A stretch of 64,000 nucleotides of DNA from Aplectana chamaeleonis (lineage: Eukaryota; Nematoda; Chromadorea; Rhabditida; Cosmocercidae), in the NCBI GenBank assembly GCA_029168955.1, contig JAPDOI010000210.1, positions 620,001 through 684,000 of the forward strand, in the 5' to 3' direction. The notes beneath the pieces were generated by a model that saw nothing but the letters and a program-made list of their open reading frames with translations, was not told the DNA's origin and ran no database searches. Numbering within the stretch: position 1 is the stretch's first letter; each line of letters begins with the position of its first letter. Positions 1 through 64,000 of the stretch are shown piece by piece. The translations under genes were made by a program, and so were the position numbers.

Positions 1-760
1 GTGACGTGAGGAGTGGAGCCTGACATGGGGCGGAAACCGTTACCACACACTCTCAACATGTACAAACAACAATGGCTTACTCTACTTGGCAAAAGAGAAA
101 TAGAGCATAATTCAGTTGTAAAATAATAGAAATTAATAAACGATAATTCCTCTTATGCATCAATTCGCAAATATTCTGGATTCCAAAAGAAGTTTGTTTT
201 ATATGATTTTTAGATTTTTGAAAAAAAAAAGTAGCGTTTATACGATTGTCCACAGAATTTTGTTAAAGAAGATCAGTTCTGTATTGGCATCTTACTATAA
301 GAATGGACATGGACTCACGATAGAGATTATCCTGCTTGGGAGAAAAAGGGCTAGATCAAAGAAAAGAGGCAGTCAAAAAAGTGACAAATACGAGTTTCAA
401 TGAAAAACATTTCTTTTATTTCTTCAAGACTGCTTTTGTTCATTTCTTGAATATGAATTTCATTAAAAAAAATTTTTTGCTCTCTGTCACGTGATGAATT
501 GGTCTTTTTCTATCCGTCTTTCCATTTTTCAAAACACTACTAATACAACTAGAATCTTAACTTTTGATACACACAGGATTAACACGAAGAATTGAAGGAA
601 TCAGGGAAAAACATGACCCAGAAAAAATGATCAGCAGTTTCCTCATCGATTAGTGGCAAACTTAGAACTCAGCTGGTCCTAGCTACAGTATACTTAGTGA
701 AATTACGGTTAAGTCCGTGGCTCGCCTTCTCAAGAGAAACCATTCGAATCTCACCCGCGG
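1..760. other. AT-rich intergenic DNA
   Basis: No gene, RNA or recognisable repeat seen. A reading frame of 82 codons at 155-403 is Lys/Ile/Ser-rich low-complexity translation of AT-rich DNA and has no motif. Confidence 0.5.
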
Positions 761-765
761 TCGGC

Positions 766-917
766 GCGTGCGGTTTAAATCTCACCGGCGGCTGGAGGTC
801 AGCTGCCCTCTCGTCCATGCCTCGGGCAGGATGCATCGGATTGGGGCAGGGGCAGGGCAGTCGGCAAAATCGTAGATGCCCTGCCCCTGCCCCAAATAGG
901 CCCGTTGATGCATTCGG
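766..917. repeat. GC-rich hairpin with 19-bp perfect stem
   Basis: Positions 841-859 (TTGGGGCAGGGGCAGGGCA) are exactly reverse-complementary to 877-895, with a 17-base loop. Outer GATGCAT copies near 830 and 905 extend the symmetry loosely. The left part (about 768-815) shares the GGTTTAAATCTCACCG and CAGCTGCC segments of the hairpin at 3736-3841, so both belong to one small foldback family. Confidence 0.6.
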
Positions 918-975
918 CCCCTGAACCGTTTAGAGGGCCTTCGCAAGCGACCGCCGTCGCTAGCCGCAGGTGAAG

Positions 976-1447
976 CCTAGTTTTGACTGCATCGCTGCTG
1001 TTTTTTATAGCAGCGATTTCACACCCGCTGCTGCAGCGATGTAGCAGCGGAAGCGATTCTGTTCATAGTCCATAGCCTCACGCATGATCGAAGAAATTCA
1101 ATCAATCAGTAAATTAAATGGCTAGTAGTCATCAATAACACGTTTCAACTCGTAAACGCTGATCTTGCCATGTAAAAAGGTCAAAGTTCACTAGACGAAA
1201 CGTGTCATTAGCTGGCAATCGCTCCATCGCTGTCATTTTGGCCGCGATCAAGCGACAGTCAGCGATCATTGAGAATCGCTATTCAAGCAGCGATGCAGTG
1301 AGACATAGGATTTCGTCGCCGCGACCTAACGATGTAGGATGTTTGCCACGAAGCGATCACAATTGGAGCGGCTTTCCATCACGCGCGATGAAAAAGGAAC
1401 AGCTGTCCCTCGCATGGCCGCAGCGACCACCTGCAGTCAAAACTAGG
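976..1447. mobile_element. Inverted-repeat element rich in AGCGAT motifs
   Basis: CCTAGTTTTGACTGCA at 976-991 is repeated inverted at 1432-1447. Between them about a dozen AGCGAT/ATCGCT motifs occur in both orientations, several as GCAGCGAT. No coding capacity. It looks like a non-autonomous DNA element with many internal binding-site-like motifs. The autonomous partner is unknown. Confidence 0.5.
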
Positions 1448-1512
1448 TTTGAGATTTTGACGTTTTTCCTTGAGGAGGCAAGACACGGACCTAACAACAT
1501 ATATACGACGCG

Positions 1513-1661
1513 ATAGGGGCTCTCTGCTCAACAAGAAAGGAGTTTTCTCTCCTTTTGCGGCTCTCGTTCCACTCGGGACCACTTCGCTTAACTTGAGTAG
1601 CCAAATGTGTTAAACTGCAAAAACGGGACAACTCCTCTCTGTGTGTATAAAGAGCCCCTAT
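1513..1661. repeat. Short inverted-repeat element
   Basis: ATAGGGGCTCT at 1513-1523 recurs inverted at 1651-1661. The interior contains a short purine/pyrimidine mirror (AAGGAGTTTTCTCTCCTTTT). Size and structure fit a miniature inverted-repeat element, but only one copy is present. Confidence 0.35.
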
Positions 1662-1679
1662 CCCTACGCAATCGCACAA

Positions 1680-2130
1680 CCGCGAATTTTCTTTGAGGTT
1701 AACTGCTATATTTTAGAGCATCTTTAGGCGTTTCGGCCCTAAATGAATTAAACACCCGTTTGACACCCGAAGAAAAGCGATCTTGTAAAAAAAAAGCAAT
1801 CTAAAGACTTTGGATTCTTCTAATTCATTTCGCATTGACGATTGATAATCATTTGAGCAATTTTGTTGAAATCAGGCTATCAAATATAGCCAGAATTAAG
1901 ATCCATCATAGTATTTCTACGGTCAAATGTAACATATTCAATTCCTTCACTATTCAGAGAAGAATATAGCTGACTGATTTTTTTTTGGATTCGGATTAGC
2001 ATTATCCCTGTTGGAATTTTGAACGTAAAGACGATCAGCTGACTTTGCGTGTACAAAATGGAGTTTCTTATCATAGACCGTCTTGATCTGATTCAAAGCC
2101 TCCTTATGCTATAAGGAGTCGAAATAGTAT
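1680..2130. other. No feature seen
   Basis: AT-rich DNA without a supported gene or repeat. Confidence 0.4.
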
Positions 2131-2135
2131 AGAGG

Positions 2136-2200
2136 GCGCGTATGGTGCAGTGGCAAGAGGCTCCGCTTTCGCGCACACGGTAGAGTGATCAATCCTCGTC
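2136..2200 (+). pseudogene. tRNA-like relic with A-box and B-box
   Basis: TGGTGCAGTGG at 2143-2153 fits the Pol III A-box. GTGATCAATCC at 2185-2195 fits the B-box with one or two mismatches, at tRNA-like spacing. I could not pair an acceptor stem or a five-base-pair T stem, so this is not a functional tRNA. It may be a tRNA-derived SINE head or a decayed tRNA. Confidence 0.3.
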
Positions 2201-2299
2201 AAGAGATAACTGAGCTTTCTATCCCTCCGGAGTCGATAAATTGGTGCCAGACTCATCTGTGAGAATAGGAACCTCAACTTGAACATCGGCTGACCTGCG

Positions 2300-3735
2300 C
2301 AAGTCATTGTATAGGCCCACTACACATTCAAAGGCCTTTAAGACACCAAATGGAAGTCGAATGTATGGCGCATCCCCAGAGGAATTCATTTACATGTTTT
2401 TGTTCAATCATAACTTAGTCTTATTCTTTCCAAAAATCGGATCCTCCGATTTTCCTTTCATCGAATCTAATGTATTTTGGAAATCCCCTGTCTGCATTTT
2501 TGATACATATAGCAAAGGATAGTTCCTAAGCCCCAATTTTCAGATCATATTCTGGATAAACATCCGATCAGATACTCCGCCAGGATATCACAAAATGATT
2601 TTCTAATGTGAAGCGCATTAACAAATTTATGAAGTACATATAACTAAGCATGCACTCATATGATTTTGCAGGATAAATACATATGTTAGGTTAGCGGAAT
2701 TTAGTTTTGTGATAAACAACTCCGTCAGACGAAAATGACTTTACTCTGCAAATTTTATGTAGTAATAAACGACGATGCTCAGGCTTTTTGTCAATATGTT
2801 GTTGTAATTTGAGCAGCCACATCTTCACTGGATATTCTATCATGCAAAAATTTAATAATAGGAATGGAAAAATATGTAAGCCGCAGGATCATTCAAAACA
2901 ACCAGTAGAATTGAGATCCATAACTGACACATTATGAAAGTTACGCAAAAAAACGCAAAATTTGAGTGATTCTTTTTTTTTCGATCACAGATGAGAATGG
3001 AGTTTCACATGTTTTTTTTTCAGAAAGTATGCCTCAGAAAATTTTCGGAGGTCATAGCACCAGATTATGAGTAAGACGACCTTTTGCTAACGACTTTTCG
3101 GAAAAACTCCTAACAAAAACTCACAAGTATGCCTGAAGAATAAATGAGCGAATGCATTGCAGCTGTCATATTCGACCACTTAGGAGCTACTGCGATATTC
3201 CGTCAACGCCTCCTTTTTTCTCAGAAAAGTCCCAGCTGAGGACGGGTGGCCGGCAGTTACAATCGAGGAATAATTGAAATTACTGGGAAACTAATCGACG
3301 GGCGAATCTGCCCCCTCAGAGGCAGTGATCGGTTTTCCGGTAAACCAATTAGCCAAATGAGAATAGGACCCTATGTGGTATAATTTTTGGCGCTCACAAT
3401 ATAGTCTAATAACGTAAAAAGCTCTAGATGAGGCTCTGTAAAATATGACCGGTGGAAAAAAGGAAAAAAAAATACAAAATCCTGACAGGGAAACAGAAAA
3501 AAATCAAATTAATCAGATTATTGGATACATACATGTATATAGTTTTTAAATTGAACTGACACATACATTCAGTTCGATACTATAGGAGTTGTTAGGTTAG
3601 AGATATTTATTCCTATTCAAATCCGGATTAGACCAAAATCTCATTCGAAGTAAAATGCAATATCCGATCCCGAGAAATAAAGAAAACAATGGATCCGATT
3701 ATCTGTTCGGATAGAATCGAATGCAAGATTTATAT
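2300..3735. other. No feature seen
   Basis: AT-rich DNA with scattered A and T runs. No supported gene, RNA or repeat was found. Confidence 0.4.
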
Positions 3736-3841
3736 CTAAACCGCGGCTGACGCGGAAGGTTTAAATCTTACCGACGGCTGGCTGATACTTACCAGCCAGC
3801 TGCCGGTGAGATTTAAACCGCCCACGCCAGCCGTGTTTTAG
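3736..3841. repeat. Hairpin with ~49-bp arms
   Basis: Arms 3736-3784 and 3792-3841 are near-perfect reverse complements around a 7-base centre. The inner stem pairs GGTTTAAATCT... with ...AGATTTAAACC. The outer part pairs CGGCTGACGCGG with the CACGCCAGCCG side, with mismatches. Related half-copy near 768-815. Confidence 0.65.
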
Positions 3842-3938
3842 AATGAAATATTTTTTTTCTTAAGGAGACAAGCCACGGACCTAACCATGCATTGCTCCTT
3901 GAAACTTTTTTTCAATCGAGTCAGTTCTCGATATATGT

Positions 3939-5530
3939 ACAAGGGAGGTGTTTAGAGCGTTGAATGCATCTGCACGAACGAATCACATTGTTCGCTAGTC
4001 ATACACCTCGACGCCAGTGCGTCACGAGCGGGAATAGCATTGGAGTATGAATGGCCTGACGCCACGCCCAAGCGGCACGCGCGTGACGCAAGCTCCGCCA
4101 TGGTGGCGAAGGCCGTAACGGACTCTCCATGAATTCCAAAACGCGCAGTAACCTCTGGAAACCCAGAAAAAGGACCTTATGATCCTAAGACAAATTTTGG
4201 ATGAAAGCACACTTTCTCAGCTTTGAAATGAGTGGCGGCGCCTTTCACTTGGTGCCGATTGTTGTTTCAGCCTTTATTTGTATCAGTTATGGTGTTCTGA
4301 AGAAGTTTCAGAAATATGTATATTTAAGATTTATTCTTAAATTCTCCCTAGGTTATTTGGGGGTGCTTAAAGGCAGTGTCCACGATAAAAACCATGTCTG
4401 ATTTTTTGGTGGAGATCGGCAGCTGCGGGGCCTAGCGGAACCCTAACGTTGAAAAAACTGAGAAAAATGAGCTCGAAACGGTCCCCTACGGCCCCAAAGT
4501 TGGACACCCATCAGCTCGTCACCCCCAGATGCACTTTCCAAGCCCACAGACGTGAACAAATGAATGCTCAAGATCGTGAGATGAGCGAGGATTTCCAATC
4601 ATTAGCCTCGTTCTTCCCTTCATTCTCAACTTCTCTCTACTCAGGTCAGCTCGCATGCATCGGCTGCAAAAGACGGAAGTTACAAGCCTCGGACAGCTCG
4701 TCCACCATGCTCCCTTAGCTCAATTTTTGAGGGACCATAACTCCATTTCCAGAAGGTCTTGTACGATTTCAGAGACACCATTGGAATCAGCATAGGGCCG
4801 TTTTCAAGATAGGCGGAAAAACAGAAAAACGATTTTCATCGTGAACTCTGCCTTCAACAAAAATCTGATGTTCGTTTATTTAGCAAAATTTTAGAGGTTC
4901 CAACTGAGTTCGTGCAAAGCTTCTCATCGGGGCAAATTCTGAGAGCAAAACGCGACTTTTGTAAATTTCCGGAGCGCTACGATATGCAGATGTAGCTCAA
5001 ACTGTTCCTCTCGGGGCCATTTGGAGTACTCAACACGAATTTGAGGTCCGTTCATCGAAGTTTGACAGCTCACGGTAGATAACGATGGGCATGCAGTGGT
5101 GCGGTCAAAGTCTCAGATTTGCAGCGAAATTTCCGTGCGGAGATTTTTCGTGGTACTTTTACGAAATTGACGTGCATCTGTCGATTATCGAATTATTAAG
5201 TGAGTTATGAGACTCCAATGGCCTACAGTAGACCTCAGAAACTCCACAAGCTTACCCGAGAATCGTTTTCAGCGCCCTAATCTACGACAGAATAAAAGTT
5301 TTGAGCCAAACCCGGGAGGAAAATTCCAAAACACCAGGAGGAAAAAAAAGCCATCTGGGTACCCATAATTTCTCGCGAAGCTTTAAAAACGCCTACACAT
5401 TTTTGAAACCACCATCTCAGATGGGACACCATGTGTGAAGTTTTCCTATGAAGACTCCAAAGGCCCAAGAGATACTGACAATATAACTCGGTTCTGCAGA
5501 TGTTTTCATTGCTCTAAACACTTTCCTTGT
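3939..5530. mobile_element. ACAAGGG-ended element interrupted by a TTAA element
   Basis: The left end reads ACAAGGGAGGTGTTTAGAG. The right end, reversed, reads ACAAGGAAAGTGTTTAGAG, and similarity continues through CATCTGCA about 40 bp inward. The interior carries the recurring phrase TTATTTGGGGTGCT...ACGAATCTGAGG found at 21885-22966 and 57919-60926. The 0.49 kb element at 4367-4858 is inserted in it. No ORF of a transposase was found, so it is non-autonomous or degenerate. Confidence 0.6.
4367..4858 (-). mobile_element. TTAA-AGGCA element, type F1a
   Basis: Begins TTAA-AGGCAGTGTCCACG and ends CGTGAACTCTGCCT-TCAA. The flanking DNA, joined at one tetranucleotide, matches the uninterrupted relative at about 22439-22490 (TGCTAAACAAAAATCTGATG), with TTAA/TCAA in place of TAAA, so this is a clean insertion with a TTAA-type duplication. 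The interior has the shared core TGGACGAGTTGTCCGAGGC in reverse orientation. Non-coding. Confidence 0.75.
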
Positions 5531-5534
5531 TAGC

Positions 5535-5920
5535 GGATTTGCCAATTTTTCGAACGTTCGATTTCCGTATATGTTCGAAATTTCCACTTTTCGACTTTCC
5601 GGTTTCTTCAAAATCATTTTTTCTCAACTCCTCGATTTTCCAACATGCTGAGGATCCGTTTTTCGTCAACTTGATTTTCGAGAATATTCTAAATATGACA
5701 TCTTCAGAAATTCGACTTTCTAATTGATCATTATTTTTTCTGATTTTTTTGTTTTACAAGCTAATCTGGTGAATAAGCTTTCAAATTTACAATTAACCAT
5801 TACAATGAGCAAGAATATTATGTTGTTGAAAGTAATTCTAAAAACCGACGAACCAAAAAATGATACAGATAAAATAGGTTTACAAATGCATGCATAGGTA
5901 GTAAATTTTAAAAAACAAAC
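5535..5920. other. T-rich DNA, no gene seen
   Basis: T-rich with repeated TTCGACTTT and TTTTCGA phrases. A related T-rich stretch occurs near 10900-10960. No coding signal. Confidence 0.35.
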
Positions 5921-5924
5921 TTTT

Positions 5925-6107
5925 TCATAGCCGACGTCTTCTTGGCTCGCCGATCTCGTCAGAGGCATCATCGACAATGCTCGTGGACGGGGCTGGCGAG
6001 TTCGCAGTAGACCCTAAAACCTTGATAGCTTTGGAACACACTCGACACCTGAAGCCATATTTGATAGAATAAGGCATGAAAAGTAGTGTGAACATACAAC
6101 TAGCCAT
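5925..6107 (-). CDS. Possible 60-residue protein or terminal exon
   Basis: A frame with a true ATG (6107) and TGA (5925) encodes 60 residues. It starts with a hydrophobic stretch, then a CxxC pair (FRCRVCSKAIK), then a Ser/Pro/Asp/Glu-rich tail ending GEPRRRRL. The codons of the last 40 residues are noticeably GC-ending compared with the surrounding AT-rich DNA, which favours real coding. An acceptor-like GGCTTCAG lies inside the frame, so the true exon may start there. The product is not recognised and no neighbouring exon could be assigned. The mariner lies 430 bp upstream. Confidence 0.35.
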   Translation of the reverse strand: MASCMFTLLFMPYSIKYGFRCRVCSKAIKVLGSTANSPAPSTSIVDDASDEIGEPRRRRL

Positions 6108-6109
6108 TC

Positions 6110-6531
6110 TTAAACTAACTTCAACAAATAATAATATTACTTATAATAATGATGATGATAATTTATTAAGCAGCGTAAGGCATGTGTGAGATATGATCAA
6201 AGAAGTCCATCACCTACATGCCTTATTCACAATCTGTGCTACGAAGGTTTATGACATTTGTGAACCTCTTGAAACCTGCTAGAATTTGAGGGGCTAGTTG
6301 TATTCCATTCCTAAAAGATGAGCACGCGGAGTCTGCTTGACAGGAGAAAAAAACGCTTTGGAAGAGAAGCTCAGTGGGGGAAAGTCGCAATTCCATACGA
6401 AACACAATTTTATAGGATCAACTTTTGGCGAGAAATTCGAATTTCACGTAACTAGCTGCGCTCCATAACTTCGAATATACTTATAAGTGTGTTAGGCGTC
6501 TGACTCTTAGGCGTAATCCAGCGTGTAAAAT
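6110..6531. other. No feature seen
   Basis: A short AAT/GAT-rich simple stretch at about 6125-6165, otherwise unremarkable DNA next to the mariner insertion. Confidence 0.35.
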
Positions 6532-7581
6532 TAACAGGTTGTCCAATGATTCTTGTCCGAAAATTTCACCATTTTTAATTTTTTTCAACTTTATTGGAAA
6601 GCAAGTATAATCAACAATATAATCACCACATTTATCCACAACAGTGGCCCATAGATTGGGCAGGTCGCCGATGCCCTTCGCCCAGAACTCCGGGGGCTGC
6701 GACTCGAAGAAGTCCGCGATGTCGGATTCGAGGTTGTCGTAGTTGGTGAATTTCCTTCCGGCCAAATGGTGCTTCAGCGGGCGGAACAAGTGGTGGTCGG
6801 AGGGGGCGAGGTCCGGGGAATAAGGCAGATGGGCAACCGTCTCCCAGCCGAGCGTCGCCAACTTCTGCTGGGTCTCCTTCGCCACGTGGGGGCGCGGGTT
6901 GTCGTGCAGCAGGTGGACCGAGGCCCGTCGGGGACGCTTTTCTCGGATAGCGGCGGCTAGTTTCTCGAGCTGATCGGTGTAGATGGAGGCGGTGACCGTC
7001 CTGCCTTGCGGGAGCAGCTCGAAGTACAGCATGCCCTTGGTGTCCCACCAGCAGAGCATGATCTTCAGGTTGGCTTTCGGCGTCGTCGGCGGCTCTTCTC
7101 CGCGCGGGATCCAGACGGCACGGCGGGCGACGTTGCAGTAGAGGACCCAGCTCCCATCCTCAGTGACCAGGTCCTCGAGAATCTCCTTGCGATGCGGACG
7201 AAGGAGGAGGGACTGGCTGACGGCCACGCGGCTCTGCTTGTTGGCGTCCGTCAGACGGTGGGGGATCCAACGGGCCAGAACTTTGTGGTAGCCGAGTAAG
7301 TTGAGTCGATTGTGGATGGTGGACTTGCTGCAGCCGAGCGTCGTCGCCAGTTCACGGGTGGTGGCTTCCGGCTTCTCCTTGATACAGCGACGGACTTCGT
7401 CATCATCCACCGTAGAAGGCCTCCCGCTGTGCTCCCTGTCCTCGAGGCTCGTGTCGCCGCTCTCGAAACGATTGAACCAGCGGCTGACTGTGCGTTGGGA
7501 CACTGCATCCTCCTTGCACGCTCTGCAGATGTTGGCGACCGCGGTGCCCGTGTCGTTGTCCTGTAGCCACTCGTAGTACAC
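6481..7581 (-). pseudogene. mariner transposase, probably without a normal start
   Basis: A DNA-binding N-terminal half (NRFESGDTSLEDREHSGRPS, then CSKSTIHNRL) is followed by a WIPHRLT linker and the catalytic DDE/D domain. The first Asp is in VTEDGSWVLY, the second in HDNPRPH, and the third in YSPDLAPSD. The last two are separated by 34 residues, the mariner D,D34D signature. Cut-and-paste transposition at TA is the family role. The frame has no in-frame ATG: it opens after a TAG near 7628, and the first usable codon is GTG at 7581. An ATA about nine codons upstream sits where a start would be expected. The frame also lacks a stop inside the element and runs through the terminal repeat to 6481. 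These defects suggest an inactive copy. All three catalytic residues remain. Confidence 0.88.
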
Positions 7582-7777
7582 GAACGTACGAATTCGACCT
7601 TGGTCTATTTTAGCTTGTACTGGTAGCTAGACGCGGCGACTGCGCCTTATATACCCCTAGCGTAGAACTTTGGAGAACCTTCTAGAAGGTTCTTACACTT
7701 GCCTGATATTATAACACTTCTAAGGAAAATTATAGAATTTTGAAAATTTTCGGACAGGAATTATTGGACGGCCTGGT
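6534..7777 (-). mobile_element. mariner transposon, nearly complete
   Basis: The left end ACAGGTTGTCCAATGATTCT matches the reversed right end ACCAGGCCGTCCAATAATTCC, and the match continues into TTGTCCGAAAATTTTC (about 35 bp). TA dinucleotides at 6532-6533 and 7778-7779 are the expected target duplication. The 1244-bp length is normal for mariner. The element is visibly more GC-rich than its surroundings, suggesting a different base-composition history. The transposase is on the minus strand. Confidence 0.9.
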
Positions 7778-7779
7778 AT

Positions 7780-8148
7780 AAATCTTTAGAGCACCCTGTG
7801 ATGCAATAATCTCAAGCTTTGATCAGGAATATACTTACAATGTGGTTGTACACGAGAGTATGCTGCAATCGTGGACGAAAGGGCGCGTTCAGATGAGGCC
7901 TTTCGATGCCGCGAACGCCATGGCTACTTGGCGTAGTGTGAGTGAGCGCTGTTGATGGAGAAGTAAGGGAACAAGTTCAAGTCATTGTCACGCCGGTTAT
8001 TTCCACTTTTGCAAAAAAACTCTTATTAATTAGGAAATAAGGTGAGAAGGGTTTTTCGAGTTTGATCTCCGCATTTGGTTGTTTAATGTGAAAAAAAGTT
8101 AATTAAGAATGGCCACTCTCCTCAAATGAGCTACCCTTGTTAGAATAA
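7780..8148. other. No feature seen
   Basis: DNA between the mariner and a TTAA element. No gene or repeat recognised. Confidence 0.35.
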
Positions 8149-8643
8149 TGAAAGGCAGTGTTCACGATGATTTTCGTTCCCAAGTTTTCCGCTCAAAACA
8201 AAGCGTTGGCCATCGAGTGTTACAGAAATTACGAAGAAACGGCGAGAAACGCACTAAAACGTCATTTTTTAGTGACATTCATCTCTGGCCTGGACTAGTT
8301 GTCCAGTTGTATGAACGTGTTCACGGTGGTTGTCACCGGTGAAAATTGGGTCAGTCGGAAATGGAAGAATATTTCAGGCAAAATAGTTCTAGGTAGGGTC
8401 CGAAGAAAAGTACGGAGCAACAGCAAGCAAATAAATAATTGTGAATGACGGGCCCACAAATGATTTCGTCGTCACCACGAACAGTTCCTGTGAGAGTAAA
8501 GAGGTGGGGTGAGAGTAAAGGATTTCGTGACCTTCTGGTGCATTTTTCTCGATTCCTTCGTCATTTTCGTTCTATCCGGGGGCCGAACAATCGATTTAGC
8601 TATTAATCTCAGAATCGAAGATTATCGTGAACACTGCCTTTAA
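8149..8643 (+). mobile_element. TTAA-AGGCA element, type F1b
   Basis: Ends TGAA-AGGCAGTGTTCACGATG and ATCGTGAACACTGCCT-TTAA. It is clearly the same sequence as 53451-53942 (same direction) and 56077-56569 (inverted), including GGACTAGTTGTCC and AGTAAAGAGGTGGGGTGAGAG. Non-coding. Its right TTAA (8640-8643) is also the left flank of the next element. Confidence 0.75.
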
Positions 8644-9130
8644 ATGCACAGAACACCCAGAAAATTAATTTTCAGATTTTATGCTTATCTTGGAGAGAGT
8701 CACACGCTGATCATAGTGGTATCTTTGAAATCGTCCAAGACCCCCTTTGAACAGAGTTATGGCTGCTCAAAACTGCCTAGATTTTGAGGGTGAAAAATTA
8801 GTGGACGAGTTGTCTCAGGCCTGTATTTCTCTTCATTTGCAATCGTTGCCTGAGAGAAAGCTAGGATAAGGAGACAGTCTGGTAATGGACTGAAGAACGA
8901 CGACTTGTTGGAATTCATCCATCCATCGAGCCGCTATCGAGTTCGAAAATCTGTTAGGGGGTCGGGCCTGTGGTGGTGAGCGAAGGGGTCGGGCCTGTGG
9001 TGGTCGCTTATATCTCGCTTATTTGAAGGAAATAAGATCTGGCATTTGGCACGTGTTATACAGGAGGGGTCTTCTACACAATTACATGAAAATCTCAAAA
9101 TTCATATGTGAGGGTGTACTGTGCCTTTAA
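8640..9130 (+). mobile_element. TTAA-AGGCA element, type F2
   Basis: Starts TTAA-ATGCACAGAACACCC and ends GGGTGTACTGTGCCT-TTAA. Closely matches 13436-13924 and, inverted, 27305-27796 and 32997-33460. The core includes GACGAGTTGTCTCAGGCCTG, and a CTTATATCTCGCTTATTTG segment near the right end. Non-coding. Confidence 0.75.
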
Positions 9131-10237
9131 AGAGCAAGACTACTGAAAATTTCGGCAAGTGTTCCTCAGGGTGGGCAACTGTTTTATGGCGGGATGGAGT
9201 GATCCTTTGATTCGACTGATCCCCGGAATTCTCACTCATTTCCTGACCGTTCACCTTAAAAAAATGAAATAGGAATGAAATCAGGTGTCCGCGAAAAATA
9301 GCTGAGCCATTTTCCGATGATAACGAGATGGACAGTTTCACTGAACTCCGGGAAGGAGTTTAGTTTGTTGGGACAAGAAGTCCTAAATTAAAATATGTCG
9401 GATCACTAGTTTCATCCAGAAAAGCTTCGCTAAATTTTTCGGCCAGAATGCTCAGAGATCGCTGTCCTTCTATATGTTTTTATTCATCGCTTAATGCTTG
9501 TATGTTTGTTTTTATTTCATTCACCTGCTTTTTGTAGAAAATTTCACTATCCATTTATTCATTTGTTCTCAAAAACTGGTTCTTCAACATAATGCCTTTG
9601 TAATGAGTGTATTCAATTTGTTAAGCCATAAATTGTCTCGGATGTAAAATCGGATTTAGCTCCTCGGGGGCATCTTTAAAGATGATTTTATTTGTTTAAC
9701 TCTGCATCTGTAGAGTAAAAAGATGATACATATGTATATCAGCAGTTAGGCATTCTAGAACTTCGCAGCACCTGAGAGATCACCTTTAATCCTGTTAAAT
9801 TGAATTTTTTTTTCAAAAAAAAACGTGTGTAGCTAATGTGACTATATTTAACTTATATCTATTTCTGAAAGTACATGCAGCAGAGGAGATCAATTTGGTG
9901 AAAGAGGAGATATAAGTGCAGCAGCATTCATGCTAGAAAAATTAGGAAAATAAATGGCGTTAGTGAGACGAAAAGGGTGTAACTCGTCCGAACCCCACCT
10001 TTAGTTGGACCTTCTCCGAAACTGTTAACCGATCTCGTCCAAGTGGGCGTGGTTCTGAGAGGTTCTGGGGAGACCGCACCTATTTGGACGAGTTTAGACG
10101 CTACTGCCGAGAATATCTGAGCAAGAGGTGGGATTCGGACGGGTTCCCTTCCAGCTGCCAGTTGGCACCCTCCTAAAGGCAAATTAGAAATGCGTCAATC
10201 GGCCGACAGATGTAGTAATTCCGTTTCGTACTCCCGA
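9131..10237. other. No gene recognised
   Basis: AT-rich DNA. Around 9970-10100 a GTCCGAACCCCACC/GGTGGGATTCGGAC pair (10135-10144 on the right) gives a weak inverted symmetry. Nothing else is supported. Confidence 0.3.
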
Positions 10238-10472
10238 AGTTTGTCCGAATGAGATTGTCCGCCCACGCGATCGGCGTGCGTGTCAAGCAGCGGTTGCGAA
10301 GGCGTTTTTTTTTTCGAACGAGCCTTCCCGAGGCTGTAAACAGCATACTGAGATGATATTCAGTTGTCGTCTAATATTCTTGCAAATCAAGTTGCGAATC
10401 CGAAAAATTCCTCTGTCGGCCACTTGACACGCACGCCGACCGCCTGAGCGGACAATCTTATTCGGACAGACT
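10238..10472. mobile_element. Foldback element with 50-bp terminal repeats
   Basis: Arms 10238-10287 and 10423-10472 pair almost throughout, reading AGTTTGTCCGAATGAGATTG inward to GGCGTGCGTGTCAAG. The interior is 135 bp with no coding. The same terminal sequence bounds 17858-19420, and a part-copy lies near 31105-31152, so this is a dispersed family. Confidence 0.7.
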
Positions 10473-11092
10473 TTAGTTACACGGCGGTGTTTCGCTGTAA
10501 CTGACTTCCGTGGCAGGTCTGCTACTTGTCAACTTCGGGTTGTTAGAAATTGCAGATGTGCCGCAAAAGCCAGCAACAGCGGAATCTAAAACTATTAGGT
10601 TAAAGCGAAAGTTTCCCGCCACTTGATTTTGACGATTTTTAAACCTTTCAGCGTTGGTCCTTCGGCTAAGTGCGATACACCAATCGAAAGTACAGATTCT
10701 TTTCTATCTAACGCTGCCCTCCGATTGGGACAAAGCCTGCTTATTGGCGAAATACATGCTATGATTCAAAGGTCTGAGTATATTTGAGTGTTTCTTCCTA
10801 TTATGAGGTAAACCACCAAACCTGCCAAAACCGAGAGGATATTCAAGCCACCCCATAACTGGATGATAGCGTTTGCGAAATTTCAAACAGAGCGCAATCA
10901 TTGATTTTTAGCGGATTTCGTAATTTTTCAACTCCGGTATTTTTGGCTTATCCGGGAAGTTTCGGCATCGAAGCTTTGAACGTACAATTTCCAGTACAAA
11001 CAATTACAATTCTACCCAATAGTATTTTTCTAGTCACATATCGATCTTTTTTTGAAAATAGATAAAAAATGGCAAAAAAATGAACAAAACGG
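10473..11092. other. No feature seen
   Basis: Unremarkable AT-rich DNA between a foldback element and the split mariner. Confidence 0.35.
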
Positions 11093-11224
11093 TACCAGGT
11101 TGTTAAGCAAGTTTTGTCGTTCGATAAGAAAAACACAATTTTATGGTTTAAAATACACTTCATGATTCAGTATGATCTCCCTGAACATCTAAAAAATCTA
11201 ACATACACTTTAAAAAACCAAAAA

Positions 11225-11341
11225 AATATTGGAAAAAAAAAGTTGAAAAAATCCCAAAAACCTGATTTCATAACCTTCTTGGCCGGTTTCCGGACACGAA
11301 CTCGTTTCGAAGCCGAACAACCATGTTCACACCACTCTTAA
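11225..11341 (-). pseudogene. mariner transposase continuation after the insertion
   Basis: Reading the minus strand down from 11341, codons after the TTAA give EWCEHGCSASKRVRVRKPAK, then KVMKSGFWDFF. This is what should follow the HHDP...KQDA segment of the 5' half, in the same frame. The TTAA itself supplies an in-frame TAA where a Lys codon (AAA) would be expected. That nonsense change may have created the insertion target. After FWDFF the sequence becomes T-rich and the rest of the catalytic domain is gone. Confidence 0.75.
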
Positions 11342-13439
11342 AGACACAGTCCAAGCTCAGAATCAATTTTTCGTTTTTCTGCCTATCTTGGAGAAAATCA
11401 CGCTGATCACAATGGTGTCTCCAGAATCGCTCAGAACTCACTACAAACGGAGTTGCGGCTCCTCAAAAATTTTAATTTTGATCGGCTAGAAGTTCGCGGA
11501 CGTGTTGTCTCGAGCCTGTATTTTCTCGTTATTCGCGGCCATCGTTCTGAAGCAGGCCACTATATAAAGCCGGACCGAAAACTAATTGAAAAACATAGGT
11601 TTTGAGAAAAATCATTAGTGCGTATTTTCCCTATAGAGGTCGGAAACCTGGGGCCGGATTCATCAACGCGGCAGTACCGGCAGCCCTACCCAGTGGTAGC
11701 TCTACCCACGGTAGATTGCTACCCTAACCATCACATTGTGATTCACGAGCGCAATGCTACCGCGGGTAGCACTACCAAGCAGTTACGCCTAAGAGCGTTA
11801 TGTGTGTGGCGACGCCACCGTGTTTTCCAAACGACGGCTACTGCACATCGCTCGTAATCGCTCTCCAAAAGCTGAAACTTTTGGGAACTCACAAAACCTA
11901 GAGCATAAAAAAGCAAAAAACCATGAATAAAGTAAATCTATGTTCGAATCACATGAAGAATTCAGCGGTATGGGAAACGCGGCTATGGTTTGCGGTATTT
12001 TTTCGGTAGATTTTATTGATATGTTCTTTAATCTGTAACATATGTACGTAGTTTGAATATTGAATATGAGGATGATGTGTATATTAATGGGGAATTTTTT
12101 TTTTGGGACGCTCAAATGATTTCTCATATGTACCTGGTTTGCGGCGTCCCATAAAATTACCCAAGACGATATTTTTACGTAGAAAATGTCAAAAACTAGA
12201 AACAAAAGAAACAAAAAATCAGCCGTAACAGAAAAGCTTTGCCTAAATGTGTAATCATCAGATTTGCCGCAGTACTTATGCGAACGCTTTATACCTCATA
12301 CTCAGCTATTTTGCGCATAGTGTTTAGGTTAGAAAAAACCGGGAGTGGATCACGGCTGTTCTTTTTCGATGATGTTTTCAATCTGTATTTTTTGCTAATC
12401 TCGTCCTCATCAATCCTTAGCCGCCCTCGTCGTTTGGGTAAATTGAAAGAGTGTTTTGCCTGAAAATTAGAAGCTGTGAGAACCCAGTTCTCGCACAAAA
12501 GTGAAATCATAGATACATATCAGTTTCGCGCAAATATAATTGCGGTTTTTTCTGAATCATACTTTTTCGTCGAAACGAGCTCTATTTGCAAAATTTAATA
12601 TGGCATTGAAAAGCGCATTTCTTTATGTATCTTACCCTACCGGTAAAAGAAAAGCAAAATAAATTTCACGGATTAAGGGATTCCGTGTAGTTTTTAATTA
12701 AGTTTGGTGTCTCAAAGTCATTGCGTGAAAGAGAAATTGGAGGCAGCAAGAATATTCACTGCTTAGAACATACAACAAATTTTAATTCAGAAAAGATAGA
12801 GTTTTATGAGAAAATACAAGAAGTATCAGATAGAGAAGCATCAAAATCCTCAAAAAAATCAACCGGTCAAAAAAAAATTTATCAAAACCCACAATTATTC
12901 TTGCTCCAACCAAATAATTCAAGAATAATCAAGCCTTGACGATAATTAACGAGTATTGAGAAGAGGGTGGCGGAAATTGACTATGAAAACACAACATCTT
13001 GACCAAATAAATATAAAAATTGCCGGAAATCCGTTTTACAAGGGGCTTGAAAACAGCTGTTCAAAGGACTAGCGCGCAAATTCAGCATCAGAGCGCGAAA
13101 TCTCGCTGGGTAGGACGCAACTGGTAGGACCCTACCCGAGATTCGCGCAGGGTAAGCTTGGTAGGCTGCTACCGTGGGTAGCAAATTTCGTGAATCGCGT
13201 CTTTCGCGCGAATTTCGGTAGGAAGCTACTCTTACCCAGCCTACCAGCGCTAAATTTCGTTGATGAATCCGGCCCCTGGCAGGTGGCGTTACCCATTTTT
13301 TCTTTAAAGATGGCGTGGCCGACTTTTTCCTAGCCTTTTTATTTGAGCGAATTGAGATTTCGCGCTTGACAGGGTTGCTATAGGCGGCGACCGGATCATA
13401 ATATCAAGAATTACCTCTGAGGTTGGACTGTGCCTTTAA
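11338..13439 (+). mobile_element. TTAA-AGGCA element, type F6, carrying a 1.6 kb insert
   Basis: Starts TTAA-AGACACAGTCCAAGCTCAG and ends GAGGTTGGACTGTGCCT-TTAA. Without the insert at 11650-13276 it is about 475 bp, the family size. Its right portion matches 26305-26638 in reverse (AAAGAAAAAATGGG, TAGCAACC, CGCGAAATCTCAATT). The left half has the superfamily core CGGACGTGTTGTCTCGAGCC. Left TTAA lies in the mariner. Right TTAA is shared with the next element. Confidence 0.75.
11650..13276 (+). mobile_element. GGGGCCGG-ended element, copy 1
   Basis: Perfect 19-bp terminal repeats GGGGCCGGATTCATCAACG / CGTTGATGAATCCGGCCCC. The outer 130-230 bp at each end are packed with GGTAG/CTACC motifs, such as GGTAGC, CTACCC and GGGTAGGA. 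The interior is AT-rich. A near-identical copy in the same orientation lies at 58226-59835. No transposase is encoded. The frames inside it (for example 11798-12214) are not kept between copies. Subterminal motif clusters suggest a non-autonomous DNA transposon whose transposase binds GGTAG. The class is not assigned and the target duplication is not clear. Confidence 0.8.
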
Positions 13440-13924
13440 AGGCACAGGGCACCAAAAAAATTAATTTTCAGATTTTATGCTTATCTTGGAGACAGTCACA
13501 CGCTGATCACATTGGTATCTCTGAAATCTTCCAAGACCCCCTTCGAACAGAGTTATGGCTCCTCAAAGATGCCTGTACTTTAAGGGCAAAATTTGGTGGA
13601 CGAGTTGTCTCAGGCCTGTATTTCTCTTCATTTGCAATCGTTGCGTGAGAGAAAGACAGGATAAGGAGACAGTCCGGTATTGGACTGAAGAACGACGACT
13701 TGTTGGAATTCATCCATCCATCGAACCGCCACCGAGTTCAAAAATCTGTTGGGGGTCGGGCCTGCGGTGGTGAGCGAAGGGGGTCGGGCCTGTGGTGGTC
13801 GCTTATATCTCGCTTATTCGGAGGAAATGAGATCTGGCATTTGGCACGTGTTATACAGGAGGGGTCTCCCACACAATTACATGAAAATCTCAAAATTAAT
13901 ATCTGAGGGTGTACTGTGCCTTTC
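13436..13924 (+). mobile_element. TTAA-AGGCA element, type F2
   Basis: TTAA-AGGCACAGGGCACC to GGGTGTACTGTGCCT-TTCA. Same family and direction as 8640-9130. It abuts F6 on the left and F1a on the right, sharing one tetranucleotide at each junction. Confidence 0.75.
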
Positions 13925-14414
13925 AAGGCACTGTTCGCGATAAAAATTGCTTTTCTGTTTTTTTTTGCCTATCTTGACCGATCCCATTCTGATTCCAATG
14001 ATGCTTCTGTAATCGTACAAGACCTTCTGGGAATAGAGTTATGGTGCCTCAAAAATTGAGCTAGGGAAAGTGGTGGACGAGTTGTCCGAAGCTAGTAACT
14101 TCCGTCTTTTGCAGCCAATGTACGCGACCTGACCTGAGTAAAGAGAGAAGTTGGTAATGAAGGGAAGAGCGGGGCTTTTGATCGGAAACCATTGTTCAAC
14201 TCACGATTTCGAGTGTTCCTTTGTTCACGTCGAGGGGCGGAAAGGGGCGGGACTTTCTCACAGCGGCGGGGTTTGCCCACTTTTCTAAGCCGTTTTGCAG
14301 CTCCTGGGTAGCTTTTCTTCCCGTTTTTTCGACGCTGTTCGGATTCTGAGAGCCACGAGAAGCGTTTGTCATGAAAAACTCGAGGATGAAGTTTATCGCG
14401 AACAGTGCCTTTAA
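13921..14414 (+). mobile_element. TTAA-AGGCA element, type F1a
   Basis: TTCA-AGGCACTGTTCGCGATAA to TTATCGCGAACAGTGCCT-TTAA. Both ends carry the matched variant CACTGTTCGCG, so the two termini have been kept symmetrical. Core TGGACGAGTTGTCCGAAGC. It is the last member of the chain inside the second mariner. Confidence 0.75.
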
Positions 14415-14935
14415 GCATCTTGTTTTGATCCAGGATCATGGTGATAGACTAAAGTCTCATCCATAGTGATGAACCGACGCAAAAACCCTTTTTTATCCTT
14501 TTTAAAACGCTTCAAATGTTTCTTAGAAAGTCGCATTCGGATGTGTTTTTGTTCCATTGTTAGCAAATGCGGCACCCATTGTGCACACAGCTTTCTAAAA
14601 CCCAAAATTTTCCTTAAAATATGGCTGACACTGCCTAATGAGATCTGTAGAGCCTCTACTAAATCTCTCTCAGTCAATCGACGATCTTCCAGAACCATAT
14701 CCTGTATTTTGGCTATGATTTCTGGTGTTAATGCGCTTTTTGGACGTCCTTCACGCGGATCGTCTTCAAGGCTTGTACGACCAGGTTTAAATTCAGCAAC
14801 CCATCTTTCTATTGTTCTAATTGTAGGTGAACAATCATTATACACTTTTAACATTCGTTCGTGGATTTCTTTTGGTGCTACACCTTCCAAAAATAAGAAT
14901 TTTCCTTATGCACGATATTCAATTTTTTTTCCATT
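14411..14935 (-). pseudogene. mariner transposase 5' half, broken
   Basis: The frame reads GVAPKEIHERMLKVY, RWVAEF...RTSLEDDPREGRPKS, LGSVSHIL, CAQWVPHLLT and FITMDETLVYHHDP. This is the DNA-binding region, the WVPHLLT linker and the first catalytic Asp (ITMDET) of a mariner transposase, from a different lineage than the copy at 6.5 kb. The expected ATG at 14933-14935 (ATGGAAAAAAAATTG) is out of frame with the rest. One base too many in the T run at about 14888-14892 causes the shift. The frame then reaches the TTAA junction at 14411. Non-functional. Confidence 0.85.
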
Positions 14936-15106
14936 GCTGTTACACGGCGACACTAAATGGTTGTAAACAAAGAATGAATTGACAGATTGGGATGGAACTT
15001 CACATACATACGCTTATATGAAAAGTGTACCAACAAATCAAAAAAAACTGGGCCAGTAGCAACGCCCTTTCTTATCGAACGACAAAACTTTTTGAACAAC
15101 CTGGTA

Positions 15107-16190
15107 TATCAAACTTGGTCAAAAGACTGACGCTGATATTTTTTTTTCAAAGTGGACAAAGGGGGGGGGGTGGGAAATTCTCTGCTACAACCTATTATAC
15201 AGGAGTAATTATGTGTTTTTTTTTGAAAGAATAGTCCATTCCTAGTGTATTCAGAATGAAGCTCAATAGCAACGAAGGTGTGACAAGCTGTTTGTGGAGA
15301 TTTTCCAAGAAACAAGGGTGCACACGAAAATGCGTAGCAATGTTTTCAATTTTCGGCCGACACAGAAGAGCACATTTTTGCCCAAAATGCGTCCTACCTA
15401 GAATCCATGTTAGAGATTTCATGTAACATTGAAAATTTCTCAACGATTTTCAAAATCAAGTTCACAACTTCAAAATCAATCTCACACAAAATCACACTGA
15501 ACTCGGACTGTTCTCTTACCCATTTGAAGATACAAAAACAGATATAACTTTAAGTGACCTGAAAATCCGAGCTTTTGCAGTGGTGACACAAAATGAGGCG
15601 GCGATGTGAATCAAAAGCAGAATGTCGCGCTCGTGGTCGTGCTCCTTCAGGCTGGCCTCAGCTTCACGCGCTTTCACGCGTCTCTGTCTAAACAGTCGTC
15701 AGTGGCGGCGCTAGCCTGGCGGATGGCTCCGCCGGTGTGTCTTCGTCTCAGCTGGCGACTTGCTAGAGACAATGTTTTGACTTCACAATGGAAACATAGC
15801 CAATGAACAAGTGCGAGCACTGATTTAGAATATACACACATTCATACGAAGCGCACATGCTCAACGAAGCTGAATAGAAATGCAAGCAAGAGAGGGGGGG
15901 GGATGTCTGGGAGCAACACGGGGGGATTCGTGAGAGGTCCTGTGGTGAACACAATAAGAATACAGTAAGATAACCACTGTGTTAGTGAGTGAGGCTTTGG
16001 ATAGTCAGACATCCATAAACAAAAAGATTTCATGGGAAGCTACATCTTGCTCGTCTAGCAAAAGTTTTATCTCAAGATATCACTCAGCTGAGGCCTGCCG
16101 AACGCGTGATATGGTTCTCGCGTGAGGCCTGCCAAACGCAAGATACCAATCTCAAAAAAAATCAACGGAAATACAGGTGAAAATTTATCA
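15107..16190. other. No gene recognised
   Basis: Contains a G run at about 15163-15172 and GC-richer DNA at 15600-15770. No frame with coding character was found. Confidence 0.3.
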
Positions 16191-16559
16191 AGAAACCAGA
16201 GACCACACCCCTCCGGACGAGTTTACGACCACTTTAGGGACTGATCCCGGCACAAACTGGAGATTCGAAAAATACTGTGTTGTGTTTTGTGGGGAAGATA
16301 GAACGAAACATTTTAATGTTTGACGACAAATTTTCTTAATACACTTAGGTAGATCAAAAACGGCAGAAAATACTATTTTTTGGATTTCAGAAATTGAAAC
16401 ATTTCTAGTCCAAAATTTGTCTAGAGGGGCGCTTGGGACGCTGAACACGAATACAAACTCTGTTTTCAGTTTCTCGGAAGAATACTTCAATTTCCTGCGG
16501 GAAATAAAAAATTTATCCGCAGTAACCTACCGTAGTCTTCCGGAAAACTGAAAACTGAC
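16191..16559. repeat. Dispersed repeat fragment
   Basis: GGGACTGATCCCGGCACAAA followed by CTGG, ATTCGAAAAAT and CTGTGTTGTGTTTTGTGGG recurs at about 49164-49225 with few changes. Too fragmentary to classify. Confidence 0.4.
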
Positions 16560-16966
16560 TTAAAGGCAGGGTCCGGGCAGAATTTCGATTTTGAGATTTC
16601 ACGCTGAATCGGTGCTCTTGCTACAGGTAGTCCGAAGGAACATGCGAAAACTGCGTAGAAACCGGTCTTCTTCAAGTTATTCCAGCAGCTTTCGTCAACC
16701 GCTGTGTCAGAAAAGTCAGAAAAGTGTGGCCAACGTCCATATTTTAGCGGTCGTCCACGCATTCTTCAAAACTGCAGTGTATATATCGGTCACTCCAGCC
16801 ATGATTGTCATGTTGTAAATACCGTAATCCCTGACTTTAAGGTTGTTTTCTCCAGAACTAAGGACTCAGAGTTCGCGAAACGTTCAGACGATGTTCAGCT
16901 AGGCCAGCCCAATCTATTTAACCCAAATTTCGGTAGTGTCAAAATTTGACCGGACCTTGCCTTTAA
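16560..16966. mobile_element. TTAA-AGGCA element, type F3
   Basis: TTAA-AGGCAGGGTCCGG to CCGGACCTTGCCT-TTAA, 407 bp. This is the only copy of this terminus type in the window. Non-coding. The right TTAA is shared with the next element. Confidence 0.65.
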
Positions 16967-17417
16967 AGGCAGTGTTCACGATAAATTTGACTCCCGATAT
17001 CTCTACGGTTTATAAAAGGTCTGGTGCCCTATATAGCAAGGCATGCTTAAAAAGGACACGAAAGACGCGTTTTTGAGCAAAAATAGGCCCTCTCGTGTTT
17101 ACGTTGATTTTTGAGCGTGGAGGAATTGACTGCTAGGAGGATGATACCTATCAGTGCAATGAAGCGATCAGCTCACTTATCAGCACTTCATTCACTTGAT
17201 CATTCCTATAATCTGAGTCTTCATTTGTTCCTTTCGAGGGGCGGATCTGGGGCACGGGGCGTGTCTGGGGCACCAAAACGCTTGTTTGCAGCCGTTATTT
17301 TGCCACTCCTGGCTCGTTTTCTACCGTTCCTTTGGCACTGGGAGCCTGGGGTCCTTCTCCCCTATCATTTTACTGCGCAAAGTCAACGAGAGTGATCATC
17401 GTGAACACTGCCTTTAA
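16963..17417 (+). mobile_element. TTAA-AGGCA element, type F1c
   Basis: TTAA-AGGCAGTGTTCACGATAA to ATCGTGAACACTGCCT-TTAA. It matches 55519-55974 nearly throughout, including CGATATCTCTACGGTTTA and GGGGCACCAAAACGCTTG. Non-coding. Confidence 0.75.
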
Positions 17418-17419
17418 CA

Positions 17420-17857
17420 CTCGTGTTCAGCGCTTCAAATCACCCCACCTGAGCAATGTTTAGACAAAAATGTTCAATTTTCGGAATTCCAAAAAGTATT
17501 TTCCGCCCTTCTCCATCTACTTAGGTACACCTTCTTGGGAAGGCTTACCATGGATATCTTGAAGGTTGTGGGGGGGGGGGGGGGCATGTTAGGCCTACTT
17601 TCACTTTGGATATCATACGATTTTTCCAAAATAAGGAATATATTGGAAAAAACGAAGTCGCGAAAGTTTTCATGAGAATTGGAAAATTTATTTCGAGAAG
17701 AAATAATAGATTACAACTGTGAAGTTCATATACACCACAGAACAAATGCGGAATTCTCCAAAAAAAAAGATGCTGGTTAGAGAGGGGTCGTAACTCTGCT
17801 GAAACACTTGCCAACGAGCTACTTGTCACGAAGAGTGTTCATAGATTATACTACGTA
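17420..17857. other. Fragments only
   Basis: 17425-17480 resembles the ACAAGGG-element interior (GTGTTCAGCGCTTCAAAT). A run of 14 G lies at about 17571-17584. Otherwise unassigned. Confidence 0.3.
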
Positions 17858-19420
17858 AAGTGCGTCCGAATGTGAAATTCTGCCCAAGCGGTCAGCATGC
17901 GCGTCGAGCGGCCGTCATGTGGGGAGTTTTCGGACGAGAATAATCCGTCGTGTAAAAACAAGACTGCAGCTGTACCTGCAGTACAGACCATAATCCTGCG
18001 TTTTGGGCAAAAAGAAACGCAAAAAAACGTTTTTTTTTCGCCCTTTTGTCATAACTCTGTTCATGATGGTCAATTTGAGAATCTTAAGAGATATTAGGTA
18101 CTGGAATTGGGAGATCTCTCTTATAACTTGCTATTTGGCATACTTTTACAAAGCATGTAGGAGTAACAACATGGACACATTCGCTCATAAATGCCTTCAA
18201 GGCATCCTTCGCGCTGGAAACCATTTTCCATTTTCGAGTTCAATTTCGTGAATGAGCCCAGAAGACCACACCGGTAAACTTTGGCGCGCCAAAAACGTTG
18301 GGTTATGAGGTTGGAAGTTGTCAAAGATGAGGATCCGCCACCAGTTCTCACCAGTCATCTAGCACTTTGTCTTAGAATGTTGGTGCGACCGTCAAACAAC
18401 ATAAAAAACAGTTCTGGCACAAATTTCACATGCAGAAAAACTCTGAAAACGACGGTGACGAGGCCTTCAAAAGCGGAAAAACTCTAAAAACGATTTTGGC
18501 ACGAAATTGGGAATCAGAATTAAAAGAACTATCTTTAACATGTTTTTTCGGCATACTTTTTACAAAGCATGTAAGCGTGACAACATGGACACATTCGCTC
18601 ATAAATGCCTTAATTGCGAAATCGCGCTTCACGCGTTTTTCAGGTTGATTGTTTCATGTCTGATTTTTCGTACACATCTTGTTGAAGAGGGAGCCACGTC
18701 TTATACCAGAAGAAAGAGCACACTATACTAATTCCCAATATCTCTTTAAATTCCCAATTGGACCATTCTGAACAGAGTTATGAAAAAAGGGCGAAAAAAA
18801 AAACGCTTTTTTGCGTTTTTTTTTTCACCGAAATCGCAAAAATCATGGCCTTTGTTGTGAAAAACTAAACTTGCTTACTATTTCCATCTAAATTTAAGGT
18901 GAGTTCTTTCCAAGAAATCTTCGAAATGATTATTTGTGCGGGTCTTACCGCTATATGTGAGGTTGATCCCGTTTTGGTGGAGGGAGGGACACGGGAAACT
19001 TCGTCAGTCTTTGTTGTCTTCATTTTTTTCTGGAATCTGGTCTGTTTGCTTCTTGAATTTTTGGAAAATTCTAAAAGAACTTTTCTCCCACGCTGACTAC
19101 AATATGCAAGAAGTAAACTGAAAATCTAAAACAAAAAAGTAGAAAACAACAACAAGAAAACAAAATCCCACCATCCCTCACCCTAACGGTGTCAACCTCA
19201 TGTATATCTAGCCAACGAAGCCTGACAAATAATTGTTTGAAATATAGCGGAACAAGAGCTTGTCTGAAACCTGCGAGAGAACACAGAATGTCGAAAATAA
19301 GGGATAATCACCGATACAGTTAGTTGTTTCCCACCGATTTAAACTGCGCCAAAAAGGTCCGACGCCGTTCGACACGCACGCCGGCCGTGTGGGCGGACAA
19401 TCGCATCCGGAAGCAACTTA
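17858..19420. mobile_element. 1.56 kb inverted-repeat element (GTCCGAATG-ended)
   Basis: The left end GTGCGTCCGAATGTGAAATT... pairs with the right end ...AATCGCATCCGGAAGCAAC. The arms then share GCCC..GCGGTC.GC.TGCGCGTCGA. The family is the one at 10238-10472. Inside, a roughly 60-bp direct repeat (GGCATACTTTT..ACAAAGCATGTA) occurs at 18139-18198 and 18552-18611. A second inverted pair, rich in AAAAACG, flanks it at about 17993-18110 and 18735-18830. This suggests a nested element. No coding. Confidence 0.5.
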
Positions 19421-21749
19421 TATGATCGGAAAACGTCCCGCTCTAATGTCTGCATCGGATAAAACTGTTTCGACTCTCAAGTCCTGCCCACTTTTCATAG
19501 ATACAGTCAAAATTATTATTGGTTTTTTCGATCAGTGTTTAACGCCTGGCTGGGATGGAAAGGAAATGGAGGACTTGCAATTAATTCGGTAGAAAATCAA
19601 GCATCACATAAATAGAATTTTTATGATCTGGTTACACACGAAAATCTTAGTAAAAAAAGCCTTCACTACACATCTAGGTGTATGTACATAGACAGTCACG
19701 AACCTTCCAAAACCGACAACTCGTGCTCTAGTATCCATGAAACAACCCCAAATACTCTGCTGAGTTAAAAATACTGCTCACGATAAACATTCTTTATTAT
19801 TCATCAGATGTTTTCGCGTAGGTGAGCTCTTAAATAAAAAAAAGATGGTAGCGAGAACTCCCCAGAAGTCCAACACAACTTTCGAAGAGAAAGTGTTTTT
19901 TTCTTTTCAAGAATTTTCTAGGGCATTAAATTAGGTCCATTATATGTTTTTGTGCAGTAAAAATATGAACATCGGGAATAGCTACGCGATTGACAGGTCG
20001 TAGGTAATGGTATTATTTGTGTGGTTCTTCCACGGAAAACCTTCATGATTTAAAATCCTAATTGAAACAAAACTTGAAAAAAACAACAAAAATTAAACTG
20101 AATTACTCAATCAAATATCACAAAACTCAACAGACAATCAAGTGAATCGATTATTCAAGAAACTGAGTAATTTGAAATCTCGAACAAATCGAAATTGCAA
20201 AAGCTAAATATTTTTGAATACAGGTGATATCGAATATTGAAAGTATAATAGTTTAGTTGTCCAAACAAATCAATATTCGACGCTTCAATAGAAACATAGC
20301 AAAAGTGGGAGAAAAATTCCGATTCACACGAATATCTGGAGAAAGATTTGACCTCCTGGAGGAATCGAATACAGTACTCATCTTGATATTGATCGATTAT
20401 TCATGAATAATCGGAAGAAAAAAATTTGAAATACCGAGCGAATTAATTTCTCTGAATGATGATTAACCCAAATTTGATTGAATACAACTTTCAGAGAAAC
20501 CTCCTTGAACGATTCGAAATGTGAAAAAAAACTTGATAATAAGAATTCTGATTGAAAGAAAAAAATCAAAAAAAAATTCAATAACTCGTTGAATCGAATA
20601 CTCGAGAAAGCTAAATCTTCAATTCATCAAATGAAAGACACACTCAGAAAATGAAAAACTTTTTTCGGAAACCAATTGCATATTTAAAAACCCGAGTAAC
20701 TTTAAATCTCGGAGGAATCGAAAAGGCGAAAACTGAGAAGTTTTGAATAGCGAAAGAATAGTTACCCAGAATAAATCAAATATCCAGCCCTTTAAACGAA
20801 AATTAACGAGAGGTGAAAAAAACAAATCAATAAAAATCTAATTTTCTGGAGAAATCGATTATTCGGTTCATCCGAATATTTTTCGACTATTCATTGCGAT
20901 ATAATAATGGTATGATAAAACATATGATAAGGAAAAATGGTTTAGCAAATGGCTGAGTCCCCGAAAAGTTAATATTGAACATTGAAATGGTTTTTGTGAT
21001 CTAAAGCGGGCGGAAACGCTTAGATTGGAGCAATTATTCAAATGATACGTATGTACAAAGATTGCAGAAAACTCTTGTCAGTGAGCAGTGTAGGTCCCGG
21101 CGCGATCGTTTTTTCCACCGTAACTGGACGTCATTGACCAGTGAGAGTCATTGTCTTGTGGAGCTGATCGGAATTATTATCCCCATGGGGAGGGGATGGG
21201 ATGGATGAGAGCGGGTTGAGGGAGGTTGCAGGGAGGTTGAAGAGGAGAGAGGCGCCTCTGCTTTATGAATATGTGTGTATGTATCTATGTTGGTGTTCTA
21301 TGGTGTTGAAAGGGGCTCTGAGGAAGAGGCTCGGCAAATCGCGTTTGCTCCGTATATAATGAATTTAACGCAAAACAACACCCCCACGCAAAATAAATAG
21401 CACGGACGAATGGAGTGCGGACCACCCTAGTGACTGCGAATTATGCATGCGGTGAAGTCCGCCAGGGCCAAATTAAATGTTGCATAACGTAGATTGACTG
21501 AAATAGCAGGAATGTGAAAACTCGCATATACTGATTACATTGGTGGAATAATTGCGCGGCATGGAAAAGCTAGCCGATGGGTTTTTCACAGCTTCGAAAT
21601 TGTGACAGATCACCTGTCTCACCAGGGGTGCTTCGAGGGCGTGGGTGACCACACGCCGAATTACATAGTTTGCATGTCTACAGATTGGGTCAGCAGCGTA
21701 AGGGTAATTTATTTCATCTGATTTTTTTTTGCTGCTATAAAGTTTATAT
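19421..21749. other. AT-rich DNA with degenerate AATCGAATATTC phrases
   Basis: From about 20090 to 20890 the phrase AATCGA(A/T)TA(T/C)TC and its reverse recur irregularly, with GAGAAA and GAAATCTCG. This is probably an ancient decayed tandem or inverted repeat. 21180-21255 is purine-rich (GGGAGGTTG repeats). No gene recognised. Confidence 0.35.
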
Positions 21750-21828
21750 CGTCGTTGGGGCGCGTTAACCATGGCCCCCTGAAAAAAAAAACTAGTTGGG
21801 GCTTGCTCAACGCGCCGCAGCGACGACG
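21750..21828. repeat. GC-rich hairpin
   Basis: CGTCGTTGGGGCGCGTT pairs with AACGCGCCGCAGCGACGACG around a loop of about 40 bases. The sequence just right of it (21829-21885) shares CGTCACGTGTACCAGCCGA with the palindrome at 61307-61493. Confidence 0.5.
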
Positions 21829-21884
21829 TGAACGCAGCGTTTTTCCGTCGGGCGCGTCACGTGTACCAGCCGAACCGCTCCCTA

Positions 21885-22966
21885 CAAGTTAGCCACTATA
21901 AGTCATAGTAACTATTCCGAATGAAATGTACTTTTCTAGAATCACATTCGGGCGAAAAGTCCGAACATGCCCATCACAGCTGCCTAGACCCACTCTGAAA
22001 GAAGTTATAGGCATTTTTTCTCTGACTTTCGTACCTAGTGTACCCTCCAAATGCGCATTATTTTTACTAAAATCCAGGAACGGACCTCATAATCTTGTTG
22101 AGAGCCCAAACACGCCCCTTCCTAGGCAAAGTTTGGGTGAAGTGGGTTTCCGAACTATGTGCAAACTGATAGCGCTTTGTACTTGTTGGGATTTTCGGTT
22201 GGGCGTTTATTTATACCAATTAGAGGGATCTCGAAGCGTTTTAGAAAAATATTCCATATTTGACCTAAAAGTCGCCCTAGGGGGTTATTTGGGGTGCTGA
22301 TCACGAATCTGAGGTTCATTTGTCGTTTTCCCAAAGTTTTGTTCAAAGCTTCCCACCGACAGAAAAAATTGACGACAAAATCGACTTTTGACGATTTCCG
22401 GAATGTGACGACAGATGTAGCTCAAATCGTTCTTCTCGGGGTTATTTGGAGTGCTAAACAAAAATCTGATGTCGGTTTATCGATTTTTGACAGCTTACGG
22501 CAAATTACGGTGGGTATACGGTAGTTTGGTCAAAGTCTCAGATTTGTCTCAAAGTTTCTACATATATTGGGGGTCATTTGGGATGCTGAATACGAATTCG
22601 ATGTCTATTTGTCGATTCTCGAATTACTAAAGTAGATTTTGCCTCTTAGATGGCATGTTACCTACCGCAACCTACAGTAAACCTTGAAATTTCGACAAGC
22701 GGACCCCAGATTCGTGTTTTGCACCCCAGATTAACTATGCATATATGTTTTTAGCAGAATCCGGAAAAAGATTTAGAAACACTCTAAAAATTTCACAAGG
22801 GGTAGGTAACCTTACCTTTCCGCGAAGCTTCAAAAACGCTCATAACTTTTTTCAGAGTGGGTCTAGGCAGCTGCGATGGGCATATTCGGAGTTCTCGTCC
22901 GTAAGTGGTTCTAGAAAAGTACATTTCATTTGGAATGGTCACTATGACTTATTGTGGTTCCCTTGT
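21885..22966. mobile_element. ACAAGGG-ended element, uninterrupted
   Basis: Terminal inverted repeats of about 120 bp, from ATAAGTCATAGTAACTATTC to CCACTCTGAAAGAAGTTAT, pair with 22830-22955. The outer tips are degenerate (ACAAGTTAG against ACAAGGGAA). The interior repeats the phrase TTATTTGGGGTGCTGATCAC at about 22286, 22441 and 22571, a 130-157 bp period. The phrase CTACCGCAACCTACAGTAAA also occurs. No ORF for a transposase. Confidence 0.65.
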
Positions 22967-23183
22967 TAGACTCCGTCCATACTCACTATGTACGAGCTGC
23001 AAGTGGCTAGACGCTGTTGATGCTCCGCTGCACTACGCGTGCCATTGGCCGGTGTGAGGATAATCATGATTTATAGATCAGCAGCGGCACAGACGATGGG
23101 CCGCAGCGAAAAAATCCTTGCGTCTGCTGACGCTCATAGGTAATTATGGATAGAGCCCAATGGGCGTATTTTTGCGGCTTAGG

Positions 23184-23317
23184 GATAATTTACACTCCCG
23201 CCGCCGATCGGAGCGACACAGTGCATTTCTCTAATAATGGTCATGCGGCGCCGCGCGACTTATACTGTAGTATTGCACTCCGACTCGCCGCTCGGTAGTG
23301 TGAGTATAAACGACACC
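23184..23317. repeat. GC-rich miniature inverted-repeat element
   Basis: A left arm with TTACACTCCCGCCGCCGATCGG pairs imperfectly with a right arm with CCGCTCGGTAGTGTGAGTATAAAC. It is a diverged relative of the cleaner hairpin at 36265-36394. Confidence 0.5.
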
Positions 23318-23319
23318 TT

Positions 23320-23920
23320 AGCCACCGCAAAGCATCAATGCAGAGTGTTAATCGGCCACTTCTTGTTCTGTCCGATCTCGAGGTAACCTTCCCTGGATAA
23401 GGCGAGGATTGGGATTTCTTTGTATAAAAATCAATAAAATTGATCAGGGCATGCAGTTCACGGCTGCGCGACGAAGCGATGAGTACGTGAGGAACTATTT
23501 AATGACCCTACAGAAGTCTCAAGGCTCCGTGGAGACAAAAAAGGTCGCATCGCAAGCAGATTGTGAGAAGACCACAAAATTCGGAAGGTTTTCTAGGCAA
23601 ATTGGCAACACTCACCAGGGCTTCTGGCAGGTCGCTCTCAGGGAGTTGGGGGGGGGGGGGTTCTATTCGCCCACGATTAGCTTTCGACTCGACTACAAAG
23701 CGGTTGTACGACGATATAGCCACGTAATTTCCTTGCGCCACGGGGCCTAATCGTCGTCCAAGTGAGAACCACGTGGCGCCAATCATAGCAATTCCACTCG
23801 GCCACGATACGCTTTCGATTCGACTACGATGAGTTTGGACGACGAACGAGCCACAATGCCCATGATTGAACACGTTGATCGATCGCTTCAGAACTGACCC
23901 GGCGCATGTCAGCCGCACAG
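23320..23920. other. Upstream flank of structured locus C
   Basis: Contains a G run at about 23647-23656 and the phrase TTTCGACTCGACTACAA (23686), echoed as TTTCGATTCGACTACGA at 23814. No gene seen. Confidence 0.3.
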
Positions 23921-23924
23921 CACG

Positions 23925-23956
23925 TATATAAGGGGCTCGATCCCGAAGAGAGCGCA
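23925..23956 (+). promoter_or_regulatory. TATA box and initiator, structured locus C
   Basis: TATATAA at 23925-23931 lies 31 bp upstream of the A in GCAGTGTG (23956), the usual TATA-to-start spacing of Pol II core promoters. The two relatives, A and B, have the same spacing. Confidence 0.5.
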
Positions 23957-24206
23957 GTGTGCCTTTCGGGCCGCTCCTGAAAGGTGACTAAGAGTCACTT
24001 TCTGGACGATTTTCGAACCGCTAAGGGGTCTCCCCACGGTCCTCAGCGAGGGGAGCTCCCTCGCTGTCGACCGTGGCGAAGGTGATGTCCCTGTCGCGGA
24101 CTGCTGTGGGGGTGATCCCCTACTGCGGTCCGTGACTTGGACCGTATCCTTGTTGGGGGGGGGGAGACCCGCTCCCATCGAAGGTGTGGGAGCCCGCCCC
24201 CAGCGC
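23956..24206 (+). ncRNA. Possible structured RNA, locus C
   Basis: Downstream of the TATA box are successive strong stems. AAAGGTGACT pairs with AGTCACTTT (23980-24001). CCACGGTC...CAGCGAGGG pairs with CCCTCGCTG...GACCGTGG (24034-24076). GTCGCGGACTGC pairs with GCGGTCCGTGAC with a G-U and an A-C (24093-24136), and CTCCCA pairs with TGGGAG (about 24174-24192). The first hairpin is shared with loci A and B. No RNA family was recognised. The leader of an unknown mobile element is an alternative. Confidence 0.4.
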
Positions 24207-24475
24207 CACGTGCTCATATCGAACAGGCCACGTGCTGCTGCGTGGGAAACGGGGGTTCGGCGAAGGTTTTGCATGTCTGGGCCACGTGCTTCAGCGTGGG
24301 AAATAGAGTGCGGCAAAGGTTCTGCCTCGCTGCGCCACGTAGTGCTATCGAGCAGGCCACGTGCTGCCGCGTGGGAAATGGGGGTGCAGCAAGGGTTTTG
24401 TCTCTCTGCGCCCATGATCTTATCGAACAGGCCACGTGCTCCTCGGAGCAGCACGTGCTGCTGCAAAAGTTCCTT
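24207..24475 (+). repeat. Tandem CCACGTG hairpin repeat
   Basis: Units of about 50-75 bp begin GCCACGTGCTGCTGCGTGGG and continue AAA(C/T)GGGGGT.C.GC(A/G)AAGGTTTTG. Complete or partial units start at about 24206, 24231, 24280, 24334, 24356 and 24430. Most units contain a self-pairing CCACG...CGTGG. Reading frames over it on both strands are by-products of the repeat. Confidence 0.6.
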
Positions 24476-24479
24476 TCAA

Positions 24480-24860
24480 CTCGACTAGGTACCCGAACAG
24501 AAAGTCTATTGTGGCCGGATCGGACCCCCCCCCCCGACTCCCTGAGCTGGTAGCTTGAGGGAAAAGCACAGGGACTTTGAGACTAAGCATGCGTACCGAT
24601 CTTCATCAAGCTGCGAGACGACTGCGGGCTGATAGCACCACGCCGGTTTTCTGATAAGATTGCGCAAAAAATGATATGATAATGAGAGGAATCTGATGAG
24701 TAGAAAAAACCGCCAACTGATTGGTACATACCTCCTGTCCTAGAGCATCCGAGTTAAAAACTTAACGTGCACACCCAGCCGATTCGAGACTGATCCTGGA
24801 TCGGCAGTAAGCGAGCGCATCGCTGGCAAAAGGCGGGCGGTGCGTGAGCGGAGTGTCTAT
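24480..24860. other. Downstream flank of locus C
   Basis: A C run at 24527-24535. 24800-24870 holds relics of the GCGGGCGG / CCGCCCGCC repeat found at loci A and B. No gene. Confidence 0.35.
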
Positions 24861-26127
24861 CCGCCCGCCAAATGAAAGCAATCCGCCAGCTGTTGTCTGA
24901 GTGTACATCAATTGAATTAATTTGTTATCCAAATTAACCAATCAATTGACTTGAAAAAAAAAACACTCTCATGCTGGTACACAAATATGTGAATATTAGT
25001 TCAACCCATTCACGACCACCCCTAGTTTTGGCTGACTGCGCGTTCGGACCGCATGCAATATTGCGTCGCCGTATATAGTGTCCCACTGGTGGGACACGCA
25101 TGCCCCACCCGTGGGACATGTAGTCATGAGTTGGTTAATACCTTTTCTAATGGATTCTACCTGCGTAACGTCAGTGCCAGGCGCGAATTCTTATATATAC
25201 TATTGTTGAAACGGGAATTTCGGTGTTATTAACTTACCAAAAATGGTGCGGCCTTTTGGGTTTGCACTGGCAGAATAAAAATTCATACCTATTATAATAG
25301 TCTACGTACTTCTCGAAAAATAAGCAAGCCTACATTCGCAGGAATTATGGTGGGAAACATGCCCGGGAAGTAGAATAATGCTAACACTACTTTCCGAAAT
25401 TGGAAAAGGGAGTGTTCACGTTACTACTGTTTTTTTTTTCATAAACTGCACTACACACACGACATAGTCTATGCGCCCGCCAAACTCCAGCAATCCGCCC
25501 GCTGTATTGTCTGAGTGTACATCAATTGAATTAATTTGTTATTCAAATTTACCAATCAATTCACTTGGAAAAAAAAACACTCTCACACTGGTACACAAAT
25601 ATGTGAATATTAGTTCAACCCATTCACGACCACCCCTAGTTTTGGCTGACTGCGCGTTCGGACCGCATGCAATTTTGCGTCGCCGTATACTATGTGTCCC
25701 ACTGGCGGGACACTCATGCCCGACCGGTGGGACATGTAGTCATGAGTGGGTTAATACCTTTTCTATTCGATGCTACATGCATAACGTCAGTGCCAGGCGC
25801 GAATTCTTATATATACCATCGTTGAAACGGGAATTTCGGTGATATAAATTTACCAAAAATGGTGCGGCCTTTTAGGTTTGCACTGGCAGAATAAAAATTC
25901 ATACCTATTATAATAGTCTACGTACTTCTCGAAAAATAAGCAAGCCTACATTCGCAGGAATTATGGTGGGAAACATGCCCGGGAAGTAGAATAATGCTAA
26001 CACTACTTTCCGAAATTGGAAAAGGGAGTGTTCACGTTACTACTGTTTTTTTTTTCATAAACTGCACTACACACAGGACATAGTCTATCCGCCCGCCAAA
26101 TTCCAGCAATCCGCCCGCTGTATTGTC
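24861..26127 (+). repeat. Tandem duplication of a ~0.61 kb unit
   Basis: Unit 1 starts at 24861, unit 2 at 25473 and a 39-bp third start lies at 26089-26127. Each begins with a CCGCCCGCCAAA-like phrase. The units are nearly identical over 600 bp, for example GAATTCTTATATATAC, GGTGCGGCCTTTT and CATGCCCGGGAAGTAG. Differences cluster near TGTCCCACTGG. The shared short unit at both junctions suggests unequal exchange or slippage. Confidence 0.85.
25008..25138. repeat. GTCCCAC palindromic repeat
   Basis: Outer phrases CAACCCATTCACGACCA and, inverted, TAGTCATGAGT(T/G)GGTTAA flank TGTCCCACTGGTGGGACA and a second GTGGGACATG. The same structure recurs in the second unit (25617-25755), partly at 26291-26308, and at 63106-63150 (GTCCCACAGGTGGGAC). 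A dispersed palindromic family. Confidence 0.55.
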
Positions 26128-26304
26128 TCGCAGAGTGTTTTCACTGTGGCGTCAGCGACTTTGGAAAAGTTGCTAGTGGCGGCATAAAACAGTTTGGACC
26201 ATTTTCACCACCAGCAAACGATGCCGTCGTCAATCGAAACTATCCATTTTTCTTAGTTTTTTTTTGTACAGTTAATCCACTAAAGACAGTGGGACACCAG
26301 TGGG
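26128..26304. other. No feature seen
   Basis: Short unassigned stretch ending in a GTGGGACA...GTGGGTTAA relic of the palindromic family. Confidence 0.3.
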
Positions 26305-26638
26305 TTAAAGGCACAGTCCAAGCTCAGAGGTAATTTTTGATATTATTCTCCGGCCACCGTAAATAGCAACCACACCAAGCGCAAAATCTCAATTTGCCCA
26401 AATAAGCGAGAAAAAGCCAGGAAAAAGTCGACCACGCCTCCTTTAAAGAAAAAATGGGGTTGAGACAACTTGTCCGCGAACATCTCCTCGTTCAAAATTC
26501 AAAATGTTTGAGAGGCCATATCTCCGTTCATATTGAGTTTTGAGCGATTTCGGAAATATCATTGTGATCAGCGTGAAATTTTCTCCAAGACAGACTAGAA
26601 AGCGAAAAATCGATTCAGATGTTGGACTGTGCCTTCAA
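26305..26638 (-). mobile_element. TTAA-AGGCA element, type F6, short form
   Basis: TTAA-AGGCACAGTCCAAGCTCAG to GTTGGACTGTGCCT-TCAA, 334 bp. It lacks part of the interior found in the F6 copy at 11338-13439 but has the same two ends. Confidence 0.7.
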
Positions 26639-26744
26639 GAGAATTCTGAAAAACATTGAGAATGCTCGAAAATGTTTGAAGAATTTTCGCAAATCTAAAA
26701 TCGCGCAAACACTATATTGTTGAATAGCCATCCTCGCCTGGATC

Positions 26745-27308
26745 ATAAAGGCAGTGGTCAGGATGAAAAACGTTATCGAAAAAACTGAAAAAAATCAACT
26801 TAGATAAAAAAAAACAGCTGAAAAACCATGAAGGTATGTAGCGCGGTGGAAAACGGGCTAGAATTAGAGTTTCTAGGGCCCAAAGATGCTAGTGCGTGCA
26901 CACGTGCACAGCGATGACGAAAAAGATCGCAGTCTCATGCCGAGCAGTCAAAAATCATCGACATTCAGAGGAAGAAATAAATGCAAACTTACCTAATGAA
27001 AACAGTTGAGCAATGAAACAAAGCACTCCAGTCAATATTTTTGACTAGATGTGTACATAAGTTCAAAGGTTCATTGATTGAAAATCAATTTCAAGCCAGC
27101 TGATGCTCTTCATATAAGAGGTCATCGATGCCGATGATGTGGACTGGGCTCATCCATTATCAAAAGACAACAAAGTTCAGGTTTCAAAATTCGCCCAAAA
27201 CAGTGTTTTTTCGCGATTTTTTCGTATAGGTCCTACTACTCGAGACCCAGAAAAGGGTTTAGAGAGAAAAACACGACAAGCATATTTGATCGCGACCACT
27301 GCCTTTAA
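26745..27308 (+). mobile_element. TTAA-AGGCA element, type F7
   Basis: ATAA-AGGCAGTGGTCAGGATG to ATCGCGACCACTGCCT-TTAA. It matches 62484-63026 in the opposite orientation throughout, including GCACACGTGCACAG and GATGCTCTTCATATAAGAG. The right TTAA is shared with the following F2 element. Confidence 0.75.
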
Positions 27309-27796
27309 AGGCACAGTACACCCTCAAACATGAATTTGGTGATTTTTGTTTGATTCTGTAGCAGACCCCTCCTGTATAATACGTGCCAAGTGCGAGATTT
27401 CAATTCCTCCGGATAAGCGAGATATAAGCGACCACCACAGACCCGACCTCCTTCGCTCACCACCACAGGCCCGGTCCCCTTCCGGATTTTCGATCTCGAT
27501 ATCGGCTGGATGGATCAATGAATTTTGACCGAGCCTACGTTCTTCAGTCCACTACCGATCTATGTCCTCATCCTGTTTTGCTCTCGTGCAGCGATTGCGA
27601 ATGAAGAGAATTACAGGCCTGAGACAACTCGTCCACCAAATTTTCGCTCTCAAATTGCAGGCGTTTTCAAGGAGCCATATCTCCGTCCGTAGGGGGTCAT
27701 GGGCGATTTCAAAGATGCCATAGTGATCAGAAAGTGGCTCTCTCCAAGATAGGCATGAAATCTCAAAAAAAAATTTTGGGTGTCCTGTGCCTTTAA
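27305..27796 (-). mobile_element. TTAA-AGGCA element, type F2
   Basis: TTAA-AGGCACAGTACACCC to GGGTGTCCTGTGCCT-TTAA, inverted relative to 8640-9130. Confidence 0.75.
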
Positions 27797-27799
27797 TTG

Positions 27800-28432
27800 A
27801 GTGTTCAGATCTGAAGAAAAACAATTGGTTTTGAAAAATGTTAATAGAAAAGAACGCGGAAGACGCGAAAGCCCGTCACTGTACGCCTTGTCGGCAGGAC
27901 ACGCCTTTTAATCGAGCCCAGAAGCAGCCACCAACAAATTGATCAAGAAAAAGCAAACACTACGTATACTAAAGAGCCGAGAAGTTCCTTGAATATGCAT
28001 AACCTGTAATGCATCGGAAACCAAAAACAAATTCTGAGCACAAGTGTCAAAATTCTGAGCCGGTTGGGCCTGACAGTGATCGAACCTATCTACCACAAAA
28101 ACGCGGAATTCACTCAAAGGGCCAAATAAAATAAATGGATTTTTTTCACAAAGAAATAGCCAGTGTTGTAGTGCGTGTCCGAATGAGGTCTGAAGCCGTG
28201 AAATCGGGGTGACAAAGTACAAATGGTGCAATGGAAGCTGATGCGAATTCATGTGTCTTATGTCTTTTCCGCATGCATGGAACGATTTGGGTTAGGTGTC
28301 CAAAAAAGGAGGGCTGTTTCAAATCAAGATTTCCACCAGTGCTCTACCCAATATTGCCCTCCCTCGGTGGCCGTGAAATGTCCTTATAGTTATTATTGGA
28401 GGCAAAAATTGGAATCCTACAAAGGAATGGTC
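27800..28432. other. No feature seen
   Basis: No gene or repeat recognised. Confidence 0.35.
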
Positions 28433-28436
28433 CGCA

Positions 28437-28562
28437 TGGATCCTGAATAGACTTTGCGTTCCCCGTTGGAGGTTGGCGCAAACTCGGTGCAGCTATGTTA
28501 TAGCATATGGCACTGAGTTTGCGCCAACCTTCAACAGTGAACGCGAAGTCTGTTCCGGATCC
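28437..28562. repeat. Palindrome with ~54-bp arms
   Basis: Arms 28437-28490 and 28510-28562 pair from GGATCC...ACTTTGCGTTC inward through AGGTTGGCGCAAACTC to GTGC/GCAC, around a 19-base centre. Only one copy is seen in the window. Confidence 0.65.
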
Positions 28563-28590
28563 ACGCCGACGTTATTTAGTAAAATGCACC

Positions 28591-29498
28591 TTAAAGACAG
28601 GATTTGCGATAAAAACATTTTTGAGCTTTCTTCATAAAGTTGTAGATTTGGTGATTACAAAAGTGAAATTATGTAAAAGGAGAAAAAATGAAAATTTGCA
28701 GGGTAAACGCACAAAAACAAGCCAGGACGTCTACCTTCTGGTGTTGGCCAGCCCCCCAATTAATGACATTTACATGAAAGCTTGCTTATAGGTCTTATAT
28801 TCTGCTTTTAAAGTAGCAAGTTGTCTCCAAGAGTGGTCAGCAATTACCTCGAGAGGAAAAATAGAAGACGGCAAAACAGGCATTCATAGAAATCTCGACA
28901 ACTGGGGGCGGGAGGACATCAAGCAATAATTTTTTTCCTAAGCGTTTTTTTCTCCCATTTTCATACTTATTGTTAAGGCAGGGTTTACTATGAAATCGAT
29001 CTGTGTGTTATCCTTGTGAAAAAGTAGTTCTGGCCATCAAAAATGTGGAAATAAGTAAAAAGTTGGAGGAAAAAGCCCAGGAACCCGTTATCGCTTGTTG
29101 TCCTAAAGTCCCCAATTATCTAGATTTCTATAAATGCCTAGTTTGCCAACTTTTATTTTGCTTCTTAAGTAGTTTCTGAGCATCTCTGGAGGCTAATGCC
29201 TACCTTAACAGCAAAACAAAAGGCGGAAAAGCAAGCATTAATGAAAATCTCGTTAATTAGGGGGCAGGCCCACACCGGTAATTAGACATTAGACCTTGTT
29301 TTTGAGCGTTTTTCTCTCAAATTTCCGGATTTTTTTTCCTTTTATTTTTAGTTTTGTGATGACCAAATCTACATTCTGATAAAGAGAGCCCGAAAATGGT
29401 TTTTATCGCGAACCCTGCCTTCAACTTTTGTGATGGCCAGATCTGCAATTTCATGCGGATAGCACAACAACCGATTTTATCAAGAATCCTGCCTTTGA
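28591..29498 (-). mobile_element. TTAA-AGGCA element, type F4, containing a second F4
   Basis: The outer ends are TTAA-AGACAGGATTTGCGAT and ATCAAGAATCCTGCCT-TTGA. A complete inner F4 (28972-29424) sits just inside the right end, where the uninterrupted relative at 54426 reads continuously through CATCACAAATGTG. Non-coding. Confidence 0.6.
28972..29424 (-). mobile_element. TTAA-AGGCA element, type F4, inner copy
   Basis: GTTA-AGGCAGGGTTTACTATG to TTATCGCGAACCCTGCCT-TCAA, with TTTTTGAGCGTTTTTCTC near the right end, as in 56696-56860. Confidence 0.6.
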
Positions 29499-29629
29499 TG
29501 TGATTTTGATGCAAAAATGATACAATTCATCACGACAGCAAGCTCTATAAGTGGACTGAAGTCTAGTTTTCGAATGAGAATGGAGAGCATCAGCATACCT
29601 ACTCATCGGGTTCCGTTCAATGCCGCGTT

Positions 29630-29760
29630 TTGCCCTCAATTTTTCCCGGATGGAAAGCTTCGAATGAACTATGTCGAATTTACTGCATAACAGACAAACA
29701 CTCTTCAGATTCATGATCAGCATACCAAATAATCCCCTTGTTGAAGTTTGAAGTCAAGTC
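29630..29760 (-). repeat. ACAAGGG-element interior fragment
   Basis: On the minus strand ATTATTTGGTATGCTGATCA...GAATCTGAAG and TTCGAAGCTTTCCATCCGGG match the interior of the ACAAGGG-ended elements (for example 22281 and 60308). Confidence 0.5.
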
Positions 29761-29813
29761 TGGATCATTTTTCTTAAAAGTTTCCATAATCCCTAAAATT
29801 AACATAAGACGAG

Positions 29814-30305
29814 TTAAAGGCACTGCCCACGATAAACTTCATCTTCGAATTTTCCATGACGTACGCTTCTCGTGGCTCTCAGCAACAGAACAGCTTCGAA
29901 GAAACGGGACGAAAGACTACCCAGGAGCAGCAAAACGGATTGAAGGAGTGGGCAAACCCCGCCGCTCTGGGAAAGTCCGGCCCATTTCCGCCCCTCGACG
30001 TGAATAATGGAAAACTTGAGATTTTGAGATGAGCAATGAATTCCGATCAAAATCCCCGTTCTTCCCTTCATTCTCAATTTCTCTCTTTACTCAGGTCAGC
30101 TCGCATGCAATGGCTGCAAAAGACGGAATTTGCAAGCCTCGGACAACTCGTCCACCATGCTTCCCTAGCTCAGTTTTTGAGGGACCATAACTCCGTTTCC
30201 AGGAAGTCTGGAACGATTCCAGAGACATTACTGGAATCAGAATGGAACCGTTTTCAAGATAGGTGAAAACAGAAAAGAGATTCATATCGTGAACACTGCC
30301 TTTAA
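29814..30305 (-). mobile_element. TTAA-AGGCA element, type F1a
   Basis: TTAA-AGGCACTGCCCACGATAA to TATCGTGAACACTGCCT-TTAA. Inverted relative to 13921-14414. The right TTAA is shared with an F5 element. Confidence 0.75.
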
Positions 30306-30884
30306 AGGCAGCAGACACGCTCAAAATGGTATCGATTTTATGACATAAATCAGAGGTTTGGAGCAGATTGTATTGGAATATGACATAAATCAGAGGTTTG
30401 GAGCAGATTGTATTGGAATATGACATAAATCAGAGGTTTGGAGCAGATTGTATTGGAAACTGACGAAAAAACGAACGAAAACTGTGTGCGAATGGAGGAA
30501 TAACGGTTATTTTGTTATCAGGTGAAAGTGGACGAGTTTTGCGGCGCGCAGTTGAGACAGCGAATATTAGCAACAAAACGGTTGAGATAGAGAAGTCGAT
30601 ATACTCTTACAGCCTGTACTTTAACGTTAACCTCGTTCGAAGCATCAAAAACCAGCCAAAGGGACCGTATTAGTACTATCAATGTGGACGAGTTTGTATT
30701 TTGGGGCGGAGTTGCAGAAGCTCAGGGGCGGGGTTGCAGAAATTTTTCGATTTGTATTGCTGAAATTTTGTAGTTTTGACTCGTTTTTGACGCTTCCAAC
30801 GGCGTGAGCAGTCTACTAGGAGCCATGCGACTTCAAAAACGTAGTTATCTCAACAACTTTTTCTAGCGGGTCTGCTGGCTTTGA
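30302..30884 (-). mobile_element. TTAA-AGGCA element, type F5
   Basis: TTAA-AGGCAGCAGACACGCTC to GCGGGTCTGCTGGCT-TTGA. It matches 53939-54424 inverted (TTTTGACGCTTCCAACGGCG, AACCAGCCAAAGGGA). It is longer than that copy because of a 3 x 40 bp expansion at 30341-30460. Confidence 0.75.
30341..30460 (+). repeat. Three identical 40-bp tandem copies
   Basis: The 40-bp unit starting TGACATAAATCAGAGGTTTG is present at 30341, 30381 and 30421 without a difference except the last two bases. The F5 copy at 53939-54424 has the unit once, so the expansion is recent and local. Confidence 0.9.
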
Positions 30885-31560
30885 AGTTTCATGATACAAT
30901 ATAATGCAATACCGCATGTTAAGTATGTCCAAAAGAGACAAATCCTCCCACGTAGCCCGCGAACGTGTTGAGCGGCTGCCGCGAGTGCATTGCCCAGATC
31001 TGTGAATCGATTAATAGAAATAATAGACGATTAGCTAATAATTACTCAGCCAGCTAGCAGTCGCGGGAAGACTCGTCCGAAAAATGCCTTCGTAACAGCC
31101 GCTGGTCACGCACGCAGACCGCATGGGCGGACAGACTCGTGTGGACAGACTATAGGTTTGGTCAGAAATGCATGCAGCCGCGTTATCTCGCAATTTTAAC
31201 CCCTCTTTTACAACTACCCTTAGATTCAGTGTTTTTCGGATATGAAAAAATAGGATCCTGACAGGACAATGATTTAAGGCTGTAGTGATTGGCAGTAGTT
31301 TTATGCAGCTTAGAACCGAGTATGGTACAGATAGTGATTGTTTAGGTTGAAGAGCTAGAAAAAACAGTTGCCGAGGAAAATTGCAGTATGCACGCCATAC
31401 AGTATGTAAGTACAGTATGTGCACTGTACACGCAACGACCTAAAAATAAAACCTGAAACTTTTTTTTGTTTGAACTTAAACCCTAGCAACCACTTCACCA
31501 TTGTATAGCTCTCCCCAACAGAAATCTGAATTCACTTTCAGATCCAAAGAAAATTGAATT
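30885..31560. other. Foldback-family fragment and unassigned DNA
   Basis: 31105-31152 (GGTCACGCACGCAGACCGCA, then GGGCGGACAGACTCG) is a part-copy of the GTCCGAATG-ended family end. 30955-30990 may be the other end. No gene. Confidence 0.35.
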
Positions 31561-32034
31561 TTAAAGGTAGTGTTTAAGAAAAAAATGTTGAACGTTTTCT
31601 CGGCTAAAACGTAGGCTTTTGGTCTCTCCAAGAAGATTATGAGCGGAAGTGCGACGAAAAACGGCCGGTAAGTGGGTGAAAATCTCGTGGGCCAGCCAAC
31701 CTATTGGGCCACTCCGCCCACGTCCTATAACAGTAGCCCTGAAGTCGTGGTTAAAAGAGCGATGGTTTCCGATCAAAAGCCCCGATCTTCCTTTCATTCT
31801 CAACTTCTCTCTTTGCTCAGGTCAGGTCGCACACATCGGCTGCAAAATAGCGAGAGTTACAAGCCTCGGACAACTCGTCCACATTACTTCCCTAGCTGAA
31901 TTTCGAGGGGCCATAACTCCGTTTCCAGGGGGTCTTGTACGATTCCGGGGACATCATTGAAATCAGCATCGGACCGTTTTCAAGATAGACGGAAAAAACA
32001 GAAAAATGAATTCTTACGTGAACACTGCCTTTAA
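31561..32034 (-). mobile_element. TTAA-AGGCA element, type F1d
   Basis: TTAA-AGGTAGTGTTTAAGAAA to TACGTGAACACTGCCT-TTAA. The right half is F1a-like. The left half (AAGTGGGTGAAAATCTCGTG, CCACTCCGCCCACG) is shared with 54714-54895 and, inverted, about 52790-52966. The element therefore looks mosaic. Confidence 0.65.
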
Positions 32035-32996
32035 GCAAGTCATGAATTGAAGAAGTGCGCTAAAAACGCGGGAAGCGCCGCTGAATGCATTCTGACCGAA
32101 AATCTATCAGCGATATTGCATAGATCAGTATAATTTCGAAAATAGAAATTTTTGGCGAATACATAGAAATTGAGAAATCTGGAATTATGTGTCTTCTCCT
32201 TAGCTCTGAACAAAACTTCTCTAGTCGTCTATTTGAAAAATAATTGGACAGAGTTTGAAAACAAGCTGCATGATCCAACAAAGAAAACTAGCCTGTCAAG
32301 ACAGTGAGACGGGAACTCTTGTAATTACAAATCTTGTTTTGGCCGAAAATCCAAGGATTCTAAGAGAATTTGTGCCGAAAACACTTGGTTTGACAAGTTC
32401 CTTACATCTGCTAAAAACCGGGAAACAGCTGCATTTTTAAAGACACCTGCTTGGACTTTAGTTCGACTTTTTTCACCACACAGCACTCATCTAGTCATTA
32501 CTCCAGAGAATCATAAAGAGGAGCCTGAAAGCTGGTGATAGATAGTGATGGATTTTCGGAGTGGTTATGATCATACGTGTCAGTTGCCACTTGAACGACC
32601 TCATTCATCATTTCATCACTACGGACGTCAAGCTGAAGTGTTGAGGTTGACGCGTAGATGAAAATGTTTCTATAGAAAAAAATCTGTTTTTTGAGCCCGC
32701 CCTATACCATGAAGACCACGGCTGCAACGGCTCCAAAAAACCTCAATAACATATCCTAACAAGAAGATATAATGTTGCAATATGATTTGTTTACGGTTTT
32801 TTTGTTTGAAGAAGCTAAAATTACACATTGGGAAATCACAGGAAACCTAAAGAATCTTTAGGAAAGCTTCAATGAATCTCGATGAATCCTGCACTAATAG
32901 AATAAGAATCTAAACAGGGACGGTTGCTTGGAGAAAGTGGTCATTCTGAGCAAAAAGCAACTTTAAATGCTAGAATTTTCGACGACAAATTCGAGG
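32035..32996. other. No feature seen
   Basis: AT-rich DNA. Nothing supported. Confidence 0.35.
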
Positions 32997-33460
32997 TTAA
33001 AGGCACAGTACACCCGCGGATATAAAATTTGAGATTTTCATGTAATTGTGTAGAAGACCCCTCCTGTATAACACGTGCCAAATGCCAGATCTCATTTCCT
33101 CGAAATAAGCGAGATCTAAGCGACCACCACAGGCCCGACCCCCTAACCGATTTTCGAACTCTATAGCGGCTCGATGGATGGATGAAATCCAACAAGTCGA
33201 CGTTCTTCAGTCCACTACCGGACTGTCTCCTTATCCTGGCTTTCTCTCACGCAACGATTGCGAATGAAGAGAAATACAGGCCTGAGACAACTCGTCCACC
33301 AATTTTTCACCCTCAAAATCTAGGCATCTTTGAAGAGCCATAACTCTGTTCAAAGGGGATCTTGGACGATCACAGAGATGCCTCTGTGATCAGCGTGTGA
33401 CTTTCTCCAAGATGAGCATGAAATCTGAAAATTAATTTTCTGGGTGTCCTGTGCCTTTAA
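32997..33460 (-). mobile_element. TTAA-AGGCA element, type F2
   Basis: TTAA-AGGCACAGTACACCC to GGGTGTCCTGTGCCT-TTAA. Inverted relative to 8640-9130 and close to it in sequence. Confidence 0.75.
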
Positions 33461-34786
33461 CCTCTGTAGCTGCTCTCAGCCTCTATGAACGGAGTTACGT
33501 ATAGGCGATAGGTTGCGTTGAGTAAAGTAAAAAAAAAGTAAAAAAACAGTGCCGTAACCGAAAAACATAACCCGAAAACTGAGAAAGAACTCGTATTGGT
33601 GTTCAGCGCTCTAAATAATCCTTGAGCGGGAAAATTTTTTCGATCTCTAAAGTACGGACCATTATGAATTTTTGAAGCACCGGAATTCAAAATTTCTTTA
33701 TTGTCCCTGAGTTTATCGTGGTGATAGTTTGGGGCGCACAACACAATTTTAAGATCCATTCTCTTGTTCTTTCCTTTTTTTTACAAAAATTGAAGTGAAT
33801 TACGTAGGGCACAATGACAAGTAATTATGGTAAATCCTCAATAAACGCCTAAAACCCCGTTCAGAGAAACGGAGCGCAGCTAACAATAAGAAGGTCAAAC
33901 TCGAATTTTTTTCGCTGAAAATTTATGCTATAAAGTTGCTTTTCACAAGGGATGACCACTTTCGCAGAGTGGTCTTTTCTTGTAAGAAAGGCTCCTAGGG
34001 AGTTCGATAAAGAGAATATCACTGACTATCTCAAAAATTTGTGTTATAATTATGATAGCTATTCGATTTATGAACAAAAAAATCACAGAGTTTTCATGGT
34101 TTTCAGGCCACATTCTGGACCATCAAACAATTTTCTCGCGATGGGCTTTTTTGCGGCATTCGAATATTCTCACCTGGAAAGAGTTGAAATAAAAAAAACA
34201 ACTAATCATACTTCAAAACTTATCCAATGCTGTACCGCGCAATTTTTTTTTTGCAAAAAAGCGTTTTTCTGCGTTTTTTGCGCTCACGAAGTGCCGTATC
34301 GCCATAACTTGCTTTAATGTGGTCCGATTTTGATTTTGAAGTCATTTTTGGATTGCTTTTATTGAGTCCTATATGACAGTGTGACAAAATAATAGATTCA
34401 ACTTCTGAAGTCAACCGAAAATTGTATATTTGCGCCACAAAATCCCTCATTATAAACTGATCGGACGGTCATGATAGCAGAAATCTGTCATATTTTGGTC
34501 TGTGGTCGATGTAAGTTTTAGAATTCTTCAACAAAACACCTTAGTTGAAAAGATTTTCCACGAATACCATCGCATTCGCCTGACTAAGAGAAACACCAAA
34601 ACTGCCTGAAAAAAGTCATTTCTTCAATTTTGAAGCGAGTCATGTCGATGCGACGCTTTCTGAGCACGAAAACGTTTTTTCGGAGAAAAAATGATCGTTA
34701 ATGTATTCAAATGAATTTATTGTTCAAGCTTCTGAGTGATTCATTTATGACCATACTAAAAGTGTGACAGTAGTACAATAGTATGA
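33461..34786. other. Unassigned DNA with repeat fragments
   Basis: 33590-33740 resembles the ACAAGGG-element interior. A 121-codon frame at 33952-34317 runs into a repeat-like AAAAAGCGTTTTTCTGCG stretch at about 34257 also seen near 18800, so it is not accepted as a gene. Confidence 0.3.
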
Positions 34787-34789
34787 CAA

Positions 34790-34869
<80 letters not shown>

Positions 34870-35060
34870 AAGTAAATAAACAAATAAATTAATTAATAAA
34901 TAAATAAATAGATAAACAATCAAATAAATGAGTAAATAAATAAATAAAGTGATCAATAAATGAATGAAAAAATAAATAAATTAATTAATTAATAAATTAC
35001 CAAAAAATAAATTAATTAATAAACAAAATAAATAAATAAGTAAAGAAAAAATAAATGTAT
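34787..35060 (+). repeat. AAAT microsatellite
   Basis: Pure (AAAT)n for about 80 bp from 34789 to 34868, then imperfect AAAT/AATT/AAAC repeats to about 35060. A 66-codon minus-strand frame over it is only repeat translation. Confidence 0.95.
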
Positions 35061-35234
35061 AAATGAGGGTGCTGGAATATTTGTATTAATTGAAATTATT
35101 CCACAAATTATCCGACTTAACTCTATTTTTTCATTTCGAGTTTTTCAGCATACAACTTTCAATAAAGTGATCATACTCAAAAAGTCGCTTGTGAACATCT
35201 GAATTGTGGAGATATACACCGTGCATTTGGAACT

Positions 35235-36080
35235 TTACTTATTTCGGAAGCTCGTTCCTCTCAAACTTGATGACATGAAAATTCTCAAATGTGGTCTTAG
35301 AAGTGTCCGATCTGGTTTCAGAAGTGACCCGCGTAGACTCATTGCGGCAGAAAACAAATACATGAAATTAACAAGCGAGAATGGGATGAAATCAAGCTAC
35401 ACCAATGAAAAAAAAAACAAAAAAACAAAAAATGATGAAAATGAAGGTAAAAGTTGATAAAATAAGAAACTAGTTCATATTCATCAAATCCAAGATCACT
35501 GCGGTCATTTTAATAATGTATGACTACCACTGAACCTCAATTTCCCCACGTGTTACGCACAAAGACGGTTTTTTTTTGGCAAGACTTGGGAAGCAGAAAA
35601 ATCATGCAATTTGTCAGAAAACTCCAGCATGAAAGCTGTGACCACTGTGATGGCAATATGTAATGTAACATAATGTGGCAAACTCATACCGATGCGAAAA
35701 ATCCGCCTCCTCCAGTAGGTGCGAGACCCAGTTGCACCTCAACGTGCTGATTCTGAGCCACATGCTGTACGACAACTGGTGCTGGTAGAACTGGAGTGGT
35801 AGCAGATCGTTCTCCAGGTGTAACCGTTGATGACTTCGGCCGAAGTGTAGTCTGACCTTGACTGAGAAGATTTTTGGGAGCACCAACTGGTAACACCATC
35901 AGCACGTGTCTCACCTGTAAATCAGATTTCTTTTGTATAAATCTCAAGCAAAAGAAGTTACAAACAGAATTCGATATCGGTATCAGCATGACTGATAAAC
36001 AACAATATCGTACGATCAAGCAACACTTACGCATATGAATACATAGTTTGCTTTACAAATAGCACAGAAATCGCTTCACA
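35235..36080 (-). CDS. Possible spliced gene, product unknown
   Basis: Three pieces fit one minus-strand gene. The middle exon (35690-35914) is the best supported. An upstream piece ends at 36031 before a strong donor GTAAGT; read in phase 0 it ends SDFCAICKANYVFIC. The 116-bp intron ends TTTACAG at 35915. After the middle exon a donor GTATGAGT (35689) could join an acceptor behind a long T run (...CATTGGTGTAG, exon from 35396). That exon reads in phase 0 to TAA at 35235 and encodes a hydrophobic LDFIPFSLVNFMYLF then a basic tail. The start, the first exon boundary and the last exon are uncertain, and the family is not recognised. Confidence 0.3.
35690..35914 (-). CDS. Candidate internal exon, 75 codons, phase 0/0
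   Basis: Bounded by TTTACAG upstream and G|GTATGAGT downstream, exactly 225 bases, open in phase 0. The peptide is Val/Pro/Gln/Thr-rich (VLMVLPVGAPKNLLSQG ... VEVQLGLAPTGGGGFFAS) with mixed codon use unlike AT-rich random frames. It shares no sequence with the repeats in this window. The upstream junction CAG|GTGAGA could also be read as a donor, which is the main alternative. No domain recognised. Confidence 0.42.
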
Positions 36081-36264
36081 TCTCATTATGGATCAATGGG
36101 ATTTTTGTTGCGCTATCATCGGACCCTGCTTTGGATTAGTTGCTTTTGGCACGAGCGGACGCGTTGAGGCAAATCCTGATCACTAGCGGGCGAGCCTTGC
36201 TTGTAAGGGATTACCGCGATGGAACTACTCATGTTTTCAATACGTTTTTAGCGCACCCTAAGGT

Positions 36265-36394
36265 GTCGTTTATAGTTCCGCCGTCTAGCGGCGCGGCGAA
36301 GTGGAATTCTCTAATATTGATCGTGCCGCGCCGCGTGATCAATATCATAGAATTGCACTTCGCCACGCCGCTCGGCGGCGGAACTATAAACGAC
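36265..36394. repeat. GC-rich miniature palindrome
   Basis: Arms of about 58 bp: GTCGTTTATAGTTCCGCCG... pairs with ...CGGCGGAACTATAAACGAC, with TTGATC/GATCAA near the centre. Related to the diverged element at 23184-23317. The AGAGTTCC-type elements at 37534-37676 and 43038-43153 are similar in size and GC pattern. Confidence 0.75.
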
Positions 36395-36399
36395 CCCGA

Positions 36400-36791
36400 A
36401 TGCTAGCCGTAATATCAATTTCGGCACAGTTAAGTACGTGAAAGGTGCTGTGAAACGTGTAAAAAAATGATATATGACGGCAGAGAAGGCTCGTAAATAA
36501 GTCTCGAAGTTTTTTTTCTGGGTTTCAAATTCTGAAAATAGCATTTCTTGGTTATTTTCGATACCTTTTCTGCACCAAATGGACCGTCCAAGAACCCAAG
36601 TTCCAAACAATATTCGTATGTCCAAGCTGTATATAGTTTCTGATGAAGGTTGACACACAGCCTTTTCCTCGGGACACTCATAATAAGACCAGCCAAAATT
36701 TTAACCCCTGGGGATGGCTCAGCCGGCACCGGTCCAAAGAGCTTACCAAGAAGTCGAGCGGCTAACGCGACATCGCGATAGTGCTACACCT
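36400..36791. other. No feature seen
   Basis: No gene or repeat recognised. Confidence 0.35.
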
Positions 36792-36998
36792 GGGGCGGCA
36801 TGCATGAACGCAGCGAAAGGTGTCAGGGAGCCGCTCCGCGTGCCATGCGCGCAGCGTCGAGCAACGGGGCGGCCCCGAATTTCGTGGCGTGTGTTGATGT
36901 GCCTGATTTTCCGGGGCCGCCCCGTTGCTCGACGCTGCGCGCATGGCACGCGGAGCGGCTCCCTGACACCGTTCGCTGCGTTCATGCATGCCGCCCCT
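36792..36998. repeat. Palindrome with 86-bp GC-rich arms
   Basis: 36792-36877 and 36912-36998 are almost perfect reverse complements (GGGGCGGCATGCATGAACGC ... CCGCTCCGCGTGCCATGCGC) around a 34-base loop. Short ORFs reading MNAAKGVREPLRVPCAQRRA occur on both strands because of the symmetry. A diverged relative lies at 50396-50705. Confidence 0.85.
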
Positions 36999-36999
36999 G

Positions 37000-37533
37000 A
37001 CCTTGCACGGCTCAATTTAGGGTAATGAGACCGACGGTGCGGGAATGAACAGTAAATTATGGGGCATAGAGGGCCTTTACAGTCCACCGCAACGAAAAAA
37101 GGCGGTGGTGCGTTTGCGGTCAACACACTAAGTATACGATCGATCCGGGTGCTTCGCGAAATTTGTCGCTGATCGGCGTGACAGCTGATTAACAAGTTGT
37201 TTCGGTTTTTCCTTTTTATCTCTTTTCTCCTAGCTTACATTTCCAATTTATTGCTGGGTGTTGTGGTTAAAGGCTTACATCCCACTTCACTCCACCAACT
37301 GTAGTATTGCAATACGAAACCATCGATTCTCTTTGATGCGAAACATCACCGTGATTGACAAATATCGCTTTTTAGCCGGGATCATACTTCCAGCGAAGAG
37401 CGAAGCAATGCAATGTTTACCATCACAATCGACTTGGAATCGATACGTCTGATACGCACTGTCGCTGGTCGCGGGAAATATGAGCCCGGCTCTTTTCACG
37501 CATCGCAGCGACGAGACTATTAAGCCGGCGTTA
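37000..37533. repeat. GATCATAC-type inverted repeat and flank
   Basis: 37377-37498: GCCGGGATCATACTTCCAGC pairs imperfectly with GCTGGTCGCGGGAAATATGAGCCCGGC. A close relative follows at 37677-37780 (GCCGGTATCATACCTCCAGC), and an end fragment lies at 42246-42284. The rest is unassigned. Confidence 0.45.
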
Positions 37534-37676
37534 GGCCTATTGTAGAGTTCCCTCGCAGCGCGGCGCGGCGAAAGGTTTTCTCTGGGCATCGACCGATAAG
37601 GCGCCGCCCGTCGATTCGCATGTGAATCATGAAATCGCGCCGCGCCACGGTGGAACTCTAAAAACCCCCTTAGGCC
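37534..37676. repeat. AGAGTTCC miniature inverted-repeat element
   Basis: GGCCTATTGTAGAGTTCC...GCGGCGCGG pairs with CCGCGCCACGGTGGAACTCTA...TTAGGCC. The same plan (AGAGTTCCA...TGGAACTCT) is seen at 43038-43153. Confidence 0.55.
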
Positions 37677-37972
37677 GGTATCATACCTCCAGCGACCAGC
37701 GACGGGACGAAATGTTTACCATCAGTGTCGACCGAAAATCGATATGCCTGATATGCACTGTAGCCGTCGTTAGGCAGCGTCCATACGTGGCGAAAGCGTG
37801 CGATTACGCGAAATCGATGTTCATCGAGGGCACAGGTTTTGCTTGCCGCTCACGCACGCTCCCTCTCGCACGCTTCCGCCCGCTCGCTCTCGCTCGCTTA
37901 CGCCAGCTCAAAAAAATAAGAAGCAAGTTCCGAGCTTATTGCTCAATCCCTAAAGTAGGATACATTGACCTA

Positions 37973-38603
37973 TTCCTGAAAGTTTAGGTTCCTGGCAAAA
38001 GTAAAGATTTGGCATGGTCATAAAAATATACTCAGTTGAAAAGGGAAAATAAAGAAAAATGAAAAAAGGTTTTGAAATATTCCTGAGAACGATTTGGCGT
38101 GGAATAATTTGTTTTTCGGGAAATGAAGTGAAATAGTTGAAAGTATGATTTGGCAGTCGAGTTTGAATCAACTATTGATAAGAGTTGTGCAAAACGAGAG
38201 ATCGCCTTGTCTGTGCTCATCCGTAGAACATATCAAAGCGAAATCACGCGTGAAATGGGAAGAATCAAAACTTTTTCGAGCCTGTGATGCGGCGGTCTTC
38301 ACTTATTAGGTGAAGCAAAATCAACACGCGTGATTTCGCTTTGATATGTTCTACGGATATACAGACAAGGCGATCTCTCGTTTTGCACAACTCTTATCAA
38401 TAGTTGATTCAAACTCGACTGCCAAATCATACTTTCAACTATTTCACTTCATTTCCCGCTAAACAAATTATTCTACGCCAAATCGTTCTCAGGAATATTT
38501 CAAAACCTTTTTTTCATTTTTCTTTATTTTCCCTTTTCAACTGAGTATATTTTTATGACCATGCCAAATCTTTACTTTTGCCAGGAACCTAAACTTTCAG
38601 GAA
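37973..38603. repeat. Long palindrome, two 280-bp arms
   Basis: 37973-38252 and 38325-38603 pair almost base for base, from TTCCTGAAAGTTTAGGTTCC outside to ATCACGCGTG inside, around a 72-base loop. A strand could fold into a hairpin of nearly 280 bp. A diverged member of the same family lies at 45145-45650. Non-coding. Confidence 0.9.
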
Positions 38604-38679
38604 TTTCATTTTATTTTCCTAAAGGTTTCCTTTCTAACATGATTTATGCCTGGTGGTGTTAGATGAAAGTAAACCCAGT

Positions 38680-41480
38680 GATGTCCTGCCCCCCTCACCC
38701 TTCTATGACGTCCTTCGCACTCCAGCTGATGTCCTGCACACCTCTCTGATGTCCTGCACACGCCCACTGATGTCCTGCACCCTTCCACTGATGTCCTACA
38801 CACTTTCTATAAGGTGCTGCACACTCCCACTATAGTCCTGCACACACTCACTGATGTCCTGCACACTTTCTATGACATCCTGCACACTCCCACTAATGTC
38901 CTGCGCACATTCTGTTACATCTTGCACACTCCCACTGATGTCCTGCACACTTTCTACGGCGTTCTGCGCACACCGATTTGGGTCTCGCACTTTCTACGGC
39001 GTCCGGCGCACTCCCACTTGGGTCCCGCACACTTTCTACGGCGTCCGGCGCACTCTCATTTGGGTCCCACACACTTTCTACGGCGTTCTGCGCACACCCT
39101 TTTGGGGCCCACACATTTACTACGGCGTTCTGCGCACACCCATTTGCGTCCCGCACACTTTCTACGGCGTCCGGCGCACTCTCATTTTGGGTCCCGCACA
39201 CTTTCTACGGCGTCCGGCGCACTCTCATTTGGGTCCCGCACACTTTCTACGGCGTCCGGCGCACTCCCACTCGGGTCCCGCACACTTTCTACGGCGTTCT
39301 GCGCCCACTCATTTGGGTCCCACACACTTTCTAGGGCGTTCTGCGCACACCCATTTGGGTCCCGCACACTTTCTACGGCGTCCGGCGCACTCCCACTTGG
39401 GTCCCGCACACCATCTACGGCGTCCGGCGCACTCTCATTTGGGTCCCACACACTTTCTAGGGCGTTCTGCGCACACCCTTTTGGGTCCCGCACATTTACT
39501 ACGGCGTTCTGCGCACACCCATTTGGGTCCCACACATTTACTACGGTGTTCTGCGCACACCCATTTGCGTCCCGCACACTTTCTACGGCGTCCGGCGCAT
39601 TCCCACGTGAGTCCCGCACACTTTCTACGGCGTCCGGCGCACTCTCATTTGGGTCCCGCACACTTTCTACGGCGTCCGGCGCACTCTCATTTGGGTCCCA
39701 CACACTTTCTAGGGCGTTCTGCGCACACCCATTTAGGTCCCGCACACTTTCTACGGCGTCCGGCACTCGACTCCCATTTGGGTCCTGCACACCATCTACG
39801 GCGTCCGGCGCACTCTCATTTGGGTCCCACACACTTTCTAGGGCGTTCTGCGCACACCCTTTTGGGTCCCGCACATTTACTACGGCGTTCTGCGCACACC
39901 CATTTGGGTCCTGACACACTTTCTAGGGCGTTCTGCGCACACCCATTTGCGTCCCGCACACTTTCTACGGCGTCCGGCGCACTCTCATTTGGGTCCCGCA
40001 CACTTTCTACGGCGTCCGGCGCACTCTCATTTTGGGTCCCGCACACTTTCTACGGCGTCCGGCGCACTCTCATTTGGGTCCCGCACACTTTCTACGGCGT
40101 CCGGCGCACTCCCACTCGGGTCCCGCACACTTTCTACGGCGTTCTGCGCCCACTCATTTGGGTCCCGCACACTTTCTACGGCGTCCGGCTCACTCTCATT
40201 TGGGTCCCGCACACTTTCTACGGCGTCCGGCGCACTCTCATTTGGGTCCCACACACTTTCTAGGGCGTTCTGCGCACACCCATTTGGGTCCCGCACACTT
40301 TCTACGGCGTCCGGCGCAATCCCACTTGGGTCCCACACCATCTACGGCGTCCGGCGCACTCTCATTTGGGTCCCACACACTTTCTAGGGCGTTCTGCGCA
40401 CACCCTTTTGAGTCCCGCACATTTACTACGGCGTTCTGCGCACACCCATTTGGGTCCCACATTTACTACGGTGTTCTGCGCACACCCATTTGCGTCCCGC
40501 ACACTTTCTACGGCGTCCGGCTCATTCCCACGAGAGTCCCGCACGCTTTCTACGGCGTCCGGCGCACTCTCATTTGGGTCCCGCACACTTTCTACGGCGT
40601 CCGGCGCACTCTCATTTGGGTCCCACACACTTTCTAGGGCGTTCTGCGCACACCCATTTGGGTCCCGCACACTTTCTACGGCGTCCGGCGCACTCCCACA
40701 TGGGTCCCGCACACTTTCTACGGCGTCCGGCTCACTCTCATTTGGGTCCCACACACTTTCTAGGGCGTTCTGAGCACACCCATTTGGGTCCCACACATTT
40801 ACTACGGCGTTGTGCGCACACCCATTTGGGTCCCGCACACTTTCTAGGGCGTTCTGCGCACACCCATTTGGGTCCCGCACACTTTCTACGGCGTCCGGCG
40901 CACTCTCATTTGGGTCACGCACACTTTCTACGGCGTCCGGCGCACTCTCATTTTGGGTCCCGCACACTTTCTACGGCGTTCTGCGCGCACTCTCATTTGG
41001 GTCCCTGCACACTTTCTACGGCGTCCGGCGCACTCCCACTCGGCTCCCGCACACTTTCTACGCCGTTCTGCGCCCACTCATTTGGGTCCCGCACACTGTC
41101 TACGGCGTCCGCCTCACTCTCTTTTGGGTCCCGCACACTTTCTACGGCGTCCGGCGCACTCTCATTTGGGTCCCACACACTTTCTAGGGCGTTCTGCGCA
41201 CACCCTTTTGGGTCCCGCACACTTTCTACGGCGTCGGGCGCACTCTCATTTGGGTCCCACACACACTTTCTACGGCGTTCTGCGCACTCTCATTTGGGTC
41301 CCACACACTTTCTCTGGCGTTCTGCGCACACCCATTTGGGTCCCGCAAACTTTCTACGGCGTCCGGCGCACTCCTACTTTGGTCACACACATGTTCTACG
41401 ACGTCTTTCGCTCTCCTGCTGGGGTCCCGCACAGTATCTACGGCGTTCTGTGGCGCACTTCTGGTCACACCGTGCGGCGT
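38680..41480 (+). repeat. 21/42-bp minisatellite with higher-order repeats
   Basis: From 38680 to about 38975 the unit is 21 bp (GATGTCCTGCACACTCCCACT and variants). From about 38975 to 41395 the unit is 42 bp, made of two diverged 21-mers (GGGTCCCGCACACTTTCTACG and GCGTCCGGCGCACTCTCATTT), roughly 58 copies by length. Groups of distinctive variants recur at about 380 bp and at 924-925 bp (22 units). Because 42 is divisible by 3, long frames of up to 469 codons occur on both strands. Single-base insertions in several units break every frame, so I do not accept them as genes. Confidence 0.95.
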
Positions 41481-41484
41481 TCAA

Positions 41485-43037
41485 AAGTACTTCCGAGATC
41501 CCGCCGTATTGATTGAAGCGTTGCCCCGTCAAATCTGAGCAAAAGCCTATCAGTAATGGTGTTCATTTCACTAGTTCATTTTTACGAATAAGCAAACGTC
41601 GGTTGGTTTTTAATAACATGTTTACGTGTTTTTGTCTTTCTTTACCCTCAATTTTGAGGTTCCGCAAAAATTGAGCTACCAACTTCAAAATTTGACAGGA
41701 GCTAGGTGCAAACAAAACCAGCTTCCTGGCCAAAAATGAGCTCACTAGCTCAACGATAAGTGTTCCAACAAGATCGTGAACGCCAACTGAAAAAAAAGGA
41801 GATGAACATTTTTTCGACCAAAATGACGTGGTTTCGACACTTTTTCTCGAATCTCAGGTAACCACTTCGGACCATTTTTTTAACAGTTATTCACCTTTCT
41901 AAAGTGTATTGAATGCAAAAAGAACGGTCTTCCTACGTTTACTCTGGACCCTGATACTGAGATCAGGGGGTTGCGCGATGGCGAATCAAAGCCAAATCTG
42001 GTGAGCGCTTCGCGCTCACCACAATTGCAGAACTACATACTGCCCTTGTTTTCCATAATCCCACCACGGAAGTCGAAAACCGTGGGAAATCATAAGCCGA
42101 CTCGAGCGATTGATAACCCGATCAAACGTTGTCAATCGAATCAACACGAGGCAGGGGTGTTTGGCTGTGTTAATTTGCAGGCAGCGTTGAGGAGCATCGA
42201 GAGGCGCACAACAGCGGGAACGCCCGCTCTCGCCACATGTGGACGCTGCCTCAGTCGCGGGAGATATGATCCCGGCCTGAGACCTTTTTTAGAGTTCAAT
42301 CTTAGCACGCTCATGTTACGGGGAGCCATATCAATTGGGCCGCAACGCGGTGAGACATTGCGTCCCTCCAAGAGTCGATCGCGCCGGACATTAGAGGTCC
42401 CGCCAGGATTTACAATGGCGTCGCCATTTAGCTCTCCGCCTGGCAGTGGGGCGCGGTGCGATCGCTTGTGGGTACCGAGCATAATTTGGTTTTTTATCCA
42501 TTTTAGCGCTCAATTTTTTCACAATTTGTTTTTTTTTGCTACTACTCCGTTTTCGATGTTACGTGCTACTTTGTTCTTGCTGTCGCGTTTTGTCCTAATC
42601 AAATTACGCCTGATTTTTTTCGCTTAGGTAAAAAATTCATTCCTGTCGTAAACAGACTAGCCTATTTGTTTTTGAGTTTTCTTTCTTTTCGAGTTTTTCT
42701 TCATTTCACCGTGTCTGAAGTGTGATATTTCCGCATTCTGAGAAAAAAAACTCTTCAAACACGGTAGAACAGATAAAAAAGGAAAAAATGAAAAAAAAAC
42801 AAGCGGGCCGGTCTGCTCAAGACGAGGATGGAAGTTTGCCTTTAGAGCAAAAAATTTGGAATGAAGCTTGATATTGAGACTCTGAGCAGCAAACAAATTA
42901 TTAGCGAAAGCAAATGTACATGTAGCCAAATACGAAGGGCACGAGCGAAAATTTACTGAATTAGTGTGCACCTCTGCATTCTGTGTAATAATGCGTCGTC
43001 GCAAAAGTTCATCGCGCGGCAATCATAGGGAGCCTTC
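41485..43037. other. No gene recognised
   Basis: GC-rich stretch at 42100-42480 with a GATATGATCCCGGCC end fragment of the GATCATAC-type repeat, otherwise unassigned. Frames of 218 and 113 codons there overlap on opposite strands and show no domain. Confidence 0.3.
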
Positions 43038-43153
43038 AGAGTTCCATCGCGACGGGGCACGATGTCATGATCCATATGCGCATAGACGAGCGGACCGTTA
43101 TCGATCGATGCCCACAAAAAGATCCCATCGCCCCGCGCTGCGATGGAACTCTA
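43038..43153. repeat. AGAGTTCC miniature inverted-repeat element
   Basis: AGAGTTCCATCGCGACGGGGC at the left pairs with GCCCCGCGCTGCGATGGAACTCT at the right. The interior has ATCGATCGAT. See 37534-37676. Confidence 0.6.
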
Positions 43154-44670
43154 AAATAAGTCATAGAGCGACGCAACGCGATTATAAATGCAACGCGTCA
43201 GTCGCGCCGCATCGTCAACAATCGCGCCGCGGCGCAGTGGACTCTGAAAACCCTCTGTGTTGGAAACAACCGCACCACGGCCTTTTTCATTTGCGGTGGA
43301 CTACAATTCCATCCACAGAGAAATACACACGAGCGCAGAGGTACCATTGCTATCAGCGCGGGGCTCTCTATAATCAGATACGAATTGAAAAACGATTTCA
43401 AGGGTTGATTGCATTGAAAACAGACAGAGAGCAAGGAGCAGTTGGTCTTCCCAACGTGTAGGGTGGCTCTAGGCGGAGTCTTACCCGAGACCTATTCTAG
43501 TATGTAGTTTCCGGGTCTCATTCAGTTGATCTAGTTGAAGGCAAATGGTGTACTAGGGTAGCACGAAGGGGCCTCCATTCTCTCTATAAACGGAGTATCC
43601 GGTCGTTATTAATCATGAAAGCGAAGGGTTCACGTGCAATTTCTTGCTGGCTGCGCCTTGAACCTCATAAACGTCAACATCGGTACCATGAATGGATGAG
43701 TAAATCAAACGACCGCAATGATGAAAGGTTGCATGAGCTCGAAAAGAGTACCTAACGCCTATACCACAACACTACCCTCTCTCATCTACAGAGGCAATGG
43801 TGCGAGCATATTGAGAAAGAAATTGGCAGCGATTTGGAGTAAAAGAACCACCAACAACCATCCAGCCGAATGAAATACGAACAGAGAGTTCGGAAGCTGC
43901 AAAAAGAACTGGCGAACACAAGGCTGCTGCATTCATGGCCTATTTGAAGAAGGCTTTTTTCGAAAATAAACAAGTGCTGAAGTACGTCATCTTCAGAATC
44001 GCATCCGCTTGCTGAAAACGCGCCTCACCGTAGAATTTCTCTCACATATAAACTACTACATACATACTTTTTGTTGCATTTGCTCACGTCAATGAACTGT
44101 TAAAGAGTTCGAAAAAAAGGGGATTGAAGAAAAATTCGTGTCTTGGAGGCTTATTCTGACATCAGAATAACCTTCAAGTTTCCCCGCTCATTCTGGACAG
44201 AATTGTGGTGCGCGCAAGCGCTCACAGAATTTGGTTTGGATCATCCGCACGCAACCCGCTTTTCGAAATCTCAGTTCAGAGTGAACGCAGAAATTAGAGC
44301 TGGATTGCATTAGAAAGAGCGTAAAAAAATTGGGTATACACCAGAAATGGTTTGGAACGGCTAACTGGTTTCGAGAGAAAAAATTGAAAACCCGCTCGTT
44401 TTTGTTGTTAATCTCCTTTTTCAGACAGCGTTCTACGATCTTGCCGGAGTACCGCCAAAATTGAGCTAGAAGCTCATTTTTGAACTGAGACTTAAATTGG
44501 TGCAGGTCGCTCCTATTCCATTTTGAAGATTATTTAACTTTGAAGGTACCTCAAAATCGTGGAGTTTATACTAAGTGCCGTGGAGCACGAAAACTGCTTG
44601 GACATGATACGGCTGAGACCAAGGTGTGGGGTGGATCTGCGGCCAGCTAACACGTCGGCGGAGGTAAGTA
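43154..44670. other. No gene recognised
   Basis: Unassigned. 43200-43260 has further GCGCCGCGGCGCAGTGGACTCT similar to the GC-rich miniature elements. Confidence 0.3.
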
Positions 44671-44679
44671 CGGAACTTG

Positions 44680-45045
44680 TCGGAAATTCGTTCTCGTGAC
44701 ACGAGAATTGATCGATAATCAATATTATCGATTTTCAAACTTGCATAAAATGCGGCGTGGAGTGGTGATTGCTGATGGGATTGTAGTTTTCTTGGTTGGG
44801 AAATTTTCCTCATGTCAGTCATTATCGATAAATAACAATCAATAATAATGTGAGATTTTTTTTTCATGCCTGTGCTCAATCTGATTTTGATTGTTGTTGA
44901 TGGCTCTAAGTCACCTGTGGGAAATTCTTCTCATCATGCAAGATCAAATATTAATGATCAATAATATCAGGTTTTCACGTGTTGCACAAAATGCAGCAAT
45001 GAGTGGTATTTTTTATGGTTTTGGCTAATAAGTTTCACAATTGTA
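44680..45045 (+). repeat. Degenerate tandem duplication, ~250 bp period
   Basis: 44717-44770 (AATCAATATTATCGATTTTC, TTGCATAAAATGCGGC) resembles 44957-45010 (GATCAATAATATCAGGTTTT, TTGCACAAAATGCAGC). GGGAAATTTTCCTCATG at about 44799 resembles GGGAAATTCTTCTCATC at about 44919. An old duplication. Confidence 0.45.
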
Positions 45046-45144
45046 CTCATTCGACAATCTCGTTGTTAGATGTTTCATCATTCCAAAATGGAAATCGTGG
45101 AGCAAAATTGGAGTCAGAAAGGGAACCTACGGGAAAAGTATGTG

Positions 45145-45650
45145 AAATTTCTGAAAATTTAGCTTCCTGGCAAAAGTAACGATTTGGTAATGATGAAAAC
45201 AGTTTTGAAAATGTCTTGAAATATCTCAAAAAAGAGATTTGGCGTAAAATAGCCTCGAAAAGAAAAAAGGTAGGAAATGAAGTGAAATAACCAAAAATGT
45301 GATTTGGTGGTCGATCATTTCACAAGCTTCTTCGTTAAACTTATCAAAACAAAATCAAGCGCGCAACAGAATAACCAGCCATTTTGAAAGTTGCAATGAG
45401 GAATCAGCATGGAGTCAAGCTATGGTGTGAACGCCGCTCCTTTCCATATCGTGCTTGATTTCGTTTTGATAAGTTTAACGGAGCTTGTAGAATGATCGAC
45501 CACCAAATCACATTTGATTATTTCACTTCATTTTCCCTACCTTTTTATTTCTCAGGTTATTTTACGCCAAATCTCTTTTAAGATATTTCAAGACATTTTT
45601 AAAACTTTTTTCATCATTACCAAATCATTACTTTTGGAAGCTAATTTCAC
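45145..45650. repeat. Long palindrome, diverged member
   Basis: Arms of about 200-215 bp (45145-45362 and 45452-45650) share with 37973-38603 the series CTTCCTGGCAAAAGTAA, GATTTGG, AAATGAAGTGAAATA and, near the loop, ATCAAAACAAAATCAAGC. The right edge joins DNA like the left half of an F6 element (TTTCACGCTGATTACAA), suggesting insertion into one. Confidence 0.75.
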
Positions 45651-47150
45651 GCTGATTACAACGCGGCCTCTCAAATCTCTCAAAACCCCCGGCGAACAGA
45701 GTTATGGCCGTTTAATGTCATGACTTCAAATATCAGAGACTTTCGGACGAGTTAGCTCAGGACTGTTTCCACCCTTCATTTGCGCCTGCTGGGCTCCGTC
45801 CAAAGTGAGCTACGAATGTCAGCGGACATAGAGGGTCTCATTTCCAGAACTGGCTATCAATCCCGTCCCAGATCTGTAGGGGACGCTAGCATCAGCGGCA
45901 TACAGCTATCTTTAGCGTCATCAATAAATCATGAGTAACCACCAAATCGGTTTAGCACACAGATTCAACAACGTCTTGTCGTTCGTAGATCGTAGCTACA
46001 TAGCTAGTGTAGGAGCGGTCTCACTAGGGCTTACCTTACCGTTCCCGTGGACTTTTATAAAATCATGTGCTCAGACACAGCGTTGATAATCCGTTTTCTA
46101 CATCCCCTAAATGCCTCAGAGAGTTGCAGGAGATATCTAAAAGTGGGCATTCTCATAGCATTGCGTAGAGGGGTACACGAATGGTAATCTTCAGAATGTT
46201 AAAAAAACGTCTCGGATTGGGCTGAAAACTTGTTTTGCTACGGGTTGTTTTGGGTGCTAATCACGAATCTGAGGCCCATTTGTCAATATTTGTAAAATTC
46301 CGTCTGATTCGGTCCGAAGCTTCAAAATGGCTGGAAAAACGCGACTTTTGACGATTTCGAGAATGCCACTATGAAATCGCCTTGAAACTTTTACGTAGAA
46401 GTTATTCGTGCTGCCTGACACACGGTAGGTTAAGGTGGGTATACGGTAGCTCGTTCAGTCTCAGATTTGACTCCAACTTTCACTGTGGGTGTTATTTGGG
46501 ACTCCAAACATTGAATGAGGTCCATTTTCGAAATTTCAAGGTATGCGAGTAATGCCATTAAAAGGCATTATGGCTACCGCAACCTACAGTAACCCTAAGT
46601 CTGGCGAGGAATAGACCCCATATTTGGGTTTAGCGCCCTAAACAACCCCGAGTTGAAAGTTTTGAGCCAAATCAAAAAAAAAATTCTTTCTGAGCACCCC
46701 GAAAATTACCTGATGTGGAGTCCGCGAAAACTCTCTTACCTTTTTGTGGAGCGATGAAAATGCCATTTTTCAGAAGCAACGCAGCCATTTAGGAATTTTC
46801 AAGCACGGGTCATTTATGTACTGTCACAGATCTACAGCAACGGCAACATGGTTTTCCAAATCTTCACGGGAAGTTTAAAGCAGTCTCTAGTTAGAAGGAG
46901 CGAACTAGAATAAAAAACGAGAGCTCTAGCCATTATGAAATCGGATGTTCCCATTGAAATGTATCATGGGTCTCGACCCTGATAAGCTCAAAAACCTGTA
47001 GGTGGGCGGATGGAAGTGGCGCTTATTTGAAGGTGGAGCGAATAGTTGTCCTCACTTTGTCGCTCTTTGACATTGACCGGGTCGTTATAAGCCGCAACGT
47101 GACATGATATCGAAAATTACTCACGAGGTTGGACTGTGGTTTCAAGCATT
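45651..47150. repeat. Fragments of F6 and ACAAGGG-type elements
   Basis: 45650-45790 resembles the F6 left half (CTCACGAGTT-like GGACGAGTTAGCTCAGG). 46200-46800 repeats the ACAAGGG-element interior (GTTGTTTTGGGTGCTAATCA, CTACCGCAACCTACAGTAAC). 47030-47147 resembles the F6 right end (GAGGTTGGACTGTGGTTTCA). No intact boundaries. Confidence 0.45.
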
Positions 47151-47154
47151 ACTC

Positions 47155-47400
47155 TGGAAGGGGTTTACTGGATCCTACCGATAACCCACTGGCAACCACC
47201 CGTCCCGGTGCCGTACCGAAGCCAAAGCGACGGATTCGCATTAGACTCAAGGCATCCCCTGTATTCTGCCCAGATCCCGCAGCATCGACCGGGCAAATGC
47301 GGCTCTAGCAGGATTCTGTCGTGATTTTGCCACTGCACGCCATGATTCAAACCATCAACCCTAACCAATCTTGGCAGTCCACCGCGCTATCGACTGATAG
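47155..47400 (-). mobile_element. Possible tRNA-derived SINE
   Basis: On the minus strand TAGCGCGGTGG (about 47378-47388) fits the A-box with one mismatch, and GGTTTGAATCATGG (about 47340-47353) fits the B-box at suitable spacing. These are followed by a roughly 180-bp GC-richer body that differs from its neighbours. No tRNA cloverleaf can be drawn. Only one copy is present here. Confidence 0.35.
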
Positions 47401-48920
47401 TGAGCCATCTCCGCTGCAGCACTAGAGCGTTCTCACTGCAATCATAGCTGTGTTACCGCGGTATTTTCGCGGTGATATCGGTGCAGACATCTTGGTGATT
47501 TCGCGTCATTTCTGCTGTTGGTTCTCAGTATTTTCGCAGTAATTTTGCGACAGCTTTTTTCTCGGTAGTGTCCCGGTGATTTTGCGTCATTTTTTAATTT
47601 TTTTTCTCGGCTAGTGGTGGCTTAGCCTCAAAATCTAGGTAAAAATCAATTTAGAGGCAAAATCTCGTGCAACCAAAAAAATGGGGTTGAGCCCAATGGC
47701 GGCATACAAGTTTGAAAAAATTCGTTGAGATGACGACGTTACTGGGGTCCTACGCCTCTAACTACAACGCTGGAGCCGTTGGAAGCGTCAAAAACGAGAC
47801 AATACCACTATATTTGGGCCGCATCGGATCAAAGAATTTCGTAGACCGCGTCCGTTCGCTTAGCAAACTCCACCACTACTCGAGCAGCTAGTAGGGCTTT
47901 TTTACGACCATCCGGTAGGTAGTCTATCACAGAAAAAGGGTGTATGGGCAGTTCTGACCGCCTGATTTGGTCACTCCCTTGCTAGTATATAAGATAACAT
48001 GCTCAATCAAGTTTTCGTTCCCAGAAATTCGTCTAATCGTCACTAAAGTTTTCTAAAAAGTTTTCAACTCCTACTACAATCGTACACCTCTACTGATTGA
48101 TGTGTTAAAAATAATATGTAGTTATGGATGCGAAAATTCGAGAAAATTTCATAACAATCCAAAAAAAGTTTTTGATAATTTCCAACAGAATTTTAGTTTC
48201 ACTCCAAAGAGCCTTTTCAAACGCATTTATGGCTCAACCCACTAGATTGAACCGGATAAAAGTCGGCTTTTTCCTGATTTAGCGCGGGCGGTCGCGTCGC
48301 AGTAATCGGCTACAGTTTGCTGGGGAAGAGCAAGCAGCTGTTGACGCAAGCCACTTAATCAAGCGGTGTTTTACAATGAAATTTTAGGATCGTAGAGTAT
48401 TCCCAGCTATAGCATGAACTGAAAAAAAAAGAACTGAACAAGGGGAAAAAAAGTAAGAAAAACTTCGACGAAGGAATGAAACCTTTAATAGTATAGATGA
48501 AGGAAGTCCAGCAGTAACAATCATAAGAAATTGAATAAAATGGTACCTATAAGTCGAAATTTGCTATGAATACGCGATCGAAACAAAGTATGTGGCTTAT
48601 TTGGGATGCTTCATTGGAAATTGAGGTTGCCAAATGAAAATCATCACATGCGGCAGTGTAATAAATGCGCTAATGAAATAAAAACTATGTGTACTTGCAG
48701 AGTACAAACATCAAGCCAAAACCACAGAATCAGATATTTTGTTTTTCATATTTGCCTCCAGATTCCAAAAAAAGAAGCAGGAGCCATCACTTAGAATAGA
48801 GAATTTCTACTAAGGGTTGTAATTTGACGCGCATCGTTCGATTGAAAAAAGAGACAGAAAAAGTGTTTGAAAACATTAGCTAAGCAGTGGGATTAGTTTG
48901 CGAGAAAATAAACAGGACTT
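47401..48920. other. Mostly unassigned; F5 fragment at 47690-47900
   Basis: 47695-47810 (TTCGTTGAGATGACGACG, GCCGTTGGAAGCGTCAAAAA) is a decayed F5 element. The rest shows no gene or repeat. Confidence 0.35.
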
Positions 48921-48922
48921 GC

Positions 48923-49004
48923 AAAAAAATAGCATGACGCGAGATCGAACTCGTGGCTATTGGTCGTACATGTTGAGTGGCTAACCACTACACTACAACC
49001 ACGA
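48923..49004 (-). pseudogene. tRNA-like sequence with Pol III terminator
   Basis: The minus strand has TAGTGTAGTGG (48985-48995), a perfect A-box, and AGTTCGATCTC (48941-48951), close to a B-box with CGAG/CTCG able to pair around a six-base loop. A run of seven T follows (48923-48929). The acceptor and anticodon stems do not pair. It is likely a decayed tRNA or SINE head. Confidence 0.4.
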
Positions 49005-49348
49005 TCGATCGATGAGATTTATCAGCTATATAAAAAACTTGAGGTTGCAATAACTTCTTTACTTTGAGCACTGAGCAGCTGCCACTTCAACAGTAAGCGC
49101 ATGAGTTCACAAAAAAATCGAAAAAATCAGGTACCATTACGAACTCCGGGTTATCACTTAACTAGGGACTGATCCCAGCACAAACTGGGAATTTGAAAAA
49201 TGGTCTGTTGTGTGTTATGGGCTTATTTTCGTGTTCATCGCCTCAAATTACTCCCTTCCCCCCCTAGATGAACTTAGGGCTAAAAGTGTTCGAATATCTG
49301 GAATTCGAAAAAATTTTCTGTTCTTTTTGAACTACCCAGGTGGGAGCA
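49005..49348. repeat. Dispersed repeat fragment
   Basis: 49164-49225 matches the GGGACTGATCCCGGCAC stretch at 16233-16295. The rest is unassigned. Confidence 0.35.
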
Positions 49349-49590
49349 TTAAAGGCAGGGTTCACGACAAAATCGAATGCTGTGATATCCTCATGGAAAG
49401 GTAGAGCTGGGCATCACAAAAGTGCAAATAAGTAAAAATTGGAGTAAAAACCTTCAGGAACAATTTATTTTTGGTGTCCTCCCGCCCCCAATTATCGAGA
49501 TTAGTGTAAAAGTCAGTTTTGTCAACCTTCACTTGGCTTCTAAAGTGATCTCTCAGCACTTTTGGACACTACTGACTACTCAGACAATAG
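49349..49590 (+). mobile_element. TTAA-AGGCA element, type F4, truncated
   Basis: TTAA-AGGCAGGGTTCACGAC then TGCTGTGATATCCTCATG and CATCACAAAAGTG, as at 54426. The right half is missing. Confidence 0.6.
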
Positions 49591-49641
49591 GTGCGGACTG
49601 ACCGCTGGCAATCAAGGCCTCTGTGGGCGTTAGGCCAGCAA

Positions 49642-49930
49642 GTTGCGGGCGGATCGCTGCCCATCGTGGCTTCGCCTGCCGTTGTCTCCGCGGGCGGATA
49701 GCTGCGTTTTGGCGGGCGGATAGCGGCACCTGGAAAAGTTGATCACGCTAGCGGGCGGATCGCCGGCAAGCTCTGAAGCGACGATCCGCCCGTAACCTGC
49801 CAGAGATCCGCCCGAAAGGGCTTTGATAACCAGCGATCCGCCCGCTGAGCTATGAGATGCAGCGGTCCGCCCGCAACCTGCCAGCGATTTGCCCGTCGGG
49901 GCTTTGATAGCCAGCAATCCGCCCTCTCAA
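49642..49930. repeat. GCGGGCGGATCGCTGGC array, locus A upstream
   Basis: Four units run forward (GCGGGCGGATCGCTGCC and variants), then about six run in reverse (GATCCGCCCG...), with the turn near 49770. The array is therefore itself an imperfect inverted repeat. Spacers such as CTTTGATA(A/G)CCAGC give a period of about 24-45 bp. Locus B has the mirror arrangement. Confidence 0.75.
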
Positions 49931-50012
49931 ATTTCACACGATTAAACTTGTCAATCATTGACGAGTTCTTTTCTGGTATTGGTATCATGCGCAGAGTAAG
50001 CAGACGGAAGGG

Positions 50013-50044
50013 TATAAAAGGCGCTCCATTGCACTGAGTGCTCA
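50013..50044 (+). promoter_or_regulatory. TATA box and initiator, structured locus A
   Basis: TATAAAA at 50013-50019 lies 31 bp before the A of CTCACTCGG (50044). The block GGTATAAAAGGCGCTCCAT is conserved in locus B. Confidence 0.5.
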
Positions 50045-50220
50045 CTCGGCATTTCGAGGCCGATCCTGGAAGGTGACTTCAAGTCACCTTTGAAGGATCA
50101 CTTGGTAGTCGGAGAAAAATTTTTGGTAGCTGAGGGGATGGTCCCCACCGCTAGGGGGGGGGGTGCTCCCGCACACGGGGACCGTGGTGGGAACCATCGA
50201 AATAACCCACATGTGGCATC
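50044..50220 (+). ncRNA. Possible structured RNA, locus A
   Basis: A small stem TCGGC/GCCGA (50045-50063) is followed by a long hairpin (50062-50099) in which GATCCT pairs with AGGATC and AAGGTGACTT with AAGTCACCTT. A GC-rich hairpin (50138-50199) then pairs GATGGTCCCCACC with GGTGGGAACCATC around a G-run loop. Locus B conserves all three. No ORF is conserved. Transcription is inferred from the promoter only. Confidence 0.4.
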
Positions 50221-50300
50221 GAGAGCGGATCGCTGGCTAGTGGCGGGCGGATCGCTGGCTACTGGAGGGAGGATGGCTGGCTACTGGCGGGACGATGGCT
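50221..50300 (+). repeat. GCGGGCGGATCGCTGGC array, locus A downstream
   Basis: Three to four units of about 23-25 bp: GAGCGGATCGCTGGCTAGTG, GCGGGCGGATCGCTGGCTAC, then decayed GAGGGAGGATGGCTGGCTAC and GCGGGACGATGGC. Confidence 0.7.
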
Positions 50301-50395
50301 TTTTGAGCGTATCTGCTACCTTTAATCCCCTTGAAATCCCTTTATACGGGTTCACTCATGATAAAAACCCGGTTCAAAAACCGACTAAATTGACC

Positions 50396-50705
50396 GCATG
50401 CATGAACGCTGCAAAGAAGGTCAGGGAACCGCTCCGCGTCCTATGCGCGCGGCGTCATGCCACGGGACGTCCCCGGAGTGAATGGCGTATATTAGCGTAT
50501 TGCGGAAGTAAATGCACTTTTCAATGTAAACTCTACGCTCGTATTTTCTGTCATCCCAGTCGCGTTTGCGTTCAATTATTGAAATGCACGGGATTACGAT
50601 GCCGTTAGGCGTAGATTTTGCTGTAGAAAGTGCATTTACATCCGCGACACACCAGTATACGCCAAGTTGTCGGGGCCGTCATGTGGCTCGACGCTGCGCG
50701 TATAT
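50396..50705. repeat. Diverged long palindrome (relative of 36792)
   Basis: The left side CGCATGCATGAACGCTGCAA ... GGACGTCCCCGG ... GTAAATGCACTTT pairs with the right side AAAGTGCATTTACATCCGCG ... GGCGTCATGTGG-type GC-rich DNA ending CGACGCTGCGCG. The outer part is the 36792-36998 family. The inner GTAAATGCACTTT arms are new. Confidence 0.6.
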
Positions 50706-52222
50706 AATTTGAGGATTAATGGAAATTTTGTTGGGGCAAATGTTACGACTCTCAAATATGGCAACTCATTGATGTGAAATCTAATTTCCATAGTTTTGAA
50801 ACCAAAATTCTGCTGAAAAATATGCAAGCATGTCAACGAAAGCACAGTCATAGAATGTGAAATGTCTGCTGCTCATGCAGAAATGGGCATTTTTCCGTCA
50901 GCTTGTTACCTTTTTTGTGAGGATATTAGTTAAAATAACTGCTGTCTCGCCATTGACATAGTTGATATTGCAGAATGTTGGCCATTAGTTTAAACGCACC
51001 AGAAAACGGGCTATCTATCGAATCTTTTTTTTTGCTATGAGTTCTATAACGACACCATTGTGCGCAGTGTCGGGCGATGCTAAATTTTTGTGATATCGCG
51101 ATGTCACAAAAATATTCGCGATATCATCGGCATATAGGGTTTTGAACGCAAGCAACGATCTAACGCCGCGGCCCCATTTATTCACTCGACTAGATTTGGC
51201 GAAAGGCCTATACACAGTTTCTGCGGATATTCGATTTTTTGGTAGAGAAACTGACAATTCTTTTTTTTCAAAAATGAAACTCTGTATCCGCAAATGGAAG
51301 CAGAGACTCACTAGAGCTTGTTTTAGAAAACCATGTTCTGGATATTGTAGGTTTAGTTCTCTGTATCAATAATCCGTGCTGGAAACTTCCCAAATGCCTC
51401 AGGGGAATCCAGAACACGACATTTTTATAATTTTCCCAAGAGAAAATATGCCCCTCAAAGGAGAATCCCAGGCTGTTCGGAGAAATTACTCTAGATTTGA
51501 CCCAAAACTTCTTTCTAGCAGTACATAGTTTGGGTGCTGAACACTAATTCATCGTGCACTTGTCGATTTTTCAAAGACTTGTGCTGATTTGAAGTTTCGA
51601 GAAATTGAACTGGAAAAGTGACGAGTCTTCAAATACTCTAGAGCATTTCCAAAACACCGGCATATGGTCAAATAAAAATGAAAATGGTACAAAACATCCA
51701 CAATTTTGATTACAAAATATTTTTTTTCAGAAAACTGCTAGCTGGAAATGAAAATACTCCAGACGAGAGGCACAGTACAGCATTGCAGAGCCTGATTGAA
51801 TTTAATTCTGGTCTCAGACAGGCCTATGCTGTTTGAAATGTCATAACGGTGATTTCTATAAATTATATTGGAAACTCAAAAAGCATGCAATGCTGGATGC
51901 GTATGTACCTCTTCTGGTATACGGCTGGACATTTCAACCCAAATAACAAAAAAAAAATGTATTTCAACTGTCTATAAGTACAGAAGTCACTACAACCTCA
52001 CAATGTCTTTGGCAAGCCTCCTTGTCAGAACCAAACAATCAGCTGATGAATGACAACCAACTATTGACGTGCACAGAAACGACATGACTTTCCGGTCCCC
52101 CTTATATTACCCTACATAACTGCTTAGGGTTTTTGCACAATAGTCTATGAAAAAGGGAAATAAAGTTATACGAAACGTGAAATCTTGACTTCAATTGAAA
52201 TCACTTTTCCCTGTTTGCTTTA
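50706..52222. other. Unassigned; ACAAGGG-interior fragment at 51380-51640
   Basis: 51525-51600 (TAGTTTGGGTGCTGAACAC, TTGTCGATTTTTCAAAG) is the recurrent interior phrase of the ACAAGGG elements. The rest has no supported feature. Confidence 0.35.
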
Positions 52223-52966
52223 ATAAAGGCAGTGTTCACGACAAATCATGGATGTTCAGTTTTTTGTTGATTATGATAGGTTAACACTTGATGGACCGCA
52301 TGTCCACACTGCGCACCCACGCCAAAAACTCGGTTTTTTCGTTTTACTCCAATAAAAACGGGTTCCTTCTAAATATTGCTTTCATATCTGTGCTTAATTC
52401 AACTTCCATAACTGGTATGAAGATACTGAGCGCCATATATCTCTTTTTAACATAGGCAATCATAATAAAAAATCAGTTTAAAAACTCACTAAAGTGATTG
52501 GCCGTGGAGCGCACCTGTCCGCTACGGGGGCTAGCCATGGAACGCGCGGTCTCCTAAGTGTTAAGAGCTTACAGTGACAGTAGCGTCAGGAAGAACTGCA
52601 AAAAGTGGCGAGGAAGCACTTTTTCTGCCTAAGCAGGGCCTCTTGTGTGACGTCATATTTTTGAGAATGTAAGGATCGACCGGAGTGAAGGAATGAAGTC
52701 TTTCCATGTGATAACATGATCCACCTTATCCACTGCTACTTATCGGAGCCATTACCTTTGCTGACCGGCTGTTTACGTGTTAAAGCTTATTCAGGATGGA
52801 TTAGTTTGGGAGGCGGGCTGGCCCAATGGTTGACAGGCCCACGCAAATTTCACCCACTTCCCGATAGTTTTTCGAAATTGTCTTTTCACTGCTTTCATCG
52901 GTAGGTACCAAAGCTCACGTTTCTGTGAAAAATTAGAGATTTTTCCATCGTGAACACTGCCTTTGA
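52223..52966. mobile_element. TTAA-AGGCA composite (F1c-like and F1d parts)
   Basis: ATAA-AGGCAGTGTTCACGAC to ATCGTGAACACTGCCT-TTGA, 744 bp. The left two-thirds resemble F1c in places (CAGGGCCTCTTGTG, then CTTATC.GCAC-like DNA). About 52790-52966 is an inverted F1d end (AAATTTCACCCACTTCCCGA). It is probably two elements merged. Confidence 0.5.
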
Positions 52967-53454
52967 AGGCAGTGTTCACGGTAGAAATCGTTTTTCTGAT
53001 TTTCCGCCTATCTTGAAGACGGTCCCATGCTGATTCCAATGATGTTTTTGGAATCGTACAAGACCTTCCAGGAACGGAGTTATGGTCCCTCAAAAATTGA
53101 GCTAGAAGCAAGGTGGACGAGTTGTCCGAGGCTCGTAACTTTCGTATTTTGCAGCCGATGTATGCGAGCTGACCTGAGTAAAGAGAGAAGTTGGGAATGA
53201 AGGGGAGAACGGGGCTATTGATCGGAAACCATCGCTCATCTCACAATCTCGAGCATTCATTTATCCACGTAAGTGGGCGTGGAAAGTGCATCTGGGGTTG
53301 ACGAGCTGACGGGTGTCCAACTTTTGGGCCGTAGGGGAACGTTCCGAGCTCATTTTTCTTAGTTTTTTTCAACGTTAGGGTTGTGCTAGGCCCCGCAGCT
53401 GCCCATCTACACCAAAAAAACAGACATTGTTTTTATCGTGGACACTACCTTTGA
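52963..53454 (+). mobile_element. TTAA-AGGCA element, type F1a
   Basis: TTGA-AGGCAGTGTTCACGGTAG to TTATCGTGGACACTACCT-TTGA. It matches 4367-4858 in reverse over the full length, including GACGAGCTGACGGGTGTCCA. Confidence 0.75.
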
Positions 53455-53942
53455 AGGCAGTGTTCACGATGATTTTCATTCCCGAATTTTTAACATGAAA
53501 CAAAGCGTTGGCTTCCAAGTGTTACCAAAATTACGAAGAAGCGGCGAGAAACGCATGAAAATGTCGTATTTCAGTGACATTATTTTCTGGCTTTGACTAG
53601 TTGTCCGATTGGATGGACATGTTCCCGGTGGTTTTGACCTTTGAAAAATGGGGTCAGTCTGAAACGGAAGAAATAGTTTAGGCACAACAGTATCAGCTAT
53701 AGTCCGAAAGAAGGGACGGAGCAACAGAAAGCAGAAAATAGCAAAGGACGGGTTCACAAAATATTTAATCGTCACAACGAACAGTTCCTGTGAGAGTAAA
53801 GTGGCGGGGTGAGAGTGAAGGATTTGGTCTCCTTCTGGCTCGTTTTTCTCAGTTTCTCCGTCATTTTAGTTCTACCCGGGGTCAGTTCATCGATTTTGCG
53901 AACAATCTCAGAATTGAAGATTATCGTGAACACTGCCTTTAA
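53451..53942 (+). mobile_element. TTAA-AGGCA element, type F1b
   Basis: TTGA-AGGCAGTGTTCACGATG to ATCGTGAACACTGCCT-TTAA. Close to 8149-8643. Confidence 0.75.
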
Positions 53943-54424
53943 AGGCAGCAGACACGCTCCAAAAAGTTGTTGAGATAACTACGTTTCTGAAGTCGCGTGG
54001 CTCCTAGTAGACTGCTCACGCCGTTGGAAGCGTCAAAAACGAGTCAAAACTACGAAATTTCATCAATGCAAATCGAAAAATTCCTGCAACCCCGCCCCAA
54101 AATACAAACTCTTCCAGATTGATAGAACTAGTACGATCCCTTTGGCTGGTTTTTGATGCTTCAAACGAGATTAACGTTCCAGTACAGGCTGCAAGAGTAC
54201 ATATATCGACTTCTCTATCTCAACCGTTTTGTTGCCAATATTCGCTGTTTCAGCCGCGCGCCGTAAAACTCGTCCACTTTCACCTGATAACAAAATAACC
54301 GTTATTCCTCTATTCGCACACAGTTTTCGTTCGTTTTTTCGTCACTTCCCAATACAACCAGCTCCAAACCTTTGATTTATGTCATAAAATCGATACCATT
54401 TTTGAGCGTGTCTACTGCCTTTAA
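53939..54424 (+). mobile_element. TTAA-AGGCA element, type F5
   Basis: TTAA-AGGCAGCAGACACGCTCC to GAGCGTGTCTACTGCCT-TTAA, with symmetrical ends. A single copy of the 40-bp unit that is tripled at 30341-30460. Confidence 0.75.
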
Positions 54425-54425
54425 T

Positions 54426-54717
54426 TTGAAGGTAGGGTTCGCGATAAAAACAGTTGTTGTGCTATCCTCGTGAGAAGGTAGATGTGGCCATCACAAATGT
54501 GAAAATAATTTAAAAGTTGTAGAAAAAACGCTAAAGAACAAGTTATTACTTGGTATCCGCCCGCCCCCTCCCCCAAAATATCGCGATTTGAGTAAATGCC
54601 TGTTTCGTCTACTTCTATTTTGCTTCTAAAGTGATTTCTAACATTTCTGGAGACTGCTGACTACTTTAGCAGATAAACAAAAGGCGGATGAGCAAGCACT
54701 AACGAAATTCTAGTTGA
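54426..54717 (+). mobile_element. TTAA-AGGCA element, type F4, right end lost
   Basis: TTGA-AGGTAGGGTTCGCGATAA with TGTGCTATCCTCGTGAGAAG. The right end is replaced by the next element. Confidence 0.6.
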
Positions 54718-55034
54718 AGGCAGTGTTCACGAAGAAAAAAGTTGCACGTTTTTTTAGCAAAAACGTAAGCTTTGGGTCTATCTAAGAAAAATGGGAACGG
54801 AAGTACGAAGAAAAACGACCAGGAAGTGGGTGAAAATCTCGTGGACCAGCTAACCCATTGGGCCACTCCGCCCACGAACTATAACAGTTGTCGGCGTCCG
54901 TTTTACCGTAGGGACAGGCACCGAATTTCCGAATATTTTTTATCACGGAAGGTTCTAGCGTCCCAGCATGTACAATGGGCCCTCTTATTTCTGAAGAATT
55001 TCCAGTCCTTGAGACAGAAAGCAAAGCCACTTAC
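54714..55034 (+). mobile_element. TTAA-AGGCA element, type F1d, right end lost
   Basis: TTGA-AGGCAGTGTTCACGAAG, AAAACGTAAGCTTTGGGTCT and AGTGGGTGAAAATCTCGTGG match 31561-31730. After about 54895 the sequence is unrelated. Confidence 0.5.
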
Positions 55035-55522
55035 TTAAAGGCAGTGTTCACGATGAAAATTGTTTTTCTGTTTTCCCGCCGCCTGTCTTGAAAACGGCCC
55101 CACGCTGATTCCAACGGCGTCTCTGGAATCGTACAAGACCCCCTAGAAACGAAGTTATGGCCCTTCAAAAATTGAGCTACGGAAGCATGGTGGACGAGTT
55201 GTCCGAGGCTTGTAACTTCCTTCATTTGCAACCGAAATATACGAGCCGACCTGAACAAAGAGAGGGGTTGAGAATGTAGGGAAGAACGGGGCTAATGATC
55301 TGAAACCATCGCTCATCTCACCACTGTTGAGCTCGAAAGATCGTAAAAGGGGCGTGCCAAAGTGGCTTCCTGAGGTGGGCGCCCCAGGGTGGCTTCCTTC
55401 TATATCTCGCTTATTCGTAGGAGTTGAGAGCTCGCACTGGGCAGGTGCTATAAAGGGTGGGTCTACTCCACAATTACGTGGAAATTTCTGAATTCGTCCC
55501 TGAGCTTGGACTGTGCCTTTAA
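55035..55522 (+). mobile_element. Mosaic TTAA-AGGCA element (F1a left, F2/F6 right)
   Basis: The left end AGGCAGTGTTCACGATG and the left half are F1a. The right third carries TATATCTCGCTTATTCGTAG and CACAATTACGTGGAAAT, as in F2. The last bases CCTGAGCTTGGACTGTGCCT are the F6 end. The two termini therefore do not match each other. Confidence 0.7.
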
Positions 55523-55974
55523 AGGCAGTGCTCACGATAAATTTCGCTTCCGATATCTCTACGGTTTACGGAAGGTCTGGTGCCCTATATAGCAAGGCAT
55601 GCTTCAGAAGGACCCGCAAGACGCGTTTTTGAGCAAAAATAGGCCCTCCCTTGTTTACGTTGATTTTCGGGCGTGGAGGATTTGACCGCTATGAAAGATG
55701 ATAGCATTCAATGCAATCAAGCGATCAGCCCACTTATCAGCACTTCCTTGACTTGATCATCCCTGTAATCTGAGTCTTCATTTGTTCATTTCGAGGGGCG
55801 GAACTGGAGCACGGGGCGTGTCTGGGGCACCAAAACGCTTGTTTGCAGCCGTTATTTTGCCGCTCGTGGCTCGTTTTCTAAAGTTCTTTCGACACTGGGA
55901 GCCTAGGATCCTTCTCACCTATCATTTCACTGTGGAAAGTCAACGAGGATGATCATCGTGAACTCTGCCTTTGA
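55519..55974 (+). mobile_element. TTAA-AGGCA element, type F1c
   Basis: TTAA-AGGCAGTGCTCACGATAA to ATCGTGAACTCTGCCT-TTGA. Same as 16963-17417. Confidence 0.75.
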
Positions 55975-56076
55975 GGATTTTGGAGCGCGAAATCATTTAA
56001 TTGACGTCAGGTTCGATGCGTTGTCTGCATCCTCCGAAAGACGCAAACAGGCACAGAAAGTTTTTCAGGGACTTCT

Positions 56077-56569
56077 TTAAAGGCAGTGTTCACGACAATC
56101 TTCAATTTTTTAGATTAATAGCTAAATCGATTGTTTGGCCCCCGGGTAGAACATAAATGACGAAGGAATCGAGAAAACCGCGCCAGAAGGTCAAAAAATC
56201 CTTTACTCTCACCCCACCTCTTTACTCTCACAGGAACTGTTCGTTGTGACAATGAAATCATTTGTGGGCCCGTCCTCTACAATTATTTGCTTTCTGTTGC
56301 TCTGTTTTTTTCTTCGGACCCTTACTAGTTATATTTTGCTTGGAATATTCCTCCATTTTCGACTGATCCCATTTTTCACCGGTGACAACCACCGCGAACA
56401 TGTTCATACAACTGGACAACTTGTCCGAGCCAGAGATTAATGTCACTGAAATAAGACGTTTTAAAGCGTTTCTCGCCGTTTCTTCGTAATTTCTGTAACA
56501 CTCGGTGGCCAACGCCTTGTTTTGAGTGGAAAACTCGGGAACGAGAATCATCGTGAACACTGCCTTTAA
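56077..56569 (-). mobile_element. TTAA-AGGCA element, type F1b
   Basis: TTAA-AGGCAGTGTTCACGACAA to ATCGTGAACACTGCCT-TTAA. Inverted relative to 8149-8643. Confidence 0.75.
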
Positions 56570-56659
56570 ACGGTTTTTTTTTCACGGTATTTGAGTGTTC
56601 TGTGGGGTCTTTTCCCTATTAACCCTTAGTAGACTTAGGTACTTAGAAACATCAAAAAT

Positions 56660-56860
56660 TAAAATACGGTTTTTCATCGTGAACACTGCCTTTAATAAGG
56701 GGCAGGCCGACACCGGTAATTAGCCGTTATGTGCCTTGTTTTTGAGCAGTCTTTTCGCAAATTTCTGAGTTTTTCTTTCACTTTTTTTTGTGATGACCAA
56801 ATCTATGTACATTCTCATGAAGAGAGCTCGAAAGTCGTATTTATCGTGAACCCTACCTTT
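56660..56860. mobile_element. Element ends: F1 tip and F4 right half
   Basis: 56668-56695 is a bare CATCGTGAACACTGCCTTTAA tip. 56696-56860 is the right half of F4 (CGACACCGGTAATTAG, TTTTTGAGC, ATCGTGAACCCTACCTTTAA). Confidence 0.55.
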
Positions 56861-56875
56861 AATGCATGCTGATTA

Positions 56876-57126
56876 ATTTTTATAACGTCCACATTCTGTG
56901 CCGATTTACAAAAAAAAAAGTACAGCGCTGAAGTTCCCCCATGAGGCCAAAGCACCGAAGACAACTCTTTCGAATTAGAAGAGAACATGATTTTGCAAAA
57001 CAAGAGAAATACATAGTTCAGAGAGTTGCACCAAATTTCAATCGGAAATGATGCAAATCGAGTGAGCGAAACCATGATTGGCCAAAGTTCTGCCCAATGA
57101 AAGAAATATCAATTATCTAGAAGTGT
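56876..57126. other. No feature seen
   Basis: Nothing supported. 57510-57690 on the other side of the open frame is GC-richer but without a recognised feature. Confidence 0.3.
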
Positions 57127-57477
57127 TCATTCATTCACATAAATTTCACTGAGGAGTGCATATATCCTTAAGCAATCAGGAGTAAAATAAATAGAGCCAG
57201 ATCCCATCTCCGCTGTGGCAGCATGCGCTCGTGCAGATTCATTCATTAAACGGTCTCGCCGTCGTAATTTTTTTCTATTTTGAAATGAAACATTTCGAAA
57301 TAAAATAGTTGCATATAGAAGCAAGAGAACAGAAGTGAAATCATCAAAAACAGCAACAGATTCACAAAACAATTGTGTGGAGGGAGACTCGCGATCTGAG
57401 TAACACTCCAAGCTAGGATGGTTCTTCTTAATTAAATGCCACCAGTGATGAGCCAGAGCTACATAGTTGAGGATCAA
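57127..57477 (-). CDS. Unrecognised open frame, possible exon
   Basis: The 116-codon frame has no ATG near its beginning (it opens after a TGA near 57507), so if coding it is an exon or a remnant. The peptide has one hydrophobic segment (FTSVLLLLYATILF) followed by a basic stretch (RKKLRRRDR) and SARAHAATAEMGSG, a pattern of a membrane anchor with a cytoplasmic flank. It shares no repeat with the rest of the window. No convincing acceptor was found upstream. Function unknown and coding status doubtful. Confidence 0.22.
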   Translation of the reverse strand: MILNYVALAHHWWHLIKKNHPSLECYSDRESPSTQLFCESVAVFDDFTSVLLLLYATILFRNVSFQNRKKLRRRDRLMNESARAHAATAEMGSGSIYFTPDCLRIYALLSEIYVNE

Positions 57478-57975
57478 GTATACATCTTCAACATGTTGTA
57501 TGTATCAGATGGGAGGAAAAAAGTGCAGATGAAGATGGCTGGCGGCCAAGTCTGAATTCGTCCGTGGAGCCGCAGGAGGTTCGCATCGCTGCTCCGATTA
57601 TCTTTCAAGTCGCTGAAATTTCTTAACTTCCCGCCAAACTCGGACCGCCCCATCAGCGTTGGATGAGTTGACGTACGCGAACATGAAATGAATGAAGGCG
57701 ATTCAGCATGAATCTAGATGGAGCAAGAGTCTGCGGACAAGGATAGATGCTAACCAGCGTGTTTACTACCCCTCACGAGGGCTTGTTTTACACATACATA
57801 CACCGATGTTTTTGAAAACCATGTCCAAAATGCTGTACGTACAGGTGTATCAGCAATCCGTGTTGAAAAATCCCTGAAAAAAATTAGGGATTTCCCGAAA
57901 ACGGGATCGTCATAGCTTACAAGGGAAGTGTTTAGAGTAGTAAACGCAACTGCCGCAACGATTAGTACCGTTAGT

Positions 57976-59893
57976 ATAGTCTACAGCAATGGAAGTAGGA
58001 CCTGGTGAGGTTGCGGATTCGTCCTAACATACGGTAGTTTGTTAGGGGTAACACTCAATTTTCCGAAACAGCTGTGATAGATCGGTTAATTTGTGTTTTC
58101 ACCGATATGAGTAAATCTGTGGAAGCAATGAAAACAGGTGAAAATGTGAGAATGGAAACACAAACTCACCGGCCAATCTCAGCTGTTTCGAAAAAAAAAA
58201 TGAGTGATAACACAATCAGACTACAGGGGCCGGATTCATCAACGCGGCAGCGCTGGTAGCGCTATCCAGTGGTAGCGCTACCCACGGTGGATTGCTACCC
58301 TAATCATCACGATCGCAATGCTACCGTGGGTAGCGGTACCAAGCAGTTACGCCTGAAAGCGTTATGTGTGTGGCGACACTGCAATGTTTTACAAACGACG
58401 GCTATTGCACATTTCTCGTAATCGCTTTCCAGAAGCCTAACCTTTTGGAAACTCACAAAACCTGAAGCGTAAAAAAGCAAAGAACCATGAATAAAGTAAA
58501 TATCTGTGTTCGAATCACATGAAGAATTCAACGGCATGGGAAACGCGGCAATGGTTTTCAGGTTTTTCGGTAGATTTTATTAATATGCTCTTCAATCTGT
58601 AACATATGTAGTTTGAATAATGAGAATGAAGATGATATGTATACTAATCGGGAATTTTTTCGGGACACTCAAATGATTTCGCGTCTCATATGTAGCTGGA
58701 TTGCGGCGTCTCATAAAAGTACCCAAGACGGTATTTTTACGTAGAAATTGTCAATAACTAGAAATAAAAGAAACAAAAAATCAGCCTTAACAGGCTTGGG
58801 CCTAAATGTGAAATCATTAATTTGCCGTAGTACTTATGCGAACGCTTTATACCTTATATTCACCTAGTTTTCGTATAGTGTTTAGGTTAGGAAAAAACCG
58901 GGAGTGAATAACGGCTGTTCCCTTTCGATTATGTTTTCAATCTGTATTTTTTCCTCATCTCATCATCACCCATTCTTCGCCGCCTTCGTCGCTGGGATAA
59001 ATTGAAATAGTGTTTTGCCTGAAAATTAGAAGTTGTGAGAACCCAATTCTCGCACAAAAGGGAAATCATAGATACATGTTAGTTTCGTGCAAATATAATT
59101 GCGGTTTTTATTGAATCATACTCTTTCGTCGAAACGAGCTCTTTTTGCAAAATTTAATATGACATTGAAAAGCGCATTTCTTCATCTATCTTACCCTACC
59201 GGTAAAAGAAAAGCAAAATAAATTTTACGGATTAAGGGATTCCGTGTAGTTTTTACCTAAGTTTGGTGTCTCAAAGTCATTGCGTTAAAGAGAAACTGAA
59301 GACAGCAAGAATATTCACTACTTAGAACACATACCGAATTTTAATTCAGAAAAGATAGGGTTTTATGAGGAAATACAAGAAGTATCAAAAAGAGAAGCAT
59401 CAAAATCCACAAAAAATCAACTGGTCAAGATAAATTATTTATCAAAACCCGAAATTATTTTTGCTCCAACCAAATAATTCAAAAAGAACCAAGCCTTGAC
59501 GATAAATAACGAGTATTGAGAAGATGGTGGCGGAAAATGACGATGAAAACACAAAATCTTGACCAAATAGGTTAAAAATTGCCGGAAATCCGTTTTACAA
59601 GGGGCTTGAAAACAGCTGTTCAAAGGACTAGCGCGCAAATTCAGCATCAGAGCGCGAAATCTCGCTGGGTAGGACGCCGCTGGTAGGACCCTACCCGACA
59701 TTCGCGCAGGGTAGGCTTGGTAGGCTGCTACCGAGGGTAGCAAGTTTCGTGAATCGCATCAATCGCGCGGATTTCGGTAGGAAGCTACCCTTACCCAGCC
59801 TACCAGCGCTAAATTTCGTTGATGAATCCGGCCCCAGTATGTTAATACGAGTCCGCAACCTCACCAGGTCCTGCTTCCATTGCTGTAGACTAT
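57976..59893. mobile_element. Foldback element inside the left arm
   Basis: Arms 57976-58033 and 59837-59893 (TCTACAGCAATGGAAGTAGG ... CTGGTGAGGTTGCGGA) pair closely. Its centre has a further pair CGAAACAGCTG/CAGCTGTTTCG (58055-58190), and the 1.6 kb element is inserted near its right arm. Confidence 0.6.
58226..59835 (+). mobile_element. GGGGCCGG-ended element, copy 2
   Basis: Same 19-bp ends and GGTAG/CTACC subterminal clusters as 11650-13276. The two copies are alike along nearly all of their 1.61-1.63 kb, with scattered substitutions and small indels. Confidence 0.8.
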
Positions 59894-60930
59894 ATGTCTA
59901 GTGGCTAAATAGTGAAAACGCGCAGTATCCCGCCCCGAGCTGCAGGTTTCAAGAATTACAAGCCTAAAAAGGTGGTTTTTTGTGCTTTGTGTACCCTCCA
60001 AAAATGGAATTAATCTTCCAAAAATTCGGAAACGGACCTCATAAATGTGTTCAGTGCCCAAACCTGCCCCACTGAGCAAAGTTTGGGTTAAGGCACATGT
60101 CCCATACTTTGTCCAAGGCTGACAGCGTTTTTGGACTTGTACGGATTTTCGGTTGGGCGAATATTTATACCGATTAGAGTGCTTTGGAAGCGTTTTAGAA
60201 AAATGTTCCAGATTTGACCTAAAATTCTCCCAGGTGAGTTTTTCAAGGCGCTGATCACGAATATGTAGTTTATTAGTCAATTTTCCAGAGTTTTCGGCTC
60301 ATTTCGTTCGAAGCTTCCCAACCGGGGAAAATTTCGAGGGAAAAACGCCACTTTTGAGATTTTCGGATTGCTACGGTAGATATTGCTCAAATTGTTCCTC
60401 TGAGGGTTATTTGGAGTGCTGAACACGGATCTGGAGTCCGTTTATCGATTTTTCGCAAAATACGGTAGATTACAGTGCGTATACGGTAGTTTGGACAAAA
60501 TCTCAGATTTCAATGAAAATTTGTATACGGGGGTTATTCGAGGTGGAGAGTACGAATTTAACGTCCGTTCGTCGATTTTCAAAATACTAAGGTGAGTTTC
60601 GCCCCTAAATGACATGTTACCCACCGTAACCTACAGTAAACCTCGAAATTTCGACAAATGAACTCCAGATTCGTGTTCACCACCCTTGATTACCCCTACA
60701 TGCAAGTTTTGGGCTAAATCCGAAAAAAATTTTTGAAACTCGCAAAGAAATGCCTGACGGACAAACACACCTGTGCCTTTTCGCGAGGCTTAAAAAATCC
60801 TCATAACTTTTCTGAACCTACAGCTCGGGACTGGATACTGCGCAGTTTTACTATTGAGCCAGAAGAGATACTTACGATACTAGTCGTTTTCGCAGGTGCG
60901 TTTACCACTCTAAACACCACCCTTGTTAGC

Positions 60931-61290
60931 TAGAAAAAGATATACCCAAAGTCAGGTTTTGAGGCTTTCAGAGAAATTGTTTCGTATTTGGCTCAAAAAG
61001 ATTTAGGGGTTGTTTTGGGTGTTGAATACGAATCCGAGACCAAATTGCCTATTATCCAGAGGTTTTAGTTGATTTGCCTCAAGGCTTCCCACTGGGGAAA
61101 ATTTAAAAAAAACAAGCACGGCTTTTGGCGATGTCCTGATTGTTAGGATAAAACTGTCCTCAAGACGTTCTCATAAGATTATTTGGACTGTTTGGCATAA
61201 ATCTGTAGTCCGTCCACCGGTTTTTCTTGAATTGCGGTATGTAGCGGTGGGCATACAGTAGTTTGGTCAAAGTTGGGATGTTGCTCGAAT
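60931..61290. repeat. ACAAGGG-type interior fragment
   Basis: GTTGTTTTGGGTGTTGAATA, CCCACTGGGGAAAATTT and TAGCGGTGGGCATACAGTAG belong to the recurrent interior. No end visible. Confidence 0.45.
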
Positions 61291-61306
61291 TCACAGCGCG
61301 AGCGAG

Positions 61307-61493
61307 GCTTAGGAGCAGTTGAGCCGGCACACGTGACGCGCGCGACGGAAAGACGCAACGTTCACGTTAGCTTTGGTTAAAGTTAACAGAGGGCCTCTCC
61401 TACGGGATCTCGTATCATGCGCCCCATCGACGACATTTACGTCGCGGTTTTCCATCGCACGCGTCATGTGTGCCAGCTCAACTGCTACTTAGC
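61307..61493. repeat. GC-rich palindrome
   Basis: 61307-61358 (GCTTAGGAGCAGTTGAGCC, CACACGTGACGCG) pairs with 61441-61493 (CGCGTCATGTGTGCCAGCTC, AACTGCTACTTAG). Part of it recurs near 21850-21880. Confidence 0.6.
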
Positions 61494-62483
61494 CCCACAC
61501 GCGCTGCGAATTCGATCAACATCCCGTCAAAGTCTTAGGTTTGGCTCAGAATTCCGCTCGTCTGAGGACGCTCATGTGTTCAATTTCCGGCTCTCTTAGT
61601 ATCTTGACAACTTGTGCAACAAGTTTTTTTTTTTCCAAAAAATGATGTTTTCCTTAGTGATTCAGGTAAAATGTTGGTTACGAAAATTTGCTTCAGTCTT
61701 GTCAATATAGTATGCTCAAGAATATTTGCAGATAGCATCGTTGTTAATTATGACGTGCTCAACAGAAATTTGTCAACTATTGTGGCAAGCATCGCATGAT
61801 GTGGGAGGGTAGCCAATTATTAGAAAGTGCATTTTTTCGAAATCTGAACTAGTTCCTCAAACGTATTTTGCTGAATCTGACCTTATATTCGGAAAAAAAG
61901 TGACGAAATTGACCTGAAAACACTCATCGCTTTTCAAAATGCCATCCTGGTTCCTTAGTTAGGTCATATGTGGAGGTCTTGTTGGGCAAGTTTGCAGGTT
62001 TGACGCAATTGTACCCAACAGGGATACTTTTAGCAATAACGGATAGTCAAGGGTTAATTGAAGTTTTCCTCAGTCTTCGACCGGGGTATATTAACCGGAA
62101 AACATGGGTTACATTTGGGCTAGCCACAAGATTTGCACGCGGTCGCAAAGGCAAACAAAATCACACTTCAAGACTCGCGGTTCATGAATCTCACTCAACC
62201 CTTCTAGTTCAATCCTGAAGATTAATTGTTGGTACTACAGTCTCAACCTCCTAAATTCCATTTACCAAAGTTTCTAATGTTCGCAAAGGTGGTAGAATGA
62301 GGGCATGGTCCCCTTACTAGATAAAGTGTAAGGAGTGGACCAAACGCGATCGTTGCGCCGTTCGCGACGCCACCGGCCGAAGCGGTTTTGATCGCGCGCA
62401 AAAATCTACCTCCGCGACAGCGTTCACCATTTTTTACATACCTTCGAAGGCAACGTACGCTCGAAAAACCGTGTCCGATTTTC
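61494..62483. other. No gene recognised
   Basis: An 83-codon frame at 61970-62218 opens with GTG, has no motif and no splice support. Nothing else is supported. Confidence 0.3.
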
Positions 62484-63026
62484 TTAAAGGCAGTGGTCGC
62501 GATCAAATATGCTGGTCTTCTTTTCCTCTCTGAACCCTTTTCTGGGTTTCGAGTAGTAGGACCTATAAGAAAGTATCGCGAAAAAACGGCTGTTTTGGGC
62601 CAAATTTTAAGCCTGAACTTTCTGGTCTTTTAATAGTGGACGAGCCCACTCCACACCATCGGCATCGATGACCTCTTATATCAAGAACATCAGCTGGCTT
62701 GAAATTGAACTTCAATAATGAACATTACTCATCTAGTCAAAAACATTGACAGAAGTGCTTGCTTTCATTGTTCAACTGTTTTTATTTGGTAAATTGGCAT
62801 TTATTCCTCCCTCCGAATGTCGATGATTTTTGACTGCTCGGCATCAGACTGCGAATTTTTCGGGCGGCGCTGTGCACGTGTGCATGAACTGACATCTTTA
62901 GGTCTTAGAAACTCTAATCCTAGTCCGTTTTTCAGCGCCACCTTCATAGTTTTTCAGCTGTTTCCGATCTAAGCTATTTTTTGTACTTTTTTCGATAACG
63001 TTTTTTATCGTGACCACTGTCTTTAA
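62484..63026 (-). mobile_element. TTAA-AGGCA element, type F7
   Basis: TTAA-AGGCAGTGGTCGCGATC to ATCGTGACCACTGTCT-TTAA. It is the inverted partner of 26745-27308. Confidence 0.75.
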
Positions 63027-63099
63027 CCGTTTGCGCAGCTGGATGAGCTTCTTAAACTTCTTAGGCTACTTAGTTCTTTTTGACCTTTCTAATGTCGGC

Positions 63100-63150
63100 A
63101 ACTACTTCAACCCATTCACGACCAAGTGTCCCACAGGTGGGACACGTTTT
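63100..63150. repeat. GTCCCAC palindromic repeat fragment
   Basis: CAACCCATTCACGACCAAGT then GTCCCACAGGTGGGAC, the same as the motif in the 0.61 kb tandem units. Confidence 0.5.
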
Positions 63151-63228
63151 TCAAAAATCGATTTTTCCGCAGCACGAAGGAACTTACAAACCTACATATG
63201 ATCAGAGCATTGACCTGCCCTATTCATA

Positions 63229-63430
63229 CAGTAGGTGCGGGCGGATCGCTGGCTTTTGGCGGGTGGATCGACATCCCCCGCCATCCGCCCGCCAGAAGCC
63301 AGCGATCCGCCCTGCAGCAGCCAGTGATCCGCCCGGCAGTAGCCAGCGATACGCCCGCTAGTAGCCAGCAATCCGCCCGCCACTAGCCAGCGAGCCGCCC
63401 GCCATTAGCCAGCAATCCGCCCTCGATGCC
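63229..63430 (-). repeat. GCGGGCGGATCGCTGGC array, locus B downstream
   Basis: Seven or more units of about 24 bp read from right to left (GCCAGCGATCCGCCC, GTAGCCAGCAATCCGCCCGC ...). The orientation turns near 63282 (CCCCCGCCATCCGCCCGCC). Confidence 0.75.
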
Positions 63431-63597
63431 ACATGTTAGTTTCCGGTGGTTCCCACCACGGTCCCCGTGTGCGGGACCAACCCCCCCTAGCCGTAGGGAC
63501 CATCCCCTCAGCTGCCAAAAATTATCCTTCGGCCTCTGAGTGATCCTTCAGAGGTGACTTTAAGTCACCATTCAGGATCGGCCTCGAAATGCCGAGT
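63421..63597 (-). ncRNA. Possible structured RNA, locus B
   Basis: Inverted relative of locus A. The hairpin at 63542-63579 keeps GATCCT/AGGATC and GGTGACTT/AAGTCACC while the joining bases differ. The GC-rich hairpin GGACCATCCCCTCAGC side and GGTTCCCACCACGG side is also kept. Conservation of the paired parts between A and B favours a structured product, though only about 180 bp are compared. Confidence 0.4.
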
Positions 63598-63628
63598 GAG
63601 CAGTCAGTGCGATGGAGCGCCTTTTATA
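63597..63628 (-). promoter_or_regulatory. TATA box and initiator, structured locus B
   Basis: On the minus strand TATAAAA (63622-63628) is 31 bp before the A of CTCACTCGG (63597), exactly as in locus A. Confidence 0.5.
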
Positions 63629-63711
63629 CCCTTCGGTTTGTTTACTCTGAGCATGATACAGATAACAGAAAAGAACTCGTCAATGATTGACAAGTTTCAC
63701 CGTGTAAAATG

Positions 63712-64000
63712 CGAGCGGGCGGATCGCTGGCTATCAAAGCAGTGGCGGGCGGATCGCTGGCTATCAAAGCTCTGGCGGGCGGATCGCTGGCAGGTTGCGG
63801 GCGAATCGCTGCATCTCATAGCTCAGCGGGCGGATCGCTGGCCATCAAAGCCCTTGCGGGCGAATCGCTGGCAGGTTGCGGGTGGATCGCCGCTTCAGAG
63901 CTTGCCAGCTATCCGCCCGCTAGCGTGATCAACTTTCCCAGGTGCCGCTATCCGCCCGCCAAAACGCAGCGATCCGCCCGCAACTTGCAGGCGTACCACC
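63712..64000 (-). repeat. GCGGGCGGATCGCTGGC array, locus B upstream
   Basis: About seven forward units (GCGGGCGGATCGCTGGCTAT, CAAAGC spacers) followed by about three reversed ones after 63905. This is the mirror of the array at 49642-49930. It runs to the window edge. Confidence 0.75.

Follow-up and report, generated by a model that had tools for sequence, protein, structure and literature searches.

Short gene-less transposons of the nematode Aplectana chamaeleonis with a common promoter and hairpin-leader core

Three loci in a 64,000-nt stretch of the Aplectana chamaeleonis genome (the window, meaning the whole stretch of DNA analysed here; source assembly, 1.0366 Gb) display the same succession of a TATA box, an initiator-like A, hairpins, and short-unit repeat arrays. 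What kind of unit carries this plan, and where does the plan come from? An earlier note, which named the loci C, A, and B, offered three candidates: a Pol II transcript with a folded structure, an origin of double-stranded RNA, and the leader of an unknown retroelement. The structural, genomic, and comparative analyses described below led us to regard the three loci as copies of high-copy, gene-less cut-and-paste DNA transposons with a core presumably inherited from an autonomous parent, a reading to which we assign a probability of roughly 0.8.

Layout common to the three loci

The 31-nt spacing claimed between the TATA box and the A was read directly from the sequence and was correct at all three loci (Table 1). 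Downstream of each inferred start, a short stem is followed by hairpin 1, which carries the palindrome GGTGACTNNNAGTCACC (with one mismatch in C), and then by further GC-rich hairpins. The proposal of a common hairpin palindrome was borne out, as GGTGACTNNNAGTCACC has four matches in the window at up to two mismatches (0.11 expected), three of which are loci A, B, and C. A and B are largely alike, as claimed (84% over 632 alignment columns). C was likewise described properly as keeping the layout and hairpin 1 and differing elsewhere: the 76–79 nt from the TATA box to hairpin 1 can be aligned to A/B at 73–75%. The A–C alignment scored 52, whereas A set against 5882 random places never scored above 27. 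The B–C alignment scored 57, the null having been made for A only.

Folding of the leaders, a check suggested in the earlier note, showed them to be more stable than shuffled sequences, with z values of -2.8 (A), -3.6 (B), and -4.3 and -5.1 for two stretches of C. Two more stretches of C, lying over arrays, did not fold more strongly than shuffles (z +0.85 and -1.0). In A, the 5' arm GATGGTCCCC within 50138–50199 is able to pair with either of two downstream segments, and hairpin 3 could thus switch. A dyad, CTTGTCAATCATTGACGAG, is identical in A (49947–49965) and B (63676–63694), lies 5' of the TATA box, and is a candidate factor-binding site. No known RNA family had been recognised, in agreement with an Rfam search of the window (0 matches at gathering scores). 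The covariance model of A, B, and C, another suggested check, recovered the three loci, with weak opposite-strand matches at the same places; otherwise it gave nothing better than an E-value of 0.24. Repeats ahead of the promoter, reported for A and B, are present there and also in C. The locus bounds given earlier required revision, as they cut through the units that are delimited in Table 1.

Table 1. Features of elements C, A, and B, in positions of the window
Feature	Position	Strand	Basis or remark
Target-site duplication CT, left of C	23635..23636	.	CT/CT flanks
Element C, complete, 910 bp, non-autonomous TIR transposon	23637..24546	+	ends same as in genome copies
TATA box of C, inferred start 23956 (the A named earlier)	23925..23931	+	sequence
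Hairpin 1 of C, CCTGAAAGGTGACT aag AGTCACTTTCTGG	23975..24006	+	fold, palindrome search
GC-rich hairpin 2 of C, CCACGGTC...GACCGTGG	24034..24076	+	fold
Long GC-rich hairpin 3 of C	24087..24142	+	fold, z -5.1 for 24085-24230
Downstream array of C with a period of ~75 and units around CCACGTGCTGC...GCGTGGGAAA	24203..24457	+	
Target-site duplication CT, right of C	24547..24548	.	CT/CT flanks
TA flanking left end of A	49577..49578	.	
Element A, left TIR present, right TIR missing	49579..50300	+	
Upstream subterminal array of A, forward then inverted GGCGGGCGGATCGCTGGC units	49644..49927	+	
TATA box of A, inferred start 50044 (the A named earlier)	50013..50019	+	sequence
Hairpin 1 of A, GATCCT...AGGATC around GGTGACTTCAAGTCACC	50062..50099	+	fold, palindrome search
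Hairpin 2 of A	50101..50134	+	fold
GC-rich hairpin 3 of A	50138..50185	+	5' arm alternatively pairs up to ~50199
Downstream 22-bp array of A	50220..50300	+	
TA duplication at B	63221..63222 (right); 64048-64049 (beyond left end)	.	
Element B, complete	63223..64000 in the window; left end outside at 64047	-	
Downstream 22-bp array of B	63277..63425	-	
Hairpin 1 of B	63542..63579	-	fold, palindrome search
TATA box of B, starting at 63628; inferred start 63597 (the A named earlier)	63622..63628	-	sequence
Upstream subterminal array of B	63714..63982	-	

Other repeats and one coding frame lie in the same window. A mariner transposase frame at 6481–7581 on the minus strand is closest, among the matches listed, to strongylid nematode proteins: it is 85% identical to a Nippostrongylus brasiliensis protein over 89%, and the 120 matches listed include three from Heligmosomoides at 90–95% over 24–37% and a fourth at 55% over 76%. 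At 38706–41446 there is a 2.7-kb minisatellite of 42-bp units, in which several frames are kept open; similar arrays occur in two genome loci (L062 and L021).

Ends, target sites, and copies of the elements

The ends of C are formed by CTCAGGGAGT at 23637–23646 and its inverted copy at 24537–24546, with no other exact copies in the window. By themselves the inverted ends are not beyond chance (20 of 1916 random places in the window score as high). In a window so rich in repeats they are indecisive alone, and the bounds of the element were thus settled by the copies in the genome. A search with a 286-bp query from C gave 2521 loose candidates; with C itself set aside, the 39 full-length matches scored among these are 94–97% identical to C. 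The terminal inverted repeats (TIRs) were found at both ends in 28 of 30 loci, with element lengths of 766–1053 bp. Among the 27 copies with CTC at both ends, 22 have a 2-bp target-site duplication (3.23 expected), and a flank match of 4 bp or more occurs in none of the 27. The duplicated sites are TT (6), TA (6), AA (3), CT (2), GA (2), TC (1), AC (1), and TG (1). The target flanks are palindromic around the duplication: out of the 27 copies, 18 have a C at position -4 and 22 have a G at position +4. The duplication and the target pattern support cut-and-paste insertion and exclude strict TA users. A decayed 9-bp duplication considered for C (7 of 9 letters) was dropped, as the 30 copies show 2 bp. 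The exact end pattern of C occurs at 320 places in the genome, and its backward control at none.

Some C copies have a complex setting. A second C core lies within ~0.8 kb in four of the 30 loci (L045, L046, L051, and L059), which suggests nested or clustered insertion, and in L061 a C element is split at two positions by pieces of a non-LTR retrotransposon that resemble each other and have disrupted reverse-transcriptase frames. Just past C in the window, at 24857–26118, three short blocks stand ~616 bp apart, each with a unit like GGCGGGCGGATTGCTGG, as in the A/B arrays; the two 300-bp stretches between the blocks are 95% alike.

Querying the genome with 196 bp of A yielded 2401 loose candidates; the best 40 were scored, and all of them other than A itself are 89–93% identical. 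When 30 loci of 3.2 kb were compared, the shared sequence stopped sharply on both sides in 27; the remaining three (L010, L027, and L030) share with these 27 a segment of ~255 bp alone, from about -47 to about +211 nt of the TATA anchor. The TIR of A/B is CTCAGACA(A/G)TAGGTGCGG, and of the 27 loci 26 have it on the left and 25 on the right; the 24 with both ends are 653–945 bp long. The right end of B was placed by comparison with A and other copies, and its left TIR was read in locus L076. The flanking dinucleotides are identical in 18 of the 24 copies with both ends. With CTC required at both ends, 16 of 18 copies are duplicated, compared to 5.76 expected when flanks are swapped between copies, and no flank match of 4 bp or more was found in the 18. 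Ahead of the core the GGCGGGCGGATCGCTGGC units are first forward and then inverted, and behind it most are forward. This order, with a variable number of units, holds in 10 of 11 displayed copies; the exception (L005) has two units after the core, both inverted. The measured copies of A/B and C are thus dispersed elements of 0.65–1.05 kb with TIRs that start with CTCAG and a 2-bp duplication.

Families, coding capacity, and hairpin pairing

The central core, whole or in part, recurs in at least five families that differ in their ends and arrays. The plan shown by the copies of A/B and C is a TIR, a short-unit array, the TATA box and initiator, the structured leader, a second array, and a TIR. 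Family D, known from the three copies that diverge from A/B (L010, L027, and L030), has ends like CTCTGAGAATTTTTGCATGG and arrays unlike those of A/B; inspection gave the duplications TT and TC in two copies, whereas in the third, changes in the left end prevent a reading. The covariance model first brought out family E in L035, next to a C copy that itself lies inside an E element. Its ends, CTCAGACATTGGGAGC, were both found in eight of ten loci, and seven of these eight have 2-bp duplications; the genome search gave 1828 loose candidates, and the exact end pattern occurs at 507 places (backward control, 0). An Rfam search of the E stretch L035:2080-2700 gave no match at E up to 1. Family F is known from one copy nested in an E copy (L075:464-1731), with ends CTCAGGTACTCAGGGCG and the duplication CG/CG. 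In this copy the hairpins are present and the TATA box is absent at the expected place, which does not agree with a simple inherited promoter. The candidate sets of A, C, and E, part of which was scored, may have members in common, as the families share the core. The usual terminus is CTCAG or CTCTG in each family, and CAC is the rule in none.

The core is ~90% alike between A/B and D, most flanks of which cannot be aligned, and ~70–80% similar in E; C shares its first part, and F shares it without the TATA box. Among 70 copies of A/B-D, C, and E, eight have no scored TATA box, and in all of the other 62 the distance from the TATA box to hairpin 1 is 54–55 nt.

No transposase gene was found inside the elements. 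Downstream of the start, no ATG-begun sense frame exceeds 100 codons in 30 C copies or 75 in 30 A/B-D copies. Open frames without ATG are longer (C, 166 codons sense and 185 antisense; A, 172; B, 143 antisense); across A, B, and C they matched no Pfam family above the cut-off, with one Plectin-repeat match below it, and a protein search with an antisense frame of B gave seven candidates, none at E up to 1. The Pfam search for PF02992 (Transposase_21) found no match and likewise none in 14 control genomes, and is thus uninformative. In viral contigs, the 19-nt TATA-region pattern occurs at 0 places.

An autonomous element or transposase was not found in the four far-apart TIR pairs that were read among the listed first part of the 320 C and 507 E end places; three listed E pairs ~1.6–2.0 kb apart lie outside this set. 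All four pairs are elements interrupted by other sequence. In the 4.8-kb C pair, non-LTR retrotransposon pieces break up a C element; the 6.0-kb E stretch holds several E-related pieces, the 2.4-kb E pair is an E element with an insert, and the 2.1-kb E pair is an E element with F nested inside. In L074, an insert of ~1.5 kb lies inside an E element (~282–1827 of the reverse complement).

The core was further analysed for selection on pairing. The earlier note had held that the paired segments are the parts kept best, which the copies did not confirm. Divergence at paired and unpaired sites is 3.9% and 3.7%, respectively, among 31 close A/B-D cores, or 4.3% and 3.9% with a structure made without the alignment, and in 30 C copies the paired sites diverge slightly more (2.0% compared to 1.4%). 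Pairing and covariation in the 31 A/B-D cores equal those in shuffles within noise, and changes on both sides of a pair inside families number 0–1, as in shuffles. The 30 C copies show no such change, and their single changes keep pairing in 46 of 119 cases (0.387, compared to 0.385 by chance). In A/B-D, single changes keep pairing at 0.66, compared to 0.32 expected, when the structure is derived from the alignment. If the structure is instead taken from folding the majority sequence to minimum energy, the values are 0.39 and 0.31 (counting cells), or 27 of 92 (0.29) for distinct changes. The excess was not counted as support, since the structure had been chosen from the same alignment and the excess shrinks with the other fold.

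Between families, hairpin 1 of one E sequence was set against that of three A/B copies (A and B among them) and of two D copies. Of the 15 pairs in this hairpin, two have changed on both sides and still pair, a result reached by 16 of 500 shuffles. The letters at these two pairs are the same in ten of ten E copies and in F, and the double changes may thus be one event, common by descent. Across families, the 5' arm of hairpin 1 is nearly invariant, and the 3' arm varies yet still pairs. Taken together, there is no clear sign of selection on RNA structure inside families, and the sign between families is weakly positive. Dead copies would decay alike whether or not the parent was constrained.

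Origin of the core and comparison with known systems

We presume that a transposase made elsewhere would bind the ends, and probably the arrays too, and would move the elements by cut and paste. The core would be the promoter and 5' leader of the autonomous parent, retained in deletion derivatives, and if transcribed it would yield a short non-coding RNA beginning with hairpins. As no autonomous copy or transposase was found among the TIR pairs read, mobilisation in trans and parental inheritance are inferences. For the putative transcript of the earlier note, the anatomy is supported, namely a TATA box and initiator with a structured leader, and this anatomy recurs in other families. The note had also listed an origin from within a known transposon among the outcomes that would refute its proposal; all three loci do sit inside transposons, but of the cut-and-paste TIR kind.

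A retroelement leader, the last of its candidates, was rejected on the ends and duplications of the loci, these being TIR elements that duplicate 2 bp of the target. A TATA box ~31 nt before the initiator and a hairpin directly after it resemble LTR R regions, which would suggest solo LTRs or an LTR-retrotransposon leader, with the TATA box in U3 and the hairpins in R. However, the ends are CTCAG...CTGAG instead of TG...CA, the duplication is 2 bp and not the 4–6 bp of LTR elements, and the arrays are inverted around the core, all of which makes this origin barely conceivable. The strong hairpins and inverted arrays would also suit a core from which the worm draws double-stranded RNA or siRNA for its own use. 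A precedent is described for the strongylid Heligmosomoides bakeri, in which vesicle siRNAs are traced partly to novel repeats and are enriched for transposons and species-specific repeats (PMC6468290). However, guides derived from solo LTRs are reported to be preferred in a later study (PMC13195028), and we consider such a use of the core quite improbable.

The core may instead have been kept for a function, with its promoter or its leader (as RNA or as a DNA palindrome) aiding the elements, for example by open chromatin, by protein binding, or by evading small-RNA silencing, and with families keeping or exchanging it. The presence of the core in five families with different ends and arrays argues for this possibility, as do the constant spacing in all 62 scored copies, the near-invariant 5' arm of hairpin 1 facing a changed arm that still pairs, the retention of the hairpins without TATA box in F, and the excess of pair-keeping single changes in A/B-D under the alignment-derived structure. 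However, this excess falls when the structure is made free of the alignment, the C copies keep pairs at the chance level and show no change on both sides, and the double changes between families are just two, which E and F may share by descent. We thus take a functional core to be possible, if rather unlikely. It is more doubtful still that a promoter-leader module was passed between families and that the elements make use of its RNA or DNA palindrome as a part of their machinery, such as a cis- or trans-acting RNA that recruits transposase or blocks silencing, in which case the ends and arrays would turn over and the leader would stay.

The preferred reading, namely deletion derivatives of a cut-and-paste parent, can be set beside several known systems. 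Foldback elements have inverted arms of short tandem repeats and 9-bp duplications, and MULEs make 8–9-bp duplications; the present elements resemble foldback elements in their inverted short-repeat arrays and differ in their 2-bp duplication. Many A/B insertions are at TA, as in MITEs of the Tc1/mariner kind, whereas TA makes up just 6 of the 22 duplicated sites in C. The present elements are short and non-coding and have TIRs, a fixed duplication length, and a high copy number, like MITEs and other non-autonomous TIR elements in general; the difference lies in the central TATA/initiator and multi-hairpin leader common to families with different ends. Non-coding arrays of short tandem repeats that diverge fast and differ between related families are reported for VANDAL MULEs with VANC targets (PMC10398659). 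The arrays here also change fast, but the duplication is 2 bp and no anti-silencing protein was seen.

The closest resemblance may be to CACTA (En/Spm)/CMC elements, with which the present elements share a short duplication, direct and inverted subterminal motifs (in A/B), and deletion derivatives. The subterminal motif arrays of Spm, direct and inverted, are described as binding an element-encoded protein and as varying between families (PMC2613891), and by analogy with Spm TNPA the present arrays are probable protein-binding sites. Elements of the CMCT group are reported to have target-site duplications of 2–5 bp and mostly CA...TG ends (PMC12730594). The ends here are CTC[A/T]G, not CAC or CA, and a transposase was not found; given the CTC ends, we do not file the elements in CMCT despite their plan and duplication length. 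A Repbase rule assigns non-autonomous elements by equal duplication length and at most one mismatch in positions 1–11 (PMC4455052). Over these positions A/B differs from E at two and from C at three, which exceeds the rule, and a common superfamily for the families is thus suggested, not established.

A limited literature search found no counterpart of the shared promoter-leader core in such elements. A promoter and structured leader are not expected as something that non-coding DNA transposons need for movement, and the same core in at least five families raises the question of whether descent from a common parent alone explains it or whether selection acts on it. A core this frequent would amount to a large pool of potential Pol II starts and hairpin RNA in a strongylid-type genome.
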